This document shows, piece after piece, positions 1-64,000 of a stretch of 64,000 bases of DNA. The translations under genes were made by a program, and so were the position numbers. The notes beneath the pieces are model-generated. The model was not told the origin of the DNA. It was given only the letters and a program-made list of their open reading frames with translations, and did not search any database. Positions within the stretch are counted from its first letter, which is position 1; the number at the start of each line of letters is the position of its first letter. Source of the stretch: Hyphomicrobiales bacterium (GTDB lineage: Bacteria; Pseudomonadota; Alphaproteobacteria; Rhizobiales; Rhizobiaceae). The stretch spans positions 186,001-250,000 of the forward strand of contig UBYX01000010.1 of the NCBI GenBank assembly GCA_900469955.1, read 5' to 3'.

Positions 1-195
1 CAGTTTTGCCTCGGCGCAGACCGCCTCCATGAAATCGATTTCCCATCCGACCCATTTGCCGCTCGCATCCGGCGAAGTGAACGGCGGATAGGGTTCGGCG
101 GCAAAGCCGACCTTGACTTCCTGCGCCTGGACGACGCCCAGGGCCGCTGCACTCACGGCGATCGCCAAGGTAACCGTCTTGATGATGTTCTTCAT
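1..195 (-). CDS. Amino-acid ABC transporter substrate-binding protein, N-terminal part only
   Basis: The reverse strand reads from an ATG at 195 through 65 codons and runs off the window edge, so most of the protein is missing. Residues 1-24 look like a Sec signal peptide (lysines, alanine-rich core, likely cleavage after VQA). The mature start EVKVGFAAEPYPPF and then WVGWEIDFMEAVC is the usual opening of family-3 periplasmic binding proteins (PF00497) for polar or basic amino acids. A ribosome site (AGGGGA) precedes it. It follows the ATPase gene by 24 bases and is transcribed with it; permeases are presumably beyond the edge. Arginine or a relative as ligand is inferred only from the catabolic genes next door. 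Confidence 0.85.
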   Translation of the reverse strand, partial: MKNIIKTVTLAIAVSAAALGVVQAQEVKVGFAAEPYPPFTSPDASGKWVGWEIDFMEAVCAEAKL

Positions 196-219
196 GATTT
201 TCCCCTGTTGTTGTTTTGG

Positions 220-993
220 TCAGTGAATGGAGCTGATGAATTTCCGGAGCCGATCCGACTTGGGAGCACCGAAGATGGCTTCGGGCGGCCCCTGTTCCTC
301 GATGATACCGTTGTGCAAAAAGACGACGTGGTTTGAGACCTCCCGCGCGAATTTCATCTCATGGGTGACGAGGATCATCGTCCGTTTCTCGCGGGCCAGG
401 TCGCCGATGACCGACAGCACTTCGCCGACCAGTTCCGGATCGAGCGCCGAGGTCGGCTCGTCAAACAGCATGACCAGCGGCTGGATGGCGAGCGCCCGGG
501 CGATCGCCGCCCGCTGCTGCTGGCCGCCGGAGAGGAAAGCGGGATAAGCATCACGCTTTTCGTAAAGTCCGACCCGGCGCAGCAACGTCTCGGCGATCTC
601 GACCGCCTTGTCCTTCGGCTGCTTCAGCACGTGCACCGGCACCTCGATGACATTCTGCAGCACCGTCATGTGCTGCCACAGGTTGAAGCTCTGGAAGACC
701 ATGCCGAGCCGGGAACGTATCCGCTGCACTTGCCGCCGGTCGGACGGCGCAAGCCCACCGTGACCATCCTTCTTCATGACGATCGTTTCGCCATGAATGG
801 TGATCGTGCCCGCGCTTGGCAGCTCCAGCATGTTGATGCAGCGCAGAAAGGTGGACTTCCCTGAACCACTGCCGCCGATGATGGCAATCACGTCTCCCTG
901 ACGGGCGGTCAGCGACACGCCCTTCAGCACTTCCAATGGACCGAAACGTTTGTGTAGATTCGAGACTTCTATGGCTTGCGCCGAATCCGTCAT
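220..993 (-). CDS. Polar amino-acid ABC transporter ATP-binding protein (HisP/OccP type)
   Basis: A 257-residue cytoplasmic ATPase that powers import of a polar or basic amino acid. Walker A (GGSGSGKST, residues 40-48), Q-loop (Q101), signature LSGGQQQR (154-161), Walker B with DEPTSALDP (about 175-185) and the switch histidine H211 are all present. Length and the spacing insert after residue 70 fit the HisP/OccP/AotP group. It is the first gene of a leftward operon followed by the binding protein. The operon diverges from the arginine-related operon at 1205, so histidine, octopine or arginine family substrates are likely; the sequence alone cannot choose among them. Confidence 0.9.
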   Translation of the reverse strand: MTDSAQAIEVSNLHKRFGPLEVLKGVSLTARQGDVIAIIGGSGSGKSTFLRCINMLELPSAGTITIHGETIVMKKDGHGGLAPSDRRQVQRIRSRLGMVFQSFNLWQHMTVLQNVIEVPVHVLKQPKDKAVEIAETLLRRVGLYEKRDAYPAFLSGGQQQRAAIARALAIQPLVMLFDEPTSALDPELVGEVLSVIGDLAREKRTMILVTHEMKFAREVSNHVVFLHNGIIEEQGPPEAIFGAPKSDRLRKFISSIH

Positions 994-1121
994 GGATAGC
1001 CTTCACCGCCAGCCGAAATTCGGCCGGTCACACAATTTGGCACTGTTCCCCCAGCTTATGATTTTTGGTCCGCGGCGCTGGTAACGCGGCCTTGTGGAAA
1101 GAAGTCTGGCACTTGTGCGGA

Positions 1122-1141
1122 TATTATTCAAGCGTATAATA
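1122..1141. promoter_or_regulatory. Candidate operator in the divergent promoter region
   Basis: The 211-base gap between the leftward transporter (start 993) and the rightward operon (start 1205) contains an inverted repeat TATTAT-N8-ATAATA. It is AT-rich against a GC-rich background and lies about 65 bases before the start of the amidinohydrolase. A site for the TetR/BetI-like regulator encoded at 2074 is a reasonable guess; the short arms make this tentative. Confidence 0.3.
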
Positions 1142-1204
1142 AGCCCGAAATCCGAAAAAAGAGCGACGTCGCCCGCCTTCATTTTTTCCCAAGGGATAGA
1201 GATT

Positions 1205-2077
1205 ATGACCGCCTACGGCTCTCAAGCCATGTCTGCGCCTTTGATGCGTGTTCTGATGCGCCGCCCAGGCGATAGCCTTCGGAACGCAGATGCGGGCGAA
1301 TGGCATTACGGGCCAGGCTTCGATGCCGAGAAAGCGATCCGCCAGCATAGGGAATTCACAGGGCTGGTCGAGAAATCCGGAGCGGAAATCCTCTGGCTGG
1401 AAGATGCCGGCGATGGCCTTGCCGACTCGATGTTCACCCACGACCCATCGTTGATGACGGACCACGGAGCCATCCTCCTGCGCATGGGAAAATCCCTCCG
1501 CGCCACTGAACCCGAGCTGCATGAAAAAGCCTATGCAGCCGCAGGAATTTCGGTGCTCGGCCGGATTGCCGCGCCGGGCGCGGTCGAGGGTGGCGACTGC
1601 GTCTGGATCGACAAGCAGACGCTGGCGGTAGGGCGCGGGGTGCGCACCAACCAGGCCGGCATCGACCAGCTTGCCGCGATCCTGAAGCCGATCGGCGTCA
1701 CGGTTCTCGGCTACGACCTGCCGCTCTGGCAAGGCGTCGAAGCGTGCCTGCACCTGATGTCGGTGATCAGCCCGCTTGCGGAAAAGCTTGCGCTTGTCCA
1801 TGCGCCGCTGATGCCGGCCGCCCTCTACATGATGCTGCAGGAGCGCGGCTACACGCTGATCCACGGTTCCGATAACGAATTTGCCGAGAGCAATGGCCTG
1901 AGCCTGAACGTCCTGCCGACAAGCCCGGGCCATGTGATCATGGTCGACGGTTTTCCGATCACCCGGCAGGCGATGGAGGCCCATGGCTGCGTGGTCGACA
2001 CCTTCGAAGCCGATGCTCTTTGCATTGCGTGCGAAGGCGGTCCTACGTGCCTTACCCGCCCGGTCCTCAGGAGATGA
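1205..2077 (+). CDS. Amidinohydrolase of the dimethylargininase (DDAH)/arginine deiminase family
   Basis: A 290-residue enzyme of the amidinotransferase superfamily that hydrolyses the guanidino group of arginine or N-methylated arginine, giving citrulline plus ammonia or a methylamine. The signs are an early substrate-loop region with DSMFTHDPSL, the GGDC stretch, a catalytic histidine in EACLHLMS, and the C-terminal nucleophile Cys (residue 282) in EGGPTCLTRP. I chose the ATG at 1205 because GGGATAGAG precedes it; an in-frame start at 1094 would add 37 residues unlike the family. Its stop overlaps the next gene as ATGA. DDAH is favoured over arginine deiminase because of size (about 250-290 against over 400 residues), but the substrate is not proven. 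Confidence 0.8.
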   Translation: MTAYGSQAMSAPLMRVLMRRPGDSLRNADAGEWHYGPGFDAEKAIRQHREFTGLVEKSGAEILWLEDAGDGLADSMFTHDPSLMTDHGAILLRMGKSLRATEPELHEKAYAAAGISVLGRIAAPGAVEGGDCVWIDKQTLAVGRGVRTNQAGIDQLAAILKPIGVTVLGYDLPLWQGVEACLHLMSVISPLAEKLALVHAPLMPAALYMMLQERGYTLIHGSDNEFAESNGLSLNVLPTSPGHVIMVDGFPITRQAMEAHGCVVDTFEADALCIACEGGPTCLTRPVLRR

Positions 2078-2721
2078 CGGTGAACCGGCGCACCTACCAC
2101 CGGGCGAGCGAGGCCGAGCGGCGGGAGGACCTGATCCTCGCCACGCTCGACTGCATCGCTGAGTTCGGCATCCAGGGTGCGACGGTGCGCCAGATCGCCA
2201 CGCGCGCCGGCGTCACCGGCGGGCTGATCCGGCACTATTTCTCCGGCAAGGACCAGATGCTGCAGGCTGCCTATCGCAAGGTGATGACGGGCATGACGGA
2301 AACAGCGATCGCCGCGGCGATCGAAGGCGAGACCGCCAAGGCGCGGCTGCGCCGCTTCATCGTCGCCAACGTCACCCCGCCGGTCACAGATCCGCGCACG
2401 CTCTCGCTCTGGGCGGCCTTCATCAGCCATATCCAGATCGACCCGAGTTTTGCCGCCGTTCACCGCGAAAATTATTTCGCTTTTCTGGAGGCGCTGGAAA
2501 CGCTGCTGACCGCCTTCTTCGCGGAGCAGAACCGAGAGGTCAGCCCGAAGGAATGCCGCGCCCACGCCGTCGCGCTCAACGCGCTGGTAGACGGTCTGTG
2601 GCTTGAAGGAACGCTTGCCGCGGACATGTTCGCGGAGAAGGAACTCGCGGAGAACGCCCTGATATCCGTGGAAGCGCTGCTGCGTCTCCAACCGGGCGAA
2701 CTCTCCGCAGACGAACGATAA
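2074..2721 (+). CDS. TetR family regulator, BetI-like
   Basis: A 215-residue repressor with an N-terminal helix-turn-helix (about residues 15-60: EDLILATLDCIAEFG, then VRQIATRAGVTGGLIRHYF) and an all-helical ligand domain. The start at 2074 gives an ATGA overlap with the upstream amidinohydrolase and has CAGGAG just before it; a longer frame from 2020 lacks support. The helix-turn-helix resembles BetI, and relatives often sit with amine or amino-acid catabolic genes. It is embedded in the operon and so probably controls it and perhaps the divergent transporter, with an arginine-derived ligand as an inference. Confidence 0.88.
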   Translation: MTVNRRTYHRASEAERREDLILATLDCIAEFGIQGATVRQIATRAGVTGGLIRHYFSGKDQMLQAAYRKVMTGMTETAIAAAIEGETAKARLRRFIVANVTPPVTDPRTLSLWAAFISHIQIDPSFAAVHRENYFAFLEALETLLTAFFAEQNREVSPKECRAHAVALNALVDGLWLEGTLAADMFAEKELAENALISVEALLRLQPGELSADER

Positions 2722-2736
2722 CAAAAGGAAACACCG

Positions 2737-3930
2737 ATGCGCTACGCCTCGATCACCGACCGTCTCGCCCATCTCGGCTCCGGCCGCTGGGCGCTTCATC
2801 TCACCGCCCGTCGCATGAAGGCAGCCGGCGAGGAGATTATCGAGCTCACCATCGGGGAACCGGACGTCGCACCCGACAAGGCGCTGCTCGACGAGGCGGC
2901 CCGCGCCATGTATGCGGGCCGAACCCGCTATTCCAACGGCCGCGGCGAACCACCGGTGCTCAAGGCGCTGATCGAGAAATACTCAAAACGCCGGCCCGGC
3001 GTCACGGAACGCAACTTCCTCTGTTTTCCCGGTACCCAGACTGCACTTTACGGCGTCATGACCGGCCTTGTCGAAGCCGGCGACGGCGTGCTGGTCGGCG
3101 ACCCGCTTTATGCGACCTATGAAGGCGTCATCGCGTCCACCGGGGCGCACATGATCCCCGTGCCGCTTCGGCCGGAGAGGAAGTTCCACCTGCAGGCTGA
3201 GGATCTGGAACGGGCGGTGACCCCAGAAGCCCGCGTGCTGCTGCTCAATACGCCGCACAATCCGACCGGCGCAGTTCTGACCGCCGCGGAGATTGTAAAG
3301 ATCGGCGAGGTCTGCCGCCGCCACGATCTCTGGATCGTCTGCGACGAAGTCTATGAGCAACTGATTTTCGAGGGCACGCCGTTCGCCTCCCCGTTCGACC
3401 TTCCGGAGCTTGCGGAACGGACGATCGTGGTTTCGTCCATTTCGAAATCCCATGCCGCCCCGGGCTTCCGCAGCGGCTGGGCGGCGGGTCCGGAGGAATT
3501 CTGCGAGAAGCTTCTGCCGGTTTCCGAAACCATGCTGTTTGGCGTCCAGCCCTTCATCTCAGACATGACGGCCATGGCTCTCTCGCAGCACTTCGACACC
3601 GCCGACGTGATGCGCGAAAACTATCGCCGCCGTGCCGAAATCGTCGAGAAGACGTTTGCCGGCAGCAACCTGGTCAAGCCAATGCCGCCGGAAGGCGGTA
3701 TGTTCATCCTCCTAGACGTCACGTCGACCGGCCTCGGCGGCGAGGAATTTGCCTGGGAACTGCTGCATCAGGAAAAGGTGGCGGTCATGCCCGGTTCATC
3801 GTTCGGAGATCAGGCGGCCGGCTTCCTGCGCATCTCTCTGACCATGCCGGACGACGTGCTCGAAACGGCGATGGGTCGCATCGGCGAGCTCGCAAATCGT
3901 CTCGTCTCGCTCAAGGAAAAGCGCGCATGA
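2737..3930 (+). CDS. aruH: PLP aminotransferase, probable L-arginine:pyruvate transaminase
   Basis: A 397-residue fold-type I class I/II aminotransferase. The expected PLP residues are present: N175 in NTPHNPTG, D203 and Y206 in CDEVYEQ, the Schiff-base lysine K237 in SSISKSHAAPGFRSGW, and an arginine near the C terminus (GFLRISLT). The length matches AruH of Pseudomonas (about 393). The call rests mainly on context: its stop overlaps, as ATGA, a TPP enzyme resembling AruI, the enzyme that decarboxylates the transamination product 5-guanidino-2-oxopentanoate. It has its own ribosome site (AAAGGAAA). If the neighbouring decarboxylase is misassigned, this could be another basic or aromatic aminotransferase. 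Confidence 0.75.
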   Translation: MRYASITDRLAHLGSGRWALHLTARRMKAAGEEIIELTIGEPDVAPDKALLDEAARAMYAGRTRYSNGRGEPPVLKALIEKYSKRRPGVTERNFLCFPGTQTALYGVMTGLVEAGDGVLVGDPLYATYEGVIASTGAHMIPVPLRPERKFHLQAEDLERAVTPEARVLLLNTPHNPTGAVLTAAEIVKIGEVCRRHDLWIVCDEVYEQLIFEGTPFASPFDLPELAERTIVVSSISKSHAAPGFRSGWAAGPEEFCEKLLPVSETMLFGVQPFISDMTAMALSQHFDTADVMRENYRRRAEIVEKTFAGSNLVKPMPPEGGMFILLDVTSTGLGGEEFAWELLHQEKVAVMPGSSFGDQAAGFLRISLTMPDDVLETAMGRIGELANRLVSLKEKRA

Positions 3931-5543
3931 GCGGAAACCTGAAGACTGTCGGCGAGACGCTGATCGATCTTCTGGAAGTCAACGGCGTGGATGTCGTCTT
4001 CGGCATCCCCGGCGTCCACACTGTCGAACTCTATCGCGGGCTCGCCGCCTCGAAAATCCGTCACGTGACGCCGCGTCACGAACAGGGCGCGGGGTTCATG
4101 GCGGACGGTTATGCCCGTGTCAGCGGCAAGCCCGGCGTCTGCCTTGTCATTACCGGCCCCGGGCTGACCAACATCATCACGCCCATGGCACAGGCCTATC
4201 AGGATTCCGTGCCCATGCTGGTGATATCAGGGGTCAACGCGCGTGCCACGCTCGGCCATGGCCGCGGCCGGCTGCACGAACTGCCGGACCAGCGCGGCAT
4301 GATGGCGACGCTGGCGCTGATGTCCCACACATTGCACAACCCGGAAGACCTGGCCGATGTAATGGAGCGGGCCTTCGCGATCCTCCGTTCGGGGAGACCT
4401 GGCCCGGTGCATATCGAAATCCCGACAGATGTGATGGCAGCGCGTATCAAGGCACCGCGCTTGCGCAACATTGCTCCCGCCAGACCGCGAGCCGATGCGG
4501 CAACGACCAATGAAGCAGCCAGCCGCTGCCTTGCAGCCGCTCGGCCTGTGATCCTGGTGGGCGGGGGCGCGGTATCGGCGGCGAAGGACATTGTGACGCT
4601 CGCCGAAAGGCTGGACGCGCCGCTGGTGACGACCACCAATGCCCGCGGCGCCTTCGCACATCACCCGCTGTCCGTACCGGCAAGCCCCAGCCTCGAATCC
4701 GTGCGAAAACTGATTGCGGATGCCGACCTGGTTCTCGCCTTCGGCACGCAGATGGGCCAGACCGACTACGATATGTATGTGAACGGCGGTTTTCCGGAAC
4801 TCGCCAATCTCATTCGCATCGATATCGACTCGGCCCAGCTTGCCCGCGGCCCCCAGGCGGCGCTTTCGATTCTGTCTTCCGCGGAAAACGCCGCGTTCGA
4901 CCTTTCGGCTGCGATCGGTTCCGGCAACCGCCGGCAGTCTGACGGGGCAGAGCGTGCAGGCGAGACGCGGCAGGCGGCACAGGCCGAACTCACACCGAAG
5001 ATGCGCGTGGAAATCGGCATCCTCGACAAAATCCGGGAAACCCTGCCGGGCGCGATCATTGTCGGCGACAGCACGCAGGCGGTTTATGCGGGCAACCTCT
5101 ATTATGAAGCGGGCCGGCCGCATGGCTGGTTTAATGCCGCGACCGGTTATGGTGCGCTTGGCTATGGCCCTCCGGCTGCCGTGGGGGCTGCGATTGCCGA
5201 GCCGGAAACGCCAGTGGTATGCCTTACCGGCGACGGCGGGCTGCAATTCACGCTCGCGGAGATCGGCTCGGCGAAGGACGCCGGGGCAAACGTCATCTTC
5301 CTGGTCTGGAACAATGACGGCTATCAGGAGATCGAGACCTACATGGTCGAGAACGGTATCGAGCCGGAAGGGGTCAAACCCTCTGCGCCCGATTTCCTGA
5401 AGATCGCCGAGGCTTTCGGCCTGCCGGCGGTGCGGCTTGGGAATATCGAAGAGCTGCCGGCGGCTCTTGAGAGCTTCCGCCGGCAGCACGGCCCGTCGCT
5501 GATCGAAATTCATCAGACCAGGACGATCGGCGCAACGGCCTGA
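3927..5543 (+). CDS. aruI: TPP-dependent decarboxylase, probable 5-guanidino-2-oxopentanoate decarboxylase
   Basis: A 538-residue member of the acetolactate synthase/benzoylformate decarboxylase superfamily with N-terminal TPP-binding, central and C-terminal TPP domains. The TPP-activating glutamate is E52 in RHEQGAGFMADGYAR, and the GDG...N cofactor motif lies at about 430-460 (TGDGGLQF to WNNDGYQEIE). The stretch FGIPGVHTVELYRGL is typical of AruI-like proteins and unlike true acetolactate synthases. It overlaps the transaminase gene by four bases, so the two are translationally coupled. Known role of AruI: ketoarginine to 4-guanidinobutyraldehyde. No regulatory ACT subunit gene is nearby, which also argues against acetolactate synthesis. 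Confidence 0.8.
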   Translation: MSGNLKTVGETLIDLLEVNGVDVVFGIPGVHTVELYRGLAASKIRHVTPRHEQGAGFMADGYARVSGKPGVCLVITGPGLTNIITPMAQAYQDSVPMLVISGVNARATLGHGRGRLHELPDQRGMMATLALMSHTLHNPEDLADVMERAFAILRSGRPGPVHIEIPTDVMAARIKAPRLRNIAPARPRADAATTNEAASRCLAAARPVILVGGGAVSAAKDIVTLAERLDAPLVTTTNARGAFAHHPLSVPASPSLESVRKLIADADLVLAFGTQMGQTDYDMYVNGGFPELANLIRIDIDSAQLARGPQAALSILSSAENAAFDLSAAIGSGNRRQSDGAERAGETRQAAQAELTPKMRVEIGILDKIRETLPGAIIVGDSTQAVYAGNLYYEAGRPHGWFNAATGYGALGYGPPAAVGAAIAEPETPVVCLTGDGGLQFTLAEIGSAKDAGANVIFLVWNNDGYQEIETYMVENGIEPEGVKPSAPDFLKIAEAFGLPAVRLGNIEELPAALESFRRQHGPSLIEIHQTRTIGATA

Positions 5544-5558
5544 GTTCTGCGTCCCGGG

Positions 5559-5828
5559 CTACTCGCTGTCCTGGCGCCCGGTCGGGCCGCCGACGACATC
5601 GGCCTGCGCCTCGGTGCCGTAAGGCAGGCTCTGGCCACCGGCATCGCCCGCATCGGCGACATGGTCCTTCGCGCTTCCGGAACCTTCCGCATCATGAGCT
5701 TTCCGAGCCTTGTTGATTTCGGTCGTCGCCGGATCCGCCTTTCCGCGCGATATATCCTCGCCGGTGCCGGAACTCTTTTCGATGTTCCGGTGACGGCTGC
5801 CAAAACGGCCGGGTTCGTTGGACTGCAT
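5559..5828 (-). CDS. Small hydrophilic, probably disordered protein
   Basis: An 89-residue frame with a near-perfect ribosome site (AAGGAGGAG) before its ATG, which is the main reason to accept it. The protein has almost no hydrophobic residues and is rich in G, S, E, D, K and R, with no cysteine or tryptophan; it looks intrinsically disordered. No family is recognised. It lies convergent to the aruI-like gene and is transcribed leftward, 58 bases downstream of the DUF763 gene. Such short polar proteins are common in rhizobia and some are stress-induced, but nothing here shows a function. Confidence 0.65.
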   Translation of the reverse strand: MQSNEPGRFGSRHRNIEKSSGTGEDISRGKADPATTEINKARKAHDAEGSGSAKDHVADAGDAGGQSLPYGTEAQADVVGGPTGRQDSE

Positions 5829-5886
5829 CTCATCTCCTCCTTTTGGCTCTCACATCGAAAACCATCAGAGTAAACCATCGTTCCCC

Positions 5887-7146
5887 TCAGCCGCGACGCT
5901 TTTCGGCTGATTCCCCAGGGGCTGGTTCGAAGCCGAAGACGCTGCGTCCGCCCCACTCATGGGATTGGCGGAATTCGCCGGCGACGATCTCCTTCAAATC
6001 CGGTCCGGTGACATAGCGCTCGAGCTGCCGGGCCTGAACGTCGAGCCGTTTAAGTGCCTGCAGCTCCTCCTCCCGGCCAAGCTTTGCCTTGCCGACCGCC
6101 GATTTCATCACCTTGATGGTCTCGTCATAAACCTTGAGCGGCACCGGAAAGGGGTGCCGATCCTTGCCGCCATGGGCGAGCGAAAAACGGGCAGGATCGG
6201 AAAAACGGCAGGGCGCGCCATGAACCACCTCCGCCACCATGGCAAGCGCCTGCACCGTGCGGGCGCCGACACCCGGCGTCAGAAGCAATTGCTCGAAGTC
6301 TTCCGGTCCTCGGTCGGCCGCCGCGGCGAGCGTGCCGTGCAGCCGCTTCATGTTGACGTCTTGTTCGCGGACATCGTGATGCGCCGGCATGACAAGATGC
6401 GGCAGCATGGGCTGCGCCAGATCCTTTGTCTTTCGCGCCGGATCGAGGGCGATCACCTCGCGGACGATCCGGTCCGGTCCCAATGAAGCAAGAAGATCGA
6501 GCTGGCCTTTTCGGGAAGCTTCGGCGCGATGGTCGGCGAGGTTGACAATCTCGCCCTGCCCACGGCCTTCGATTGCCGTGTGTGGAGAATCAACGAAGCT
6601 GGTGATGCCTTCCGACAGCCAGTGATAGCGCCGCGCCTGGCGCCTATCGCCGTTCATGCCCTGCTGCACGACAACCCATTTGCCGTCGTCGGTGACGATG
6701 AAGCCATGCAGATAAAGATCAAAACCGTCCTGCACGGCGGCGCTATCCACCTTGGCGACCAGCCGGCTGGTCGTGGCAAGCTCGCTGCCGTCGATGCCGA
6801 CCCGGTTGCCGATGGCGATCAATTCGTCCGGAGTCTTGCGGGAATTCTGGCCGCGCCCGCCGCAAACATGGATGCCGAGTTCACCAGACAGCGGCGTCAA
6901 CCCGCGCTTCAGCGCACCGATGACGCTGGTGGTGATGCCCGAAGAGTGCCAGTCCATGCCCATGACCGAGCCGAAGGACTGGAACCAGAAAGGATGCGCC
7001 AGCCGCCGCATGAACTCGTCGCGACCATAATGGATGACGATCGCCTGCGCGATGATCGCCCCAAGTTTCGTCATCCGCTCGCCCAGCCAAGGGGGAACCC
7101 GGCCGCCGTGAAGCGGGAGATCGGCACTTCCTGCTCTTTTAACCAT
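5887..7146 (-). CDS. DUF763 domain protein
   Basis: A 419-residue protein beginning with GSADLPLHGGRVPPWL, the signature start of DUF763 (PF05559), which covers nearly the whole length. A helix-hairpin-helix-like stretch, LLLTPGVGARTVQALAMVA, lies around residue 290 and suggests nucleic-acid contact. Other conserved-looking blocks are WHSSGITTSVIGALKRGL and ICGGRG-type text near residue 95. No transmembrane segments or signal are seen. Function of the family is unknown to me; members occur in archaea and bacteria. It stands alone between the small disordered gene and an aminotransferase on the same strand. Confidence 0.85.
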   Translation of the reverse strand: MVKRAGSADLPLHGGRVPPWLGERMTKLGAIIAQAIVIHYGRDEFMRRLAHPFWFQSFGSVMGMDWHSSGITTSVIGALKRGLTPLSGELGIHVCGGRGQNSRKTPDELIAIGNRVGIDGSELATTSRLVAKVDSAAVQDGFDLYLHGFIVTDDGKWVVVQQGMNGDRRQARRYHWLSEGITSFVDSPHTAIEGRGQGEIVNLADHRAEASRKGQLDLLASLGPDRIVREVIALDPARKTKDLAQPMLPHLVMPAHHDVREQDVNMKRLHGTLAAAADRGPEDFEQLLLTPGVGARTVQALAMVAEVVHGAPCRFSDPARFSLAHGGKDRHPFPVPLKVYDETIKVMKSAVGKAKLGREEELQALKRLDVQARQLERYVTGPDLKEIVAGEFRQSHEWGGRSVFGFEPAPGESAEKRRG

Positions 7147-7173
7147 GATCCGCTTATATACGGACCGGCGGTA

Positions 7174-8346
7174 TCAAGACAGAGAAAAGTTCTGCAAACG
7201 TTCCTTCAGCCGGCCGATCGTCGGCACGTCCGCGTTGGCGAAGGCAAAGCGCAGATAATTCTGCTGACTGTCCCCGAAATACGCGCCGGGGATAGAGATG
7301 ACGCCGGCTCGCCTCGCCAGCTGCTCCGCGACCTGCGCCGAGCCGACACCGGCAAAAGGATGGCGCACAAACGCGAAATAGGCCCCGATCGCGTCGAGTT
7401 TCCAGCCGGTCAAGCCCCGCATCACGGATCGCAAGGCATCGGCGCGACGGCCGATTTCCTGCCGGTTTTCCTCCCGCCAGTCCGCAAGCAGGGGCAGAGC
7501 CGCGGCAACAGCCGCCTGGGCGGCGCGGGGTGCGCAGATCTGCAGGTTGTCCATGATCTTCGCAATTTGCTCCACCGCCCTTGAACCGGCCGTGATGGCG
7601 CCAAGCCGATGACCCGGAATGCAGAATGATTTCGAAAAACTGTAGAGGCTGATCAGCGTTTCCTCCCAGCCGGAAAGGCTGAAAAGGTTGTGCGGAGCCT
7701 GGCCTGCGACCGGCATGAAGTCCCGATACGTCTCGTCGAGGATCAGCCAGATGCCCTTTTCACGGCAGAGCCTGAAGATCGCTTCGAGCAGCGACGGCGG
7801 ATAGATCGCCCCGGTCGGATTGTTGGGAGAGACGAGCGCCAGCGCCCGGACATCCGGCGTGATCGCAGCTTCGAGGCTGACGAGATCCGGAAGAAAGCCG
7901 TTTTCCGCCGCACAAGCCACGAATGCCGTCTTCACGCCCATCATCGCGAGCGTCGTTTCATGGTTGAAGTAGAAGGGCTCCGTCATCAGAACCGTGTTGC
8001 CGGGTCCGGCGACCGTCATCGCGGCGCAGACGAAGGCCTGGTTGCAGCCGGAGGTGACATGGATGTTGTCGGACCCGAGCGACGCGCCATAGACCTCGGA
8101 AGCATGCTCGGCATAGACGCGGCGAAGCTCCGCCTCACCTTCGATCGGACCATAGCCGGTAAAGGCGGTGGATGAGGCCGTTTCGCCGAGAAGCTTCAGC
8201 ATTTCCGGATGAGCGGGGTACCCGGGCACGGCCTGCGACAGGTCGATCAGCGGCCCCTTGGAGCCGTCATAGGCGCGTCCCCAGGCAAAAACGGAGGGAA
8301 CGGGCGGCGGTGAGAGCTTTTCGACGAGTGGATTGAAGGCAGGCAT
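7174..8346 (-). CDS. Class I/II PLP aminotransferase
   Basis: A 390-residue fold-type I aminotransferase. Visible PLP elements are SPNNPTG (residues 173-179), D204 in ILDETYRDF, the lysine K239 in SFSKSFCIPGHRLG, and the C-terminal arginine in NYLRFAF. The serine-rich SFSKSF and the PFYFNHE segment separate it from the other two aminotransferases in the window, so they are not recent duplicates. It diverges from the sulfite-oxidase-like gene at 8420, with a 73-base intergenic region, and is followed after 27 bases by the DUF763 gene. The substrate cannot be read from the sequence. Confidence 0.88.
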   Translation of the reverse strand: MPAFNPLVEKLSPPPVPSVFAWGRAYDGSKGPLIDLSQAVPGYPAHPEMLKLLGETASSTAFTGYGPIEGEAELRRVYAEHASEVYGASLGSDNIHVTSGCNQAFVCAAMTVAGPGNTVLMTEPFYFNHETTLAMMGVKTAFVACAAENGFLPDLVSLEAAITPDVRALALVSPNNPTGAIYPPSLLEAIFRLCREKGIWLILDETYRDFMPVAGQAPHNLFSLSGWEETLISLYSFSKSFCIPGHRLGAITAGSRAVEQIAKIMDNLQICAPRAAQAAVAAALPLLADWREENRQEIGRRADALRSVMRGLTGWKLDAIGAYFAFVRHPFAGVGSAQVAEQLARRAGVISIPGAYFGDSQQNYLRFAFANADVPTIGRLKERLQNFSLS

Positions 8347-8419
8347 GATTTTCCAGAACGGGCAATTGATTTGGTCCCCTTGTTTATCAGATTATCGAGG
8401 GACGCAAGGAGAACCGGTC

Positions 8420-9082
8420 ATGCCCGACGACATTCAGCCCGAGGATTCGAAGCTCACCGTCACCAAACGGAAATGGGCCGAACAAGGAAAATTCCTCACC
8501 GGGCGTATTACCCGTCCGGAGACTGATCGTCTGCCCCCCGGCCAGCACCTCGTCAAGAACTGGCCGGTGCTCGACCTTGGCCAACAGCCGCGGGTTGCCG
8601 CCTCCCAATGGAAGCTCGACGTGCGCGGCCTCGTCAACAATCCCCGGACCTTCGACTGGGCGGCGTTCCAGGCCCTGCCGCAGAGCGAAATGCGCTCCGA
8701 CATCCATTGCGTGACGACCTGGTCGCGCTACGACAACAACTGGAAAGGCGTTTCCACCCACGACTTCCTCGATGCCGTCGATCCGAAGGACGAGGCCGTG
8801 GCAGTGATGCTGACGAGCTACGACGGCTATACCACAAACCTGCTTCTCTCCGACTTCGCCTCAATGGATGCGATCATCGTGACCGAATGGGAAGGCCAGC
8901 CGCTGACGGAAGAGCACGGCGGGCCGGTTCGGCTTGTCGTGCCGCATCTCTATTTCTGGAAAAGCGCAAAATGGCTCAACCGCATCGAGTTTCTCAGCCG
9001 GGATCGCGCCGGTTTCTGGGAGCAGAACGGCTACCACATGCGGGGCGATCCGTGGTCGGAAGAGCGGTATTCGGAGGATTGA
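8420..9082 (+). CDS. Sulfite-oxidase-like molybdopterin oxidoreductase
   Basis: A 220-residue protein of the oxidoreductase molybdopterin-binding family (PF00174). It has only the molybdenum domain, without the heme b5 or dimerisation domains of animal sulfite oxidase, so it resembles the bacterial YuiH-type short forms. C97 in DIHCVTTWSRYDNNW is the expected molybdenum thiolate ligand; HGGPVRLVVPHLYFWKSAKWL is the second family block. There is no signal peptide, so it is cytoplasmic, unlike MsrP. I chose the ATG at 8420 for its AAGGAG site; the longer frame from 8333 would overlap the divergent aminotransferase start. Substrate and electron acceptor are unknown. Confidence 0.88.
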   Translation: MPDDIQPEDSKLTVTKRKWAEQGKFLTGRITRPETDRLPPGQHLVKNWPVLDLGQQPRVAASQWKLDVRGLVNNPRTFDWAAFQALPQSEMRSDIHCVTTWSRYDNNWKGVSTHDFLDAVDPKDEAVAVMLTSYDGYTTNLLLSDFASMDAIIVTEWEGQPLTEEHGGPVRLVVPHLYFWKSAKWLNRIEFLSRDRAGFWEQNGYHMRGDPWSEERYSED

Positions 9083-9137
9083 GGCCGTCTACGTACAGCG
9101 GCGCTGTCGTGGATGGGTCTTCGGGACGGTGCGTGGA

Positions 9138-9222
9138 GCCCCTCCCCCTTTTGGGGAGTGGAGTTTTCTCCGAGTGAAAACCCCTCCCGCCTGCCGGCCA
9201 CCCTCCCCACAAGGGGGAGGGT
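9138..9222. repeat. Intergenic palindromic repeat element
   Basis: The 226-base gap between two convergent genes holds clustered inverted repeats: CCCCTCCCCC-TTTT-GGGGAG near 9140-9157 and CCCTCCCCAC-AAGGGGGAGGG at 9201-9221, joined by CCCCTCCCGCCTGCCGGCCA. This C/G-run pattern resembles small palindromic repeats scattered between genes of Rhizobiales genomes. It may act as a terminator for both flanking genes. Copy number cannot be judged from one window. Confidence 0.5.
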
Positions 9223-9308
9223 TAAGAATGCTGCACTGCACTGCCCACGTTACTATATTCGATCGTCTGCCACGACGGGCGAGAAGAGCTGCACGCCTTC
9301 CTCTAATC

Positions 9309-11600
9309 TCAGATCAGCTTCTCCAGCGTGATCGGCAGGTCGCGGACACGCTTGCCGGTTGCGTGGAAGACTGCATTGGCAATCGCCGGTGCGACACCGA
9401 CGATACCGACCTCACCCACGCCCTTGCCGCCCAGCACCGAGGCGTCGTGGTCGGGGATGCCGACGGAGATGACCTGGATATGCGGTATGTCCGCATTGGT
9501 CGGCACCAGGTAGTCTCCCATATTGTTGTTGATCACCCGGCCGAAGCGCTCGTCGATCAACCCCTCCTCGAGCAGCGCCTGACCGATGCCCATGATAATG
9601 CCGCCACGCCACTGGCTTTCGGCGAGCTTGGGATTGTAGATCCGGCCGCAGTCGAAGGCCGAGACGACGCGCGAAACCCGCACGGTGCCGAAATCCTCGT
9701 CCACCTTCACCTCGACGAAATGGGCGCACCAGCTATGCATGGAGAGATCGCCGGCCGTCGGTCCCTCGATATTGGCCATGGTCGTCCATGATCGTTTGTG
9801 ATCCTCCGGTCCGTTGGCGCCTTCCGGCAGCGTATTTCGCTGCGTCTCGATACGATCCCGGCCGATTGCCGACATCAGTTCGGCAAGGGTCAGTGAAGGA
9901 CCTTCGCCACGCGGCACGGAAATCCGGCCATCGGCGATGACAAGGGTATTCGCGCCGGTATCCCGGAACGGCGAATTGCTGTCGTTCAGCGCAAGACCGA
10001 TCAGCTCGTCGCGCGCTGCCGTGGCGGCCTTGTGGACGGCACCGGTGATGGCGCCGGCAAGCATCGACCCGCCGGCCACCGTCGCGCCCGGCAGCGAGGA
10101 ATCGCCAAGCTTGACGTCGACCTGTTCAGCCGGAACACCGAGCACTTCCGCCGCCGTCTGTGCGAGGATGGTATAGGTGCCCTGCCCCATGTCGATCGCA
10201 CCGCTGACAACTTCTACGCTGCCGTCGCCGAGGATGCGGATGAGAGCCTCGCTCGCCGCCTTGAGCACCGGAAAGGTGCCGCAGCCTATACCCCAGCCGA
10301 CGAGTTGCCGGCCATCCCGCATCGAACGCGGCTCGTGGCTGCGTTTTGACCAGCCGAAGACCTCGGCGCCAACCGTCAGAGCCTCGCGAAGTTGCCGCGT
10401 CGACCACGGCTTGCCGGACTGGTAGTCGTGATCGGCATAGTTCCTCAGCCGCAGTTCCAGCGGGTCCATTCCGATCGCGTAGGACAGCTCCTCGATGGCG
10501 CTTTCAAGCCCGAAGGCGCTGGGATTCTTGCCCGGCGCACGAAGTGCCCCCGGCGTCACTGTGTTGACCGGAACGAGCCGATGCTGCGTGCTCAGATTGG
10601 GCACGGCATAGAGCAAGGGTGTCGCCGCTCCCGTCTGCTCCGGAAAATCGGCAAGGACGGAGGTCTCGCTTGCACCGCGATGGACGATCGCCTGAAGAAC
10701 ACCATCCTTCGTCGCGCCGATCCGGATGGTCTGCCTGGTCGCCGCCCGGCCGCCATAGGCGGTGAAGGTCTGCGGGCGGGTGACGGCCAGCTTTACCGGC
10801 CGCCCAAGCTTGCGCGCGGCCGCGGCCGCAACCGCGCTATAGGTATAGCCCATGGCCTTTGAGCCGAAACCGCCGCCGATGAAGGGCGACACGATCCGCA
10901 CATTGTCGGCGGGAATATTAAACCATTCCGCATAAGTGCGTGCCATGCCGTGCGTCCATTGGCTCGGCTCCCAGACGGTCAGGAAGTCCCCTTCCCATTT
11001 TACGGTCAGTCCGTGAGGTTCGATCGGCACGTGATATTCCCGCGGCGTCCGGTATTCCGCCTCGATCCTGATATCAGCGGCGGCATAGGCGGCCTCGGCA
11101 TCACCCCAGCCGACGCTCAGCATGTCCACGAGCCTGCCCTCGCCGGCGTTGGGATCGTCGAGACCCGTCACGGGCTGCGTCTCCTCGTAAGAAACCTTCA
11201 CCAGTTTGGCCGCCTCCGTCGCCTGCTCCAGCGTCTCCGCCACGACGGCGGCAATCGCCTGACCGTTGAAGCTGACCTCACGCGGCAGCGGATGGAAGGG
11301 CTGGTTGTCGGGCCGATTACCGAACCAGTCGGACGCCACCAGAAGGCCGAGATCGTCTTCCGGCGTAAAGACCGACAGAACGCCGGGCGCAGCCTTTGCC
11401 TTCCCGGCATCGACCGCGACAACACGGCCGGCGGCAATGGTGCTCTGCACCAGCACCGCGTGAACGAGGTTCTTCACTGGCTGTTCGAGAGCATAGGTCG
11501 CGCCGCCGGTGGTCTTCAGTTTGCCGTCGAGCCGCGAAAAGCGGCCGCCCACCATGCCGTCGGCGGCATCGCCATGTTTGCGGGTTTCCATGATGGTCAT
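9309..11600 (-). CDS. paoC: Aldehyde oxidoreductase molybdenum-binding subunit (PaoC/xanthine dehydrogenase family)
   Basis: A 763-residue large subunit of a xanthine oxidase family enzyme. It carries the N-terminal hammerhead domain (RLDGKLKTTGGATYALE onward) and the molybdopterin domain with GGGFGSKAMG, RAPGKNPSAFGLESAIEEL and the C-terminal GGKGVGEVGIVGVAPAIANA with the active-site glutamate. It oxidises an aldehyde or N-heterocycle using water as oxygen source. The ATG at 11600 overlaps the FAD-subunit stop as ATGA and is preferred over the upstream extension. It is the last gene of a three-gene operon in the order Fe-S, FAD, Mo, as in E. coli paoABC (yagTSR). Confidence 0.85.
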   Translation of the reverse strand: MTIMETRKHGDAADGMVGGRFSRLDGKLKTTGGATYALEQPVKNLVHAVLVQSTIAAGRVVAVDAGKAKAAPGVLSVFTPEDDLGLLVASDWFGNRPDNQPFHPLPREVSFNGQAIAAVVAETLEQATEAAKLVKVSYEETQPVTGLDDPNAGEGRLVDMLSVGWGDAEAAYAAADIRIEAEYRTPREYHVPIEPHGLTVKWEGDFLTVWEPSQWTHGMARTYAEWFNIPADNVRIVSPFIGGGFGSKAMGYTYSAVAAAAARKLGRPVKLAVTRPQTFTAYGGRAATRQTIRIGATKDGVLQAIVHRGASETSVLADFPEQTGAATPLLYAVPNLSTQHRLVPVNTVTPGALRAPGKNPSAFGLESAIEELSYAIGMDPLELRLRNYADHDYQSGKPWSTRQLREALTVGAEVFGWSKRSHEPRSMRDGRQLVGWGIGCGTFPVLKAASEALIRILGDGSVEVVSGAIDMGQGTYTILAQTAAEVLGVPAEQVDVKLGDSSLPGATVAGGSMLAGAITGAVHKAATAARDELIGLALNDSNSPFRDTGANTLVIADGRISVPRGEGPSLTLAELMSAIGRDRIETQRNTLPEGANGPEDHKRSWTTMANIEGPTAGDLSMHSWCAHFVEVKVDEDFGTVRVSRVVSAFDCGRIYNPKLAESQWRGGIIMGIGQALLEEGLIDERFGRVINNNMGDYLVPTNADIPHIQVISVGIPDHDASVLGGKGVGEVGIVGVAPAIANAVFHATGKRVRDLPITLEKLI

Positions 11601-12580
11601 GCCAGACCTCCCATTGTCAGAATGGCGCGTGCGACGACGCGCGGCGCAAGTTCGATCTTGTAGCGGTTGCCGCCATGTGAAACGGCACCTTCCACGGAGA
11701 GGCGGCTTGCCTTCTCCACGGCCTCGACGTTCAGCACCGTGCCAATCAGTGACTGCTCCACGGCGCGAGCGCGCCATGGCCTGGTGGCAACACCGCCGAG
11801 CGCGACCCGGATGTCCCGCACGGTCTTCCCGTCCGCCTCGAATTCGATTCCGACTGCAGCACTGGCCGCGGCGAATTCGTAGGATTGCCGGTCTCGCACC
11901 TTCAGATAGGTCGAGTTCTTCGCGGCCGGAGAGGCTGGAATGGCGATGCCGGTGATGATCTCACCCTTCTTCAGCACGGTCTCCCAGTCGGGCGTTTCCC
12001 CTGGCAGCATGTAGAAGTCTTCGATCGCAACCCTGCGGCGGCCCATTTCCACATACGCATCGAAGGCGACCAGTGCCACCGCAAGATCACCAGGGTTGAC
12101 CGCTATGCAGGCCCTGCTCGTGCCGAGAACGGCGTGGTTGCGGGTCACGCCGCCGATCGCCGAACAGCCGGAACCGGGATTGCGCTTGTTGCAGGCCGGG
12201 AAAACGCCCGGCTCGCGGAAATAGGAACAGCGGGTCCGCTGTAACAGATTGCCGCCGATCGTCGCCATGTTGCGTAGCTGAGCGGAGGCGGCGAGCGACA
12301 GGGATTGGGCAACGGCGGGAAATGCTGCCTTCACTCCGGGATGATCGGCTACCTCTCCCATCTTGGCGAGAGCACCGATCGTCGCTCCATTTGCATCGAC
12401 GGTCATATCGCCGAGGCCGGCTAGATGAGTGATATCGACGAGGGTATCCGGTTCGGTTACGCCGCATTTGGCCAGATCGAGCAAGGTCGTACCGCCAGCC
12501 AGCAGCATGGCGCCGGCGTCAAGTGTCGCACGGCTGGCTTCTTCGGTGGAAGCGGCGCGGAAATAGGAAAAATCGCGCAT
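11597..12580 (-). CDS. paoB: Aldehyde oxidoreductase FAD-binding subunit (PaoB type)
   Basis: A 327-residue FAD subunit. FAD-contact segments are AGGTTLLDLAKCG (about 28-40) and ATIGGNLLQRT (about 105-115). Directly after comes a four-cysteine insertion (TRCSYFR, ACNKRNPG, SGCSAIGG, and later SRACIAVNPGD) that in E. coli PaoB binds an extra [4Fe-4S] cluster and is absent from ordinary xanthine dehydrogenases. This insertion is the best reason to choose the Pao subgroup. Both ends overlap neighbouring genes by one to four bases, so the operon is translationally coupled. Confidence 0.85.
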   Translation of the reverse strand: MRDFSYFRAASTEEASRATLDAGAMLLAGGTTLLDLAKCGVTEPDTLVDITHLAGLGDMTVDANGATIGALAKMGEVADHPGVKAAFPAVAQSLSLAASAQLRNMATIGGNLLQRTRCSYFREPGVFPACNKRNPGSGCSAIGGVTRNHAVLGTSRACIAVNPGDLAVALVAFDAYVEMGRRRVAIEDFYMLPGETPDWETVLKKGEIITGIAIPASPAAKNSTYLKVRDRQSYEFAAASAAVGIEFEADGKTVRDIRVALGGVATRPWRARAVEQSLIGTVLNVEAVEKASRLSVEGAVSHGGNRYKIELAPRVVARAILTMGGLA

Positions 12581-13092
12581 CAGGCCACCTCCGCCTTGTC
12601 CTTTGCCGCTACCCCTGTCGCAGCCATCTCCGCCGCTTCGCGGACAGCCGCGACGATGCTGTTATAGGCCCCGCACCGACAGAGATTGCCGGACATGTAT
12701 TCGCGGATCTCCTCCTCCGAGCCTGCATGCCCTTCGCGGATACAGGCAACCGCCGACATGATCTGGCCCGGCGTGCAGTAACCGCACTGAAAGGCATCGT
12801 TTTCGATGAACGCCGCCTGCACGGGATGCAGGTCGCCGCCTTCCGCTGCGATCCCTTCGATCGTGGTGATCTGCCTGCCTTCCACCTGAGCAGCGAGAGT
12901 GAGACAGGAGAGCACGCGCTTTCCGTCGACATGGCAGGTGCAGGCGCCGCACTGGCCCTGGTCGCAGCCCTTCTTGGTGCCGGTCAGTGCGAGGCTCTCC
13001 CGCAGGGCGTCGAGCAGGGTGACGCGCGGCTCGACATCAAGCTCGTGCTGTTTGCCGTTGATATCGAGTGAAAGATGAATGGTTCGTGTCAT
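12580..13092 (-). CDS. paoA: Aldehyde oxidoreductase [2Fe-2S] subunit (PaoA type)
   Basis: A 170-residue electron-transfer subunit with two [2Fe-2S] clusters: the plant-ferredoxin type (KKGCDQGQCGACTCHVDGK ... LSC, about residues 42-62) and the helical C-terminal type (QCGYCTPGQ about 101-109, then NLCRCGAYNSI about 134-144). E. coli PaoA has a long twin-arginine signal that sends the complex to the periplasm. Here the protein starts directly at MTRTIHLSLDINGK, so the complex should be cytoplasmic. It is the first gene of the operon, divergent from a TetR gene with a palindromic operator between them. Confidence 0.88.
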   Translation of the reverse strand: MTRTIHLSLDINGKQHELDVEPRVTLLDALRESLALTGTKKGCDQGQCGACTCHVDGKRVLSCLTLAAQVEGRQITTIEGIAAEGGDLHPVQAAFIENDAFQCGYCTPGQIMSAVACIREGHAGSEEEIREYMSGNLCRCGAYNSIVAAVREAAEMAATGVAAKDKAEVA

Positions 13093-13250
13093 GATAAGCT
13101 CCTGCTATCGTCACGAATTGAATTTCTGGATCGAGGTCCGCTAGCCGAACCACCGGCTTGCTCTAGATAAGGTCGCTGGGGCGCGTGGTCGCATCTTTCA
13201 GCATGACACCCGGCCCCCTCCTGGACTATGAGGTAGATGACGCTCCGCAC

Positions 13251-13270
13251 AAACGGAGGCGCCTCCGTTT
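13251..13270. promoter_or_regulatory. Perfect 20-bp palindrome, probable TetR operator
   Basis: AAACGGAGGC joined to its exact reverse complement GCCTCCGTTT, with no spacer. It lies between the divergent paoA (start 13092) and the TetR gene, 56 bases before the proposed TetR start. Size and position fit an operator bound by the TetR dimer to control both directions. If the TetR gene started at the first in-frame GTG (13185) the palindrome would be inside the coding region, which is a further reason to prefer the later start. Confidence 0.65.
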
Positions 13271-13325
13271 AACTAGATGTCATCCTGACTTTCGTCAAGT
13301 CCTCATTCCGTCTGGAGCATGTATT

Positions 13326-13919
13326 TTGGCCACGGCCGAACCGAAGACCCCACCGCCCGCACCATCCAAGCTCCGCGCCGATGCTCGCCGCAACCGCGAC
13401 AAGCTGGTCGAAGTGGCTGCCGCCGCCTTCGCGGAAAAGGGCGTCGAGACGTCGCTCGAAGATATAGCGCGGCAGGCTGGCGTCGGCATCGGCACGCTCT
13501 ATCGGCATTTTCCGACCCGCGAACATCTGGTCGAGGTGATCTACCGCCGCGAACTGGAAAGCCTCGCCGGCGCGGCGACGGAGCTTGCCGAGAAACATCC
13601 GCCGGACGTGGCACTCGAGGAATGGATGCGGCGCTTTGTCGGCTATATCGCGACCAAGCGCGGCATGGCGAACAGCCTGAAGATCCTGATGAATTCCAAC
13701 TCGACACTATTTGCGGAAGGCTTCGGGAACATACGAAGCGCCTTCGAGCGTCTCGTCTGGGCCGCCGGAGAAAAGGGCCTCATCCGGACAGACATCGACA
13801 CCGCGGACCTGCTGCAGGCGCTCTCCAGCATTTATTCCATGCCGGATTCCCCTGACTGGCGCGAGCGTTCCCACCGTCTGATCGGGCTTCTCATGGATGG
13901 CCTGCGGGCGCGAAAATAG
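13326..13919 (+). CDS. TetR family regulator, divergent from paoABC
   Basis: About 197 residues. The helix-turn-helix lies at roughly residues 15-62 (RDKLVEVAAAAFAEKGVETSLEDIARQAGVGIGTLYRHF), followed by a TetR ligand domain. The frame is open from 13185, but the region before 13326 is arginine-rich nonsense that covers the palindrome. A TTG at 13326 with CTGGAG nine bases upstream gives the start TAEPKTPPPAPSKLRADARRNRD, with the proline-rich then basic lead-in common in this family. It most likely represses the divergent aldehyde oxidoreductase operon in response to the substrate. The start remains moderately uncertain. Confidence 0.8.
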   Translation: MATAEPKTPPPAPSKLRADARRNRDKLVEVAAAAFAEKGVETSLEDIARQAGVGIGTLYRHFPTREHLVEVIYRRELESLAGAATELAEKHPPDVALEEWMRRFVGYIATKRGMANSLKILMNSNSTLFAEGFGNIRSAFERLVWAAGEKGLIRTDIDTADLLQALSSIYSMPDSPDWRERSHRLIGLLMDGLRARK

Positions 13920-13931
13920 GGCTGGTTGCCA

Positions 13932-14738
13932 TCACCCGCTTTCCGCAGTCCGGCGCAGAAGCCGTGCCGTCTCGTCATTGGCGGGGAAGAAGGATTCGAT
14001 GGCCAGTTCCGACAAGGTGACATCCACCGGAGTGCCGAAGACCGTCGTCGTCGAGATGAACGAAAGACAGCCAGCTTCCGTCCGCAATTGCATGGGCACG
14101 GCGATCCCGGCGTAGTCGCTTCGCGGCTTCGAAGGGGTTTCTGGGGGAACCGGATAGCCGGACAACTCCTCCAGCAGCCCTTTCAAGATAGGGTCGCCCG
14201 TGGCCGCGATCTGCTGATGCAACCGCTCAAGCAGATGATTTCGCCACTCGGCTAGGTTGGCGATGCGCGGCGCCAGCCCCTGCGGATGCAGGCTCAGCCG
14301 CAGGACATTGACCGGTCCATCGAGAAGCGAGGCGTCGGCCACGCCGGCAAGCAGCGGTGCCACGGCGGCATTTGCCGCCACCAGCGTCCAGTGCCGGTCG
14401 ACGGCAAGTGCCGGGAAGGGTTCGTGACCCTTGAGCACCATGTCGATGGCTTTGCGGGCCGCTGCGAGAGCCGGATCGTCCAGCTTTCGCTCCGCATAGA
14501 CAGGCGCGAAGCCTGCCGCGAGCAGCATGGGGTTCCGCTCGCGTAGCGGCACTTCCAGCCGCTCGGCGAGATGCAGAAGCATGTCGCGGCTTGGAAGCGA
14601 CCGCCCGCTTTCGATGAAGCTGAGATGGCGCTGCGAAATCTCGGCCTCCAGCGCAAGGTCGAGCTGGCTCATGCGCCGGCGGCGGCGCCAGTCGCGCAGG
14701 AAATCACCGAGAGGACGGGCGGTCGCAATCGTGTTCAT
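13932..14738 (-). CDS. XRE-type regulator with MmyB-like ligand domain
   Basis: A 268-residue transcription factor. Residues about 10-65 are an XRE helix-turn-helix (LGDFLRDWRRRRRMSQLDLALEAEISQRHLSFIESGRS); the remainder is the PAS-like MmyB ligand-binding domain (PF17765), recognised from HEPFPALAVDRHWTLVAANAAV and the later LPNLAEWR-type text. The start at 14738 overlaps the stop of the SnoaL-like gene as ATGA, so the two form an operon. In this family the regulator often controls the small enzyme beside it. It converges on the TetR gene with 12 bases between the stops. Confidence 0.85.
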   Translation of the reverse strand: MNTIATARPLGDFLRDWRRRRRMSQLDLALEAEISQRHLSFIESGRSLPSRDMLLHLAERLEVPLRERNPMLLAAGFAPVYAERKLDDPALAAARKAIDMVLKGHEPFPALAVDRHWTLVAANAAVAPLLAGVADASLLDGPVNVLRLSLHPQGLAPRIANLAEWRNHLLERLHQQIAATGDPILKGLLEELSGYPVPPETPSKPRSDYAGIAVPMQLRTEAGCLSFISTTTVFGTPVDVTLSELAIESFFPANDETARLLRRTAESG

Positions 14739-15100
14739 GCGGCGGCCGGAACCTGATCGAGGAAACCGTGAACCGCCTTCAGGCGTCCGTTTTCGAGCAT
14801 TGCGAAATCGGTACCCTTGATGATCGGCTCGCTGCCTTGCGGCCCAAGACCCCACGAAAAGCGCAGGTTGTCGCCGTGGCTGTCCGCCGCCCCGAGCAAC
14901 TCGAAGCGAAAACCGGGGAAGCGCGCCTGCACCGCTTCGACCAAGCCGTTGATCTCCTCATGCCCCTCCCCGCGCATCAGGGGATCCACATAGAGAGCCT
15001 CGTTTGTCCAGACTTCCGCGATCATGGCGCGACGGCGGACGAGATCCGTCTCGTTCCAGATGGCGAGATAACGTTCGGCGTGGGTATTTGCATCGGTCAT
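14735..15100 (-). CDS. SnoaL/NTF2-like small protein
   Basis: A 121-residue single-domain protein of the SnoaL-like or nuclear-transport-factor-2 fold (cone-shaped alpha+beta barrel). Typical pieces are AERYLAIWNETDLVRRRAMIAEVW at the start, YVDPLMRGEGHEEINGLVEA and the C-terminal GTDFAMLENGRLKAVHGFLD. The ATG at 15100 follows AAAAGGAGAAG; a longer frame to 15259 has no ribosome site. Members are isomerases, hydrolases or ligand carriers, and this one cannot be assigned. It is co-transcribed with the XRE-MmyB regulator, so it may act on that regulator's ligand. Confidence 0.82.
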   Translation of the reverse strand: MTDANTHAERYLAIWNETDLVRRRAMIAEVWTNEALYVDPLMRGEGHEEINGLVEAVQARFPGFRFELLGAADSHGDNLRFSWGLGPQGSEPIIKGTDFAMLENGRLKAVHGFLDQVPAAA

Positions 15101-15189
15101 TTCTCTTCTCCTTTTGTCGCCCGGTTCGTTGCAGGCAGGGCGATCATGGGCAGCCCGCGGCATCGTCTCAATTACGCGGCAGGTAATAA

Positions 15190-15801
15190 CTATCGCTCCG
15201 AAAGCGCAAGTCGGGCGCCGAGCAGGACGAAGGCAGCCGCGAAGGTTCGGCGCATCCACGCGAGGATGGCCGGGCGGGAAATGACATGGTTCCGCACCGA
15301 TGCCGCGAAGAACCCATAGATGACAAAAACGCCGAAGGTCATCAGCATGAAGACGAGGCTGAGCTCGGTCATGCGAAGGATCGGAGAAACCTCAGCGGGG
15401 CTGACGAACTGTGGCAGGAAGGCAAAGAAGAAAATCGATAGCTTGGGATTAAGCGCATTTGCGAGAATGGCTGACACGATGACCTGCCGGACCGGTCGTG
15501 CCGTGGCTTCCGGTTCAACGCTCAGCGCCCCTTTTTCTTTCAGCACCTGCCAGGCCATGAACAGGAGATAGGCGACGCCGAGATATTTGACGGCGTCGAA
15601 AGCGAGCGCGCTTGCATGCAAGAGCGCCGCGAGACCGGAAACGGCTGCTGCCACATGCGGCAGAATGCCGAGCGTGCAGCCGAAGGCGGCAACGATGCTA
15701 GCCCTCGCCCCGCGGGAAAGGCCTGCGGCGAGAGTGATGAGCACCCCGGTACCCGGTGATGCCACGACGATAAACGAGGTGAGGAGAAATTCAGGAGTCA
15801 T
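15190..15801 (-). CDS. LysE family exporter
   Basis: A 203-residue inner-membrane protein with about six transmembrane helices and the LysE/RhtB opening TPEFLLTSFIVVASPGTGVLITLAAGLSRG, in which the SPGP-like turn and G-rich helix are typical. The family exports amino acids or homoserine-lactone-like compounds. The ATG at 15801 is preceded by AAAGGG with proper spacing; a TTG five codons earlier overlaps that site and is rejected. It diverges from psuK across a 152-base region that carries the octamer palindromes. Substrate unknown. Confidence 0.85.
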   Translation of the reverse strand: MTPEFLLTSFIVVASPGTGVLITLAAGLSRGARASIVAAFGCTLGILPHVAAAVSGLAALLHASALAFDAVKYLGVAYLLFMAWQVLKEKGALSVEPEATARPVRQVIVSAILANALNPKLSIFFFAFLPQFVSPAEVSPILRMTELSLVFMLMTFGVFVIYGFFAASVRNHVISRPAILAWMRRTFAAAFVLLGARLALSER

Positions 15802-15890
15802 GGACGGCCCTTTCAAAACTTTTGACCAAAGCTATGCCGAAGCGCCGTCCTCATTCTTGAACAAAATTGCAGTTTCAAGGGCGTTCAAAA

Positions 15891-15917
15891 ACAATTGTTG
15901 ACATTGAAGACAATTGT
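15891..15917. promoter_or_regulatory. Two tandem ACAATTGT palindromes upstream of psuK
   Basis: Identical octamers ACAATTGT occur at 15891-15898 and 15910-15917, centre to centre 19 bases, close to two helical turns. Each is self-complementary, the first extending to AACAATTGTT. They end 36 bases before the psuK start and lie in the divergent lysE-psuK region. Such phased short palindromes suit cooperative binding by a dimeric repressor; the winged-helix domain of PsuK itself is a candidate binder. Confidence 0.5.
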
Positions 15918-15953
15918 TTCCAAAAAAGGCTCCAATCCCGCCAGGACGTTGCG

Positions 15954-17063
15954 ATGGAAGAACTGACCACTCAGGAAGCTGCCGTACTGGCAATCATCAG
16001 GGACAATCCCTTTGCCGGGCAGCAGGAGATCGCGACTGCGCTGGGCCTGGCTCGCTCCACCGTCGCCGCGCATATCGTGCAGCTGATGCAGAAGGGGCAT
16101 ATCCTCGGCAGGGGCTATGTGATGCCGACGCCGACCCGTGCGGTTTGCATCGGAGGCGCGGTGCTCGACAGAAAATATCACGCACGAAGCGCTCTTGTTC
16201 GCGGCACGTCCAATCCTGCCGAGAGCGGCCGCAGCCTGGGCGGTGTCGCTCGCAACGTGGCGGAAAACCTCGCCCGGCTTGGGACCGCCACGAACTTCGT
16301 CTCGATCGTCGGCGAGGATGAGGGCGGCCGCACGCTGTTGAGCCATATGCGGGACCAAGGCATCGACGTGAGCCAGGTCCTGACGAGTGCCGAACGTTCG
16401 ACAGCCGAATACGTAGCGGTGCTCGAGCCAGATGGAGAATTGGCCTTCGGTATCGCCGACATGGGCATATTCGACCTTTTTCGCCCGGAACACCTCGATC
16501 GGATCTGGCCGCATCTAGCATCGGCCAGCTGGGTTTTTTCAGACTGCAACCCTCCCGCCGAAACGCTTGCCGCATTGATCGAAAAGCGCCGCGATGCACG
16601 CTTCCGCTTGGCCATCGATGCGGTATCGACAGCCAAGGCCATGCGCCTGCCAAGAGACCTTTCCGGCATCGACCTTTTGTTCATGAACATCGATGAGGCA
16701 AACGCCATCCTGCAGCGTGAAGGGCGCGAGCCCCTCAAAGATGCCAAGGAAGCGGCACTTGCGCTGCAGGCCGCCGGAGCCCGCGAGGCAATCGTCACGA
16801 TGGGAGCCAAGGGGATCGCCGTGGCTGGTCTCGAAGGGGCCCGGACATTTCCCGCCGTTCGTGCAAAACCGGTCGACATGACCGGCGCGGGCGATGCCAT
16901 GATTGCCGGAACGCTTCATCGCGTCATATCCGGTGACGACACCTATGCCGCCGCGCGGACCGGCACTCTGCTTGGAGCGCTCACCACCGAGAGCGCGGCA
17001 AGCGTCCATACCGAACTCTCCGAACGCCTGCTCGAAGCCAATATCCACCGGCTGGCCGATTGA
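15954..17063 (+). CDS. psuK: Pseudouridine kinase (PfkB family) with N-terminal winged helix
   Basis: A 369-residue protein. Residues 1-55 form a MarR/Lrp-like winged helix (TTQEAAVLAIIRDNPF, then QQEIATALGLARSTVAAHIVQLMQKGHILGRGYVM). The rest is a PfkB ribokinase-type kinase with VCIGGAVLDRKYHA at the start, GGVARNVAENLARLG, and the C-terminal anion-hole/base motif DMTGAGDAMIAG. It phosphorylates pseudouridine to the 5'-phosphate, the substrate of PsuG encoded 12 bases downstream. E. coli PsuK lacks the winged helix, whereas the related YeiI has one. The start at 15954 gives a clean winged helix; the frame extends upstream to 15867 across the octamer palindromes, which is unlikely. Confidence 0.82.
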   Translation: MEELTTQEAAVLAIIRDNPFAGQQEIATALGLARSTVAAHIVQLMQKGHILGRGYVMPTPTRAVCIGGAVLDRKYHARSALVRGTSNPAESGRSLGGVARNVAENLARLGTATNFVSIVGEDEGGRTLLSHMRDQGIDVSQVLTSAERSTAEYVAVLEPDGELAFGIADMGIFDLFRPEHLDRIWPHLASASWVFSDCNPPAETLAALIEKRRDARFRLAIDAVSTAKAMRLPRDLSGIDLLFMNIDEANAILQREGREPLKDAKEAALALQAAGAREAIVTMGAKGIAVAGLEGARTFPAVRAKPVDMTGAGDAMIAGTLHRVISGDDTYAAARTGTLLGALTTESAASVHTELSERLLEANIHRLAD

Positions 17064-17074
17064 AAGGAAAAACC

Positions 17075-17998
17075 ATGTCACTCCTGAAACCGAAACTCGG
17101 CTCCGAAGTTGCCGAAGCGCTGGCAGCGGGGGGTCCCGTGGTCGCGCTCGAATCGACCATCATCACCCACGGCATGCCCTATCCTGCCAATCTCGAAACG
17201 GCGCTTGCGGTCGAAGATGTCGTTCGCAGGAACGGTGCGGTGCCGGCAACGATTGCCGTCATCGAGGGCGAGCTTCGCGCCGGGCTTGAACGAGATGAGC
17301 TGGAAGCGCTCGCTCAGGCCAAAGGCGTGGTGAAAGCATCCGGCCGGGACCTTGCCGTCGCGATGGTGCGCAAGCAGTCCGCCGGCACAACCGTATCCGC
17401 CACCATGCTGCTCGCCGATCTTGCCGGCATCGAGATCTTTGCAACCGGAGGCGTCGGCGGGGTGCATCGCGGCGCCGAGCAGACCTTCGATATTTCTGCC
17501 GATCTGACCGAACTCGGCCGCACCAGAACTGCGGTCGTCTGCGCCGGCGTCAAGTCCATCCTCGATATCGCCAAGACGCTCGAATATCTGGAAACCCAAC
17601 GCGTACCGGTGATTGCCTACGGCACCGAGGATTTCCCCGCCTTCTTTACCAGGCTGAGCGGTTTCAAGGCGGACCACAGGCTCGATACACCGGAAGAAAT
17701 TGCCAGAGCCATGTGGCTGCACCATCAGTTCGGCACCGGCACTGGCCTGCTGATTGCCAATCCGATTCCCGAAACCGCGGCGCTGGCGCCTGAGTTCATC
17801 GACGGCACGATCACTGACGCCGTGCGTGAAGCCGACGAACGCGGCATCGGTCGCAAGGAACTGACGCCCTTCCTGCTCGCGCGCATCAACGAGCTTTCCA
17901 AGGGCGAGAGCCTGAAGGCCAATATCGAACTCGTGAAGAACAATGCCGCCCTCGCCTCCAGAATGGCGGTCGCTTACGCTGCGTTGAGGAAACGGTAG
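17075..17998 (+). CDS. psuG: Pseudouridine-5'-phosphate glycosidase
   Basis: A 307-residue enzyme that cleaves the C-glycosidic bond of pseudouridine 5'-phosphate to uracil and ribose 5-phosphate. The family (PF04227) is recognised from VALESTIITHGMPYPANLETA, the TVSATMLLADLAGIEIFATGGVGGVHRGAE core and TEDFPAFFTR. E in ALEST and the lysine in the KASGRDLA region match catalytic positions of the family. It is co-transcribed with psuK, 11 bases apart, with AAAGGAAA before its ATG. Together they complete pseudouridine salvage from RNA turnover. Confidence 0.95.
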   Translation: MSLLKPKLGSEVAEALAAGGPVVALESTIITHGMPYPANLETALAVEDVVRRNGAVPATIAVIEGELRAGLERDELEALAQAKGVVKASGRDLAVAMVRKQSAGTTVSATMLLADLAGIEIFATGGVGGVHRGAEQTFDISADLTELGRTRTAVVCAGVKSILDIAKTLEYLETQRVPVIAYGTEDFPAFFTRLSGFKADHRLDTPEEIARAMWLHHQFGTGTGLLIANPIPETAALAPEFIDGTITDAVREADERGIGRKELTPFLLARINELSKGESLKANIELVKNNAALASRMAVAYAALRKR

Positions 17999-18118
17999 GC
18001 AGTCGCAGGGCTTCTGCCGGTTTAACCACATGATGGCTTGGTGAAGTCTGCTGGTGCCAAATCCCAGCGAACAAGATAGAAGCCGCGGAAAGTGATCTAA
18101 CCGCAGGGTTCCGGAACC

Positions 18119-18739
18119 ATGACACTGGACGATATCGCAGAAACGGTCATCAGCCGCGCCAAGGGCAGCAGGCGCTTTATCGTGGCGATTGCGGGGCCGC
18201 CGGGTTCGGGAAAGTCGACGCTTGCCGACCGGCTGCACGAGGCCTTGCTGGCCAAAGGCGAAACGGTGGAAGTCCTGCCGATGGACGGTTTCCACATGGA
18301 CAATGCCATTCTGGAAGCACGCGGATTACTGCCCCGCAAGGGGGCCCCGGAAACTTTCGACGTGCGCGGTTTTTCAGACGTTCTGACGGCCGTCCGGAAA
18401 GCCGAGGAGGAAGTGCTCGTGCCGGTGTTCGACCGGTCGCGCGAACTTGCCATCGCCTCGGCCCGACCGATCGATCCGCAGACACACATCGTGCTCGCGG
18501 AAGGTAATTATCTGCTGATCGACGAGGCGCCCTGGTCACGCCTTGCGGAACTGTTCGACCTTACCGTCTTCGTCGGCCCGGAGGAGGATGTTCTGCGCGA
18601 GCGGTTGCGACAGCGCTGGATCCACTATGGGCTCGACGAAGCTGCGATCGACTGGAAGCTGAACGGCAACGACCTGCCGAACGGTCGTTATATCCTGCAG
18701 CACTCACGGCCCGCGGATATCCGGTTGGACAGCTTCTAA
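18119..18739 (+). CDS. P-loop kinase of the uridine kinase/FrcK-like group
   Basis: A 206-residue soluble kinase with Walker A GPPGSGKST at about 26-34, a DGFHMDNAIL motif around residue 58 typical of uridine kinase/phosphoribulokinase-like proteins, and a lid region FVGPEEDVLRERLRQRW. Rhizobial relatives are annotated as nucleoside or fructose kinases. It follows psuG by 120 bases on the same strand and converges on the sugar transporter. The ATG at 18119 directly follows a small palindrome (GGTTCCGGAACC) that covers the place of the ribosome site. The substrate is unproven: pseudouridine-derived ribose, or a sugar imported by the adjacent transporter, are both possible. Confidence 0.75.
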   Translation: MTLDDIAETVISRAKGSRRFIVAIAGPPGSGKSTLADRLHEALLAKGETVEVLPMDGFHMDNAILEARGLLPRKGAPETFDVRGFSDVLTAVRKAEEEVLVPVFDRSRELAIASARPIDPQTHIVLAEGNYLLIDEAPWSRLAELFDLTVFVGPEEDVLRERLRQRWIHYGLDEAAIDWKLNGNDLPNGRYILQHSRPADIRLDSF

Positions 18740-18745
18740 GCCCGC

Positions 18746-19816
18746 TCACAGCGCAATGCCGCTTTCGCGGTCGAAGACATGCACCTGGTCGGCGCTGATA
18801 TTCGCTTCAAACCGGGCGCCGTAGCGGGCCGGATATTCGCCATCGACAATCGCCGTCACCGGCTGGCCCGCCAGATCGAAGACCACATGGGTCTGCGCGC
18901 CGGTCGGCTCGACCAGCAGCGTCTGCCCCGCCAGTGCCGTTCCGCCGGTGCCGGGGCTCAGATACTCGGGGCGCAGGCCCACCTTGATCGCCTGACCGCG
19001 TTTGACCTTGCGATCGGGCGCGATGCGGATCGCCGTTCCGTCTCCAAGGCGGGCTGCAGGCTCGCCGCCCTCGCCTTCCACGGTGCCGTCGAGGATATTC
19101 ATCGCCGGCGAGCCGATGAAGGCCGCCACGAAGAGATTGGCGGGCGTCTTGTAGAGATCGAGCGGCGTTCCCTCCTGCTCGACCCGCCCCTGGTTGAGCA
19201 CGACAATCCGGTCGGCGAGCGTCATTGCCTCGATCTGGTCATGCGTCACGTAGATCGACGTCGTACCCACCTTCTGGTGCAGCGTCTTGATCTCGGAACG
19301 CATCTGCACCCGCAGTTTGGCATCGAGGTTTGAGAGCGGTTCGTCGAACAGGAAGACCGCAGGATTGCGGACAACTGCGCGGCCCATGGCGACGCGCTGG
19401 CGCTGGCCGCCGGAAAGCTGCGCGGGCTTCCGGTCGAGAAGCGGCACGAGGTCCAGCATACGGGCTGCCTCGGCCACCCGTTCGGCGATGACCTGCTTCG
19501 TGGCGCCTGAGAGGCGGAGGTTGAAGCCCATATTCTCGGCGACCGTCATATGCGGATAGAGCGCATAGGACTGAAAGACCATGGCGATGTTCCGCTCGCG
19601 GGGCGTCAGTTCGTTGACGACCTTGCCGCCGATGAGGACATCGCCATCGGTGATCTCCTCAAGGCCGGCGATCATCCTGAGAAGCGTCGATTTTCCGCAA
19701 CCCGAAGGGCCGACCAGCGCGATGAACTCGCCGTCCTCGATCGAGAGCCGCACCCCATGGATGATCTCCAGCGAGCCATAGGATTTTTTGACGTTGGACA
19801 GTGTGACGGATGCCAT
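18746..19816 (-). CDS. Sugar ABC transporter ATP-binding protein (MalK/UgpC type)
   Basis: A 356-residue ATPase. Walker [10 protein letters not shown] (about 36-44), signature LSGGQRQR (about 134-141), Walker [16 protein letters not shown] (about 154-168), switch histidine in VTHDQIEAM, and a C-terminal TOBE/OB regulatory domain (from about residue 235) identify the CUT1 class that serves oligosaccharides and glycosides. It is the last gene of the leftward operon of binding protein, two permeases and ATPase, 16 bases after the second permease. CUT1 ATPases can be shared among transporters. Confidence 0.93.
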
Positions 19817-19831
19817 GGGTGCTATCTCCGG

Positions 19832-20680
19832 TCAGGACTTGACGGCGCCGGCGGTCAATCCGGCAATGATGTGCTTCTGGGCAAGGAAGAAGACGATGAT
19901 GGTCGGCAGGATGGTGAGCGTGATGAATGCCAGCACCAGCTGCCACTCCGTCCCGAATTCTCCGCGGTAGACCATGATCCCGAGCGGCCACGGATAGATG
20001 GACTCGGAGTTCAGCATGATGAGCGGCAGGATATAGCTGTTCCAGCTCGCCACGAAGGAAACGATCGCGACAGTTGCAATGATCGGGCGGGAAAGCGGCA
20101 GGGTGATGTGCCAGAAAAAGCGCAAGTAACCGCAGCCGTCTACGAAGGCCGCCTGAAACAGTTCCTCTGGAAGGTTGCGGAAATAGTTCCGGAACAGAAG
20201 AATGCTCATGCCGAGACCGAAGGCAACCTGCGGCAGCACCACGCCCCAATAGGAATTGAGCAGGCCGAGATCGCGGATCCGGATAAAGAGCGGCAGGATT
20301 GCGGTGGCGGCAGGAAACATCAGCCCGATCAGAAAGTAGTTGAGCAGAAAGGTCGCGCCGAAGAATTTGACATGCGCAAAGGTAAAAGCGGCCATGGCGG
20401 CGACGGATACGGTGAGGAACACGGTGAGCGTGGCAATGATCAGCGAGTTCATCATCTGCCGCCAATACCGCTCCCCGAACAGGATATCGGTATAGTTGGA
20501 CCACTGCCATTCCGCCGGCAGGCCGAACGGATTGACCCGCAGATCGCCGAGGGTTTTGAAGCCTCCGAGGGCCGTCGTCAGCAGCGGGACCACAACGATG
20601 GCCGCGATAATCGTAAGCGAGACGTAAAGGTAGATTTTCGTGCCGGCGCTCATCCGGATGGCGGTTCTCGTCTCAGTCAT
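19832..20680 (-). CDS. Sugar ABC transporter permease (MalG type)
   Basis: A 282-residue inner-membrane permease with six predicted helices and the EAA loop EELFQAAFVDGCGYLRFFWHITLPLSRP, the contact to the ATPase. It belongs to the CUT1 MalG-like group. The ATG at 20680 overlaps the end of the upstream permease by eight bases; a longer frame to 20758 lies wholly inside that gene and is rejected. It works with the permease at 20673-21611. Confidence 0.92.
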   Translation of the reverse strand: MTETRTAIRMSAGTKIYLYVSLTIIAAIVVVPLLTTALGGFKTLGDLRVNPFGLPAEWQWSNYTDILFGERYWRQMMNSLIIATLTVFLTVSVAAMAAFTFAHVKFFGATFLLNYFLIGLMFPAATAILPLFIRIRDLGLLNSYWGVVLPQVAFGLGMSILLFRNYFRNLPEELFQAAFVDGCGYLRFFWHITLPLSRPIIATVAIVSFVASWNSYILPLIMLNSESIYPWPLGIMVYRGEFGTEWQLVLAFITLTILPTIIVFFLAQKHIIAGLTAGAVKS

Positions 20681-21611
20681 GGCGCATGAATATCCGTTTG
20701 TAGCTGAAGGCGAGCGTGACGCAGATGACAAAAAGGACGACACCGACAGCGCTTCCAAGACCGACCTGCATCCGGGTCACCCCGAAGTTGTAGAGGAAAG
20801 TCACCATTGTCTGGGTGGAGTTGAACGGTCCGCCGCCTGTCAGAGGCATGATCATGTCGAAGAGCTGCAGTGAACCGACCACCGCAAAGAACACCGACAG
20901 GCGCAACGTCGAACCGAGCAGCGGCAGCGTCACGAAGCGGAATTTCTGCCAACCGGTCGCACCGTCGATCTCGGCTGCCTCAAGCACGCTCTTGTCGAGC
21001 GACTGAAGACCGGCGATGAAAAGCATCATGTGGAAGCCGAAATATTTCCAGACGACCACGGCCAGAACCGCATAGATGGCAAGGTCCTTGTCGGCGAGGA
21101 CATAAGGCGTCTCGACGCCGAGGAAGCCGGCGACGGCCGCGAAAAGCCCGTAGTCGCCGTCATAGACAAAGCGCCAGATGAGGCCGGCCGCCACATCGGC
21201 AAGCACGTAGGGCAGGAAGAAGATCAGCCGGAAGACGACCACGCCCGTGATCCGGTTCGCCAGCATCGTGGCGAGCCAGATCGCAAGCGGTATCTGCAGC
21301 AGCAGCGAAACGACGATGATCAGGAAGTTGTTCTTGAGCGCGGTCAGGAAGGCGCCGTTCTTGAAAAGCACCTCGAAATTCCGCAAGCCGACGAACTGTT
21401 CGGGCAGGCCGTACCCATCCCACCGGTAGAGGCTGTACCAGGCGGCCTCGCCCATCGGCATGATCACAAAGATCGTAAAGAGAAGAAGCGCCGGCGGCAG
21501 AAACAGGATCAAGACCGGAAGCCGGCCGCGCGCCGTGGGGCTCTTGCGCTTGGCAACGCGCGTCGCGCCCGCCGCATGCTCTATGGCGGTCGTTGCAGAA
21601 ATATTGGTCAT
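20673..21611 (-). CDS. Sugar ABC transporter permease (MalF type)
   Basis: About 312 residues with a short polar N terminus, six transmembrane helices and the EAA loop KSVLEAAEIDGATGWQKFRFVTLPLL. It is the MalF-like partner of the CUT1 transporter. Two starts are possible: ATG at 21611 after GGAACGAAA, or ATG at 21629 six codons earlier; the membrane part is unchanged. A GC-rich inverted repeat lies between it and the binding-protein gene upstream. Confidence 0.9.
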   Translation of the reverse strand: MTNISATTAIEHAAGATRVAKRKSPTARGRLPVLILFLPPALLLFTIFVIMPMGEAAWYSLYRWDGYGLPEQFVGLRNFEVLFKNGAFLTALKNNFLIIVVSLLLQIPLAIWLATMLANRITGVVVFRLIFFLPYVLADVAAGLIWRFVYDGDYGLFAAVAGFLGVETPYVLADKDLAIYAVLAVVVWKYFGFHMMLFIAGLQSLDKSVLEAAEIDGATGWQKFRFVTLPLLGSTLRLSVFFAVVGSLQLFDMIMPLTGGGPFNSTQTMVTFLYNFGVTRMQVGLGSAVGVVLFVICVTLAFSYKRIFMRHD

Positions 21612-21643
21612 TTTCGTTCCGACTGTCATGGCCGCAGGGAGCG

Positions 21644-21671
21644 CACCGGCGGAGCGTCGGCCCCGCCGGTG
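21644..21671 (-). terminator. Intercistronic stem-loop between binding protein and permease genes
   Basis: Arms CACCGGCGG (21644-21652) and CCGCCGGTG (21663-21671) pair over nine bases around a ten-base loop, directly after the binding-protein stop. There is no T-run, so it is better read as an mRNA-stabilising or attenuating structure that raises the amount of binding protein over permeases, as known for malE-malF. Confidence 0.5.
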
Positions 21672-21678
21672 CCTCGCA

Positions 21679-22977
21679 TCACATCTTGTCCATTTCCACC
21701 GCGTCCTGGATCGTCTGCGCGCCCTCTTCCGGCGACATTTGACCCGACACAATGGCGACCGATGCGTCGTTCACGACACGGCCGACGGAGGGACCGAGTT
21801 CCTGATCGAAGAAGTTCTGGTGCCAGGTGGAAGCTTCGAGCTGTTTTGCCGACTCCCGAAGGAGGGGATTGGTGACGCCATCCTCCGCTCCGACCGCTGC
21901 CGGCAGGATCATCCCGGCTTTCGCCATCATCCGCTCGTTCTCGGCATTCGTCAGATAGGCGAGGAAATCGAGGGTTTCCGGCGGCGCCTTCGCCGTCACG
22001 GCCCATGCGTTGATGCCGCCCAGCGTATCGGTGGCCTTGCCCGCTCCCCCGGCTACGACAGGGAAGGCGAACCGGCCGATATTGTCGCCTGCAAGCCCTT
22101 TGCCGTCACCGGCATTCCTGCGCTGGAAGGCTTCCGTCGTCTCGAAGCCGAGGATCATCGCGGCCTTGCCGTCGCCAAAGACGCCGAGTGCCTGCGGCCA
22201 GGTCGTGGCGAGATAACCCGGCTGGAAGGGTTCGAGCTTGCCGAGCTGAGCAAGCTGCTCGCCGGCCTTAACCGCTTCAGGCGCCACAAAACCGTCGCCC
22301 GCACCGGTTTTCATCGCGTCGAAGCCCTGCTGCCCGGCATTGCGCATGACGAGATAGCTCCAGTAGAAGTGGATCGGCCACTTCTCCCCGCCGCCTCCCG
22401 CAATCGGAACGATCCCGGCATCCTTCAGCTTTTTGACCGCGGCCAGGAAATCATCCCAGGTCTTGATGCCGGCGGCATCGACCCCGGCTTTCGCGAAATG
22501 AGCCTTGTTATAAAAGAAGCTGACCGTGCCCATCTTGTAGGGCACCGCACTGATCTTGCTGTCGAAGGTGACCGCCTTCAGGGCGGCAGGATTGTAGCTC
22601 TTGCCCCAAGCGCCGCCATCTTCCTTCATTTTGCCGCTGATGTCCTTTAGCGCGCCGGTCGCCTGCTGCTGTTTCAGCACGCCGCCGCCCCAGCTGTAGA
22701 AGAAGTCGGGCGCATCGCCGGATTGCAGGAGCGTCGGCAGCTTTGCCTTGAAGGCCTCGTTTTCGAGAAACTGCATCTCGATCTTCACGCCGGGATGCTC
22801 GGCCTGATATTTGTCGGCGATACTGCGCCAGACCTTCACATATTCCGGATTGAGTTCCAGATGCAGCCACTTCACGACGGCATCAGCCGAGGCCGTGGCG
22901 GCCGTGGCGCATAAAGCCAGCATGCCGATGGCAGTGGCAGACGCAAAGCGAATTCCGAATTTTCCGATGGTCAGCAT
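21679..22977 (-). CDS. Sugar ABC transporter substrate-binding protein
   Basis: A 432-residue family-1 extracellular binding protein. Residues 1-31 are a Sec signal peptide (KFGIRFASATAIGMLALCATAATASA). The mature part begins ADAVVKWLHLELNPEYVKVW and contains DAPDFFYSWGGG, WDDFLAAVKKLKDAG and FGDGKAAMILG, all usual in CUT1 oligosaccharide binders. The ATG at 22977 has GGGAGGAG before it. It heads the operon, and an operator-like repeat lies 18 bases upstream of its start. It could bind sulfoquinovosyl glycerol or another glycoside; I cannot read the ligand from the sequence. Confidence 0.92.
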   Translation of the reverse strand: MLTIGKFGIRFASATAIGMLALCATAATASADAVVKWLHLELNPEYVKVWRSIADKYQAEHPGVKIEMQFLENEAFKAKLPTLLQSGDAPDFFYSWGGGVLKQQQATGALKDISGKMKEDGGAWGKSYNPAALKAVTFDSKISAVPYKMGTVSFFYNKAHFAKAGVDAAGIKTWDDFLAAVKKLKDAGIVPIAGGGGEKWPIHFYWSYLVMRNAGQQGFDAMKTGAGDGFVAPEAVKAGEQLAQLGKLEPFQPGYLATTWPQALGVFGDGKAAMILGFETTEAFQRRNAGDGKGLAGDNIGRFAFPVVAGGAGKATDTLGGINAWAVTAKAPPETLDFLAYLTNAENERMMAKAGMILPAAVGAEDGVTNPLLRESAKQLEASTWHQNFFDQELGPSVGRVVNDASVAIVSGQMSPEEGAQTIQDAVEMDKM

Positions 22978-22994
22978 TTCGCACTCCTCCCGTA

Positions 22995-23029
22995 GCGCTT
23001 TATTTCTGTATCCGGAATAAATAAAGCGC
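22995..23029. promoter_or_regulatory. Long inverted repeat, probable ROK operator
   Basis: Arms GCGCTTTATTT (22995-23005) and AAATAAAGCGC (23019-23029) are exact reverse complements over 11 bases with a 13-base spacer. The TTATTT...AAATAA core resembles Mlc/NagC-type ROK operators. It is 18 bases upstream of the binding-protein start, where a bound repressor would block that promoter. Confidence 0.65.
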
Positions 23030-23145
23030 GCACGCTTGCCGCCTGTCAATAGGGAGGACGGCAAAACGCCCGACGAGGCATCGACCTCCCGCAAAGCCGC
23101 AAATTTTTGTTGCGCCGTCCGCGAAAACGGGACTAGAAGATGAGT

Positions 23146-23173
23146 GATTTAATTTGCCTCACGAAATAAATCG
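23146..23173. promoter_or_regulatory. Second, imperfect ROK-type operator
   Basis: GATTTAATTT at 23146-23155 and AAATAAATC at 23164-23172 form an imperfect inverted repeat with the same T-rich/A-rich layout and similar spacing as the site at 22995-23029. It lies about 36 bases before the ROK gene start, suggesting autoregulation. Confidence 0.5.
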
Positions 23174-23208
23174 CGGCGCGATTCACTCGTCAGGCCTTGA
23201 GAGTGCCT

Positions 23209-24408
23209 ATGAAGACCGCCGATCCCGAGCTGATGCGCGCCATCAACCGCCTGAGTGTGCTGGACACGATACGCCGCCACGGGCCTATTTCCCGTGTGGA
23301 AATCAGCGAACGTACCGAGCTTTCCACGACCACCGTTTCGGCAATTACGGCCTCCCTTCTCGATGACGGGCTGATCCTGACCCGCCACGAAGGCGATATT
23401 CGCAACGAAGCCGTGCGCGGCAGGCCGCGTGTCATGCTGGAGGTCAATCCGGATGCGGCCCGCGTCGTGGGCGCCAAGATCGCCGCGAGCCGTATGGTTT
23501 TCGTCGTCACGAATTTCAGGGGTGACGTGCTCTCGACGCTGACGCTTCCGATCCGCATCGACCGGCAGCCGATCGCGGTGATTGCCGATCTGGTCGAAGA
23601 TGGCGTTCGCCGCTGCGTCGTCGACGCTGGGCTGTCGCTGGAGGACGTCGACACCGTCTGCCTCGGGCTTCCGGGCGTCATCGAGCACCGCACCGGCCAT
23701 GTTCGATCGAGCCCCATCTTCCGCGAGACCAATATCGATTTCGCGGCCGAAATGTCGGCGCGCCTCTCGACACCGACGATTGTCGAGAGCGACGCGCACG
23801 CCATCACCCTCGCCCACCACTGGTTCGGCAAGGCTCGCGAACTGGAGGACATGGTGCTGATTTCGCTCGAGCAGACGCTGGGGCTCGGCGTGCTGCACGG
23901 CAATCGCCTGTTCCGGGGCGCCGGCGGCCTCAGCCATAACCTCGGCGATCTTGTGCTGGGCATGGGCGAGCAAGGGATCGTTCGCCTTTCCAGCCAGGCC
24001 GGAGAGAGCGCGATTCTCGGCGAAAAGCAGACCGACGGACGGTTTGCCGAAGCGGTGCGGCTGGGGCGAGGCATGACCCACGTTCAGGCGCTGATCCAGG
24101 CTGATGACGACAGGCTGATCGCCGCAGCGGTCCGCGCCGGCGAGGCCGTCGGCATTACGATCGCCAATATCGTCACGCTGTTTGCGCCGCCGCGCGTCAT
24201 TCTGGTCGGCTCGTCACTGGCGCTCGGAGAGCCCTTCCTGAACAGCCTGCGCGACGCCTATGCGCTTGCCGTACCGCCGTCTCTGAAGGGTGTCAGTGAG
24301 CTGGTCTTTGACGATTCCACTGACGACTTCTGGGCACAGGGAGCCGCCGCGGTTGCCCTTTACGAACTTTATGAATCGCCCTGGAGCACCACCGGGCCTG
24401 CGCTCTAA
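23209..24408 (+). CDS. ROK family transcriptional repressor
   Basis: A 399-residue regulator with an N-terminal winged helix-turn-helix (about 10-65: LSVLDTIRRHGPISRVEISERTELSTTTVSAIT) and a C-terminal ROK sugar-kinase-like domain. The usual kinase glycine motifs are degenerate, and the zinc-binding CXCGXXGC-type motif is replaced around GAGGLSHNLGDLVLGMGEQG, so the DNA-binding form may lack the structural zinc. It diverges from the transporter operon and reads into the dehydrogenase and ThuA-like genes. Two matching inverted repeats lie in the divergent region, one per promoter. The ligand is presumably the imported sugar or its phosphate. Confidence 0.9.
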   Translation: MKTADPELMRAINRLSVLDTIRRHGPISRVEISERTELSTTTVSAITASLLDDGLILTRHEGDIRNEAVRGRPRVMLEVNPDAARVVGAKIAASRMVFVVTNFRGDVLSTLTLPIRIDRQPIAVIADLVEDGVRRCVVDAGLSLEDVDTVCLGLPGVIEHRTGHVRSSPIFRETNIDFAAEMSARLSTPTIVESDAHAITLAHHWFGKARELEDMVLISLEQTLGLGVLHGNRLFRGAGGLSHNLGDLVLGMGEQGIVRLSSQAGESAILGEKQTDGRFAEAVRLGRGMTHVQALIQADDDRLIAAAVRAGEAVGITIANIVTLFAPPRVILVGSSLALGEPFLNSLRDAYALAVPPSLKGVSELVFDDSTDDFWAQGAAAVALYELYESPWSTTGPAL

Positions 24409-24442
24409 GCGGAAAAATCAGCAATTATCGGGAGGAGAATGA

Positions 24443-25546
24443 ATGGACAAGGTCGGCATCGGCATCATTGGATGCGGCAATATCTCGGGCGCCTATCTGA
24501 AGGCGATGACTGCTGACTTTCCAGTTCTCGACATTCGTGGCTTGGCCGACCTCAACCGCGAGCTTGCCGAGGCCAAGGCCTCCGAGTTCCGCCTGCCGGC
24601 CAGGACGGTCGACGAGCTGCTCGCCGATCCAAAGATCGAAATCATCGTCAACCTGACCATTCCAAAAGCCCATGTGGCCGTCGGTCTGCAAGCGCTCGAA
24701 GCCGGCAAGCACACCTATTCGGAAAAGCCGCTCGGGATTAATTTCGCGGAAGGGAAAAAATTGGCCGAGACCGCGAAGGCGAAAGGCCTGCGCATCGGCG
24801 CCGCCCCCGACACCTTCCTTGGCGGCGGCCACCAGACCGCCCGCGCATTGATAGACCAGGGCGTAATCGGTATTCCGGTCGGCGGTACCGCAACCTTCAT
24901 GTGCCCCGGCCACGAGCGCTGGCATCCGAACCCGGCCTTCTATTACGAAGTCGGGGGCGGACCCATGCTAGACATGGGGCCGTATTACATCACCGACCTC
25001 GTCAACCTCTTGGGCCCGGTCGCGCAGGTAGCGGGCTTCGCAATCACGCCTCGGAAAGAACGCATCGTCACCAGCGAACCCCGCAACGGCGAGCGCATTC
25101 CTGTTCATGTTCCCACCCATGTCGCCGGCGTCATGGCATTTGCCAACGGCGCGGTCGTACAGATCGGCATGAGCTTCGATGTTGCCGGCCACAAGCATGT
25201 GCCGCTCGAAGTTTACGGCACGGAAGGGACCCTGATCGTCCCGGACCCGAATCGTTTTGCCGGACCTGTCGAATACTTCAAGAAGGGCGGCCAGTTCGAA
25301 GATCAGCCCGTGACCATGCCCTATGCGGACGGCAACTATCGTTCGATCGGGGTGGCGGATTTGGCCCATGCGATCCGTTCTAACCGGCCGCATCGCGCCA
25401 ACGGCAATCTGGCGCTGCATGTGCTGGAGGTCATGGAAGCGTTTCACACAGCTGCCGAAACTGGCCGGACGATCGACATCACAACGGCCGTGGAGCGTCC
25501 CGCGCCCTTGTCCGAGTCCCTGGTCGAAGGCCGGCTCGCCAAGTAA
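24443..25546 (+). CDS. Gfo/Idh/MocA family NAD(P)-dependent dehydrogenase
   Basis: A 367-residue oxidoreductase. Residues 1-125 are a Rossmann domain (VGIGIIGCGNISGAYLKAM; SEKPLGINFAEG with the conserved EKP near 95). The C-terminal alpha/beta domain has HPNPAFYYEVGGGPMLDMGPYYITDLV around 160-185. Family members oxidise sugar hydroxyls, often at C3. It lies 34 bases after the ROK gene and 16 bases before the ThuA-like gene, with GGGAGGAG before the ATG. Pairing with ThuA resembles the ThuB-ThuA pair that makes and processes 3-keto disaccharides; relatives with glycosidase activity (GH109, GH188) share this fold, so a hydrolase role is also possible. Confidence 0.88.
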   Translation: MDKVGIGIIGCGNISGAYLKAMTADFPVLDIRGLADLNRELAEAKASEFRLPARTVDELLADPKIEIIVNLTIPKAHVAVGLQALEAGKHTYSEKPLGINFAEGKKLAETAKAKGLRIGAAPDTFLGGGHQTARALIDQGVIGIPVGGTATFMCPGHERWHPNPAFYYEVGGGPMLDMGPYYITDLVNLLGPVAQVAGFAITPRKERIVTSEPRNGERIPVHVPTHVAGVMAFANGAVVQIGMSFDVAGHKHVPLEVYGTEGTLIVPDPNRFAGPVEYFKKGGQFEDQPVTMPYADGNYRSIGVADLAHAIRSNRPHRANGNLALHVLEVMEAFHTAAETGRTIDITTAVERPAPLSESLVEGRLAK

Positions 25547-25562
25547 TTTCCAGGAGGAAGAA

Positions 25563-26204
25563 ATGAAAGAAGCACTGATCGTCTGGGGCGGATGGAGCGG
25601 ACACGAGCCGCAGGAATGTGCTGCCCTCATCAAGGACATGCTCGAAGAGGACGGTTTCAAGGTCTACGTCGAACATTCGACAGAGGCCTTCGCCGATCCC
25701 TCGATCCATGATCTGAGCCTGATCGTGCCGATCATGACCATGTCGAAGATTGAGAAGGAAGAGGTCAAGAACCTTGCGGCCGCCGTCGAGAGCGGCGTCG
25801 GCATCGCCGGCTACCACGGCGGCGCAGGCGACGCCTTCCGCGAATCCGTCGATTATCAGTTCATCATCGGAGGCCAATGGGTCGCCCATCCCGGCAACAT
25901 CATCGATTATACGGTCAATATTACCCGCCCGGACGATCCGCTGATGGAAGGCATCTCCGACTTCCCCTACACGTCCGAGCAGTATTACATGCATGTCGAC
26001 CCCTCGAACGAGGTGCTGGCAACCACGACCTTCACCGGCGACCACGCCTGGTGGATCGACGGCGTCGTCATGCCGGTCGTCTGGAAGCGCAAATACGGCA
26101 AGGGCCGCGTCTTCTATTCCTCGCTCGGCCACCAGGCCAAGGAATTCGACGTGCCGCAGATGAAAACCATCTTCCGGCGCGGCGCCAATTGGGCCGCTCG
26201 ATGA
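25563..26204 (+). CDS. ThuA-like protein
   Basis: A 213-residue protein of the ThuA family (PF06283), a class-I glutamine amidotransferase-like fold. Visible pieces are ALIVWGGWSGHEPQECAAL, GVGIAGYHGGAGDAF, GGQWVAHPG and VFYSSLGHQAKEF near the C terminus. The cysteine nucleophile of true amidotransferases is absent (GYHGG instead), as in other ThuA proteins. It has AGGAGGAAG before its ATG and is the last gene of the ROK-dehydrogenase-ThuA unit. ThuA of rhizobia acts in disaccharide use with ThuB; the substrate here is unknown. Confidence 0.88.
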   Translation: MKEALIVWGGWSGHEPQECAALIKDMLEEDGFKVYVEHSTEAFADPSIHDLSLIVPIMTMSKIEKEEVKNLAAAVESGVGIAGYHGGAGDAFRESVDYQFIIGGQWVAHPGNIIDYTVNITRPDDPLMEGISDFPYTSEQYYMHVDPSNEVLATTTFTGDHAWWIDGVVMPVVWKRKYGKGRVFYSSLGHQAKEFDVPQMKTIFRRGANWAAR

Positions 26205-26212
26205 CACAGCAA

Positions 26213-26233
26213 GGGGCGACGACCCGTCGCCCC
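26213..26233. terminator. Stem-loop between convergent thuA-like and smoI genes
   Basis: GGGGCGAC (26213-26220), a five-base loop, then GTCGCCCC (26226-26233) form an eight-base GC-rich stem between the two convergent stops. It lacks a T-run but is placed to terminate or stabilise transcripts from both sides. Confidence 0.6.
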
Positions 26234-28227
26234 TACAGCTCTCTCAAGGCGACGAACGTTTCCTTGAATGAAGCATCCGCACGGTAGAAGACCGGCGGGT
26301 TGCCGATGGGCGAAGCAACCGCGACCTCCTGTCCGCCTTCGTATCCCTGCCCGGACCACAGATGCACCCAATCTGCCCCTTCAGGCAGATAAACCAGGCG
26401 CTCCTCCTGCGCAGCATGCCAGACCGGCGCCACCAGTAGCTCCGAGCCGTAGAGATAGGCGTCCTGGATCGCATAGGTCTTCGGATCATGCTCGTAATGC
26501 AGGAAGAGAGGCCGCTGCACCGGCAGGCCGCGCGCGGATGCCTCTTGCGACAGGCTCTTCAGATATTCCCCGAGCTGAACATAGATCCGGGTCATCCGGG
26601 CGAAATGGGCAAGCACGTCCGGGTCCTGGTCGACCTGCACATTGTCGCGCGGCCTGTTGCCCTCGTGGGTTCGCATGACCGGTGTGAATGCGGCCATTTC
26701 CGCCCAGCGCATGATCAGTTCCGGTGTGCGGACGTTGCCGAAGAGGCTCGTGTAACCGCCGATATCGGAATGATGATAGGCGTTCCCCAGCAGTCCCGAC
26801 GACAGTGCGGCACAAATGACGGTCACCAGCCCGTCGTGGCGGGAAAAATCCACCGACTGGTCGCCGCCCCAAAGCAGAGGGCAATGCTTCTGCACGCCCG
26901 TGAAACCCGCGCGCATAAAGAACAGCGCATCCCCCGTCCTGCCACGGCTTTCCACCGCCATGGCATTGACCTCGGCCCACAGCGTCGGCCAGGCGTTGTG
27001 CATCAGTTTGGCATCGACGCCGTTGGCAAGCTCGACGTCGATCGGAAGATATTCGCCGAAGTCGGCCATCCATCCGGACAAACCGTAGTCCAGCATACGC
27101 CGGCCGATGATTTCCTCGGCAAACCAGTCGGCGGCTTCCGGGTTGGTGAAGTCGACGACGCCACAGTCGAACTCGCCGAAATCGACGATCGCCGTACGGC
27201 CAAGCTGGTCCTTGGCGAAATAACCGGCGGCTTCGGCCTCCGGGAAAAGAGATCCGTCGACAGCGAGATAGGGGTTCACATAACCCAGGAACCGAATGCC
27301 TTCGTCATTCAGGGCAGCAATGCGTTGCCGCAGGTCGGGATAACGCTCCTCATTGGCCTGCCAGTCCCAGAAAAGGCGCGAACCGAACGAGGTCTGGCGG
27401 ATACCCACCCAATCTTCGCACCAGAGGCCGGAAACCTGCACCCCTGCCTCACGCATCCTCTCCAGTCTCTCGAAGGAATTCACACCGTCCTTGAGACCGA
27501 TGATAGCTCCGCGGTAGACCCAGTCCGGCAGCTCCGGCTGCCGCCCGAAACGCAGCGACAGCATGGTCACAAGCTCGGCAAAGGTCGGAGCGCAATAAAA
27601 TTCGATCCGCTCCGGCACGGCCCAGACCTCCAGCTCATGGAATGTCCGGCGGCGAAAATCGAATATGGAATAGGCCGTCGTCTCGACATGCAGCGCATAT
27701 CGGGCCGAGGAGAGATAGGTCGGCTGCGGATAGTTGGTGTTATAGTAGTCGCCACCGGCCTTGTCCTTGAGGTCGGACTTGAACGTGATCTCGCTCGTCT
27801 TGTCGCGGCCGACGCCAGGCTCGGAGGTCCAGAGAGGAAAGCGACGCCCGCGCATGTCGAAATAGGACATCTGCTCGCCGCCGCCCCACACATGCTCGTC
27901 ATGATCCGCCTGGATGCGGATCCAGAAGCGATTGATGCTTTCATCCAGCGACCGGAAAAAGATCGTGGATCCCCCGATCGTCATCTCCAGACGGGGCGGC
28001 AGACCTTTAGCTTCCGACAGAGTGATCCTGGAGCCATCGACCTCCGCATGCCGCAGGGGACTGCGCTCGACGATATAATCCTCAACCTCGAAGTTGCCGC
28101 GGTACATGTCCATCCGTTCCTCGCCATGCCCGACGAAGATGGACGGAGATGACGTCGTATGATGCAGCACGGTGCGGCCGTTCAACGAGATGGAGAAACC
28201 GTCGGATGTGGCGTGGAATTTCATCAT
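26233..28227 (-). CDS. smoI: Sulfoquinovosidase (GH31, YihQ/SmoI type)
   Basis: A 664-residue GH31 alpha-glycosidase that releases sulfoquinovose from its glycosides, such as sulfoquinovosyl glycerol from plant sulfolipid. The nucleophile Asp is in GWMADFGEYLP (about residue 389) and the acid/base Asp in WGGDQSVDFS (about 456). Residues reading the sulfonate in YihQ are conserved: Arg and Trp in SRLFWDW (about 284 and 287) and Tyr in HHSDIGGYT (about 492). These separate it from ordinary alpha-glucosidases. The start is one of two adjacent ATGs at 28227/28224, after a weak ribosome site. It follows the GntR gene by about 20 bases on the same strand. Confidence 0.92.
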   Translation of the reverse strand: MMKFHATSDGFSISLNGRTVLHHTTSSPSIFVGHGEERMDMYRGNFEVEDYIVERSPLRHAEVDGSRITLSEAKGLPPRLEMTIGGSTIFFRSLDESINRFWIRIQADHDEHVWGGGEQMSYFDMRGRRFPLWTSEPGVGRDKTSEITFKSDLKDKAGGDYYNTNYPQPTYLSSARYALHVETTAYSIFDFRRRTFHELEVWAVPERIEFYCAPTFAELVTMLSLRFGRQPELPDWVYRGAIIGLKDGVNSFERLERMREAGVQVSGLWCEDWVGIRQTSFGSRLFWDWQANEERYPDLRQRIAALNDEGIRFLGYVNPYLAVDGSLFPEAEAAGYFAKDQLGRTAIVDFGEFDCGVVDFTNPEAADWFAEEIIGRRMLDYGLSGWMADFGEYLPIDVELANGVDAKLMHNAWPTLWAEVNAMAVESRGRTGDALFFMRAGFTGVQKHCPLLWGGDQSVDFSRHDGLVTVICAALSSGLLGNAYHHSDIGGYTSLFGNVRTPELIMRWAEMAAFTPVMRTHEGNRPRDNVQVDQDPDVLAHFARMTRIYVQLGEYLKSLSQEASARGLPVQRPLFLHYEHDPKTYAIQDAYLYGSELLVAPVWHAAQEERLVYLPEGADWVHLWSGQGYEGGQEVAVASPIGNPPVFYRADASFKETFVALREL

Positions 28228-28248
28228 TCTGCTACTCAATTGAGATCC

Positions 28249-28953
28249 CTACCGGAGCCGCGACACGTAACGTGCCACTGAATGATCGAACCATGTGCGG
28301 GAAACCTCGGCCACCACACCATCCTGCGCCTGGCTTAGTCGCAGCACATGAGGGATCGGCGTCCCGGGTCTTTGTCCGAATGACGGCGGCGCCCAGTCGG
28401 GCACCGTATCCAAATCAATCCTGTCCTCGGCCTTCGAAATCCAGAGGCCGAGGCGGGTGCGGTAATAGAGATAGAGGGATTCTGAGAGATCTGCCGCCGT
28501 GATCGACGGCGTATAGGAGCCGTCGAGCCAGATCTCCTCCAGAGCCGCCACCTGTCCTGACAGCCTGCGAAGCCGACGGATCCGATGCCCTTCCGGCGAG
28601 AATCCGAATTTCGGCAATATCACCGGCTTGTCGAGCCGAGCCACATCCAGCACCTCGGCCGTCGGCAGTCCTCCGCCCTGGACGAGCTCCAGCCGGAACA
28701 TCGCATAGACGCTTCTCGGATCGCTGACTGCCCGGACGTAATTGCCAGATCCCTGAACCCGCTCGAGAAGACCCCTCGCCTGCAGCTCCGCCAGCGCCTT
28801 GCGCAGCGTTCCGACCGCAATTCCGAGCTGCGTGGCCATATCCCGCTCCGGCGCAAGCTTCTCGCCGTCGATCAGCCGACCGGCAGCGATATCCCGCACG
28901 AGCAGCTCGGTGATCTGCAGATAAATAGGCAGACTGCCGGGATGGCTCTCCAT
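28249..28953 (-). CDS. smoD: GntR/HutC-type regulator of the sulfoquinovose genes
   Basis: A 234-residue regulator. The N-terminal GntR winged helix (SLPIYLQITELLVRDIAAGRLIDGEKLAPERDMATQLGIAVGTLRKAL, residues 7-55) is followed by a UTRA ligand domain. It lies between smoI (same strand, downstream) and the divergent smoC, the position of smoD in Agrobacterium. Control of both directions through the 101-base divergent region, with a sulfoquinovose-related ligand, is inferred from position. Confidence 0.85.
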   Translation of the reverse strand: MESHPGSLPIYLQITELLVRDIAAGRLIDGEKLAPERDMATQLGIAVGTLRKALAELQARGLLERVQGSGNYVRAVSDPRSVYAMFRLELVQGGGLPTAEVLDVARLDKPVILPKFGFSPEGHRIRRLRRLSGQVAALEEIWLDGSYTPSITAADLSESLYLYYRTRLGLWISKAEDRIDLDTVPDWAPPSFGQRPGTPIPHVLRLSQAQDGVVAEVSRTWFDHSVARYVSRLR

Positions 28954-28981
28954 GTACTCGTTTCTCCTCCCCGAAGAAAAA

Positions 28982-29006
28982 TTGATACATCATTGATCTA
29001 CATCAA
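28982..29006. promoter_or_regulatory. Candidate SmoD operator
   Basis: In the smoD-smoC divergent region TTGAT (28982-28986) and ATCAA (29002-29006) flank an inner ATCA-T-TGAT (28989-28997), giving a 25-base symmetrical block 48 bases before smoC. Arms are short and the two symmetry centres differ by one base, so this is tentative. Confidence 0.35.
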
Positions 29007-29054
29007 ACCGGATGTTATGCAAGTGACAATCGTCAAAGACGGAGGAAGCGTTTG

Positions 29055-30212
29055 ATGAGTGTTGTGCCGATCACATCCGCGGAGCTCGATGCGGCGGAGG
29101 TCTCCTGGTTCTCGGCGCTATGCTCGGACGACTACGCTTATCTCGGCGTTCCGGAGGATAGCCTGAAGTCGAGCTGGGATCATTGCTCCGATATCGTCAA
29201 ACGAGCCGAAACCCTGGGCTTCCGCAATATCCTCTGCCCCTCCTCCTACCAGGTCGGTCAGGATACGCTGAGTTTCGTCGCCGCCTGCTCGCAGGTCACC
29301 GACAAGATCAACCTTCTCGCGGCTATCCGCTGCGGCGAGATGCAGCCGATCATGCTCGCACGCACCGTTGCCACCCTCGACCACATGCTGAAGGGCCGGC
29401 TGACGCTCAACGTCATCAGTTCCGATTTTCCGGGTGAAGTCGCCGACAGCGCCTTCCGCTACCGACGCAGCCATGAAGTCGTGCAGATCCTCCGGCAGGC
29501 CTGGACGCGCGAGACGATCGACCATGAAGGTGAGGTCTACCGCTTCGAGGGCGTTTCGACCGAACCTGCACGACCGTATCAGCAGAATGGCGGGCCCCTC
29601 CTCTATTTCGGGGGCTATTCGCCGGACGCGCTGGAACTCTGCGGCGCGCAGTGCGACGTCTACCTGATGTGGCCGGAACCGAAGGAACAGATCGCCGAGC
29701 GCATGAAGGCGGTCAATGAACGGGCCAAGGCCCACGGCCGCACGCTGGATTACGGCCTGCGCGTTCATATGATCGTTCGGAACACCGAGCAGGAAGCGCG
29801 CGAATACGCCGACCATCTGGTCTCGAAGCTGGATGACGAATACGGCCAGTTGATCCGCAGCCGCGCCCATGACAGCACTTCGCTCGGCGTTTCGCATCAG
29901 GCCCGGACACGAGAACTCGCCGACAAATTCGGCTATGTCGAACCCCATCTCTGGACAGGCATCGGACGGGCTCGCTCCGGCTGCGGCGCCGCACTTGTGG
30001 GCTCCACCGACCAAGTACTTTCGGAGATAGAGGCTTACCAGAAAATGGGTATCCGCGCCTTCATCTTTTCCGGCTACCCTCATCTCGACGAGGCGGAACA
30101 TTTCGGCCAGAAGGTGCTACCGCATCTGAAGACCTGTTCACTGCCGCATGCCTATGGCCGCGTGCCGGCAGAGACACCCGCAACACCGCTCGGCACAGGA
30201 AGACGTCATTGA
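29055..30212 (+). CDS. smoC: Sulfoquinovose monooxygenase (FMNH2-dependent, LLM class)
   Basis: A 385-residue luciferase-like monooxygenase of the alkanesulfonate (SsuD) group. Supporting segments are EVSWFSALCSDDYAYLG, FVAACSQVTDKINLLAAIRCGEMQPIMLARTVATLDHMLKGRLTLNVISSD and GGYSPDALELCGAQCDVYLMW. With reduced flavin from SmoA it oxidatively removes sulfite from sulfoquinovose, giving 6-oxo-glucose. The call over plain ssuD rests on the cluster: sulfoquinovosidase, SmoB-like reductase and flavin reductase in the reported order. ATG 29055 follows GGAGGA; a TTG one codon earlier is also in frame. The stop overlaps smoB as TGATG. Confidence 0.9.
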   Translation: MSVVPITSAELDAAEVSWFSALCSDDYAYLGVPEDSLKSSWDHCSDIVKRAETLGFRNILCPSSYQVGQDTLSFVAACSQVTDKINLLAAIRCGEMQPIMLARTVATLDHMLKGRLTLNVISSDFPGEVADSAFRYRRSHEVVQILRQAWTRETIDHEGEVYRFEGVSTEPARPYQQNGGPLLYFGGYSPDALELCGAQCDVYLMWPEPKEQIAERMKAVNERAKAHGRTLDYGLRVHMIVRNTEQEAREYADHLVSKLDDEYGQLIRSRAHDSTSLGVSHQARTRELADKFGYVEPHLWTGIGRARSGCGAALVGSTDQVLSEIEAYQKMGIRAFIFSGYPHLDEAEHFGQKVLPHLKTCSLPHAYGRVPAETPATPLGTGRRH

Positions 30213-31105
30213 TGGAACGCATTCAACTTTCGCCCGAACTGAAACTGAGCCGCCTCGTCTATGGCATGTGGCGCATCGGCGATGATCCGGATACCTCACC
30301 CAAGCATGTCCAGGCAAAGATCGAAGCCTGCGTCGCCCAGGGCATCACCACCATGGACCACGCCGATATCTACGGCGGGTATACGGCCGAGGCGATCTTC
30401 GGCGCCGCGTTGAAAGCCGCGCCTTCGCTTCGCGACAAACTGGAAATCGTCACCAAATGCGGCATCGTCGCGCCCGCCGGCCGGCATTCCGCCGTCCGCG
30501 GCAAGCACTACGATACCAGCGCAGCGCATATCAACGCCTCGGTCGAGGCATCGCTGCGCGATCTGGCGACCGATCACATCGACCTGCTGCTGATCCACCG
30601 TCCCGATCCGTTCATGGATCCGGATGAGACGGGACCGGCGCTCGATGCGCTCGTCGAATCCGGCAAGGTGCGTGCCGTCGGCGTATCGAACTTCCGGCCA
30701 TGGGACTACTCGCTGCTTCAGTCGTCCATGGAAAACACACTGGTTACCAACCAGATCGAGATGAGCCTGCTCGCCACTGAAGCATTCATCAACGGTGATC
30801 TGGCATTCCTTCAGGAACGGATGATAGCGCCCATGGCCTGGTCGCCGCTGGGCGGCGGCTCGCTCTTCAAGCCCGAAAATGCCGCTCTGATGAGGGTTCT
30901 GGAGCGGATCGCCGGCGAGCAGGAGGTCGATCCCACCGCGGTTGCGCTCGCCTGGTTGCTTGCGCATCCGGCCAACATCCTGCCGGTTCTCGGCACCAAC
31001 AATATCGCCCGCATCATGGCGAGCGCCGATGCCATGAAGGTCAAGATCGACCGCCAGATCTGGTTCGAACTCTACACCGCAGCCCTTGGAAAGCAGGTGC
31101 CATGA
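30212..31105 (+). CDS. smoB: 6-oxo-glucose reductase (aldo/keto reductase)
   Basis: A 297-residue TIM-barrel aldo/keto reductase. The catalytic tetrad can be followed: Asp and Tyr in TTMDHADIYGGY (about 45-56), Lys in IVTKCGIV (about 85), His in LLIHRPDPFM (about 128). The NADPH pocket lies in the C-terminal third. In the sulfo-SMO pathway it reduces the dialdehyde product of SmoC to glucose, which then enters central metabolism. It is tightly coupled to smoC and to smoA (ATGA overlap at its 3' end). Confidence 0.88.
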   Translation: MERIQLSPELKLSRLVYGMWRIGDDPDTSPKHVQAKIEACVAQGITTMDHADIYGGYTAEAIFGAALKAAPSLRDKLEIVTKCGIVAPAGRHSAVRGKHYDTSAAHINASVEASLRDLATDHIDLLLIHRPDPFMDPDETGPALDALVESGKVRAVGVSNFRPWDYSLLQSSMENTLVTNQIEMSLLATEAFINGDLAFLQERMIAPMAWSPLGGGSLFKPENAALMRVLERIAGEQEVDPTAVALAWLLAHPANILPVLGTNNIARIMASADAMKVKIDRQIWFELYTAALGKQVP

Positions 31106-31638
31106 TGCCTTCAGCCGACACCATTCAGGGCCTGAAAGAACAGGTTTTCATCCCGAATGCATCGACCGCAAGGCACTATCGCAATGCGCTCGGCACGTTC
31201 ACGACGGGAGTGACGGTGGTGACGGCAACGACGCCGAAAGGGCCGATCGGCATGACGGTGAACAGCTTTACCTCCGTGTCGCTCGACCCGCCGCTCGTCC
31301 TGTGGTCACCGGCCAAAAGCTCAAGCCGGCATCCGGCCTTCACCGCGGCGGATCATTTCGCGATCCACGTGCTGAGCGCCGAGCAGGATCGCCTGAGCGC
31401 CCGGTTTACGCGCGGCGGGCTCGGATTTGATGAATTGGAGTGGAGTGAAAATAGTGAGGGTGTACCGGTTATTCCGGGCACTCTCGCTCGATTCGAATGC
31501 CAGCTCACTTCGATGCACGACGCCGGCGATCACACGCTGCTCATCGGCCTCGTCCTGCGTGCCGCCCATCGTGAAGGCGATCCACTGTGTTTCTCGCGCG
31601 GCATGTTCGGACGTTTTGCGAGTGCGGGCGGTCAATAG
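31102..31638 (+). CDS. smoA: Flavin reductase partner of the sulfoquinovose monooxygenase
   Basis: A 178-residue flavin reductase-like split-barrel protein (PF01613). Family marks are HYRNALGTFTTGVTVVTA, GMTVNSFTSVSLDPPLVL and the FAIHVLSAEQDRLSARF region. It supplies reduced FMN to SmoC using NAD(P)H. It starts inside the stop of smoB (ATGA) and completes the smoC-smoB-smoA unit. A stop at 31638 is followed by 70 non-coding bases before the next gene. Confidence 0.9.
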   Translation: MMPSADTIQGLKEQVFIPNASTARHYRNALGTFTTGVTVVTATTPKGPIGMTVNSFTSVSLDPPLVLWSPAKSSSRHPAFTAADHFAIHVLSAEQDRLSARFTRGGLGFDELEWSENSEGVPVIPGTLARFECQLTSMHDAGDHTLLIGLVLRAAHREGDPLCFSRGMFGRFASAGGQ

Positions 31639-31708
31639 GCGGGAAAGATATTGACCGTCCGACGGAGTTGGGCCTAGGCAGGTAAAGCGCAATTCCAACA
31701 GGCAATCC

Positions 31709-32878
31709 ATGACAATCATCAGACCGGATATCAGCGCCCGTGCAGCGGCAGCGCCCCGCAGCGGCATTGGCGAAATCGTCACCTACGCCCGAGGCCGCGA
31801 AAACCTGATGCCGCTCTGGATCGGCGAAGGCGATCTACCGACGCCTGATTTCATTACCCGCGCAGCCCGCGAAGCGCTTCTCGCCGGCGAAACTTTCTAC
31901 ACCTGGACCCAAGGCATTCCGGCGCTTCGCGAAGCGATCGTCCGCTATTATCAGCGGCATTATGCGGCGAACCTCTCGGTCGACAATATCTATGTCACCG
32001 GCTCGGGCATGCAGTCGATCGTGCTTGCGATCCAGACTGTGGCATCCGCCGGCGACGAGATCGTCTATCTCTCGCCAGCCTGGCCGAATGTCGTGAACGC
32101 GATCGGCGTTTCGGAAGCCAAGCCGGTCACCGTGGAACTCGGGTTCGAGGACGGACGCTGGGTGCTCGATATCGAACGCCTGAAGGCGGCGATCACGCCG
32201 AAGACCAGCGCTCTCTTTATAAACTCGCCATCTAATCCCACGGGCTGGACAGCAACCCAGGAGGATTTGAAGGCCGTCCTCCAACTCGCGCGCCAGCACG
32301 GCCTCTGGATCATCGCCGACGAGATCTATGCTCTCTATTATTTCAATGGCGCCCGCGCGCCGTCTTTCATGGACGTCATGGAGCCGGAAGACCGGATCAT
32401 CTTCGCCAATTCCTTTTCAAAGAACTGGTGCATGACCGGCTGGCGCGTCGGCTGGATGGTAGCGCCCGCCGAGATCGGTCAGACACTGACCAACCTTATC
32501 CAATACTCGACCTCGGGCGTTGCCCAATTCATGCAGAAAGGTGCGATAGCAGCGCTCGACGAGGGTGACGACTTTGTCCGCACCAATATCGAACGGGCGC
32601 GAAAATCGCGCGACATCCTCTGCGATGCTTTGATTGCCACCAACCGCGTCGAAACCCGCAAGCCGGACGGCGCTCTCTATGCCTTCCTGAAGATAGACGG
32701 CGTCGCCGACAGCCGCGACGAAGCGTTCCGGATCGTCGACAAGACAGGTGTGGGCATGGCGCCGGGAACCGCCTTCGGTCCTGGCGGCCAGGGGTTCATG
32801 CGCGCCTGCTATCTGCGTGATCCGCTGCAGATCGAGGACGCAGCCAGCCGGCTGAGCGACTATATCCGCAGCAGGTAG
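31709..32878 (+). CDS. Class I/II PLP aminotransferase
   Basis: A 389-residue fold-type I aminotransferase. PLP elements: N177 in SPSNPTG, D204 and Y207 in ADEIYALY, K238 in SFSKNWCMTGWRVGW, and the C-terminal arginine in FMRACYL. It is 70 bases after smoA on the same strand, and could be read through, but its function does not fit sulfoquinovose breakdown. SFSKNW-type aminotransferases of rhizobia act on aspartate, alanine or branched substrates; I cannot choose. It converges on ftsK. Confidence 0.87.
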   Translation: MTIIRPDISARAAAAPRSGIGEIVTYARGRENLMPLWIGEGDLPTPDFITRAAREALLAGETFYTWTQGIPALREAIVRYYQRHYAANLSVDNIYVTGSGMQSIVLAIQTVASAGDEIVYLSPAWPNVVNAIGVSEAKPVTVELGFEDGRWVLDIERLKAAITPKTSALFINSPSNPTGWTATQEDLKAVLQLARQHGLWIIADEIYALYYFNGARAPSFMDVMEPEDRIIFANSFSKNWCMTGWRVGWMVAPAEIGQTLTNLIQYSTSGVAQFMQKGAIAALDEGDDFVRTNIERARKSRDILCDALIATNRVETRKPDGALYAFLKIDGVADSRDEAFRIVDKTGVGMAPGTAFGPGGQGFMRACYLRDPLQIEDAASRLSDYIRSR

Positions 32879-32911
32879 GTCGCACTTACCATGCATTCGA
32901 TGAGTTGCACC

Positions 32912-32931
32912 GGCCTCCCCGAGGGGAGGCC
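32912..32931. terminator. Bidirectional terminator-like hairpin
   Basis: GGCCTCCCC-GA-GGGGAGGCC is a perfect inverted repeat (nine-base arms) between the convergent aminotransferase and ftsK stops. It has no T-run on either side but is well placed to separate the two transcripts. Confidence 0.6.
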
Positions 32932-32936
32932 GAGCA

Positions 32937-35342
32937 TCAATCCCCGAAATCCTCGGCCACGGTTGCAGCCGGTCGACCACCGGCAATGATCTCGCGCTTG
33001 CCGACATGGTTCGCGGGTCCGACCAGCCCTTCCTGTTCCATGCGTTCGACGAGCGACGCGGCGCGGTTATAGCCGATCGACAGGCGCCGCTGGATATAGG
33101 ACGTCGAGCACTTCTTGTCCTTCATGACGACCTTGACCGCCTTTTCGTAAAGCTCGTCGCTGTCGTCACCGCCCATCGCGCTCTTGTCGAAGACGGCTTC
33201 CTGCGAAACGTCCTCTTCTTCCGCCTCGTCTTCATCCTCGGTGACGGTGCCGAGATAATCCGGCCGGCCCTGGGTCTTGAGATGGCGGACGACAGATTCC
33301 ACCTCGGCATCCGACACGAACGGACCGTGGACGCGGGAAATCCGCCCGCCGCCCGCCATGTGCAGCATGTCGCCCTGGCCGAGCAGGTGTTCGGCACCCT
33401 GTTCGCCAAGAATGGTGCGGCTGTCGATCTTCGACGTTACCTGGAAGGAAATGCGGGTCGGGAAGTTCGCCTTGATCGTGCCGGTGATGACATCGACGGA
33501 GGGGCGCTGGGTCGCCATGATGAGGTGGATGCCGGCAGCGCGCGCCATCTGCGCCAGCCGCTGGATCGCGCCTTCGATGTCCTTGCCGGCAACCATCATC
33601 AGGTCGGCCATCTCGTCAACGATGACGACGATATACGGCATAGGCGACAGATCGAGTTCCTGATCCTCATAGACGATCTCGCCGGTCGTGCGATCGAACC
33701 CGGTCTGCACGCTGACGGTGATCACCTCGCCCTTGTCACGGGCGAGCGCCGCGCGCTGATTGTAGCCGTCGATATTGCGGACACCGAGGCGCGACATCTT
33801 GCGATAGCGATCCTCCATCTCGCGCACCGCCCATTTCAGCGCAAGTACCGCTTTCTTGGGATCGGTCACGACAGGCGTCAGGAGATGCGGGATGCCGTCA
33901 TAGACGGAGAGCTCGAGCATCTTCGGATCGATCATGATCAGCCGGCACTCCTCCGGCCGAAGCCGGTAAAGCAGCGACAGGATCATCGTGTTGATAGCGA
34001 CGGATTTACCCGAGCCGGTGGTGCCGGCAACCAGAAGATGCGGCATCTTGGCAAGTTCGGCGATGACCGGTTCGCCGCCGATGGTCTTGCCGAGGCAGAG
34101 CGCCAGCCGGTGCTTGGTCTCCCAGTAGTCCTCGCATTCGATCAACTCGCGGAAATAGACTGTCTCACGCATCGCATTCGGCAGCTCGATGCCGATGACA
34201 TTGCGGCCGGGCACCACGGCGACACGCGCCGAGAGCGCCGACATCGACCGGGCAATATCGTCCGAGAGACCGATGACGCGGGAAGATTTCACGCCCGGCG
34301 CAGGCTCGAATTCGTAGAGCGTCACGACCGGGCCTGGCCGCACGTCGATGATCTCGCCGCGAATGCCGAAGTCTTCGAGAACACTTTCGAGCAGGCCGGC
34401 ACTCTGCTGCAGAGCATCCGGCTGAAAGGCCTGGCCGCGCTCGCCCTGGGGCTCCTGCAGCAGCGAGATCGGTGGAAACTCGTATTCCGCCACTGCCGGA
34501 CGAACGGCGCGTGGACGTTGCGGCTCGGGTTGCGGCTCCGCAGCAACTGCGATCACGGGTGCCGGCCGCGGCGGCTCTGCCAAAACTGGAGCCGGGGCCT
34601 CGACGACGGGCTGCGGCGCAACCTGAGCGGGAACCATGGGCTGCGGCGCCTTGATCGGATCAGGCCTTGGAGATGACGCCACGACGACGGTTCGGGCAAC
34701 CGGCTTCCGTAGCACCTCGCGGTAGAGATTGGTTACCGGCTGACCGGGCTGCGCCACGATAGGCCGCATTTCCGGCTGAGCAGGAACGGCCATTGGCTCG
34801 ATGGCGGCCGGGCCTTCCAGCTCAAACGGCATCACATCCCAGAAAGCAAAGTCGGAAATTGCGATATCCTGGCGGCGTTCGGTGGAGGCCTGCATTACCG
34901 GAACGGCCTTGGGTTGCCCAACAATCATATTGTACTCTTCGGCGACGGTTCGCCGCATTGTCGCAGCGAGCTTCTGGAGACCCGCTATCTCCTCGACCGG
35001 CACTGCCGGCGGCTCAAGGACGGCTTCCGAGTCGTAGTCGGCGGCGTTGATGAACATCTCTGATGGAAGGACATCCGTCGCGCCGACCGCTTCTGCGACA
35101 GCCGGCGGGCTGGCAGGTTCGGAGCCTGCCTGCTTGCGGTGCAACACGCTCTCGGGCGTTCGCGTGAAGCGTACGTTGGGCGCAAGCCGAAACGCGGCCT
35201 GCCACGGTGCCTGCTCAAGCACCGGCTGATTGAAATCCGCGAGACTTTTGGGATGGGCGCGCTCCTGCGCGGCCTCGGCGGCATCGCCTTCGGCACCGGA
35301 TTGGTCGGAACTCTGGGGGAAATTAAGACGTGAAAATTGCAT
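32937..35342 (-). CDS. ftsK: DNA translocase FtsK/SpoIIIE, soluble form
   Basis: About 801 residues. The first 300 or so are a low-complexity linker rich in proline, alanine, glutamate and glutamine. Then comes the RecA-like motor with Walker [10 protein letters not shown] and Walker [13 protein letters not shown], and a C-terminal winged-helix gamma domain ([41 protein letters not shown]) that reads KOPS sequences. There is no N-terminal membrane domain, unlike standard FtsK of about four helices, even if the longer frame to 35588 is used. Rhizobia often carry two FtsK genes, and this looks like the membrane-free one. The start could also be ATG 35381; neither start has a convincing ribosome site. 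Confidence 0.88.
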
Positions 35343-35493
35343 GAGACCCGGACGAGATACGAGGATGGCACATTCTTTCATTAAGTAAAAAATAAAGGTT
35401 AACCGCTTCTTTCCAGACCGCCTCATGACGACGCATTTCGGGAATTGACGATCACGCTTGCCAAGGTTGCTGCACTGCGGCAACATTGTATGA

Positions 35494-36081
35494 ATGCCGG
35501 CTCCCGATCTCACCATTCTGGTTATTGACGAAAATGCCATCCGCGCTTCCATCATCGAGGAAGGGCTGCGGGAGGCTGGCCATGACAAGGTGACGGTAAT
35601 TCATGAGGTTCAGGGCGTTGCCCGGATCATCGAGACGTTGAAGCCGGACGTGATCGTCATTGATATCGAAAACCCGAACCGTGACATGATGGAGCACCTG
35701 TTCCAGCTCACGCGCACCGTGAGCCGGCCGATCGCCATGTTTGTAGACCGGTCCGATACGGCACTCATCGAGGCGGCGATGGAAGCAGGCGTCTCGGCTT
35801 ATGTGGTGGACGGGCTCAAGAAGGAACGCGTCAAATCCATCCTCGACATGGCGATCAGCCGCTTCAACGCCTTCAGCCGCCTGCAGCGTGAACTGGCCGA
35901 TGCGAAATCGGCGCTCGAGGAACGGAAGGTCATCGAGCGCGCCAAAGGGATTCTCATGAAGATGCGCGGCCTTTCTGAAGAGGAAGCCTTCGCGCTGCTT
36001 CGCCAAACCGCCATGAATGAAAAAAAGAAGATGTCCGAGATCGCGCAGAGCGTCGTCACCGCCGCCGGACTTCTGATGTGA
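35494..36081 (+). CDS. nasT: ANTAR-domain response regulator NasT, nitrate antiterminator
   Basis: A 195-residue protein with a pseudo-receiver domain (1-120; [23 protein letters not shown]) and a C-terminal ANTAR RNA-binding helix bundle (about 130-190; [33 protein letters not shown]). NasT binds paired hairpins in leader RNAs and prevents early termination of nitrate assimilation genes; NasS sequesters it without nitrate or nitrite. The NasS gene follows after about 40 bases, and leaders with matching hairpins occur upstream of narK and of nasA in this window. Confidence 0.93.
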
Positions 36082-36124
36082 TGTTTTCGACCAGGAAAAT
36101 TTCCGGGAGAAAGCCGGAGTGAAC

Positions 36125-37396
36125 ATGATGACGAAAATCAGCCAATCCGGAAGCGATCTCGCCGCGCCCGCACGCGTCGATGGCGAAGGCCCGAAAGTCT
36201 TGCGCGCCGGCTTCATTCCGCTTGTGGATGCCTCAGTGCTGATCGCCGCCGCCGAATTCGGCTTTGCGCGCAAGGAAGGTCTGACGCTCGACCTCGTGAA
36301 GGACGTGTCCTGGGCGAACGTGCGCGATCGCCTCGCCTTCCGTCAATTCGACATCGCCCACATGCTGTCGCCCATGCCGGTCGCCTCCATGCTCGGCCTC
36401 GGCTCCAACCCGTCGCCCACCATCACGCCATTCTCGCTCGGGCGGGGCGGAAATGCGATCACGCTCTCAAAGCCCCTTTTCGAGCGGATAAGAGATGTCG
36501 GCGGAATTGCGGAGCCTGCAGGCGCGCTGGAAATCGCCGAGGCCCTGGCAGAGGTGCTGCAGGCAATGAAGGAGCGGGGAGAACCGCTGCCGACGCTCGG
36601 GGTAACCTACCCCTTCTCCTCGCACAATTACGAGCTTCGCTACTGGCTGGCAGCCGGAGGCATCGATCCCGACCGCGACGTGAAGCTGGTTGTCGTTCCG
36701 CCGCCGCTGACCTCGGACGCCCTTGCGGCAGGAGCCATCGACGGTTTCTGCGTCGGAGCGCCTTGGAACATGGTTGCCTCCGAGCGTGGCCTCGGCCGCA
36801 TTGTCGCGGCCAAGCAGGATATCTGGCCATCGGCACCGGAAAAAGTGCTTGGCATGCGACCGGACTGGGCGGAAAGTCATCCGGAAACCGTTTCGCGCCT
36901 GATTGTCGCGCTCGATGCCGCCGCCCGCTGGTGCGACCAACCGGAAAATCACGATGCACTCGCCGAAGTGTTGGCCGATCCCCGCTTCATCGCCGCGCCG
37001 GCCGATATCATCCGCCAGGTGCTCGCGGGACAATTCAGCCTTGATGACAAGGGAAACCGCCGCGTTATCGAAGATTATTTCACGTTCCATCGCGGTTTTG
37101 CGAACTATCCGAGACCAAGCCAGGCCTTGTGGATCTACAGTCAGATGATCCGATGGGGCCAGGTGCAGTTCGGCGATGAACGTCTCGGCGCGGTCGCGAG
37201 CGCCTATCGTCCCGATCTCTACCGCGCCGCTTTGGGCACAGGCCCGGAAGATGCCGATATTGGTACCGCGGGCGACCAGAGCGGTGACCGTTTCATGGAC
37301 GGCCATGTTTTCGATCCGTCCGACATACCTGCCTATATCGAGCGCTTTGCCGTCCGCACCACGGCGGCCAACCCTGCCGACCGAAACGAAATCTGA
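36125..37396 (+). CDS. nasS: Nitrate/nitrite sensor NasS (NrtA-like, cytosolic)
   Basis: About 423 residues of the CmpA/NrtA substrate-binding family (VLRAGFIPLVDASVLIAAAEFGFARKEGL at the start; VGAPWNMVASERGLGRIVA in the middle). No signal peptide or twin-arginine motif is present, so it stays in the cytosol, as expected for NasS, the partner that holds NasT. The ATG at 36125 has CCGGAG before it; a GTG at 36119 in the same frame is equally possible. It is co-transcribed with nasT, and its end is followed by the sigma-54 promoter of the structural genes. Confidence 0.92.
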   Translation: MMTKISQSGSDLAAPARVDGEGPKVLRAGFIPLVDASVLIAAAEFGFARKEGLTLDLVKDVSWANVRDRLAFRQFDIAHMLSPMPVASMLGLGSNPSPTITPFSLGRGGNAITLSKPLFERIRDVGGIAEPAGALEIAEALAEVLQAMKERGEPLPTLGVTYPFSSHNYELRYWLAAGGIDPDRDVKLVVVPPPLTSDALAAGAIDGFCVGAPWNMVASERGLGRIVAAKQDIWPSAPEKVLGMRPDWAESHPETVSRLIVALDAAARWCDQPENHDALAEVLADPRFIAAPADIIRQVLAGQFSLDDKGNRRVIEDYFTFHRGFANYPRPSQALWIYSQMIRWGQVQFGDERLGAVASAYRPDLYRAALGTGPEDADIGTAGDQSGDRFMDGHVFDPSDIPAYIERFAVRTTAANPADRNEI

Positions 37397-37552
37397 TATT
37401 TCGGCAACCCTCTCTGCACATCCTTTGCGCGCCCTCAATTTAGCAATCGCACAAAAATATTGCAGCACAAAAGACAGCAACTTATTTAAGCTGTAAATTT
37501 CATATCAGAAATACGTATTGTAATTCAATCCCTTAACGAAGCACCCAAAAAC

Positions 37553-37568
37553 TGGCACACCCTTTGCA
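37553..37568 (+). promoter_or_regulatory. Sigma-54 promoter of the nitrate operon
   Basis: TGGCAC-ACCCT-TTGCA matches the sigma-54 -24/-12 consensus (TGGCAC-N5-TTGCA) exactly, with the invariant GG and GC ten bases apart. Transcription would begin around 37579-37581, just before the first leader hairpin. This implies RpoN with an activator such as NtrC, so the operon answers to nitrogen limitation as well as to nitrate through NasST. The rest of 37397-37552 is AT-richer and shows no clear NtrC site by eye. Confidence 0.85.
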
Positions 37569-37583
37569 TTGCTTATCTTGCAT

Positions 37584-37708
37584 CGGTCAATGGCGACCGG
37601 CGCAGATAGGCGCGGCATAAGCGCCTACACAAGACACCGACGTCGCAAGGTCTTTGCTGTCCGGGATCCTCCCATCCCGTGGACGCAATTTCCGAGCGGC
37701 GTTTTTTT
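37584..37708 (+). promoter_or_regulatory. Leader RNA with ANTAR-type hairpin and attenuator
   Basis: The presumed 5' end of the transcript starts with hairpin CGGTC-AATGGC-GACCG (37584-37599); its six-base loop has A at position 1 and G at position 4, the ANTAR target rule. A second hairpin TAGGCGC-GGCATAA-GCGCCTA (37607-37627) has a seven-base loop. Further on GGGAT-CCTCCC-ATCCC (37663-37678) and a run of seven T at 37702-37708 suggest an attenuator. NasT binding would let polymerase through. The second loop does not obey the A1/G4 rule, so details of the paired motif are uncertain. Confidence 0.7.
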
Positions 37709-37741
37709 GTGCCCAAACCGGCCAGCAGAGGGAACCTGCGC

Positions 37742-37843
37742 ATGACCAAGATTTTGAAGACCGGCATCACACGCCGCAGCATGCTCGAGATGACTGCCGC
37801 CGCCCGTGTTGGCGCAGGCAAAGCCAGCAGCCTTTCGTTTTAA
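37742..37843 (+). pseudogene. nrtA: Remnant of nrtA: twin-arginine signal start only
   Basis: A 33-codon frame with a ribosome site (AGAGGGA) begins MTKILKTGITRRSMLEMTAAA and then runs RVGAGKASSLSF to a stop. The first 21 residues look like the Tat signal start of the nitrate-binding protein NrtA of rhizobia (a TRRSML motif followed by an alanine run), the gene normally placed first after this type of leader. The sequence breaks off after the alanine run, and narK starts 46 bases after the stop. I read it as the scar of an nrtA(BC) deletion; translation of the short peptide may persist and could still couple to narK. Confidence 0.7.
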
Positions 37844-37889
37844 CTCTCAACCGATGGATTGGCACGACACTGTCGGCCGGGAGAAGCAC

Positions 37890-39149
37890 ATGTCTTTTTC
37901 TGAAAAAACACAGTCGATACCCACTAACGAACCTGCCAAGGCATTGTGGATCTCCACAACCGCCTTCACTATCTGTTTCGCGGTCTGGACGATTTTCGCG
38001 ATCATAGGCGTTCGCATCAAACAGGAACTCGGCCTCACCGAAGCACAGTTCGGATTGTTGGTGGGCACACCTGTATTGACCGGATCGCTCATCCGGATCG
38101 TGCTCGGAATATGGACGAGCCGCTACGGTGGCCGTCTCGTCTATACGCTCACGATGCTGGCGGCGGCACTCGCAACCTTCCTGCTGTCCTATGCCACGAC
38201 CTACACGGAGATGCTGATCGCCGGACTCGGCGTCGGCCTCGCTGGCGGCTCCTTCGCTGTCGGCGTTGCATACGTCTCGCCGTTCTTCCCGCCGGAAAAA
38301 CAGGGCACCGCACTCGGCATCTTCGGTGCCGGCAATGTCGGCGCCGCCGTCACGAAATTCGCAGCCCCCTTTGTGCTGGTCGCGTGGGGATGGCAGGCAG
38401 TTGCGGAAATCTGGGCTCTCGCGCTTGTGGCCATGGCCGTCATCTTCTGGTTTACCACGACCGATGATCCAGCGTTCCGTGATCGCCGCAAGCGTGGCGT
38501 AGCGCCGAAGAGCCTGCGCCAGGAATTCGCACCGCTCAAGAACGTCCAGGTCTGGCGCTTCTCGCTCTACTATTTCTTTGCCTTCGGTGGCTTCGTCGCC
38601 CTGTCGCTTTGGCTGCCGCGCTACCTGGTCGGCATCTATGGCTTCGATCTCGCGACCGCCGGCATGATCGCCGCCGCATATTCCATACCTGGCAGCATCT
38701 TCCGCGCATTTGGCGGCATGCTCTCCGACAAGAAGGGTGCCCGCAGCGTCATGTACTGGATGCTTGTCGTTTCGGCAGTCGCGACCCTCATCCTTTCGCT
38801 GCCGGCCGCAACCGGAACCGGATTCGGCATTACACCGGCCATCTTCATCGCGGTCACTTTCGTGCTCGGTTTCTTCATGAGCCTCGGCAAGGCGGCCGTC
38901 TTCAAGCACATCCCTGCCTACTACCCCGACAGCGTCGGCGCGGTGGGCGGTATCGTCGGCATGGTGGGCGGCCTCGGCGGCTTCGTCCTGCCGATCGCCT
39001 TCGGCCTGCTGAAAGACATCACCGGCCTCTGGACCAGCTGCTTCATGCTGCTCTTCGTCGTCGTCGCCGTCTCGCTGGTGTGGATGCACCTGTCGGTGAG
39101 GCAAATCGACCGCCAGAAGCTCTCCACGCCCGCCGTGGCCGCCGCTTAA
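37890..39149 (+). CDS. narK: Nitrate/nitrite MFS transporter NarK
   Basis: A 419-residue major facilitator protein with about 12 helices. The NarK signature glycine-rich segments are present: GLGVGLAGGSFAVGVAYVSPFFP and, in the second half, GAVGGIVGMVGGLGGFVLP; the arginines in RIVLGIWTSRYGGR and AYSIPGSIFRAFGG are the expected nitrate contacts. It imports nitrate for the cytosolic nitrate reductase. The ATG at 37890 follows GGGAGAA; an in-frame start at 37806 would overlap the nrtA remnant. It is the first intact gene after the NasT leader. Confidence 0.93.
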   Translation: MSFSEKTQSIPTNEPAKALWISTTAFTICFAVWTIFAIIGVRIKQELGLTEAQFGLLVGTPVLTGSLIRIVLGIWTSRYGGRLVYTLTMLAAALATFLLSYATTYTEMLIAGLGVGLAGGSFAVGVAYVSPFFPPEKQGTALGIFGAGNVGAAVTKFAAPFVLVAWGWQAVAEIWALALVAMAVIFWFTTTDDPAFRDRRKRGVAPKSLRQEFAPLKNVQVWRFSLYYFFAFGGFVALSLWLPRYLVGIYGFDLATAGMIAAAYSIPGSIFRAFGGMLSDKKGARSVMYWMLVVSAVATLILSLPAATGTGFGITPAIFIAVTFVLGFFMSLGKAAVFKHIPAYYPDSVGAVGGIVGMVGGLGGFVLPIAFGLLKDITGLWTSCFMLLFVVVAVSLVWMHLSVRQIDRQKLSTPAVAAA

Positions 39150-39168
39150 GACCCGAGGACTTGAAAAT

Positions 39169-41619
39169 ATGACTGAAAAACTTGTTATCATCGGCAATGG
39201 CATGGCCCCCGGGCGCATGCTGGAACACCTCTTCGAGCAGGCACCCGGCCGATACGAGGTCACGATCTTCAACGCCGAACCGCGCGTCAATTACGACCGC
39301 ATCATGCTCTCGCCCGTTCTCTCGGGCGAGAAGGACTACGAGCAGATCATCATTCACGGCGACGGCTGGTACATCAAGCACGGCATAACGCTCTACAAGG
39401 GCCACAAGATCATCGCGATCGACCGCGCCGCAAAGACCGTGACCTCCAACCACGGCGTCACCGAGAGCTACGACAAGCTGGTGATCGCCACCGGCTCGGT
39501 GCCGTTCATCATTCCGGTGCCCGGCAAGGAACTGCCCGGCGTCATCACCTATCGCGACCTGGACGACGTCAACGCCATGCTGCTCGCCGCCCAGTCGCGC
39601 GCCAAGGCCGTCGTCATCGGCGGGGGCCTGCTGGGGCTCGAAGCCGCGGCCGGCCTTGCCGAGCGGGGCATGGATGTGACCGTGCTGCATGTCATGCCGA
39701 CGCTGATGGAGCGCCAACTTGACCCGGCCGCAGGATATCTGCTGCAAAAAGCCGTCGAAGACCGGGGCATCAAGGTCATCTGTAAGGCAAACACCAAGGC
39801 GATCGTCGGCAACGGCAAGGTCGAAGGCATCGAACTCGACGACGGCCGCATCATTCCGGCAACGCTTGTGGTCATGGCGGTCGGCATTCGCCCGAGCGTC
39901 GGTCTTGCCAAGGAAGCCGGCCTTGCCGTCAACCGCGGCATCGTGGTTGACGCCGGCATGCAGACATCGGACGGCGACATCTATTCCGTCGGCGAATGCG
40001 CCGAAGTGGGCGGCATGGTCTATGGTCTCGTCGCCCCGCTCTACGAAATGGCGCGCGTCGCCGCTTCCCATCTCGCCGGCGACAGCAAGCCGGCTTTCGT
40101 GCATTCCGACACTCCGACCAAGCTCAAGGTCACCGGCATCGACCTCTACTCGCTCGGCGACTTCGCCGATGGCGACGATCGCCAGGAAATCGTGCTCCGC
40201 GATGCGACCGCAGGCGTCTACAAACGCCTCGTCCTCAAGGACAACCGCATCATCGGCACCGTGCTCTACGGTGAGACCTCCGATGGCGCATGGTTCAACG
40301 ATCTGAAGAAGAAGGCGACCGACATCTCCGAGATGCGCGACACGCTGATCTTCGGGCAGGCTTACCAGGGAGGGTCCCCGCTGGACCCTATGGCGGCCGT
40401 TGCAGCCTTGCCGGATGATGCGGAAATCTGTGGCTGCAACGGCGTCTGCAAGGGCAAGATCACCTCGACGATCACGGCCAAAGGCCTGACGTCACTGGAT
40501 GATGTCCGCGCTCACACAAAGGCCTCCGCCTCCTGCGGCAGCTGTACCGGGCTCGTCGAGCAGTTGATGGCCCTCACGCTTGGCGATGCCTACAACCCGG
40601 CCGCCGTTACGCCGATGTGCACCTGCACCGAACTCGGCCACGACGACGTGCGCCGCCTGATCAAGGCGAAGAAGCTGAAGACCATACCTGCCGTGATGCA
40701 GGAACTGGAGTGGAAGACCTCCTGCGGCTGTGCCAAGTGCCGCCCGGCGCTCAACTATTACCTCGTCTGCGACTGGCCGGACGAATATGCCGACGACTAC
40801 CAGTCGCGCTTCATCAATGAACGCGTCCACGCCAATATCCAGAAGGACGGCACCTATTCCGTCGTGCCGCGCATGTGGGGCGGCGTCACCAACTCGCAGG
40901 AACTGCGGGCGATCGCCGACGTGGTCGACAAGTTCGAAATCCCGCTGGTGAAGGTGACCGGCGGTCAGCGTATCGACCTTCTCGGTATCGAGAAGGAGGA
41001 TCTGCCCGCCGTCTGGGCCGATCTCGGCAAGGCGGGCTTCGTTTCCGGCCAGGCCTATGCCAAGGGCCTGCGCACCGTAAAGACCTGCGTCGGCTCCGAC
41101 TGGTGCCGCTTCGGCACCCAGGACTCGACCGGCTTGGGCATCCGCATCGAGAAGTTCATGTGGGGTTCCTGGACGCCGGCCAAGCTGAAGATGGCCGTCT
41201 CAGGGTGTCCGCGCAACTGCGCGGAAGCGACCTGCAAGGATATCGGCGTCATCTGCGTGGATTCCGGTTTCGAGATCCACTTTGCGGGTGCGGCTGGCCT
41301 CGACATCAAGGGCACGGAAGTGCTCGGTCTCGTGAAGACCGAAGATGAGGCGCTCGAGCATATCGTGGCACTCACCCAGATGTACCGCGAGCAGGGCCGC
41401 TATCTGGAGCGCATCTACAAGTGGGCCAAACGCATCGGCCTCGACGAAATCCGCCGGCAGATCATGGACGACCAGGAGAAGCGCGAGGCCTATTACGAAC
41501 GCTTCGTCTTCAGCCAGAAATTCGCCCAGGTCGATCCCTGGTCCGAGCGCGTCTCGGGCAAGGACAAGCACGAGTTCAGGCCGATGGCGACGGTCGGTTT
41601 CAATCAGGCGGCGGAGTGA
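39169..41619 (+). CDS. nirB: Assimilatory nitrite reductase large subunit
   Basis: An 816-residue NAD(P)H-nitrite reductase subunit reducing nitrite to ammonium. N-terminal FAD/NAD domains (LVIIGNGMAPGRMLEHL; AVVIGGGLLGLEAAAGLAERG) are followed by a BFD-type [2Fe-2S] domain (CGCNGVCKGKI ... SCGSCTGLV, about 422-465) and the nitrite/sulfite reductase domains. Siroheme/[4Fe-4S] cysteines are in TCVGSDWC and GCPRNC. It lies 19 bases after narK and six before nirD. Confidence 0.97.
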   Translation: MTEKLVIIGNGMAPGRMLEHLFEQAPGRYEVTIFNAEPRVNYDRIMLSPVLSGEKDYEQIIIHGDGWYIKHGITLYKGHKIIAIDRAAKTVTSNHGVTESYDKLVIATGSVPFIIPVPGKELPGVITYRDLDDVNAMLLAAQSRAKAVVIGGGLLGLEAAAGLAERGMDVTVLHVMPTLMERQLDPAAGYLLQKAVEDRGIKVICKANTKAIVGNGKVEGIELDDGRIIPATLVVMAVGIRPSVGLAKEAGLAVNRGIVVDAGMQTSDGDIYSVGECAEVGGMVYGLVAPLYEMARVAASHLAGDSKPAFVHSDTPTKLKVTGIDLYSLGDFADGDDRQEIVLRDATAGVYKRLVLKDNRIIGTVLYGETSDGAWFNDLKKKATDISEMRDTLIFGQAYQGGSPLDPMAAVAALPDDAEICGCNGVCKGKITSTITAKGLTSLDDVRAHTKASASCGSCTGLVEQLMALTLGDAYNPAAVTPMCTCTELGHDDVRRLIKAKKLKTIPAVMQELEWKTSCGCAKCRPALNYYLVCDWPDEYADDYQSRFINERVHANIQKDGTYSVVPRMWGGVTNSQELRAIADVVDKFEIPLVKVTGGQRIDLLGIEKEDLPAVWADLGKAGFVSGQAYAKGLRTVKTCVGSDWCRFGTQDSTGLGIRIEKFMWGSWTPAKLKMAVSGCPRNCAEATCKDIGVICVDSGFEIHFAGAAGLDIKGTEVLGLVKTEDEALEHIVALTQMYREQGRYLERIYKWAKRIGLDEIRRQIMDDQEKREAYYERFVFSQKFAQVDPWSERVSGKDKHEFRPMATVGFNQAAE

Positions 41620-41624
41620 GGAAT

Positions 41625-41963
41625 ATGACGATGAACTGGATTGCAATCGGCAAGATCGATGACATCCCGCTTCGCGGCGCCCGCTGCGTGAAGACACCCA
41701 TGGGCAAGATCGGCGTATTCCGCACCGCCGAGAACCAGGTCTTCGCCATTGAAGACCACTGCCCCCACAAGGGCGGACCTCTTAGCCAGGGGATCGTACA
41801 CGGCACCTCGGTGACTTGTCCCCTCCACAACTGGGTGATCTCGCTCGAAACCGGCAAGGCTCTCGGCGCCGACGAAGGCGCCGTCAAAACCATTCAGCTA
41901 GAACTGCGCGGCGACGACATCTTCATGGCTCTCGAGAGCCTGGCGCTCGCCGCGGCCGAATAA
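41625..41963 (+). CDS. nirD: Nitrite reductase small subunit, Rieske-type
   Basis: A 112-residue Rieske-like protein. Unlike E. coli NirD, the cluster ligands are all present: C46 and H48 in DHCPHKGG and C65 and H68 in TCPLHNW. It should therefore carry a [2Fe-2S] cluster and pass electrons within the NirB complex. ATG at 41625, six bases after the nirB stop, with GGAG at the join (GCGGAGTGAGGAATATG). Confidence 0.95.
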   Translation: MTMNWIAIGKIDDIPLRGARCVKTPMGKIGVFRTAENQVFAIEDHCPHKGGPLSQGIVHGTSVTCPLHNWVISLETGKALGADEGAVKTIQLELRGDDIFMALESLALAAAE

Positions 41964-42012
41964 TGATTGTCATCGCATCTACAAGAACCATGACTGGTGG
42001 AGGGAAATAGCC

Positions 42013-42858
42013 ATGTCCTACGTAGCGCCGCAGGAACTTGCGACGAAAATGATCGACGCGGGTGAATCGAAAATCTTCATGTCCACCAAGGACACCTTGA
42101 TCCGCGCCTATATGGCCGGTGCAATCCTGGCGCTGGCAGCGGCCTTCGCCGTCACCGTCACCGTCAACACCGGGCAGCCGCTGCTCGGCGCGCTGCTCTT
42201 CCCGGTCGGCTTCTGCATGCTCTACCTGATGGGCTTCGATCTGCTCACCGGCGTATTCACGCTTGTACCGCTGGCCTTGATCGCCAAGCGTCCCGGCGTG
42301 ACGGTAGGCGGCGTGCTGCGCAACTGGGGTCTCGTCTTCGTCGGCAATTTCGCCGGCTCCATGACGACCGCCGTCTTCATGGCGATCATCTTCACCATGG
42401 GCTTTTCCGAGGCGCCCAACGCGGTCGGACAGAAGATCGGCGTGATCGGTGAATCGCGGACGATCGGCTATGCAGCCGCCGGAGCGGCCGGCATGCTGAC
42501 CCTTTTCGTGCGGGCGGTCATGTGCAACTGGATGGTTTCGACAGGGGTCATCGGCGCAATGATGTCGAACTCGGTCTCCGGCAAGGTCATTGCCATGTGG
42601 ATGCCGATCCTGGTCTTCTTCTATCTCGGTTTCGAGCATTCCATCGTCAACATGTACCTCTTCCCCTCGGGCATCATGCTGGGCGGTCAATTCACCTGGC
42701 TGGACTATTTCCTCTGGAACGAGATCCCAACCGTGGTCGGCAACCTTGTGGGCGGCCTGACCTTTGTCGGCGGCGTCATCTACGCCACCCACTACAAGAC
42801 ATCGCCGAGCCGCAAGGGTGAGGAAAAGCCCGCCACACGGCTTGTCGCTGCGGAGTAA
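42013..42858 (+). CDS. Formate/nitrite transporter family protein, probable nitrite channel
   Basis: A 281-residue FNT-family pentameric channel subunit with six helices. Family marks are IRAYMAGAILALAAAF, the LMGFDLLTGVFTLVPLA segment and the second-half FEHSIVNMYLFPSGIMLGG, including the central histidine. In this setting it most likely moves nitrite, like NirC, balancing nitrite between NarK, nitrate reductase and NirBD. It follows nirD by 49 bases. A strong GC hairpin separates it from the next gene. Confidence 0.88.
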   Translation: MSYVAPQELATKMIDAGESKIFMSTKDTLIRAYMAGAILALAAAFAVTVTVNTGQPLLGALLFPVGFCMLYLMGFDLLTGVFTLVPLALIAKRPGVTVGGVLRNWGLVFVGNFAGSMTTAVFMAIIFTMGFSEAPNAVGQKIGVIGESRTIGYAAAGAAGMLTLFVRAVMCNWMVSTGVIGAMMSNSVSGKVIAMWMPILVFFYLGFEHSIVNMYLFPSGIMLGGQFTWLDYFLWNEIPTVVGNLVGGLTFVGGVIYATHYKTSPSRKGEEKPATRLVAAE

Positions 42859-42866
42859 TCTGCGCG

Positions 42867-42890
42867 GGCTCCGCCCGAAAGGGCGGAGCC
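42867..42890 (+). terminator. GAAA-tetraloop hairpin after the FNT gene
   Basis: GGCTCCGCCC-GAAA-GGGCGGAGCC is a perfect ten-base stem capped by a stable GNRA tetraloop, eight bases after the stop. No T-run follows (ACTCTTC), so it may be an mRNA-stability element or partial terminator that lowers expression of the downstream phosphatase-kinase. Confidence 0.6.
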
Positions 42891-42908
42891 ACTCTTCAGG
42901 AAGAAGCG

Positions 42909-44642
42909 ATGCTGCAGTCTCTCGCCCCGGGCAAGCTCGTGCTCGACATCGGCCAGTATTCCGCACCCGGCCGCAAGACGATCAATCAGGATTTCCACGG
43001 CGCCATCGTCCCCGAGGGCGCCGCATTGACAATGAAAGGCGTCGCCCTTGCCATCGCCGATGGCATCTCCTCGAGCCCGGTCAGCCACATCGCCGCCGAG
43101 ACCGCGGTCAAGAGCTTCCTGACCGACTACTACTGCACCTCCGACGCCTGGACGGTAAAGACCGCCGCAAGCCGCGTGATCGACGCGACCAATTCCTGGC
43201 TCAACGCCCAGAACCGCGGCGTGGAGGATCGCGACCATGCGCATGTGACGACGTTCTCCGCACTCGTGCTGAAAGGGCGGCAGGCGCACGTCTTCCATGT
43301 GGGCGACAGCCGTATCTGGCGGTTGTCCGGCGGCAATCTCGAGCCGTTGACGACCGACCACCGCCTGACGCCCTCGCAGAGCGAAAGCTATCTGGGCCGG
43401 GCGCTTGGTCTCCTCCCTTCCGTCGAGATCGACTATCACCGGCTGGACATCCACCCCGGCGATATTTTCGTGCTGACCACCGACGGCGTCCATGACCACG
43501 TCGCTCCCCGCCATATTGCCGCGCGCCTCATGCCAACAGGAGATCTGTCGGCAGCAGCAAAGGATATCGCGGCCTCGGCATACGAATCGGGAAGCGACGA
43601 CAACCTGACGATCCAGATCGTCAGGATCGAAAACCTGCCGGACGATGATTTCGAACCGGTCTTCGATCATGCGGGTTCGCTGCCTCCGGCACCCCTGCCT
43701 CGGATTCCCGGCGATTTTGAAGGGTACCGGCTCCATCGGCAGATCCACGCGAGCAGTCGCAGCCACATCTTTTTCGCGACCGAACCGGAAACCGGCGAGA
43801 AGGTGGTCCTGAAATTTCCCTCGGCAGATCTGCGAGAGGACGAGAACTACCTTCGGCGCTTCGCAATGGAGGAGTGGATTGCCCGCCGCGTGTCGAGCGT
43901 TCATGTGTTGAAGAGCCGACATCCGCTCAAGCCGCGCCGGTCGCTCTATCTCGTCACTGATTTCGTAGAAGGCGAGACGCTTGCGCAGTGGATGGCGGAC
44001 CACCCGAAAGCCGATCTCCGTTCGGTGCGTGACATCATCGGCCAGATTGCCAGCGGGCTTCGTGCCCTGCACCGGAAGGAAATCATCCACCAGGATCTGC
44101 GGCCAGAAAACGTCATGATCGACCGGAGCGGCACCGTAAAGATCATCGACTTCGGATCGGCAGCGGTGGCCGGAGTGATCGAAGCGGCCCCGAGCTTGGA
44201 TGACGCCGACATACTCGGAACCGTGCAATACGCCGCGCCGGAATATTTTGCCGGCGACCGGGGAAGCGAGCAATCCGACCTCTATTCGCTCGGGGTAATC
44301 GCCTACCAGATGCTGACGGGCCGCCTGCCCTATGGTCCCGCGGTGGCACGCACAAGAAGTCGGAAAGAGCAGCAGAAATTACGCTTTGCCAGCCTGCGCG
44401 AAATACGTCCCGATGTGCCGGATTGGGTTGAGGAGACAATCCGCAAGGCGGTCCATCCTGACCCCGCCAAGCGATACGCAGAACTCTCTGAATTCGAATA
44501 CGACCTGTCGCATCCGAACGCCAAGCTTCTGGGCACACGCCCGCCATCCCTGATGGAGCGTAATCCATTACTCTTCTGGCAGGTTTTGAGCCTGTTTTTA
44601 GGGCTTGTTATTGTTGGTCTACTGGCGCGAGACTTCGTTTGA
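42909..44642 (+). CDS. PP2C phosphatase-Ser/Thr kinase fusion with C-terminal membrane anchor
   Basis: A 577-residue two-domain signalling protein. Residues 1-240 are a PP2C phosphatase with metal aspartates D51 (IADG), D133 (VGDSR), D192 (TTDG) and D230/231 (GSDDN). Residues 270-535 are a Hanks-type kinase: K302 in VVLKFPS, catalytic D396 in HQDLRPEN (HQD for HRD), N401, and intact D414-F-G. The glycine-rich loop is degenerate (IHASSRSHIFFA). A single hydrophobic helix, about 552-572, anchors it to the membrane. It is placed inside the nitrate operon, as also seen in some gammaproteobacteria; its target is unknown, with transporters or NasA as candidates. Confidence 0.88.
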   Translation: MLQSLAPGKLVLDIGQYSAPGRKTINQDFHGAIVPEGAALTMKGVALAIADGISSSPVSHIAAETAVKSFLTDYYCTSDAWTVKTAASRVIDATNSWLNAQNRGVEDRDHAHVTTFSALVLKGRQAHVFHVGDSRIWRLSGGNLEPLTTDHRLTPSQSESYLGRALGLLPSVEIDYHRLDIHPGDIFVLTTDGVHDHVAPRHIAARLMPTGDLSAAAKDIAASAYESGSDDNLTIQIVRIENLPDDDFEPVFDHAGSLPPAPLPRIPGDFEGYRLHRQIHASSRSHIFFATEPETGEKVVLKFPSADLREDENYLRRFAMEEWIARRVSSVHVLKSRHPLKPRRSLYLVTDFVEGETLAQWMADHPKADLRSVRDIIGQIASGLRALHRKEIIHQDLRPENVMIDRSGTVKIIDFGSAAVAGVIEAAPSLDDADILGTVQYAAPEYFAGDRGSEQSDLYSLGVIAYQMLTGRLPYGPAVARTRSRKEQQKLRFASLREIRPDVPDWVEETIRKAVHPDPAKRYAELSEFEYDLSHPNAKLLGTRPPSLMERNPLLFWQVLSLFLGLVIVGLLARDFV

Positions 44643-44763
44643 AAAGGCAAATGCACAATTTTTAGGCTGTAATTGCAACTTATTAAATCTTGTGCAATTT
44701 CGTTTCTTTTGCGATGATACGGGCAGAACAAAAGCCGCTTGCGGCCTGTTTCAACGTCGGCAA

Positions 44764-44874
44764 ATCCGCAACGAAGCGGGTCCGCCGGCAGCCCCAATCC
44801 AGGCGCCAGCATCGACGCTGTGTACTCACCAGGCTCCTTCCGGGACTGGCTGATTGCGCAGCGTTTTTCGTTTT
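44764..44874 (+). promoter_or_regulatory. Second ANTAR-like leader, upstream of nasA
   Basis: The 289-base gap before nasA contains ATCCGC-AACGAA-GCGGGT (44764-44781), a hairpin whose six-base loop has A1 and G4. Two more short stems with such loops follow: CAGC-ATCGAC-GCTG near 44808-44821 and GCTG-ATTGCG-CAGC at 44849-44862, the last running straight into TTTTT (44864-44868) and TTTT. This is the layout expected of a NasT-controlled attenuator: target hairpins, the last overlapping a terminator. Upstream, TGCACAA and TTGTGCA (44652-44658, 44690-44696) form a spaced inverted repeat. No convincing sigma-54 promoter is seen. Confidence 0.5.
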
Positions 44875-44931
44875 AGGCACCTGGGAATGCCGCTATCGCA
44901 GACTGTCGCCCAGCGAGGAATTAATAGGTCG

Positions 44932-47604
44932 ATGCATCCAGAACTCGGACATGAGAGCAGCATAAAGACCACCTGCGCCTATTGCGGCGTCGGCTGCGGC
45001 GTCATCGCCTCGGTGGACGAAGCCGGCGTGGTCAAGGTCGCAGGCGATCCCGATCATCCCGCTAATTATGGGCGACTCTGTTCGAAGGGCTCGGCCCTCG
45101 CCGAGACCATAGATCTCGACGGTCGCGTCCTCTTTCCCGAGATCCACGGCGAGCGCGCCGACTGGGATGAGGCACTCAATCTCGTTGCCCGGAAGTTTAC
45201 CGAGGCCATTGCCGAACACGGACCGGATGCCGTAGCCTTCTATGTCTCCGGCCAGTTGCTGACGGAAGACTATTACGTCGCAAACAAGCTGATGAAGGGC
45301 TTCATCGGCTCTGCCAACATCGATACCAATTCCCGGCTCTGCATGTCCTCTTCCGTCGCCGGCCATCGCCGCGCCTTCGGCTCCGACACCGTGCCCGGCA
45401 CCTACGAAGACCTGGAACTCGCCGACCTCGTCATCCTCACCGGCTCTAACCTCGCCTGGTGTCATCCCGTCATCTACCAGCGACTGGCAGCAGCAAAAGC
45501 TGCACGCCCGGCGATGAAGGTGATCGTCATCGATCCGCGCCGCACCATGACCTGCGACATCGCCGACCTGCACCTGGCCATCCGGCCGGATGGCGACACG
45601 GCCTTGTTCATGGGGTTGCTCGCGCATCTCGCAAAAAGCACCGCGATCGACGAGAACTATATTGCCGCCCATACCCAAGGTTTCGCAGAAGCTTTTGCTG
45701 TCGCTTCCGCGCTCCCTTTTTCTGAACTGATGGAGCGCACGGGCCTCCCGGCGATGGAGATCAAGGAATTCTTCCGCCTGTTCGAGACGACGGAAAAGGT
45801 GGTCACCTGCTACAGTCAGGGCGTCAACCAGTCTTCCTCAGGCACCGACAAGGTCAACGCGATCCTCAACTGCCATCTGGCGACGGGTCGCATCGGGAAA
45901 CCGGGCATGGGGCCCTTCTCGCTGACCGGTCAACCAAACGCCATGGGCGGCCGCGAAGTCGGCGGCCTCGCCAACATGCTCGCGGCCCACATGGCGATCG
46001 AAAACCCGGATCATCGCGACCGGGTGCAGCGGTTCTGGGCATCCCCGACTATCGCGCAAAAGCCCGGCCTCAAGGCGGTAGACATGTTTCGTGCCGTGGC
46101 CGACGGGCGGATCAAGGCGCTCTGGATCATGGCGACCAATCCCGTTGTCTCGATGCCGGACGCGGCCGCGGTCGAAGCGGCGATCAAGGCCTGCCCCTTC
46201 GTTGTCGTCTCAGACATTCTGCCCGACACGGACACGGCGCGCCACGCCCATGTTCTCCTGCCCTCGCTCGGCTGGGGAGAGAAAGACGGCACCGTCACCA
46301 ATTCCGAACGCCGAATTTCTCGCCAACGACGCTTTCTGGCCGCTCCCGGGGAAGCCAAAGCCGACTGGTGGCAGCTTGCTGAAGTCGGACGCCGCATGGG
46401 TTTCGCCGGTTTCGATTTTCGGTCTCAAGTCGAGATTTTCGCCGAACATGCAGCCCTCTCGGCGTTCGAGAACAACGGCAGCCGCGATTTCGACATCGGC
46501 GCCCATGAGGCGATCGACCGGAACGCGTATGACGGCCTCGCGCCCTTCCAATGGCCGCTACCTGCAGGCTCGGAACCTGGGACGACGCGCTTCTTTGCCG
46601 ATGGCGGTTTCTACCACCCCGATCGCAAGGCGCGCTTCGTTACCGTGCAAGCGCCAGCGACCGATCGGACCAGCAAACGATATCCGTTGACCCTGAACAC
46701 CGGCCGCATCCGCGACCATTGGCACACCATGACCCGGACCGGCAGAAGCGCCAGGCTTTCGGGCCACATCGCCGAACCCTTTGCCGAAATCCATCCTGCC
46801 GATGCGATGAAAGTCGGCGTCAAGGGCGCCGGCCTCGTGGAAGTGGAAAGCGCTTTCGGCAAAACCGTCGTGCGGGCGCTGGTGACCGAACGGCAGGCAC
46901 AGGGAAACGTCTTTGTGCCGATGCACTGGAACGACCAGTTCGCGGCGCAGGCACGCATCGATACGCTTGTTGCTCCCTTGACCGACCCTCATTCGGGCCA
47001 GCCGGCATCCAAGAACGTCCCCGTTGTCGTCCGCCCGTTCGCTGCAGCATTCTATGGATTTGCCGTATCGTCGGCCAAACCCGCCGGGGTCACCGCAGAC
47101 TACTGGGCACTCGCCAAAGCCGACGGCGGATGGAGAACGGAACTCGCCTTCAGCACCCAGATCAGCGACTGGACCGCCTGGTGCCGTAATGCCTTTTCAA
47201 TCGATGCCGATCTCGAACCGCTCGGTTATGCCGATCATGACACCGGCATCCTGCGGCTTGCCTTCTTCGATGGCTCGAAACTGCTCGCCGCCCTTTTCGT
47301 GGCGCGAGAACCCGTCGCCGTCGCCCGCAACTGGGCAATCGCACAACTGACCGCCGAACACAGCAACCTTCGCAAGCGCTTTGCCATCGTCGCGGGTCGC
47401 CCCGGTGCGAACCAGCCGGATCCGGGCGCAACCGTCTGCTCGTGCTTCTCGGTTGGCGTCAACCGCATCATCGGCGCTGTCCGCGGCGGCTGCCACAGCG
47501 TCGAATCTGTCGGCAAGGAAACCAATGCCGGCACCAATTGCGGCTCCTGCCGCGCCGAAATCAGGGGGATCATCGATGGATGTCTTGCAGCAGCAGCGGA
47601 ATGA
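44932..47604 (+). CDS. nasA: Assimilatory nitrate reductase catalytic subunit
   Basis: An 890-residue cytosolic molybdoenzyme (MGD type). Four cysteines for the N-terminal [4Fe-4S] cluster are C15, C18, C22 and C50 (TCAYCGVGCGV, GRLCSKGS). The molybdenum cysteine lies in NSRLCMSSSVAGH. A C-terminal BFD-like [2Fe-2S] domain (TVCSCFSVGVNRI ... TNCGSCRAEI) is the electron entry, as in single-polypeptide NasA/NasC types. It reduces nitrate to nitrite for NirBD. ATG 44932 after GAGGAA gives the conserved start; the frame is open further upstream through the leader terminator, which is rejected. cysG overlaps its last 29 bases. Confidence 0.95.
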   Translation: MHPELGHESSIKTTCAYCGVGCGVIASVDEAGVVKVAGDPDHPANYGRLCSKGSALAETIDLDGRVLFPEIHGERADWDEALNLVARKFTEAIAEHGPDAVAFYVSGQLLTEDYYVANKLMKGFIGSANIDTNSRLCMSSSVAGHRRAFGSDTVPGTYEDLELADLVILTGSNLAWCHPVIYQRLAAAKAARPAMKVIVIDPRRTMTCDIADLHLAIRPDGDTALFMGLLAHLAKSTAIDENYIAAHTQGFAEAFAVASALPFSELMERTGLPAMEIKEFFRLFETTEKVVTCYSQGVNQSSSGTDKVNAILNCHLATGRIGKPGMGPFSLTGQPNAMGGREVGGLANMLAAHMAIENPDHRDRVQRFWASPTIAQKPGLKAVDMFRAVADGRIKALWIMATNPVVSMPDAAAVEAAIKACPFVVVSDILPDTDTARHAHVLLPSLGWGEKDGTVTNSERRISRQRRFLAAPGEAKADWWQLAEVGRRMGFAGFDFRSQVEIFAEHAALSAFENNGSRDFDIGAHEAIDRNAYDGLAPFQWPLPAGSEPGTTRFFADGGFYHPDRKARFVTVQAPATDRTSKRYPLTLNTGRIRDHWHTMTRTGRSARLSGHIAEPFAEIHPADAMKVGVKGAGLVEVESAFGKTVVRALVTERQAQGNVFVPMHWNDQFAAQARIDTLVAPLTDPHSGQPASKNVPVVVRPFAAAFYGFAVSSAKPAGVTADYWALAKADGGWRTELAFSTQISDWTAWCRNAFSIDADLEPLGYADHDTGILRLAFFDGSKLLAALFVAREPVAVARNWAIAQLTAEHSNLRKRFAIVAGRPGANQPDPGATVCSCFSVGVNRIIGAVRGGCHSVESVGKETNAGTNCGSCRAEIRGIIDGCLAAAAE

Positions 47605-49054
47605 CGCACCCGCCCGTATGGCCGCCCTTGCAAAGCTTCCCGTCTTCTGGGGACTTGAAGGCAAGCGGGTGGTCGTCGCAGGCGGATCGGACGCCGCGGC
47701 ATGGAAGGCGGAACTTCTGGCCGCTTGCGGCGCCGAGGTTCATGTCTATGCCGAGGACCTCACCGAGACCTTCCATAAACTCATCGAACGGGGAGCGGAG
47801 CACCGAGAAGGCCGTTTTGTCCATCACCCCCGGATGTGGAATACCGAAGCTTTGGAAGCTGCAACCCTGGCGATCGCTGATTGCGAAGAAGAGGACGAAG
47901 CGGAGGCCTTTTTTAATGCCGCGCGCAGAGCCGGCGTGCCTGTGAACGTCATCGACAAACCAGCTTTCTGCCAGTTCCAGTTCGGTTCGATCGTCAACCG
48001 TTCGCCGGTTGTCGTATCGATCTCCACCGACGGTGCGGCGCCGATCCTGGCTCAGGCGATCCGCCGGCGGATCGAGACGCTTCTGCCACAATCCCTGAGA
48101 GGTTGGGCCGAGCTTGCCCAGTCGATGAGAGAAAAGATCAATGCCCGGCTTGCGCCGGGTCAGCAGCGGCGCACCTTCTGGGAGCGCTTCGTTGATCGCG
48201 CTTTTACAGGTTCCAATACGCCGGAGGAGGCCGTCGGTGGGGCGCTTCTGAGGGAAGCCGAAAGGCTCTCGGAAGCGCCCACCACCGGCCGCGTCACGCT
48301 GGTCGGCGCCGGTCCGGGCGATGCGGAACTCCTGACGCTCAAAGCCGTGCGTGCCCTGCAGGCTGCGGATGTCATCCTCTTCGACGACCTCGTTTCCGAC
48401 GATGTGCTGGAACTTGCCCGCCGCGAGGCAAAGCGCATGCTGGTGGGCAAGCGCGGCGGCCGCGAAAGCTGCAAGCAGGAAGATATCAACGCGATGATGA
48501 TCAAATTCGCGAAAGCCGGCAAACGCGTCGTGCGTCTGAAATCCGGCGACCCGATGATCTTCGGCCGCGCGGGCGAGGAAATCGCCTGCCTGGAGCAGGA
48601 AGGCATACCCGTCGATGTCGTACCGGGCATCACTTCGGCGAGCGCCATGGCCTCCCGGCTCGGCGTATCGCTCACCCACCGGGATCACGCGCAGGGTGTG
48701 CGCTTCGTCACCGGCCACTCCCGCAAGGGCGTCCTGCCGGATAATCTCGACTGGCGTGCACTCGCCGACCCCAACACCACGACGATCTACTACATGTCGG
48801 GTCGCACCGCCGGAGAGATTGCCGCCAAACTCGCTTCGGCGGGAATGAGTTCCTTGATGCCCGCGGTCATCGTCAGCGCGGTGAGCCGGCCGAACGAGCG
48901 GCGCTGGAGCGGTTCGCTGAACGAGATGTCTGCCGCGATGGCCGAGATCGGCGTCGACGAGCCGGTGCTGATCGGTATCGGTGACGTGTTCCGCAAGGTT
49001 CTGCGAACCGCAGACACAGATCGCCTGGACAGCCGGATGGCTGCACGCGCCTGA
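47576..49054 (+). CDS. cysG: Siroheme synthase
   Basis: A 492-residue trifunctional enzyme. The N-terminal part (to about 210) is the precorrin-2 dehydrogenase/ferrochelatase with GKRVVVAGGSDAAAWKAELL; the C-terminal part (from about 240) is uroporphyrinogen-III methyltransferase with VTLVGAGPGDAELLTLKAVRALQAADVILFDDLVS, VRLKSGDPMIFGRAGEE and VVPGITSASAMASRLG. It makes the siroheme needed by NirB. The start at 47576 has AGGGGGAT and lies inside nasA, so the pair is coupled. It is the last gene of the nitrate cluster, closed by a strong hairpin. Confidence 0.95.
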   Translation: MDVLQQQRNDAPARMAALAKLPVFWGLEGKRVVVAGGSDAAAWKAELLAACGAEVHVYAEDLTETFHKLIERGAEHREGRFVHHPRMWNTEALEAATLAIADCEEEDEAEAFFNAARRAGVPVNVIDKPAFCQFQFGSIVNRSPVVVSISTDGAAPILAQAIRRRIETLLPQSLRGWAELAQSMREKINARLAPGQQRRTFWERFVDRAFTGSNTPEEAVGGALLREAERLSEAPTTGRVTLVGAGPGDAELLTLKAVRALQAADVILFDDLVSDDVLELARREAKRMLVGKRGGRESCKQEDINAMMIKFAKAGKRVVRLKSGDPMIFGRAGEEIACLEQEGIPVDVVPGITSASAMASRLGVSLTHRDHAQGVRFVTGHSRKGVLPDNLDWRALADPNTTTIYYMSGRTAGEIAAKLASAGMSSLMPAVIVSAVSRPNERRWSGSLNEMSAAMAEIGVDEPVLIGIGDVFRKVLRTADTDRLDSRMAARA

Positions 49055-49078
49055 GACATGCGGACGAGCTGGAATGAG

Positions 49079-49101
49079 AAGGGGCGGTAAAACCGCCCCT
49101 T
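49079..49101. terminator. Bidirectional terminator between cysG and exoP
   Basis: AAGGGGCGGT (49079-49088), loop AAA, ACCGCCCCTT (49092-49101), followed by T on the top strand and preceded by A residues, so it can end transcripts from both convergent genes. It marks the border between the nitrate and succinoglycan regions. Confidence 0.8.
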
Positions 49102-49106
49102 TCAGC

Positions 49107-51443
49107 TTATCGCGGCGCCGATGCGGAGCCTTCCTTGTAGTAGGAGAGATAGTTGTTACGCAGCCGCTCGGGCGCGCCGGGATCCGCATAGCGGTGCAGT
49201 TCCGACATCTCCGTCTTGTTGAGGATGACGCCGACCGTCTTCGAGGCGATCTGCGGCTCCGACCGCATCACCGACTGCACTGCCTTCGACGGCGTGACAC
49301 CCCACTCCGTCACGAAGATGAAGCCGTCGACATAAGGCTCGAAAGCCTTGGCATCGATCACCGGGATGAGCGGCGCCAGATCCACGACGATGACATCGAA
49401 CGCATCCTTGACGCTTTCGAGGAACTGGCTCATGCCGGCTGAAGCAAGAAGTTCGCTCGTATGGGCAAGCTGCTTGCTGCGCGTCGTCATCGGCAGGATC
49501 GTCAGCCGCGACCGGCGATCGACCCGTGCTGCGTTGGTCCAGGATGTCTTCTGCAGCACGACTTCGACCAGACCGACCTCCGGCTCCGATGCCAGCATTC
49601 GGCTGAGGCCCGGATTGCGCAGATCCGCGTCGATGACGAGGGTGCGCACGCCGCTCGAGGCGATGAGACCCGCGAAATTCGCGGCAACCATCGACTTGCC
49701 CTCGCCGGGAAGGCAAGAAACGACGCCGATGACCCGGCATTTGCGCTCCTGCAGCATGATATCGCAGGCAAGCTTGGTGTTTCTAAGCGTTTCGGCAAAT
49801 TGCGAACGCGGGGCTTCGACAGCGACCCTCATCAGACGTCGGAACGAGATCGGGTTACCGGGCGGTGCAGCCGCAGCCTCCGCCTCGGTCGGCTGAGGCG
49901 CCGGTTTCTCTTCGGCATGGGTGCCGGAGAGCTTCGGCAGATAACCGAGGAAGCGAAGGCCCAGCTTGTCCTGGACATCGTCTCCGGTGCGGAAGAAGCG
50001 TTCCCGCAGTTCCAGCAATGTGGCCGCCGCGCAGCCGAGCATCAGGCCGAGCACGACCGACAATGCCATGGTGAGCGTCTTGCGCGGGCTGGAGGGTGCG
50101 GTCGGCGTGCCAGCATCGGAAATCACCCGTGCTTTTGCGATCGGGAACGACTGCCTCTGTGTCGCTTCCTCGAACCGACCCAGATACGACTCGTAGAGAG
50201 TCTTCAGAGCCGCAGCCTTTTGCTCCAGCTCACGAAGCTGCACCATTGACACGTTCGCCTGCGAGTTGCGGCCTGCGACCCGGTCGATGCTGTCGCGGAG
50301 GGATTTCTCACGCGAGCTCGCAACTTCGAATTCGTTGCGGAAACTTCCCGTCAGCTGCTGAAGTTCGCGGTAGATCTGTTGGGAGATCTCCTCCTTCTCG
50401 CTCTTCAAGGCAACCGCCTGGGGATGGTTTGCGCCGAACTGCTGGACAACGCCCCGCTCGCGGTCGTTAATTGCGATATAGCGTTTGCGAAGATCCTGGA
50501 TCACCGAATTGTCGGTATCGCGCGCCGAAATGACGGCATTCTCGACCGCCGCCTCCGCACCCTTGTCGATGATCGCCTTGTATTGCTGATAGCGCGCCGA
50601 AGCGGTCGCGGAATCGGCTTGGGCGACGATCAGCTGGCTGTTGAGGTCGGAGAGCTGCTGACTGGACAGCAGTTCCCCACGCGGAGAGACCAGCCCGTGT
50701 TCGGTCTTGTATTGCTCGACGGCCAGCGATGCCTGTTGCGCGCGGGTATTGAGGTCGTTCAACCGCTCCTGCAGCCAGAACGAGGCGCGTTCCGACGCAT
50801 CAAAATTGGCATTGAGCTGATCGGTCAGATAGGAATCCGCATAGGTCCTGGCAATCGCGGCGGAGAGCAGCGGGTCGGCAGAGCGGATGGAAATTGCAAT
50901 GACGGAGCTGCGCCCGACGCGCTCCACCGTCACGGCCTGCTGCAGGAGGGCGGCGGCCTTCTCGCGTCGGCCCATACGCTCGAGCTCTTCGGAGGGCGGC
51001 GGCCCGCCTGGCGTCAGCATGGCGGTGACGCTTTTGATCGCGCCCTTGGCAAGGTCGATCGGCGACCGCGGCGGGTTCACCAGCGTCTCGTTCTGGTCGA
51101 ATTTTCCCTTGTCGACGACGCGCAGTGCAAGCGCCTTCGATTTCAGGATTTCCACGGCGCTCGACATGCGATTGTCGATCTGCTGGGCCGTCTGGCTATC
51201 CTTCTCATCCTCGGCGTAGCGCGAGAGATTCTCGTCGATGAGAATCTGCGTCATTGCCGTGTAGATCGGCTGGGCCATGAAAAGATAGAGCCCTGCGAGC
51301 ACGACGGTCGCGACAATACATGCAGCGATCACGCCCAAGCGGCGGATGACCGCTGCCCAGAGCTTGTCGAGATCGATGAACGTGTCGCTGTCGCGCGTCT
51401 CGCTCGGAAAGATTGTTCGCGGTCGAAAGTTTACCTGATCCAT
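49107..51443 (-). CDS. exoP: Succinoglycan polymerisation/export protein, Wzc-like tyrosine autokinase
   Basis: A 778-residue inner-membrane protein. TM1 lies at about 35-57, a long periplasmic coiled-coil Wzz domain follows to about 440, then TM2 after the proline-containing GTPTAPSSPRKT segment. The cytoplasmic BY-kinase has Walker A CLPGEGKS (K583), Walker A' VIDADLR (about 603-609) and Walker B IVVDLAP (about 688). The C-terminal tail has only a few tyrosines (HRY, NNY, YYK). ExoP controls chain length and export of succinoglycan. It is the last gene of the leftward exoHKLAMONP operon. Confidence 0.95.
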   Translation of the reverse strand: MDQVNFRPRTIFPSETRDSDTFIDLDKLWAAVIRRLGVIAACIVATVVLAGLYLFMAQPIYTAMTQILIDENLSRYAEDEKDSQTAQQIDNRMSSAVEILKSKALALRVVDKGKFDQNETLVNPPRSPIDLAKGAIKSVTAMLTPGGPPPSEELERMGRREKAAALLQQAVTVERVGRSSVIAISIRSADPLLSAAIARTYADSYLTDQLNANFDASERASFWLQERLNDLNTRAQQASLAVEQYKTEHGLVSPRGELLSSQQLSDLNSQLIVAQADSATASARYQQYKAIIDKGAEAAVENAVISARDTDNSVIQDLRKRYIAINDRERGVVQQFGANHPQAVALKSEKEEISQQIYRELQQLTGSFRNEFEVASSREKSLRDSIDRVAGRNSQANVSMVQLRELEQKAAALKTLYESYLGRFEEATQRQSFPIAKARVISDAGTPTAPSSPRKTLTMALSVVLGLMLGCAAATLLELRERFFRTGDDVQDKLGLRFLGYLPKLSGTHAEEKPAPQPTEAEAAAAPPGNPISFRRLMRVAVEAPRSQFAETLRNTKLACDIMLQERKCRVIGVVSCLPGEGKSMVAANFAGLIASSGVRTLVIDADLRNPGLSRMLASEPEVGLVEVVLQKTSWTNAARVDRRSRLTILPMTTRSKQLAHTSELLASAGMSQFLESVKDAFDVIVVDLAPLIPVIDAKAFEPYVDGFIFVTEWGVTPSKAVQSVMRSEPQIASKTVGVILNKTEMSELHRYADPGAPERLRNNYLSYYKEGSASAPR

Positions 51444-51519
51444 GGGGCTCGCTTTCCGGAGCTTGTAAGTGACGGACGGCAGCCCCTGCTGCCGTCCGCC
51501 GCAAATGAGGTTGTGTTTG

Positions 51520-52425
51520 CTATGCAGCCTGGACCCGCGTCTCGTGCGAGGTCAGCAGTTCCTTGAGAGAGGCATAGATTTCGGCGCCCATGTCGGCGCG
51601 CAGCATGGCGAATGCCACATTGGCTTCGACAAAGCCGCGCTTGCTGCCGCAATCGAATGTGCGCCCCCTGTAGGGATGCGCATGGAACGGCTGCACCTGG
51701 GCAAGCTTGTGCATGCTATCGGTCAGCTGAATCTCGTTGCCGGCACCGCGTTCCTGACGGGCCAGAAGCTCGAAGATCTCCGGCTGGAGAATATAGCGCC
51801 CATTCAGGTAATAGTTTGACGGCGCGTCCTCCGGTTTCGGCTTTTCCACCATCGCGGTCACTTCGAAACCGTTCTTGACGCCGCGGCCGACACCGACGAC
51901 GCCGTAGCTCGATGTCTCTTCGGGTGCACATTCCTCGACTGCAAAGACATTGCCGCCGACCTCTTCGTAAAGTTCCATCAGGCCGGCCATGCATCCCTGA
52001 GGGCCATAGGACACCATATCGGGGAGCAGGAGGGCGAAAGGCTCGTTGCCAACAAGTTCACGGGCGCACCAGACTGCATGTCCAAGGCCGAGCGGCACCT
52101 GCTGACGGGTATAGCTCACGGTGCCGGCGACCGGCAGCATCTTTTCGAGCTGCGTCACCTGCACGGTCTTACCGGAGCGCGTCAGGGTCGCAATCAGCTC
52201 CGGAGCGCTGTCGAAATAGTCCTCGATTGCGGTCTTGTTGCGGCTGGTGACGAAGATGATGTTCTCGATCCCTGCCTGCATGGCTTCATCGACCGCATAC
52301 TGGACGACAGGGCGATCGACGATCGTCAACATTTCTTTCGGCATGGCCTTGGTGGCCGGCAGGAACCGAGTCCCGTTGCCTGCGACGGGGATCACCGCCT
52401 TTCGAACTGGTCTATTCATATCCAT
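51520..52425 (-). CDS. exoN: UTP-glucose-1-phosphate uridylyltransferase
   Basis: A 301-residue GalU-type nucleotidyltransferase making UDP-glucose for the exopolysaccharide. [24 protein letters not shown] is the nucleotide-binding start; [21 protein letters not shown] and LLPD complete the family pattern. It follows exoO with a ten-base overlap and precedes exoP by 76 bases. GAAGGA precedes its ATG. The genome probably has a second, housekeeping galU elsewhere. Confidence 0.94.
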
Positions 52426-53429
52426 TCCTTCGTCCTTTCCGGAGGGCGCCCCCGCCCTATCCGATCGGATTTCAGTTGGCGCCAGCGGTGTCCCACCAGC
52501 CGGCGCATGCGGACAGCAATCGGCATGCGCAGGTGCTTGAGCGCACCTGGATTTCCGATTGCTGCTTTCAAGAAGCCTCCGACGGAGCCTTTCTTGATTT
52601 CGTCGACGAGCGTCAGAAATGCCGTCGCCTCGTGGAAGCTTCTGGTGCGGCGGCGCTGAGCGGCCATGGCCTTGGCATCCAGTTTGTAGCGAGCGAGGAA
52701 GGCCCGGTCGGAGGCGAGCATCGCCTCGATGTGGGATTGCTCCAGCACCCGCGAGATCGAACCCTGCCGGAGGTGATAGACATAACCGACATCGGGCGTG
52801 ATCGCGCAGCGTGCGCCGCAGGCAAGCGCTGACGCGAGCAGCAGGTAATCTTCCCCTACTCTCAGCGTGTCATCAAAGCGCAATTGGTGACGGACCAGGA
52901 AGTCGCGCTCAAAGATCGGCTTCATGTAGCCGAAGTTGAAGGTCGACTGGAAGATCACGTTCGAGCCGATGAAGTCGGCGAGCGTCAGGATCGGCCGCCG
53001 CTTCAGCTCTTCCCGGGCAAACATGGTCTGCGGCTTTCCGCCTTCGATGGGAATAACGTCGAGATTGTCGAGTACGACCTGAGCCTCGGCTTCCTCCGCC
53101 CGCTCCAGCATCGTCAGCAACCGCGTCGGATAGACGGTGTCGTCGGCGTCGAGAACGGCAATCCATCGTCCACGGGCCGCCGCAAACCCGGCATTGCGGG
53201 CAGCCGCCGGGCCGCCGTTTCTCTCCTGCTCGATGAGCCGCACCCGACCATCCGGATAGTGGCGCACGAGTTCGCGAGTGGCGTCCTTCGAGCAATCGTC
53301 GATGACGATCACCTCTACCGTTACGCCGATCTGGGCAAGGGCGCTGGCAATCGCCTGTCCGATCGTATCCTCGGCATTGTAGGCCGCGATGACAAAGCTC
53401 ACGTCTGGATGGAAATCGGACATCGTCAT
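52416..53429 (-). CDS. exoO: Succinoglycan beta-glucosyltransferase ExoO
   Basis: A 337-residue GT2-family enzyme. [21 protein letters not shown] is the nucleotide-sugar fold start, VLDADDT (about 94-100) the DXD motif, and [11 protein letters not shown] (about 190) the acceptor-side ED motif. In the known pathway ExoO adds the fifth sugar of the octasaccharide repeat on the cytosolic side. The start at 53429 overlaps the exoM stop as ATGA; an ATG two codons later is possible. Sequence resembles ExoU, and position in the exo operon decides between them. Confidence 0.9.
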
Positions 53430-54355
53430 GCGGCTTCGACGGCTCCATATTGACGGATTTCACGCATTCCAAGCGTGCCGGAGACCACGCCGGCATGAAG
53501 CGCGGCGCGCAGGACATAACGATTGCGGTTGATCGGTGAGAATGCCGTCGCCGCAGCCATTGCCGCGCAGAAAACGAGTTTCAAGCCGGCAAGTCCGGTC
53601 TGCCTGGCCCGGCTCAGACCGGTGTTTTTGGCAGCCAGAATGCGTCCGTGCGTCTGACCCGACCGGAAACGGCGCTTCGCAAGCCAGGAAAAGCTGGCCC
53701 GCTTTTCCGGAACCCGCTCCTCGATAATGGCGTCTCGGGCGAACTCGATGCGCCCACCGTCATCGGTCAGTCCCGTGAAGAAATGGGTATCCTCGCCGCC
53801 GCTCTGTCCGAGCGAGAGCGCAAACCGTCGCCCGGCGACCGCAGGCGACCGCATGTCGAGCAACACATTGCAGGTATAGCCGGTCCTGATCCGCCCATCG
53901 ACCCACACCGGCATCGTGGAGTGGAAATCACCCTTCCGCATCCACCCGGCGCTTCGGCCATCGTAGATCGCCTTGACCGGGCCCAGGACCGCATCGGCTC
54001 CGCTGTGCATCAAGGTAGAGAAGAGTTCGGCAAGCCATAGGGGCGTAGCCGTCTCGTCGTCATCGATGAAGGCGAGATATTCCGCATCGCTTTCGGCGAG
54101 GCAGGCATTGCGGGCGATGGAGATATTCGATTCCGGACAATGGACGTAGTGGATCGGAAACGGCGAATGCGCCCGCATCTCGTCGACCAACGCCCGCGCG
54201 CTGGGACTTGCGTCGTTATCGGCTACGATCAGACGCAGCTGGACTCCCATGGGTTCGGCAAGTCGAAACAGGGATTCGAGCGTCGCCTGCAGTTCCGGTC
54301 TCCGATAGGTGCAGATGCCGATATCGATGCGAACCGATCTTTCGCCTGCCGTCAT
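53426..54355 (-). CDS. exoM: Succinoglycan beta-1,4-glucosyltransferase ExoM
   Basis: A 309-residue GT2-family glucosyltransferase. IDIGICTYRRPELQATLESL is the start of the fold, and FIDDDETATPLWLAEL holds the DXD motif around 90-100. In S. meliloti ExoM adds the fourth sugar. The ATG at 54355 overlaps the exoA stop by one base (TGATG); a longer frame to 54541 is antisense noise within exoA and is rejected. Confidence 0.9.
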   Translation of the reverse strand: MTAGERSVRIDIGICTYRRPELQATLESLFRLAEPMGVQLRLIVADNDASPSARALVDEMRAHSPFPIHYVHCPESNISIARNACLAESDAEYLAFIDDDETATPLWLAELFSTLMHSGADAVLGPVKAIYDGRSAGWMRKGDFHSTMPVWVDGRIRTGYTCNVLLDMRSPAVAGRRFALSLGQSGGEDTHFFTGLTDDGGRIEFARDAIIEERVPEKRASFSWLAKRRFRSGQTHGRILAAKNTGLSRARQTGLAGLKLVFCAAMAAATAFSPINRNRYVLRAALHAGVVSGTLGMREIRQYGAVEAA

Positions 54356-55359
54356 CACGCAGCCCTCCTCGGTCGAATGCCCGCCAATTCCAGCCAGAAG
54401 CCCGCAGACCATGCGAAATGCATGATCATCGCCGACAGCGACGCGAGCGGGCCGTAGGGGTTTTTCTGTCCGACCGCCATCCAGAAGCCGTAGCCGAGGC
54501 AGGCCGCGGCCCAGATTGCCAGCGGCACTGCCGCCCACCAATAAAGCAGAGCCAGAAAAGCCCCGACCACGACCGGCGCGACCGCCAACGGGATCGCCTG
54601 CCGGAGCTTCGGGACCGAACGATGTTTCAGGAGGTTTTTCGCGCGGCCGCGACCATAGCCAAGATATTGCTTGAAGAGCGCCGACGCGCTGGCTCGCGGA
54701 TAGTAGGTCATATAGGTCTTGCCGGTCATCCAGATGCGCGAACCCGCGGCACGCAACCTGAAATCCAGCTCGGCATCCTCGTTGTGACTGAAACTTTCGT
54801 CGTAACCGCCGACGGAACGAAACGCTTCAATTCGCATCAGGGCGTGATGGCCGTGATCGACCCATTCGCCGCCGCCGCCGGCGCGATGCTTGGAGCCGCC
54901 GTTGCCAAGCTTCGAGTTCTGGGCAATCGCGGTTGCCTTCTGGAAGAGACCGAAACCGACCGTCTCCATGCCCACCACCACGGAATCGGCGTTCATCTCG
55001 ATCGCGTCCTGGATAAGGGTCCGGCAATAGTCATCGGGATAATCGCCGTGCGCGTCGATGCGGATGAGATAGTCCCGATCCTCGCCGAAACGATCGACGG
55101 CAAGATTGATGGCGGCACTTTGTATCCGCTTGGGGTTGGCGAGCAGCAGAAGATCTGGAATTTCGGATGTGAGGCTGCCGACGATTTCGGGCGTGCCGTC
55201 CTGGCTGCCGCCGTCGGCCACGACGATCAGCATATCCGTTGTTCCGCGCTGTGCGGTGAGCTTGCGCAGGAGCGGCTCGATCGTCGCCGCCTCGTTGAGG
55301 CAGGGGATCACCAGCAGCGTTCGGACATCCTGGGTGTCGGAGAGTAAACGCGAAACCAT
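54355..55359 (-). CDS. exoA: Succinoglycan beta-1,3-glucosyltransferase ExoA
   Basis: A 334-residue membrane-associated GT2 enzyme. TLLVIPCLNEAATIEPLL and VVADGGSQDGT begin the catalytic domain; RIDAHGDYPDDY holds the acidic motif; SFSHNEDAELDFRLRAAG is the ED motif. Two or three hydrophobic helices follow the catalytic domain (AIPLAVAPVVVGAFLALLYWWAAVPLAIWAAACLG). ExoA adds the second sugar, the first glucose, to the galactose placed by ExoY. ATG 55359 after GAGGTGGAG, eight bases beyond exoL. Confidence 0.92.
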   Translation of the reverse strand: MVSRLLSDTQDVRTLLVIPCLNEAATIEPLLRKLTAQRGTTDMLIVVADGGSQDGTPEIVGSLTSEIPDLLLLANPKRIQSAAINLAVDRFGEDRDYLIRIDAHGDYPDDYCRTLIQDAIEMNADSVVVGMETVGFGLFQKATAIAQNSKLGNGGSKHRAGGGGEWVDHGHHALMRIEAFRSVGGYDESFSHNEDAELDFRLRAAGSRIWMTGKTYMTYYPRASASALFKQYLGYGRGRAKNLLKHRSVPKLRQAIPLAVAPVVVGAFLALLYWWAAVPLAIWAAACLGYGFWMAVGQKNPYGPLASLSAMIMHFAWSAGFWLELAGIRPRRAA

Positions 55360-55367
55360 ACTCCACC

Positions 55368-56561
55368 TCACAATTGCACGGTTGAGACAGCCGACACATC
55401 TGCCGGCGACGAGATGCTGGGATGTAGGGCGGTGAGCCGGGAGACAAGGGCGCGGCAATCTGCGGGGCCGGTGATCCACTGGCTGCGCTCGACGGCGGCA
55501 AGATGCGAAACGAGATCGAGGTAACGCGCTTCGGTCATGCCATTGAACAGCGTCTCAAGCGCTTCGGGCGTGGCTTTTTCGATCATCGGGCCAATTCCCC
55601 GGCTCTCCACGAACCTGCCGGTCTCGGTTCCGGAAAGCGCGATCGGGACCGCGCCGTAGAGACCGCCTTCATAGAGCCGGTTCGGCAGGAGCCAGCTTGA
55701 ATTGAGCCCTTCCTCGAAGAAATCGATCGCCCAGGTGAACTGTACGTCGCGATAGATTGTGGCGAGATCCTCCGGATTGCGGTATGCGCCGTGGAATTCC
55801 ACGTGAGGCGCCCCGCTTACCTTCTCATCGAAATTATCGAACTCGCTGTAGGCAGGGCGACCGCGCAGCACGATCTCCACCTTGCCGTCCATCCGTTCTG
55901 CGAAGTCGACCAGGATATCGAGCGACTTTCGGCAGCGGAGCGCACCGAACCAGCCGATCCGCCAGGGTTGTCCGGGTTCCGGCAGTCGTGGCGCCGGCGC
56001 TGCCGAGGCAATTTCCGGCTCCAACGCGAGCACCTTGTTCTCCAGCAGCAGGGTCGGGAGGTCCAGTCCGGAACGGGGCTTGAAGAAATTCTCCACGAAA
56101 GCCGGCGAGCTGGTGATGAGCAGGCTGGCACGGCTACCGAGATAGCGCTGGACCTGACGCATCAGGCGGCCCTTCGCGCCGTCGTCGAGAAGTAGCCGGT
56201 GAATGTCGAGGCACTCATAGACCACGGGGATGTCGCGGCCGAACAGCGAAGCGGCATGGCCTGCAAGTGCCAGGGTCTCCAGGTTGCGGGCAATGATGAC
56301 ATCAGGCGGAGTTACGTTGGCCAGCTTGGATTTCAGGGTCATCCGTGCAGCGATCACCGCGCCGATACGCTGGGCAAACCGGCCGTCGGCGGTCGTCCCC
56401 AGCACGATCGTTGGCACATCCCGCTCGTCGGCCAACACGCTGGCTCCGCGCTGGAAACCCGCGACCGTAACGCCTGCGCCACCCGCCTTCAGCGTGAGCA
56501 CGCGGCGCCTGATCGCCGCGTCGGCAAGATCGTGAGCGAGATAGAGAACATTTAGACTCAA
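55368..56561 (-). CDS. exoL: Succinoglycan glucosyltransferase ExoL
   Basis: About 397 residues. The GT4-like fold starts NVLYLAHDLADAAIRRRVLTLKAGG; WRIGWFGALRCRKSLDIL (about 205-222) is the linker and nucleotide-binding part, and NSSWLLPNRLYEGGLYGAVPIA the C-terminal donor region. ExoL adds the third sugar. I prefer a TTG at 56561 because AAGGAG lies nine bases before it, while the TTG at 56570 touches that site. It is followed by exoA and preceded by exoK with a 67-base gap. Confidence 0.9.
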   Translation of the reverse strand: MSLNVLYLAHDLADAAIRRRVLTLKAGGAGVTVAGFQRGASVLADERDVPTIVLGTTADGRFAQRIGAVIAARMTLKSKLANVTPPDVIIARNLETLALAGHAASLFGRDIPVVYECLDIHRLLLDDGAKGRLMRQVQRYLGSRASLLITSSPAFVENFFKPRSGLDLPTLLLENKVLALEPEIASAAPAPRLPEPGQPWRIGWFGALRCRKSLDILVDFAERMDGKVEIVLRGRPAYSEFDNFDEKVSGAPHVEFHGAYRNPEDLATIYRDVQFTWAIDFFEEGLNSSWLLPNRLYEGGLYGAVPIALSGTETGRFVESRGIGPMIEKATPEALETLFNGMTEARYLDLVSHLAAVERSQWITGPADCRALVSRLTALHPSISSPADVSAVSTVQL

Positions 56562-56628
56562 GTGGTCCAACTCCTTTTCAAACCCGTCCGATCACTCCAA
56601 CGTCGTTGGAAACCGGGCGAGCCAACGC

Positions 56629-57426
56629 TCAGTCGAGCGTGCAAAGTACGGATTCGGGAAAACGGCAATCCTCGCCGATGGCCGTGAAGGCAATGCGGTC
56701 GACGGACATCGATGCCGGCTGGGTGTAGGAGAATGCCCCCATCCAGTTCTTCAGCGTGTCCGTGCCCCAAAGGCTGGCGAAGATCTTCTGAGGATTGGTC
56801 GGTATCTTCGCCTTGTCGGTCACTTCCTGAACCAGTTTGCCGTTCAGGAAATAACGAAGGCGGTTTTCTTCCCAGATGAAGGCATAGTCGTTGAACCCCT
56901 GGTCGGCGCCGCCGGCGACCGGCACCAGCTTTTCATTGCCGCCCTTGGCGCCGATATATTGATTGACCTGCACCTCACCCGCATTCTTGCCGAGAACCTC
57001 GAAGTCGATCTCGTCATGCGGTTTCTTGTCGGTGGGGCCGATATACGTGAAGAACGCCGAATTGAGACCGGAGCCGGTCGCCGCCTTCATGCGCACCTCA
57101 TACGTGCCATAACCGTAGCGCGCCTTCGTCTGGATCTCGCCGCAGGCGTAGTTCCGGTCCTTGGCTTTGCCTTCCGAAAATCGCAGCTGCAGGATGCCGT
57201 TCTCGACCTGTACCTGCTTCTTCGACCAGGTGCAGTTCTGATGGCTGCCGTTATTCCAGCCATCGGAAACGTACCAGAAGGAACGGTCGAGGCTGTCGAA
57301 GTTTTCGACGAAGGATTTGCTGTTGGCTTCCTGCTGCGCCAGTGCGGCAGTCGAAAACATGCCCAACGCTGCGGTTGCGGTGAGGATCTTGCAGGTCTGC
57401 TGAATCTGTCTGGCTTTCGCCATCAT
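56629..57426 (-). CDS. exoK: Secreted endo-beta-1,3-1,4-glycanase ExoK
   Basis: A 265-residue GH16 glycanase that cleaves nascent succinoglycan to shorter chains. Residues 1-30 look like a Sec signal (lysine/arginine start, then CKILTATAALGMFSTAALA). The GH16 catalytic motif DEIDFE (138-143) gives nucleophile E139 and acid/base E143. Four cysteines (C65, C95, and two near the end in EDCRFPESVLCTLD) could form disulfides. AAAGGTG precedes the tandem ATGs at 57426/57423. It follows exoH after three bases. Confidence 0.94.
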   Translation of the reverse strand: MMAKARQIQQTCKILTATAALGMFSTAALAQQEANSKSFVENFDSLDRSFWYVSDGWNNGSHQNCTWSKKQVQVENGILQLRFSEGKAKDRNYACGEIQTKARYGYGTYEVRMKAATGSGLNSAFFTYIGPTDKKPHDEIDFEVLGKNAGEVQVNQYIGAKGGNEKLVPVAGGADQGFNDYAFIWEENRLRYFLNGKLVQEVTDKAKIPTNPQKIFASLWGTDTLKNWMGAFSYTQPASMSVDRIAFTAIGEDCRFPESVLCTLD

Positions 57427-57429
57427 GTT

Positions 57430-58578
57430 TCACCTTTGCTGTTGCATCACGGCCGGTTCGCCAGGGCGAGATAATCCGGCAGAAGAATGGGATTTTGCGG
57501 CTGCGGCGAGCTTGGCTTTCCGCCCACGGCTGCCGGTCAGTACTTCGTAGATGGCCGGCATCGTCCGGGAGACGAGGCGGTTGGAGAGGGCGAGGATGAT
57601 GAAACTCGCCAGTGCCGCGCCGAAGTAGAAGAGCAGGTAGAGTTCATCGCCGGCCAGACGGTTCCACACCATCCACATCACCACGAGCAGGGGATAATGG
57701 GCGCAGAATATCCAGAAGCTCAGGCTGCCGGTGGCAGCAAGGCGCCGGCCAATCCACGGGCGGATCAGGAAGGCCGACATCAGCCAGAAACCTCCGACCC
57801 CGAGGATTGACAGCGTGTTGCGGGCAAGATCGACGGCCCACGGGAAGTCCGGCCCCGTTTGGTACTGAATGATGGAAAGCAGGGCCGCAGCCGCGAGCGC
57901 AGCCACGCTGCCGACGCCGGCGAATCGGTCGAATGCCTTGAGGTCCTGCCGGTTGAGCGCCAGGAATATGCCGAGCGTGAAGCTGAAAAGGATCGTTTTC
58001 TTCAGCACAATCCCGAGCGTTACCTCGGGCAGGATCGCCACGAAAAACAGGACGCCGAGCGTCGGCCCCGGATAACGGCGGACCAGGAACGCGAGGATCG
58101 GCGAAAGGATGATGCAGACGACGAGGTCGCGAAGGAAATAGAGCGGCAGATTGATCGGCAGATCTTCCGTCGCCAGCCCGTAGCTCAACAATTCGCGCGG
58201 CGAGTCATTCCATAGATCGGGAAAATAACCCGCGCCCACCCCCATGCGCTGAGCCGCGAACACCGCGGCAAACAGCCCCCCGTTCCAAAGCAGGAAGGGA
58301 ATCAGCACGGTTCTCGCCTTCGAACGCAGCGTCTTTGAATAGTCGAACCCGCTCCAGCCGCGCTGGAACAACAGATAGCCCGAGATGACGCTCAGGCACG
58401 GCACGCCGATACGGAACAGACTGTCGCCTAGAAAGACTCGCAGCCAGTCGAAGAAACCATTTGCCCCGATGAAGGGGCTGGTCTGCGGATCATGCGGCAC
58501 ATGCACGAATACGATGCCGGATATCAGCAGGATACGCATCAAATTGATACGGGAGGATATGTTCTGATCAACAGTCAA
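57430..58578 (-). CDS. exoH: Succinoglycan succinyltransferase ExoH
   Basis: About 382 residues, an acyltransferase-3 (PF01757) membrane enzyme with ten or so helices. The family start INLMRILLISGIVFVHVPHD holds the key histidine; RIGVPCLSVISGYLLFQRG is the next block. It adds succinyl groups to the repeat unit, the modification needed for processing by ExoK. I favour a TTG at 58578 because AAGGGG is eight bases before it; a GTG at 58587 sits directly on that site. It is the first gene of the exoHKLAMONP operon. Confidence 0.9.
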   Translation of the reverse strand: MTVDQNISSRINLMRILLISGIVFVHVPHDPQTSPFIGANGFFDWLRVFLGDSLFRIGVPCLSVISGYLLFQRGWSGFDYSKTLRSKARTVLIPFLLWNGGLFAAVFAAQRMGVGAGYFPDLWNDSPRELLSYGLATEDLPINLPLYFLRDLVVCIILSPILAFLVRRYPGPTLGVLFFVAILPEVTLGIVLKKTILFSFTLGIFLALNRQDLKAFDRFAGVGSVAALAAAALLSIIQYQTGPDFPWAVDLARNTLSILGVGGFWLMSAFLIRPWIGRRLAATGSLSFWIFCAHYPLLVVMWMVWNRLAGDELYLLFYFGAALASFIILALSNRLVSRTMPAIYEVLTGSRGRKAKLAAAAKSHSSAGLSRPGEPAVMQQQR

Positions 58579-59349
58579 ACGAGTCACCCCTTTTGGGCAG
58601 TGCCTCCCTTCACCGCCGTTTCAATCAGAGCAGACTTGAGCCCGCAATCCGAAAAAGGATCGTCCCGACTTTGGCGCAAAATGTGGCGACGCAGCAAAAA
58701 AACGTTTGATGACAGGTCTCGGAGCGTCCTGACTCGATTGTTTTTCACCCCTCAGAACTTGTAGCACCTGTCATAAATTCCAAGGGTTTCGCGCCAAGTT
58801 TTCATAGATGATTGTTGCAGCGCAGCACGCGCAAAAATTCTGTTTCTCGGCGACAAAAACGTTCTATGTGACCGTACCGTATTACCGCCCGGCCTTCGAA
58901 CCCGTCTGAAATGTGGCAAGATCAAGGCGACTTTGCGGCACATTGAGGCGAAGGACACATGGCTGCGGCCCCCAGCCTCTGATGACGGATAAATCGCGGA
59001 ATTTTTCGAAGCGCGAGCCGCCTACGATCTCAAAAGATGGTGAGATCCGCCGCCCCGATCACGGCCCGAAACTGCAGGAGAAATAGGCGTCGCAGCCACC
59101 CATTTGAAATCTTCCGGCATCCTTGGTCTTGCCGGAATCGACGCCGTGACAAATTTCAGCCCGAATGTGGCGGTCTTTGATAGCACGCTTCAGCCGACAT
59201 TCGGCGTGACCGCTTCACGCCTTCGGTTGGAGCATATGTCAAAATCCCGTTGCTGAAGTTCAGTCTTATAGGGCAGCGAACTGCCGCCTAACCCGGGGCC
59301 CGACGATAGTCAGCGGCTTGCAATTCTTTGAGGAAGCAGGGGCGAAAAC
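58579..59349. other. Divergent exoH-exoW intergenic region where exoI and exoT would be expected
   Basis: About 770 bases without a convincing gene. In the S. meliloti order exoI and exoT lie here. The part next to exoH is AT-rich with A- and T-runs and should hold the exoH promoter. At 58812-58826 is TTGTTGCAGCGCAGC, a degenerate copy of the TTGC-N3-GCAA palindrome found before exoY. A frame without a start codon (59044-59256, 70 codons) looks weakly coding but matches nothing I know. The last 100 bases should hold the exoW promoter. Confidence 0.6.
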
Positions 59350-60318
59350 ATGGCAACGTTCACGGTTGTTATTCCGTTTTATCAAAAGGAGGCCGGCATA
59401 CTGCGCCGGGCCCTGAAATCGATCTTCGATCAAAATTATCAGGACTTTGACGTAGTCATCGTCGACGACGAGTCCCCTCTGCCCGCCGAGATTGAGCTCC
59501 AAGGCGTTGATGAAGCTTGGAAATCACGCATCCGCGTCATTCGCCAGCCGAACGGCGGCCCGGGAGGCGCGCGCAACACCGGTCTCGACAACGTGCCGGC
59601 GGACACGCGGTTCGTTGCGCTGCTGGATTCCGACGACGTCTGGCTGCCGGATCATCTCCAGAACGCCTATGACAGCATGACCCGGTTCGAGGCTGAGTGC
59701 TACTGGGCCTCGATGCAGCCTAGCGAAGAATTCTATTACCACTTCGGTATGGCCGAACTCGAGCGGACGGAGGGTGGCATTAGACACTCCGAAGAGCCGC
59801 TGGTCATCGAGATGCCGGATCTGGCGAGCATCATGCTCAAGAACTGGAGTTTCCTGCATCTTTCCTGCATGGTCATCGTCCGGCCAATATTCGAAACGGT
59901 GCGCTTCGACCCATCGCTCCGGCTGGCTGCGGAGGATGTGCTCTTCTTCTGCGACTGCATCCTGAAATCGAAGCGGACGCTGCTTTGCGACGCGCCCGGC
60001 GCGGCGCGCGGCATGGGCCTCAACATCTTCCACAGCATCGACAACCGCTCGCCGCAATTCCTTCGCCAGCAGTTCAACACCTGGGTGGCGCTCGACACGC
60101 TGGAGGAGCGCTTTCGCTCCCGCCCGGGCGACGTGGCGTCGATTGCGTCCTACAAGAACACCGCCCGCCGCCAGGCCCTCTGGAGCCAGGCCAGCCGGGT
60201 CAAACGGCGGCAATCCCCTGATTTTGGCCTGCTTGCGCGTTGGATCATGCGCGATCCGGGGCTGATCCGGGCCGCCTTCGAACTTGGTGCAGGAAAGCTC
60301 GGGCGCAACGCGCGCTGA
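59350..60318 (+). CDS. exoW: Succinoglycan beta-glucosyltransferase ExoW
   Basis: A 322-residue GT2 enzyme. TVVIPFYQKEAGILRRALKSIF opens the fold; LLDSDDVW (about 91-98) is the DXD motif; RLAAEDVLFFCDCIL (about 195) the ED motif. SIDNRSPQFLRQQFNTWVALD resembles known ExoW. In S. meliloti ExoW adds the seventh sugar (or the seventh and eighth). It is followed 42 bases later by exoV, the same pair as in other rhizobia. ATG after GAGGAAGCAGGGG. Confidence 0.9.
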   Translation: MATFTVVIPFYQKEAGILRRALKSIFDQNYQDFDVVIVDDESPLPAEIELQGVDEAWKSRIRVIRQPNGGPGGARNTGLDNVPADTRFVALLDSDDVWLPDHLQNAYDSMTRFEAECYWASMQPSEEFYYHFGMAELERTEGGIRHSEEPLVIEMPDLASIMLKNWSFLHLSCMVIVRPIFETVRFDPSLRLAAEDVLFFCDCILKSKRTLLCDAPGAARGMGLNIFHSIDNRSPQFLRQQFNTWVALDTLEERFRSRPGDVASIASYKNTARRQALWSQASRVKRRQSPDFGLLARWIMRDPGLIRAAFELGAGKLGRNAR

Positions 60319-60360
60319 CATCCGCACATCCCTTTCAACCATCATCCCACGGAGGCCCGC

Positions 60361-61305
60361 ATGAAAGCGTACTACTGGGAATCGCATCACGGTAATTTTG
60401 GCGACGACCTCAATCTCTGGCTCTGGGATTTCCTGCTTCCGGGCTTCCGGGACGTCCATCCGGACGTTCTCCTGGTGGGCGTCGGTACGGTGCTCAACCC
60501 AGTTCTTCTGCCGAGCGGTCAGAAAAAACTCGTTGTCGGAAGCGGCTACGGTTATGGCACTCCTCCCGAAACCGGCAATGCCGCCGAATGGGACGTCCGC
60601 GCGGTGCGCGGACCTCTGACGGCCCAGAAACTCGGGCTTTCGCCCGATATGGGCGTCACCGATCCGGCCGCCATGATCACCGACATGCCGGAATTCCAGA
60701 ACCTGCCGAAGATCCACAAGAAGACCTTCATTCCACATTGGGAATCGGCCGAATTCGGCATGTGGAGGTCTGTCTGCGAGCCCGTCGGGCTCACCTATCT
60801 CGATCCGCGTGGGGAGGCGAAATCCGTGATCCGGCAAATCGCCCAGTCGGAACTGATCGTCGCCGAATCCATGCACGGAGCGATCCTGGCAGATGCGTTC
60901 CGGGTGCCGTGGGTGGCGGTCAGCACATCCAGATCCATCAACAATTTCAAGTGGAACGATTGGGCGAGTTCTGTCGGCACCACATACGAGCCGCGCTATG
61001 TTCCGGTCTCGACGCGCGCTGAGGCCGTCGCCAAACATTCCCGCTTCTGGGGCATGCGGTTCGACAAGGAGCAGCCGCCCGCCCACACGGCTCCGGATGC
61101 CCCCGCCGGCGACGTCATCACTCGCCCTGCCCCGTCACAGAGCGGCCTTCGCGGCATGGCCAAGCAATTTCTCGCAGCACCCTCCGTGCTGGCTCTGTGG
61201 CAGGCGAGCCGGGCCGAACCGCGGCTCAGCCCGCACACCGTCCTGGAGGAGAAAAAGCAGAAATTCCGGGCGGTATTGGACGGGATTCGCAAAGACTACT
61301 TCTGA
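60361..61305 (+). CDS. exoV: Succinoglycan ketal pyruvyltransferase ExoV
   Basis: A 314-residue polysaccharide pyruvyl transferase (PF04230). It starts with MKAYYWESHHGNFGDDLNLWLW, the family's N-terminal GNFGDD motif; VRGPLTAQKLG and SELIVAESMHGAILADAFRVPWVAV are the C-terminal donor-site blocks. It ketalises the terminal glucose with pyruvate. The stop lies inside the convergent exoU, with a ten-base 3' overlap. Confidence 0.95.
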   Translation: MKAYYWESHHGNFGDDLNLWLWDFLLPGFRDVHPDVLLVGVGTVLNPVLLPSGQKKLVVGSGYGYGTPPETGNAAEWDVRAVRGPLTAQKLGLSPDMGVTDPAAMITDMPEFQNLPKIHKKTFIPHWESAEFGMWRSVCEPVGLTYLDPRGEAKSVIRQIAQSELIVAESMHGAILADAFRVPWVAVSTSRSINNFKWNDWASSVGTTYEPRYVPVSTRAEAVAKHSRFWGMRFDKEQPPAHTAPDAPAGDVITRPAPSQSGLRGMAKQFLAAPSVLALWQASRAEPRLSPHTVLEEKKQKFRAVLDGIRKDYF

Positions 61306-62297
61306 GCGACGGGAACGCCGGGAAGAAGGTAACGCATGCCGGACGGCTCGGCAGCCGCCTTCGATTTGGCGCGCAAGAGATCGAGCTTGTCCAGAAAGAC
61401 GCCCGTGGCAACGGTGGGAAGCGCCCGTGGACGTCCTAGGATATGGCGGATCGCGGCGAGCTTCCCCGCCCCCGACTTCACGTCCAGGAATGCCCGTAAC
61501 TCGTAGCGATCGCGGATATGGTCGCGATGTTGGGTGATGATCGCGCGAGCCGCATCGGAAAGCGCCGGATCGGCCAGTATGGCCTCGTCGGCTTCGTAGA
61601 ACTTGCGCAGATCTTCCGTGCGGTGCCTGCCGCTCAAGGAGTTCGGCCGCACCACGGCGCCATAGCCGCAATGCTCGATCACCTTGTACCGCGCGCCGCT
61701 GGCGAGTGCCCGGACATAGAAATCGTAGTCCTCGCCGAGCCGCATTTCTTCCTTGTAGCGCAGGCCATGAGCCTCGATGAAAGCCCGGCGAATCACGGGT
61801 TTTAGAAATCCCGTTTCGCCTCGCTTGAGGCCGCGTCGAGAGATGTTGCCCTCCACGAATTCGACAAGCGGCATGGTGCGTGTACGGGCTTCGAAGCGCT
61901 CCGGACGGATGGCTTCCGCTTGGCCATGGACGAAGGCGATATTGTCGGCAATGAGATCCCAGTCATCCTCCGCCAGCATCGGTCCAAAACGGCCGGCAAA
62001 AAAGAAATCGTCAGCATCCAGAATGGCAATCAGCGGGGCGGTCGCCATGGCGATGGCGTGATTGCGGGCAGCCGAAGGGCCGCGATTCCTGTCGAATGAG
62101 ACCACCTTGAGCCGCCCGGTGCCGTCGTCCACGCCACGTGCTGCCTCGGCAGTGCCGTCGGTCGAGCCATCGTCCACCACCAGGACTTCGCTGACATGGG
62201 CCTCGTCCAAGGCCGATCGGATGGCTATTCCGATAGTGTCTGCGGCATCTTTGGCCGCGATGATGACGCAGATCGTCTGGTGAGCAGTTCCGGCCAT
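61296..62297 (-). CDS. exoU: Succinoglycan beta-1,6-glucosyltransferase ExoU
   Basis: About 333 residues, GT2 family. ICVIIAAKDAADTIGIAIRSAL and VVDDGSTDGTAEAA open the fold; AILDADDFFFAGRF holds the DXD motif; RLGEDYDFYVRALASG the ED motif. ExoU adds the sixth sugar. It is leftward between exoV and exoX, as in S. meliloti. ATG 62297 has GGAG at good spacing; ATG 62309, four codons earlier, is the alternative. Confidence 0.9.
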   Translation of the reverse strand: MAGTAHQTICVIIAAKDAADTIGIAIRSALDEAHVSEVLVVDDGSTDGTAEAARGVDDGTGRLKVVSFDRNRGPSAARNHAIAMATAPLIAILDADDFFFAGRFGPMLAEDDWDLIADNIAFVHGQAEAIRPERFEARTRTMPLVEFVEGNISRRGLKRGETGFLKPVIRRAFIEAHGLRYKEEMRLGEDYDFYVRALASGARYKVIEHCGYGAVVRPNSLSGRHRTEDLRKFYEADEAILADPALSDAARAIITQHRDHIRDRYELRAFLDVKSGAGKLAAIRHILGRPRALPTVATGVFLDKLDLLRAKSKAAAEPSGMRYLLPGVPVAQK

Positions 62298-62382
62298 AGC
62301 GGTCTCCATGCTTCTCGGTCCCGGGAACTATGGACTTAGGAAAGTGGCCGCGATGTGGAAAGGGGGAGAAAAACCTGAGCCG

Positions 62383-62676
62383 CTAGGTATCGCTGGCAGG
62401 CACATTGGGAGCCGCATCGGCGCGCATTGTGTCCCGCCGGCTGATCTCCCTGGAGCTTTTCGAAGAGACTGCATCCGGAGACGCGGCCTCTTCACGGAAC
62501 TTTTTTTCGCGATGCACCAGGTAAAGAACGCCTATGAAATAACCGGCCTGAAGAATGACGGCACAGATAAGTGTCTGTATAAACGCCGTATAAAACGAGT
62601 CGGTCATAAAATAGGCCGACACCGCAAAAGCGATTAGTACCCCTGTCATGCTGACAAAGACGCGCGGTGCGTACAT
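62383..62676 (-). CDS. exoX: Exopolysaccharide production repressor ExoX
   Basis: A 97-residue inner-membrane protein with two hydrophobic helices (about 6-24 and 33-53: TLICAVILQAGYFIGVLYLV) and a charged C-terminal tail. The start MYAPRVFVSMTGVL and the QTLICAVILQ helix match the ExoX/PsiA-like repressors. ExoX lowers succinoglycan synthesis post-translationally, probably by acting on ExoY, and the exoX:exoY ratio matters. It is divergent from exoY, the usual arrangement. GGAAGGAT precedes the ATG. Confidence 0.9.
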   Translation of the reverse strand: MYAPRVFVSMTGVLIAFAVSAYFMTDSFYTAFIQTLICAVILQAGYFIGVLYLVHREKKFREEAASPDAVSSKSSREISRRDTMRADAAPNVPASDT

Positions 62677-63403
62677 AATCCTTCCTCCCGACCGTAAACT
62701 TGCTTGGTTTGGCGGTCTTTCGGCTCCTCTCCCACTGCAACAACCATAAGAGCCTGCAAGGGAGGATTCAAGTTTTCCTTCGCCACTTATGCCGGACTGT
62801 TAGTGAAACTTTCGTAAGGTTCCTCAGGTTCCTTTTAAATATCTCGTTTCTTTCTCTCTTCTATCCGGTGCCCGGGAGACCATTGCCACTCTTTTGCCAC
62901 ATTTCCGCCGCGGTCGGAGGCGCTGGAACGTTTTTTCCGTTTCCACAGCTCAAGCGAACGGAGACTTGATCAACTTTTGTTACAAAGCTTAGCAAGGCTG
63001 GCTGTCGATTATTGCAGCGCAACATTGTATTGCGGCGCAACAGAGGTGGGCCTTTGGTCCTAACCGCAAGCTACTTTGGTCCCGGCCGCAAAGAGCCGAC
63101 GGGAGTATAGCTAAAATGCAGGCGAGGCTACGCATGCTCTATAGATGAGGGGGCGTTAAGAATATTGGTTACCAAGCCATCTCTACGAGAGGCTTACAGT
63201 ACTTTTGCAGCTTTCGCCGGAGTGAATCACAATAGAAAGCCGCCGACCACGGGGAGGCCGAACGGGGAGAGCCGCCCATCCGACATGGTTGAACCAAAAA
63301 TTTGACTGGCATCAAATTCCGAACACAGACTTATTATCACATTGCACGGAAATAAGCGCCGTAATGGCACCGACTATCGCAAAACCTAAATGGAGTTCAC
63401 TCT
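62677..63403. other. Divergent exoX-exoY regulatory region
   Basis: A 727-base region without a convincing gene. It is AT-richer than the flanks, with T-rich tracts near 62830-62870 and 62920-62990. It should contain the exoX promoter (left) and exoY promoter (right). The outstanding element is a pair of TTGC-N3-GCAA palindromes at 63012-63040. The roughly 360 bases from there to exoY would make a long 5' leader if transcription started near the palindromes. Confidence 0.55.
63012..63040. promoter_or_regulatory. Tandem TTGC-N3-GCAA palindromes upstream of exoY
   Basis: TTGCAGCGCAA at 63012-63022 and TTGCGGCGCAA at 63030-63040 are near-identical 11-base palindromes, 18 bases apart, each followed by CA. 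They are candidates for a dimeric regulator of exoX/exoY. A related site, one base off, lies upstream of exoH at 58815-58825. I do not recognise the regulator. Confidence 0.5.
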
Positions 63404-64000
63404 ATGAAGTCAGCGACACGTTCGGCAGGTTCGCCGTTTTCAACTTCTGACCAAGCCGGCAGGGTTCTGCCCACCGGCGGCTTGGCGAAGCGAAGCTTCG
63501 ATATAACAGCCGCCGCCCTCGCACTCCTCCTTTTCAGCCCCATTTTCATTATGATCGCGGCGCTGGTAAAGTTTTCCGACCATGGACCGGTCTTGTACGG
63601 ACATCGTCGGATCGGTCACAATGGCCGCACGTTCAAATGCCTGAAGTTCCGCACAATGGCCGTCAATGGCGATGAAGTTCTGCGGAATTACCTCCGAGAC
63701 AATCCGCAAGCTGCGGAAGAGTGGCGGGCGACCCGCAAACTCAAGAACGACCCGCGGGTGACAGTCGTGGGAACGGTGCTGCGTAAACTCAGCCTCGACG
63801 AACTACCCCAGCTCCTCAACATCCTGCGTGGAGAGATGAGCGTGGTCGGCCCCAGGCCGGTGGTGGACGAAGAGCTGAACCTCTATGACAGCTTTGCCGC
63901 CTTTTACCTTCGGACCCGCCCGGGCCTTACCGGCCTTTGGCAGATCAGCGGCCGTAACGACGTCTCCTACGAAAGCCGCATCGCTTTCGATACGCAGTAT
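63404..64000 (+). CDS. exoY: Undecaprenyl-phosphate galactosephosphotransferase ExoY, 5' part
   Basis: The frame runs from an ATG at 63404 (GGAG eight bases before) for 199 codons to the window edge; perhaps 25-30 residues are missing. A hydrophobic helix (SFDITAAALALLLFSPIFIMIAALVKF, about 31-57) precedes the catalytic bacterial sugar transferase domain (PF02397) with KFRTM, LRKLSLDELPQLLNILRGEMSVVGPRP and RPGLTGLWQISGRND. It transfers galactose 1-phosphate to the lipid carrier, the first step of succinoglycan repeat assembly. It is divergent from its negative regulator exoX; exoF and exoQ are expected beyond the edge. Confidence 0.93.
   Translation, partial: MKSATRSAGSPFSTSDQAGRVLPTGGLAKRSFDITAAALALLLFSPIFIMIAALVKFSDHGPVLYGHRRIGHNGRTFKCLKFRTMAVNGDEVLRNYLRDNPQAAEEWRATRKLKNDPRVTVVGTVLRKLSLDELPQLLNILRGEMSVVGPRPVVDEELNLYDSFAAFYLRTRPGLTGLWQISGRNDVSYESRIAFDTQY

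Follow-up and report, generated by a model that had tools for sequence, protein, structure and literature searches.

A 33-codon reading frame before narK is very probably the scar of an nrtABC-to-narK exchange in a Rhizobiaceae bacterium

A 33-codon ORF (37742..37843, plus strand) in front of narK in a nitrate assimilation (nas) operon is very probably a recombination scar. It combines the start of nrtA with DNA from a narK leader and would mark the exchange of nrtABC for narK; this estimate covers the chimera and the exchange, whatever the order of events. The window, i.e. the whole analysed stretch of 64,000 nucleotides, comes from a soil bacterium of the Rhizobiaceae. As the sequence comparisons support, a nitrate pump encoded by several genes appears to have been replaced here by a carrier encoded by one, without a change of the nitrate-responsive RNA switch in front. 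The locus provides a base-level record of a transporter class that was displaced by an unrelated one inside an operon, with the RNA switch held constant. Parallel cases with different joints may reveal which joints work and how a new first gene fits an old leader, and they open the question whether ABC and MFS nitrate uptake swap with lifestyle. Among the listed full-text matches, which mostly do not cover subscription journals, no paper describing the exchange was found by title or abstract.

Genes of the nas operon

All genes of the operon lie on the plus strand. It begins with nasT (35494..36081), encoding a response regulator with an ANTAR domain (Pfam), and nasS (36119..37396), encoding an NrtA-like nitrate sensor (Pfam NMT1_2; NrtA relatives in the PDB). 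Behind the leader follow narK (37890..39149), a gene for an MFS nitrate/nitrite transporter according to domain searches and structure homology, and a frame at 39169..41619 which, from its sequence features, we take to be nirB. This frame stands in a gene order common to relatives, and so does nirD (41625..41963, start inferred from the ORF). Next are the genes for a formate/nitrite transporter (FNT, 42013..42858), a PP2C phosphatase-kinase fusion (42909..44642) and the assimilatory nitrate reductase, nasA (44962..47604, start uncertain), all three identified by Pfam. The phosphatase-protein kinase fusion is located between FNT and nasA also in the same-genus genomes G001 and G013.

The narK product is homologous to the solved NarK structure 4u4t (E 1.2e-23) and is in this respect a NarK-like MFS transporter. 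Its score lies below the curated cut-off of TIGR00886 (225.5 vs 311.7 bits), with the profile matched over 1-368 of 368. The protein is a putative nitrate/nitrite carrier, whose direction of transport should not be assumed. For NarK from Bradyrhizobium, the available part of one report describes nitrite export, not a role as main nitrate importer (PMC4724949). The nearest NarK among named records belongs to Neorhizobium alkalisoli DSM 21826 (97%, L125); besides N. alkalisoli, no NarK above 85% appears among the matches listed. An exact narK donor was not found in a scan covering 80 of 576 relatives.

Promoter and leader

A sigma-54 type promoter site, TGGCACACCCTTTGCA (37553..37568), agrees exactly with what we take to be the consensus and is the sole such match in the 64 kb window, with 0.03 expected. 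It is followed by two predicted hairpins and a terminator. P1 (37574..37608), with the loop AAUGGC at 37589-37594, emerges from folding and the leader alignment. P2 (37609..37625, 7-base loop GGCAUAA) and the terminator (37640..37708, U-run 37702-37708) are indicated by folding and covariation. The region 37570-37720 folds with -65.1 kcal/mol (z -4.67). Across 32 leaders the structure of the window pairs in 86.5% of cells, compared with 35-43% for slid versions, and both-sided changes occur in 18 of 40 pairs (mean of shuffles 12.3; one shuffle in 500 reached 18). Pairing is weak in the outer helix of P1, at 61% of cells.

The first loop reads AA[CU]GG[CU] with A1 and G4 invariant in all 32 leaders, following the rule for the first hairpin of ANTAR leaders. 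The P2 stem is kept in 94.4% of cells; its 7-base loop departs from the second loop rule (6 bases, A1/G4). Two further features of ANTAR/NasT leaders are present, namely adjacent nasT and nasS and a downstream intrinsic terminator. Rfam gave one sub-threshold match over 37300-37950 (RF03032 narK RNA, 23.2 vs a gathering score of 43.2 bits), which was not used. From the hairpin features and from work on Paracoccus and Bradyrhizobium we infer that NasT controls this leader. NasT dependence of narK itself should not be presumed, because in Bradyrhizobium diazoefficiens narK goes up under denitrifying conditions when nasT is deleted, despite predicted hairpins, according to the accessible part of that study (PMC6759348).

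Homology to nrtA

A preliminary description of this DNA had noted a short frame with a ribosome site and an NrtA-like start, and the match to nrtA is now evident in both DNA and protein. AGAGGGAACCTGCGC directly precedes the ORF, whose translation is MTKILKTGITRRSMLEMTAAARVGAGKASSLSF. Its start, MTKILKTGITRRSML, resembles NrtA starts such as MTKILTTGITRRCMLKTTATAALIGAVKTAF of G013. The nrtA-type ribosome site (37727..37741) is part of a block, 37723-37745 (CAGCAGAGGGAACCTGCGCATGA), that is invariant in eight aligned sequences; this block exceeds the length needed for a ribosome site.

The region 37550-37821, comprising promoter, leader, ribosome site and about 20-26 codons, can be aligned in many Rhizobiaceae with the leader and the first part of nrtA. 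The proposed comparison with nrtA upstream regions thereby gave a clear answer, and the alternative that these codons lack any similarity to nrtA does not hold. In a blastn search with 37397-37900, 254 plasmid records matched (136 Rhizobium, 115 Sinorhizobium, 3 others; best E 6e-69), with matches spanning at most about 37543 to 37824. A feature under the match is named in 10 of the 40 rows listed of these 254, and it is always CmpA/NrtA or CmpA. Among 57 same-genus genomes, the window's own included, 43 are matched by 37550-37900. The resemblance to nrtA is far beyond chance.

The best other match in the genus is G013 (93% over 37550-37821), which carries nasT-nasS-leader-nrtABC-nirB-nirD-FNT-kinase-nasA. 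The order in the window is the same, with narK replacing nrtABC. A relative with nrtABC at this very place, which the preliminary description had proposed to look for, therefore exists. Its view that an MFS carrier replaced a nitrate ABC transporter behind the leader is supported by the position of narK in the slot of nrtABC of G013, NasT control being presumed. Identity to G013 is 94.5% in the leader and complete in the spacer with the ribosome site (27/27 bases). Codons 1-15 agree in 43/45 bases. In an eight-sequence alignment, one of the two differences among these 72 compared bases is an oddity of G013. Further downstream, at 37787-37821, 28 of 35 bases are equal and a 3-base gap occurs.

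No nrtA was found elsewhere in the genome of the window, which has a listed completeness of 100%; as the assembly consists of 80 contigs, an nrtA may have been missed. The best match to NrtA in this genome is NasS (34%) and the best match to NrtB reaches 31%; Pfam adds three more members of the broader family, all of them weaker. In N. alkalisoli (G001), a second leader-nrtABC copy is located on another contig, with no nasTS beside it (L040).

The joint with the narK flank

The ORF evidently is an nrtA/narK-leader chimera and more than a truncated NrtA. Matches on the nrtA side, examined in 24 larger loci, end at 37821 in nine and at 37822 in one, and earlier in the others; one weak match (E 0.24) extends to 37825. 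The narK-side stretch is matched in 30 of 87 narK loci, a set in which some genomes occur twice and the window's own is included. It starts at 37823-37825 in 25 of these 30, at 37805 in one and later in four. The breakpoint, mapped against narK loci as had been proposed, thus runs from 37821/37822 to 37823-37825 and appears sharp in most comparisons, with a blur from about 37800. Both sides have a short GGCGC-like stretch near the joint, and the match of one narK locus starts at 37805; for these reasons, any position between about 37800 and 37823 could be the point of junction.

The nrtA-aligning part of the ORF is hence 37742..37821, with its end blurred as described, and about 20-26 of the 33 codons derive from nrtA. 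The remainder and the stop (TAA, 37841-37843) derive from narK-leader DNA, which makes up the final six residues. In the surviving 33-residue peptide of the preliminary description, the NrtA part is accordingly confined to these first codons. From codon 16 the ORF departs from residues kept in NrtA: K16E, T17M, one codon lost and Arg in place of an NrtA Leu. No Pfam or NCBIfam match was obtained for the 33-residue peptide, which lacks the substrate-binding domain of NrtA. The narK ATG at 37890 lies 46 bases past the ORF stop, exactly as first described.

The native 5' flank of narK (37823..37889), recognized by alignments to narK loci, starts inside the 3' arm of the terminator from narK's own leader, continues with an eroded U-run and leads to the narK ribosome site. 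Relatives with a narK leader carry GCCAGCGGC, a T-run and then GTTTTAAC or similar; the window reads GCCAGCAGCCTTTCGTTTTAAC. An intact narK terminator (L066) folds with -34.9 kcal/mol (z -5.22), compared with z -0.22 for the remnant at 37785-37850. At 37861-37878, a hairpin-like element, GGCACGAC...GTCGGCC, precedes the narK ribosome site and is strongly conserved in 17 narK 5' flanks. On the other side of narK, the spacer to nirB resembles those of narK loci, unlike the nrtC-nirB spacer of G013. For the right joint, a comparison in blocks of 100 bases over the first 900 of nirB gave no clear crossover.

Exchange of the slot in relatives

At 45 places in the 57 same-genus genomes, the gene behind the leader is nrtA in 33, narK in 4 (window, G001, G027, G028), FNT in 2 (G020, G048) and nirB in 5 (G002, G006, G019, G036, G050), with one place remaining without class. 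A sample of the family gave matches in 42 of 297 genomes at 44 places, 30 of which were classified: nrtA 24, narK 4 including the window, nirB 1 and one without class. Two loci were kept out of the classes, namely G018:C20, which matches over 37761-37803 only, and L180, which on reading contains a divergent NrtA-like gene. In G020 and G048, the FNT gene stands directly behind a NasT-type leader (L043, L038). In five same-genus genomes nirB does so, with no transporter gene between (L149, L150, L152, L154, L159).

The other cases of narK behind the nrtA-type leader differ in their joints. In N. alkalisoli the joint lies before narK's ribosome site and in Rhizobium sp. P32RR-XVIII at the U-run; in Rhizobium sp. 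LCM 4573 (G028) and G027 it is in frame, with about nine codons of nrtA before it. The nrtA ATG is the point of junction in Phyllobacterium salinisoli, G105, G196 and G312. A separate scar ORF was not seen in these cases.

On a quick tree of 88 NarK rows, narK behind the leader needs 4 changes as a label against all other rows, and 1 change when compared only with eight partial-leader rows. By the gene orders above, the slot has been exchanged repeatedly, and NarK behind the leader evidently comprises more than one clade. Given an open fork that joins them with the rest, a common origin may still apply to the window pair and to the Phyllobacterium-type group. A single narK arrival for all nine cases was rejected on the same tree (p-AU 3.75e-35).

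Age of the scar and order of events

Nei-Gojobori counts for window and N. alkalisoli give a dS of 0.212 for NarK, 0.208 for NasT, 0.202 for NasS, 0.169 for FNT and 0.290 for NirB. As the value for NarK is close to those of its neighbours NasT and NasS, narK predates the split of the two and has been inherited together with them. The picture differs from the nasS 3' end to the leader. Identity between window and N. alkalisoli is 94.9% in the 5' part of nasS, 81.1% at its 3' end, 67.3% in the intergenic DNA and 90.9% in the leader. On the tree, the two are 0.05 apart in the nasS 5' part and 0.28 apart in 37180-37715. As the drop in identity and the larger tree distance indicate, this region, from the nasS 3' end through the leader, is a recombination tract that one of the two lineages took in; with 22 rows it could be assigned to neither. 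Owing to this tract, re-import or refreshing of the nrtA start may have occurred, instead of its being kept in place. The preliminary description had leader, promoter and nrtA start kept and the ABC genes gone; all of the former are present and no nrtA was found elsewhere, whereas "kept" is weakened by the tract.

A neutral scar predating the split should have gathered about 7 changes in its first 72 bases (half of dS 0.2), and 2 are observed. Hence, the start piece may have been refreshed from an nrtABC locus, the scar may be younger than the split, or the start may be under selection. The order of the events could also be the reverse of a simple displacement, with narK already in the slot and the stretch from the nasS 3' end to the nrtA start imported later from an nrtABC relative, ending raggedly in the narK terminator. 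In a variant, homologous exchange refreshed an older scar up to about codon 15. Taken together, these two courses are possible, although clearly the less probable ones. They are in keeping with the anomalous tract 37180-37715, and with the contrast between the near-unchanged codons 1-15 and the stretch 37787-37821, where 7 of 35 bases and a 3-base gap differ from G013. However, the tract might belong to the N. alkalisoli lineage rather than to that of the window, and the agreement of the nasS 3' and intergenic DNA with G013 (74.7% and 73.3%) does not exceed expectation. Moreover, if the scar predates the split and was deleted in N. alkalisoli, the window need not have undergone a second illegitimate joining. 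Whichever order applies, nrtA DNA has been joined to narK in a slot that holds nrtABC in relatives.

We favour a displacement, an order that we infer, in which the ancestral operon would have been nasT-nasS-leader-nrtABC-nirBD with a NasT leader, and narK would have displaced the nrtABC cassette. It probably arrived from a relative carrying narK-nirB, together with the last 67 bases of its 5' flank. The left joint would be illegitimate, connecting nrtA codon ~20-27 to the 3' arm of the narK leader terminator near the GGCGC-like stretch, and the right joint would lie at or inside nirB, where the parents are alike. The product would retain the nrtA-type sigma-54 promoter and the nitrate-responsive leader, with narK's own leader lost and its terminator a dead half. 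Transcription of narK would proceed once NasT blocks formation of the leader terminator, with translation from its own ribosome site.

Role of the ORF

Most likely the 33-codon ORF is a by-product of the exchange. The distance from the leader U-run to narK is unusually long, at 181 bases; seven native narK loci have 53-54, the other narK joints 15-53 (counted by eye). Ribosomes at the surviving nrtA site may occupy this gap, 102 bases of which are filled by the ORF.

A present function is conceivable on these grounds, either by translation that shields the gap from termination or aids translation of narK, or by action of the peptide, with ribosome site and first codons under selection. The barely changed first 15 codons would fit. 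We nevertheless regard such a function as quite unlikely. Loci with an intact nrtA show no variation in this block either, and the few changes are explained if the scar is young or has been refreshed. Kept residues are altered from codon 16, and N. alkalisoli does without the ORF. Furthermore, 37715-37915 contains no attenuator-like structure and folds no better than shuffles (z 1.10). A somewhat bolder generalization, still rather unlikely in our view, is that NasT leader and nrtA ribosome site form an exchangeable transporter socket in Rhizobiaceae (for nrtABC, narK, FNT or nothing) and that the nrtA start of the window was co-opted, its 33-codon frame now serving as leader peptide or translation shield and making the over-long joint work. 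A chance ORF or an assembly chimera unrelated to nrtA is highly improbable: short ORFs are common (129 with 30 or more codons within 13 kb), but leader and start share 93% DNA identity with G013, ribosome site and frame are kept, and N. alkalisoli has a comparable, differently joined locus.

Comparison with known systems

The locus resembles the NasS-NasT antitermination systems of nas operons, in which, as far as the available parts of the reports describe, nasT-nasS stand by a hairpin/terminator leader before assimilation genes (Paracoccus, PMC3795266; Bradyrhizobium, PMC4724949 and PMC6759348). It differs from them in that another gene has taken the first place behind the leader, where a piece of the old first gene remains. 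The 6-base loop of P1 with A1/G4, before an intrinsic terminator, corresponds to the two-hairpin hexaloop leader of ANTAR proteins as outlined in the accessible part of PMC3369931, whereas P2 deviates from that model in folding with a 7-base loop without the A1/G4 pattern. With the leader-nrtABC operons of Rhizobiaceae (G013 and the plasmid records) the window shares promoter, leader, ribosome site and first codons; in contrast to them, it lacks nrtABC and carries narK instead.
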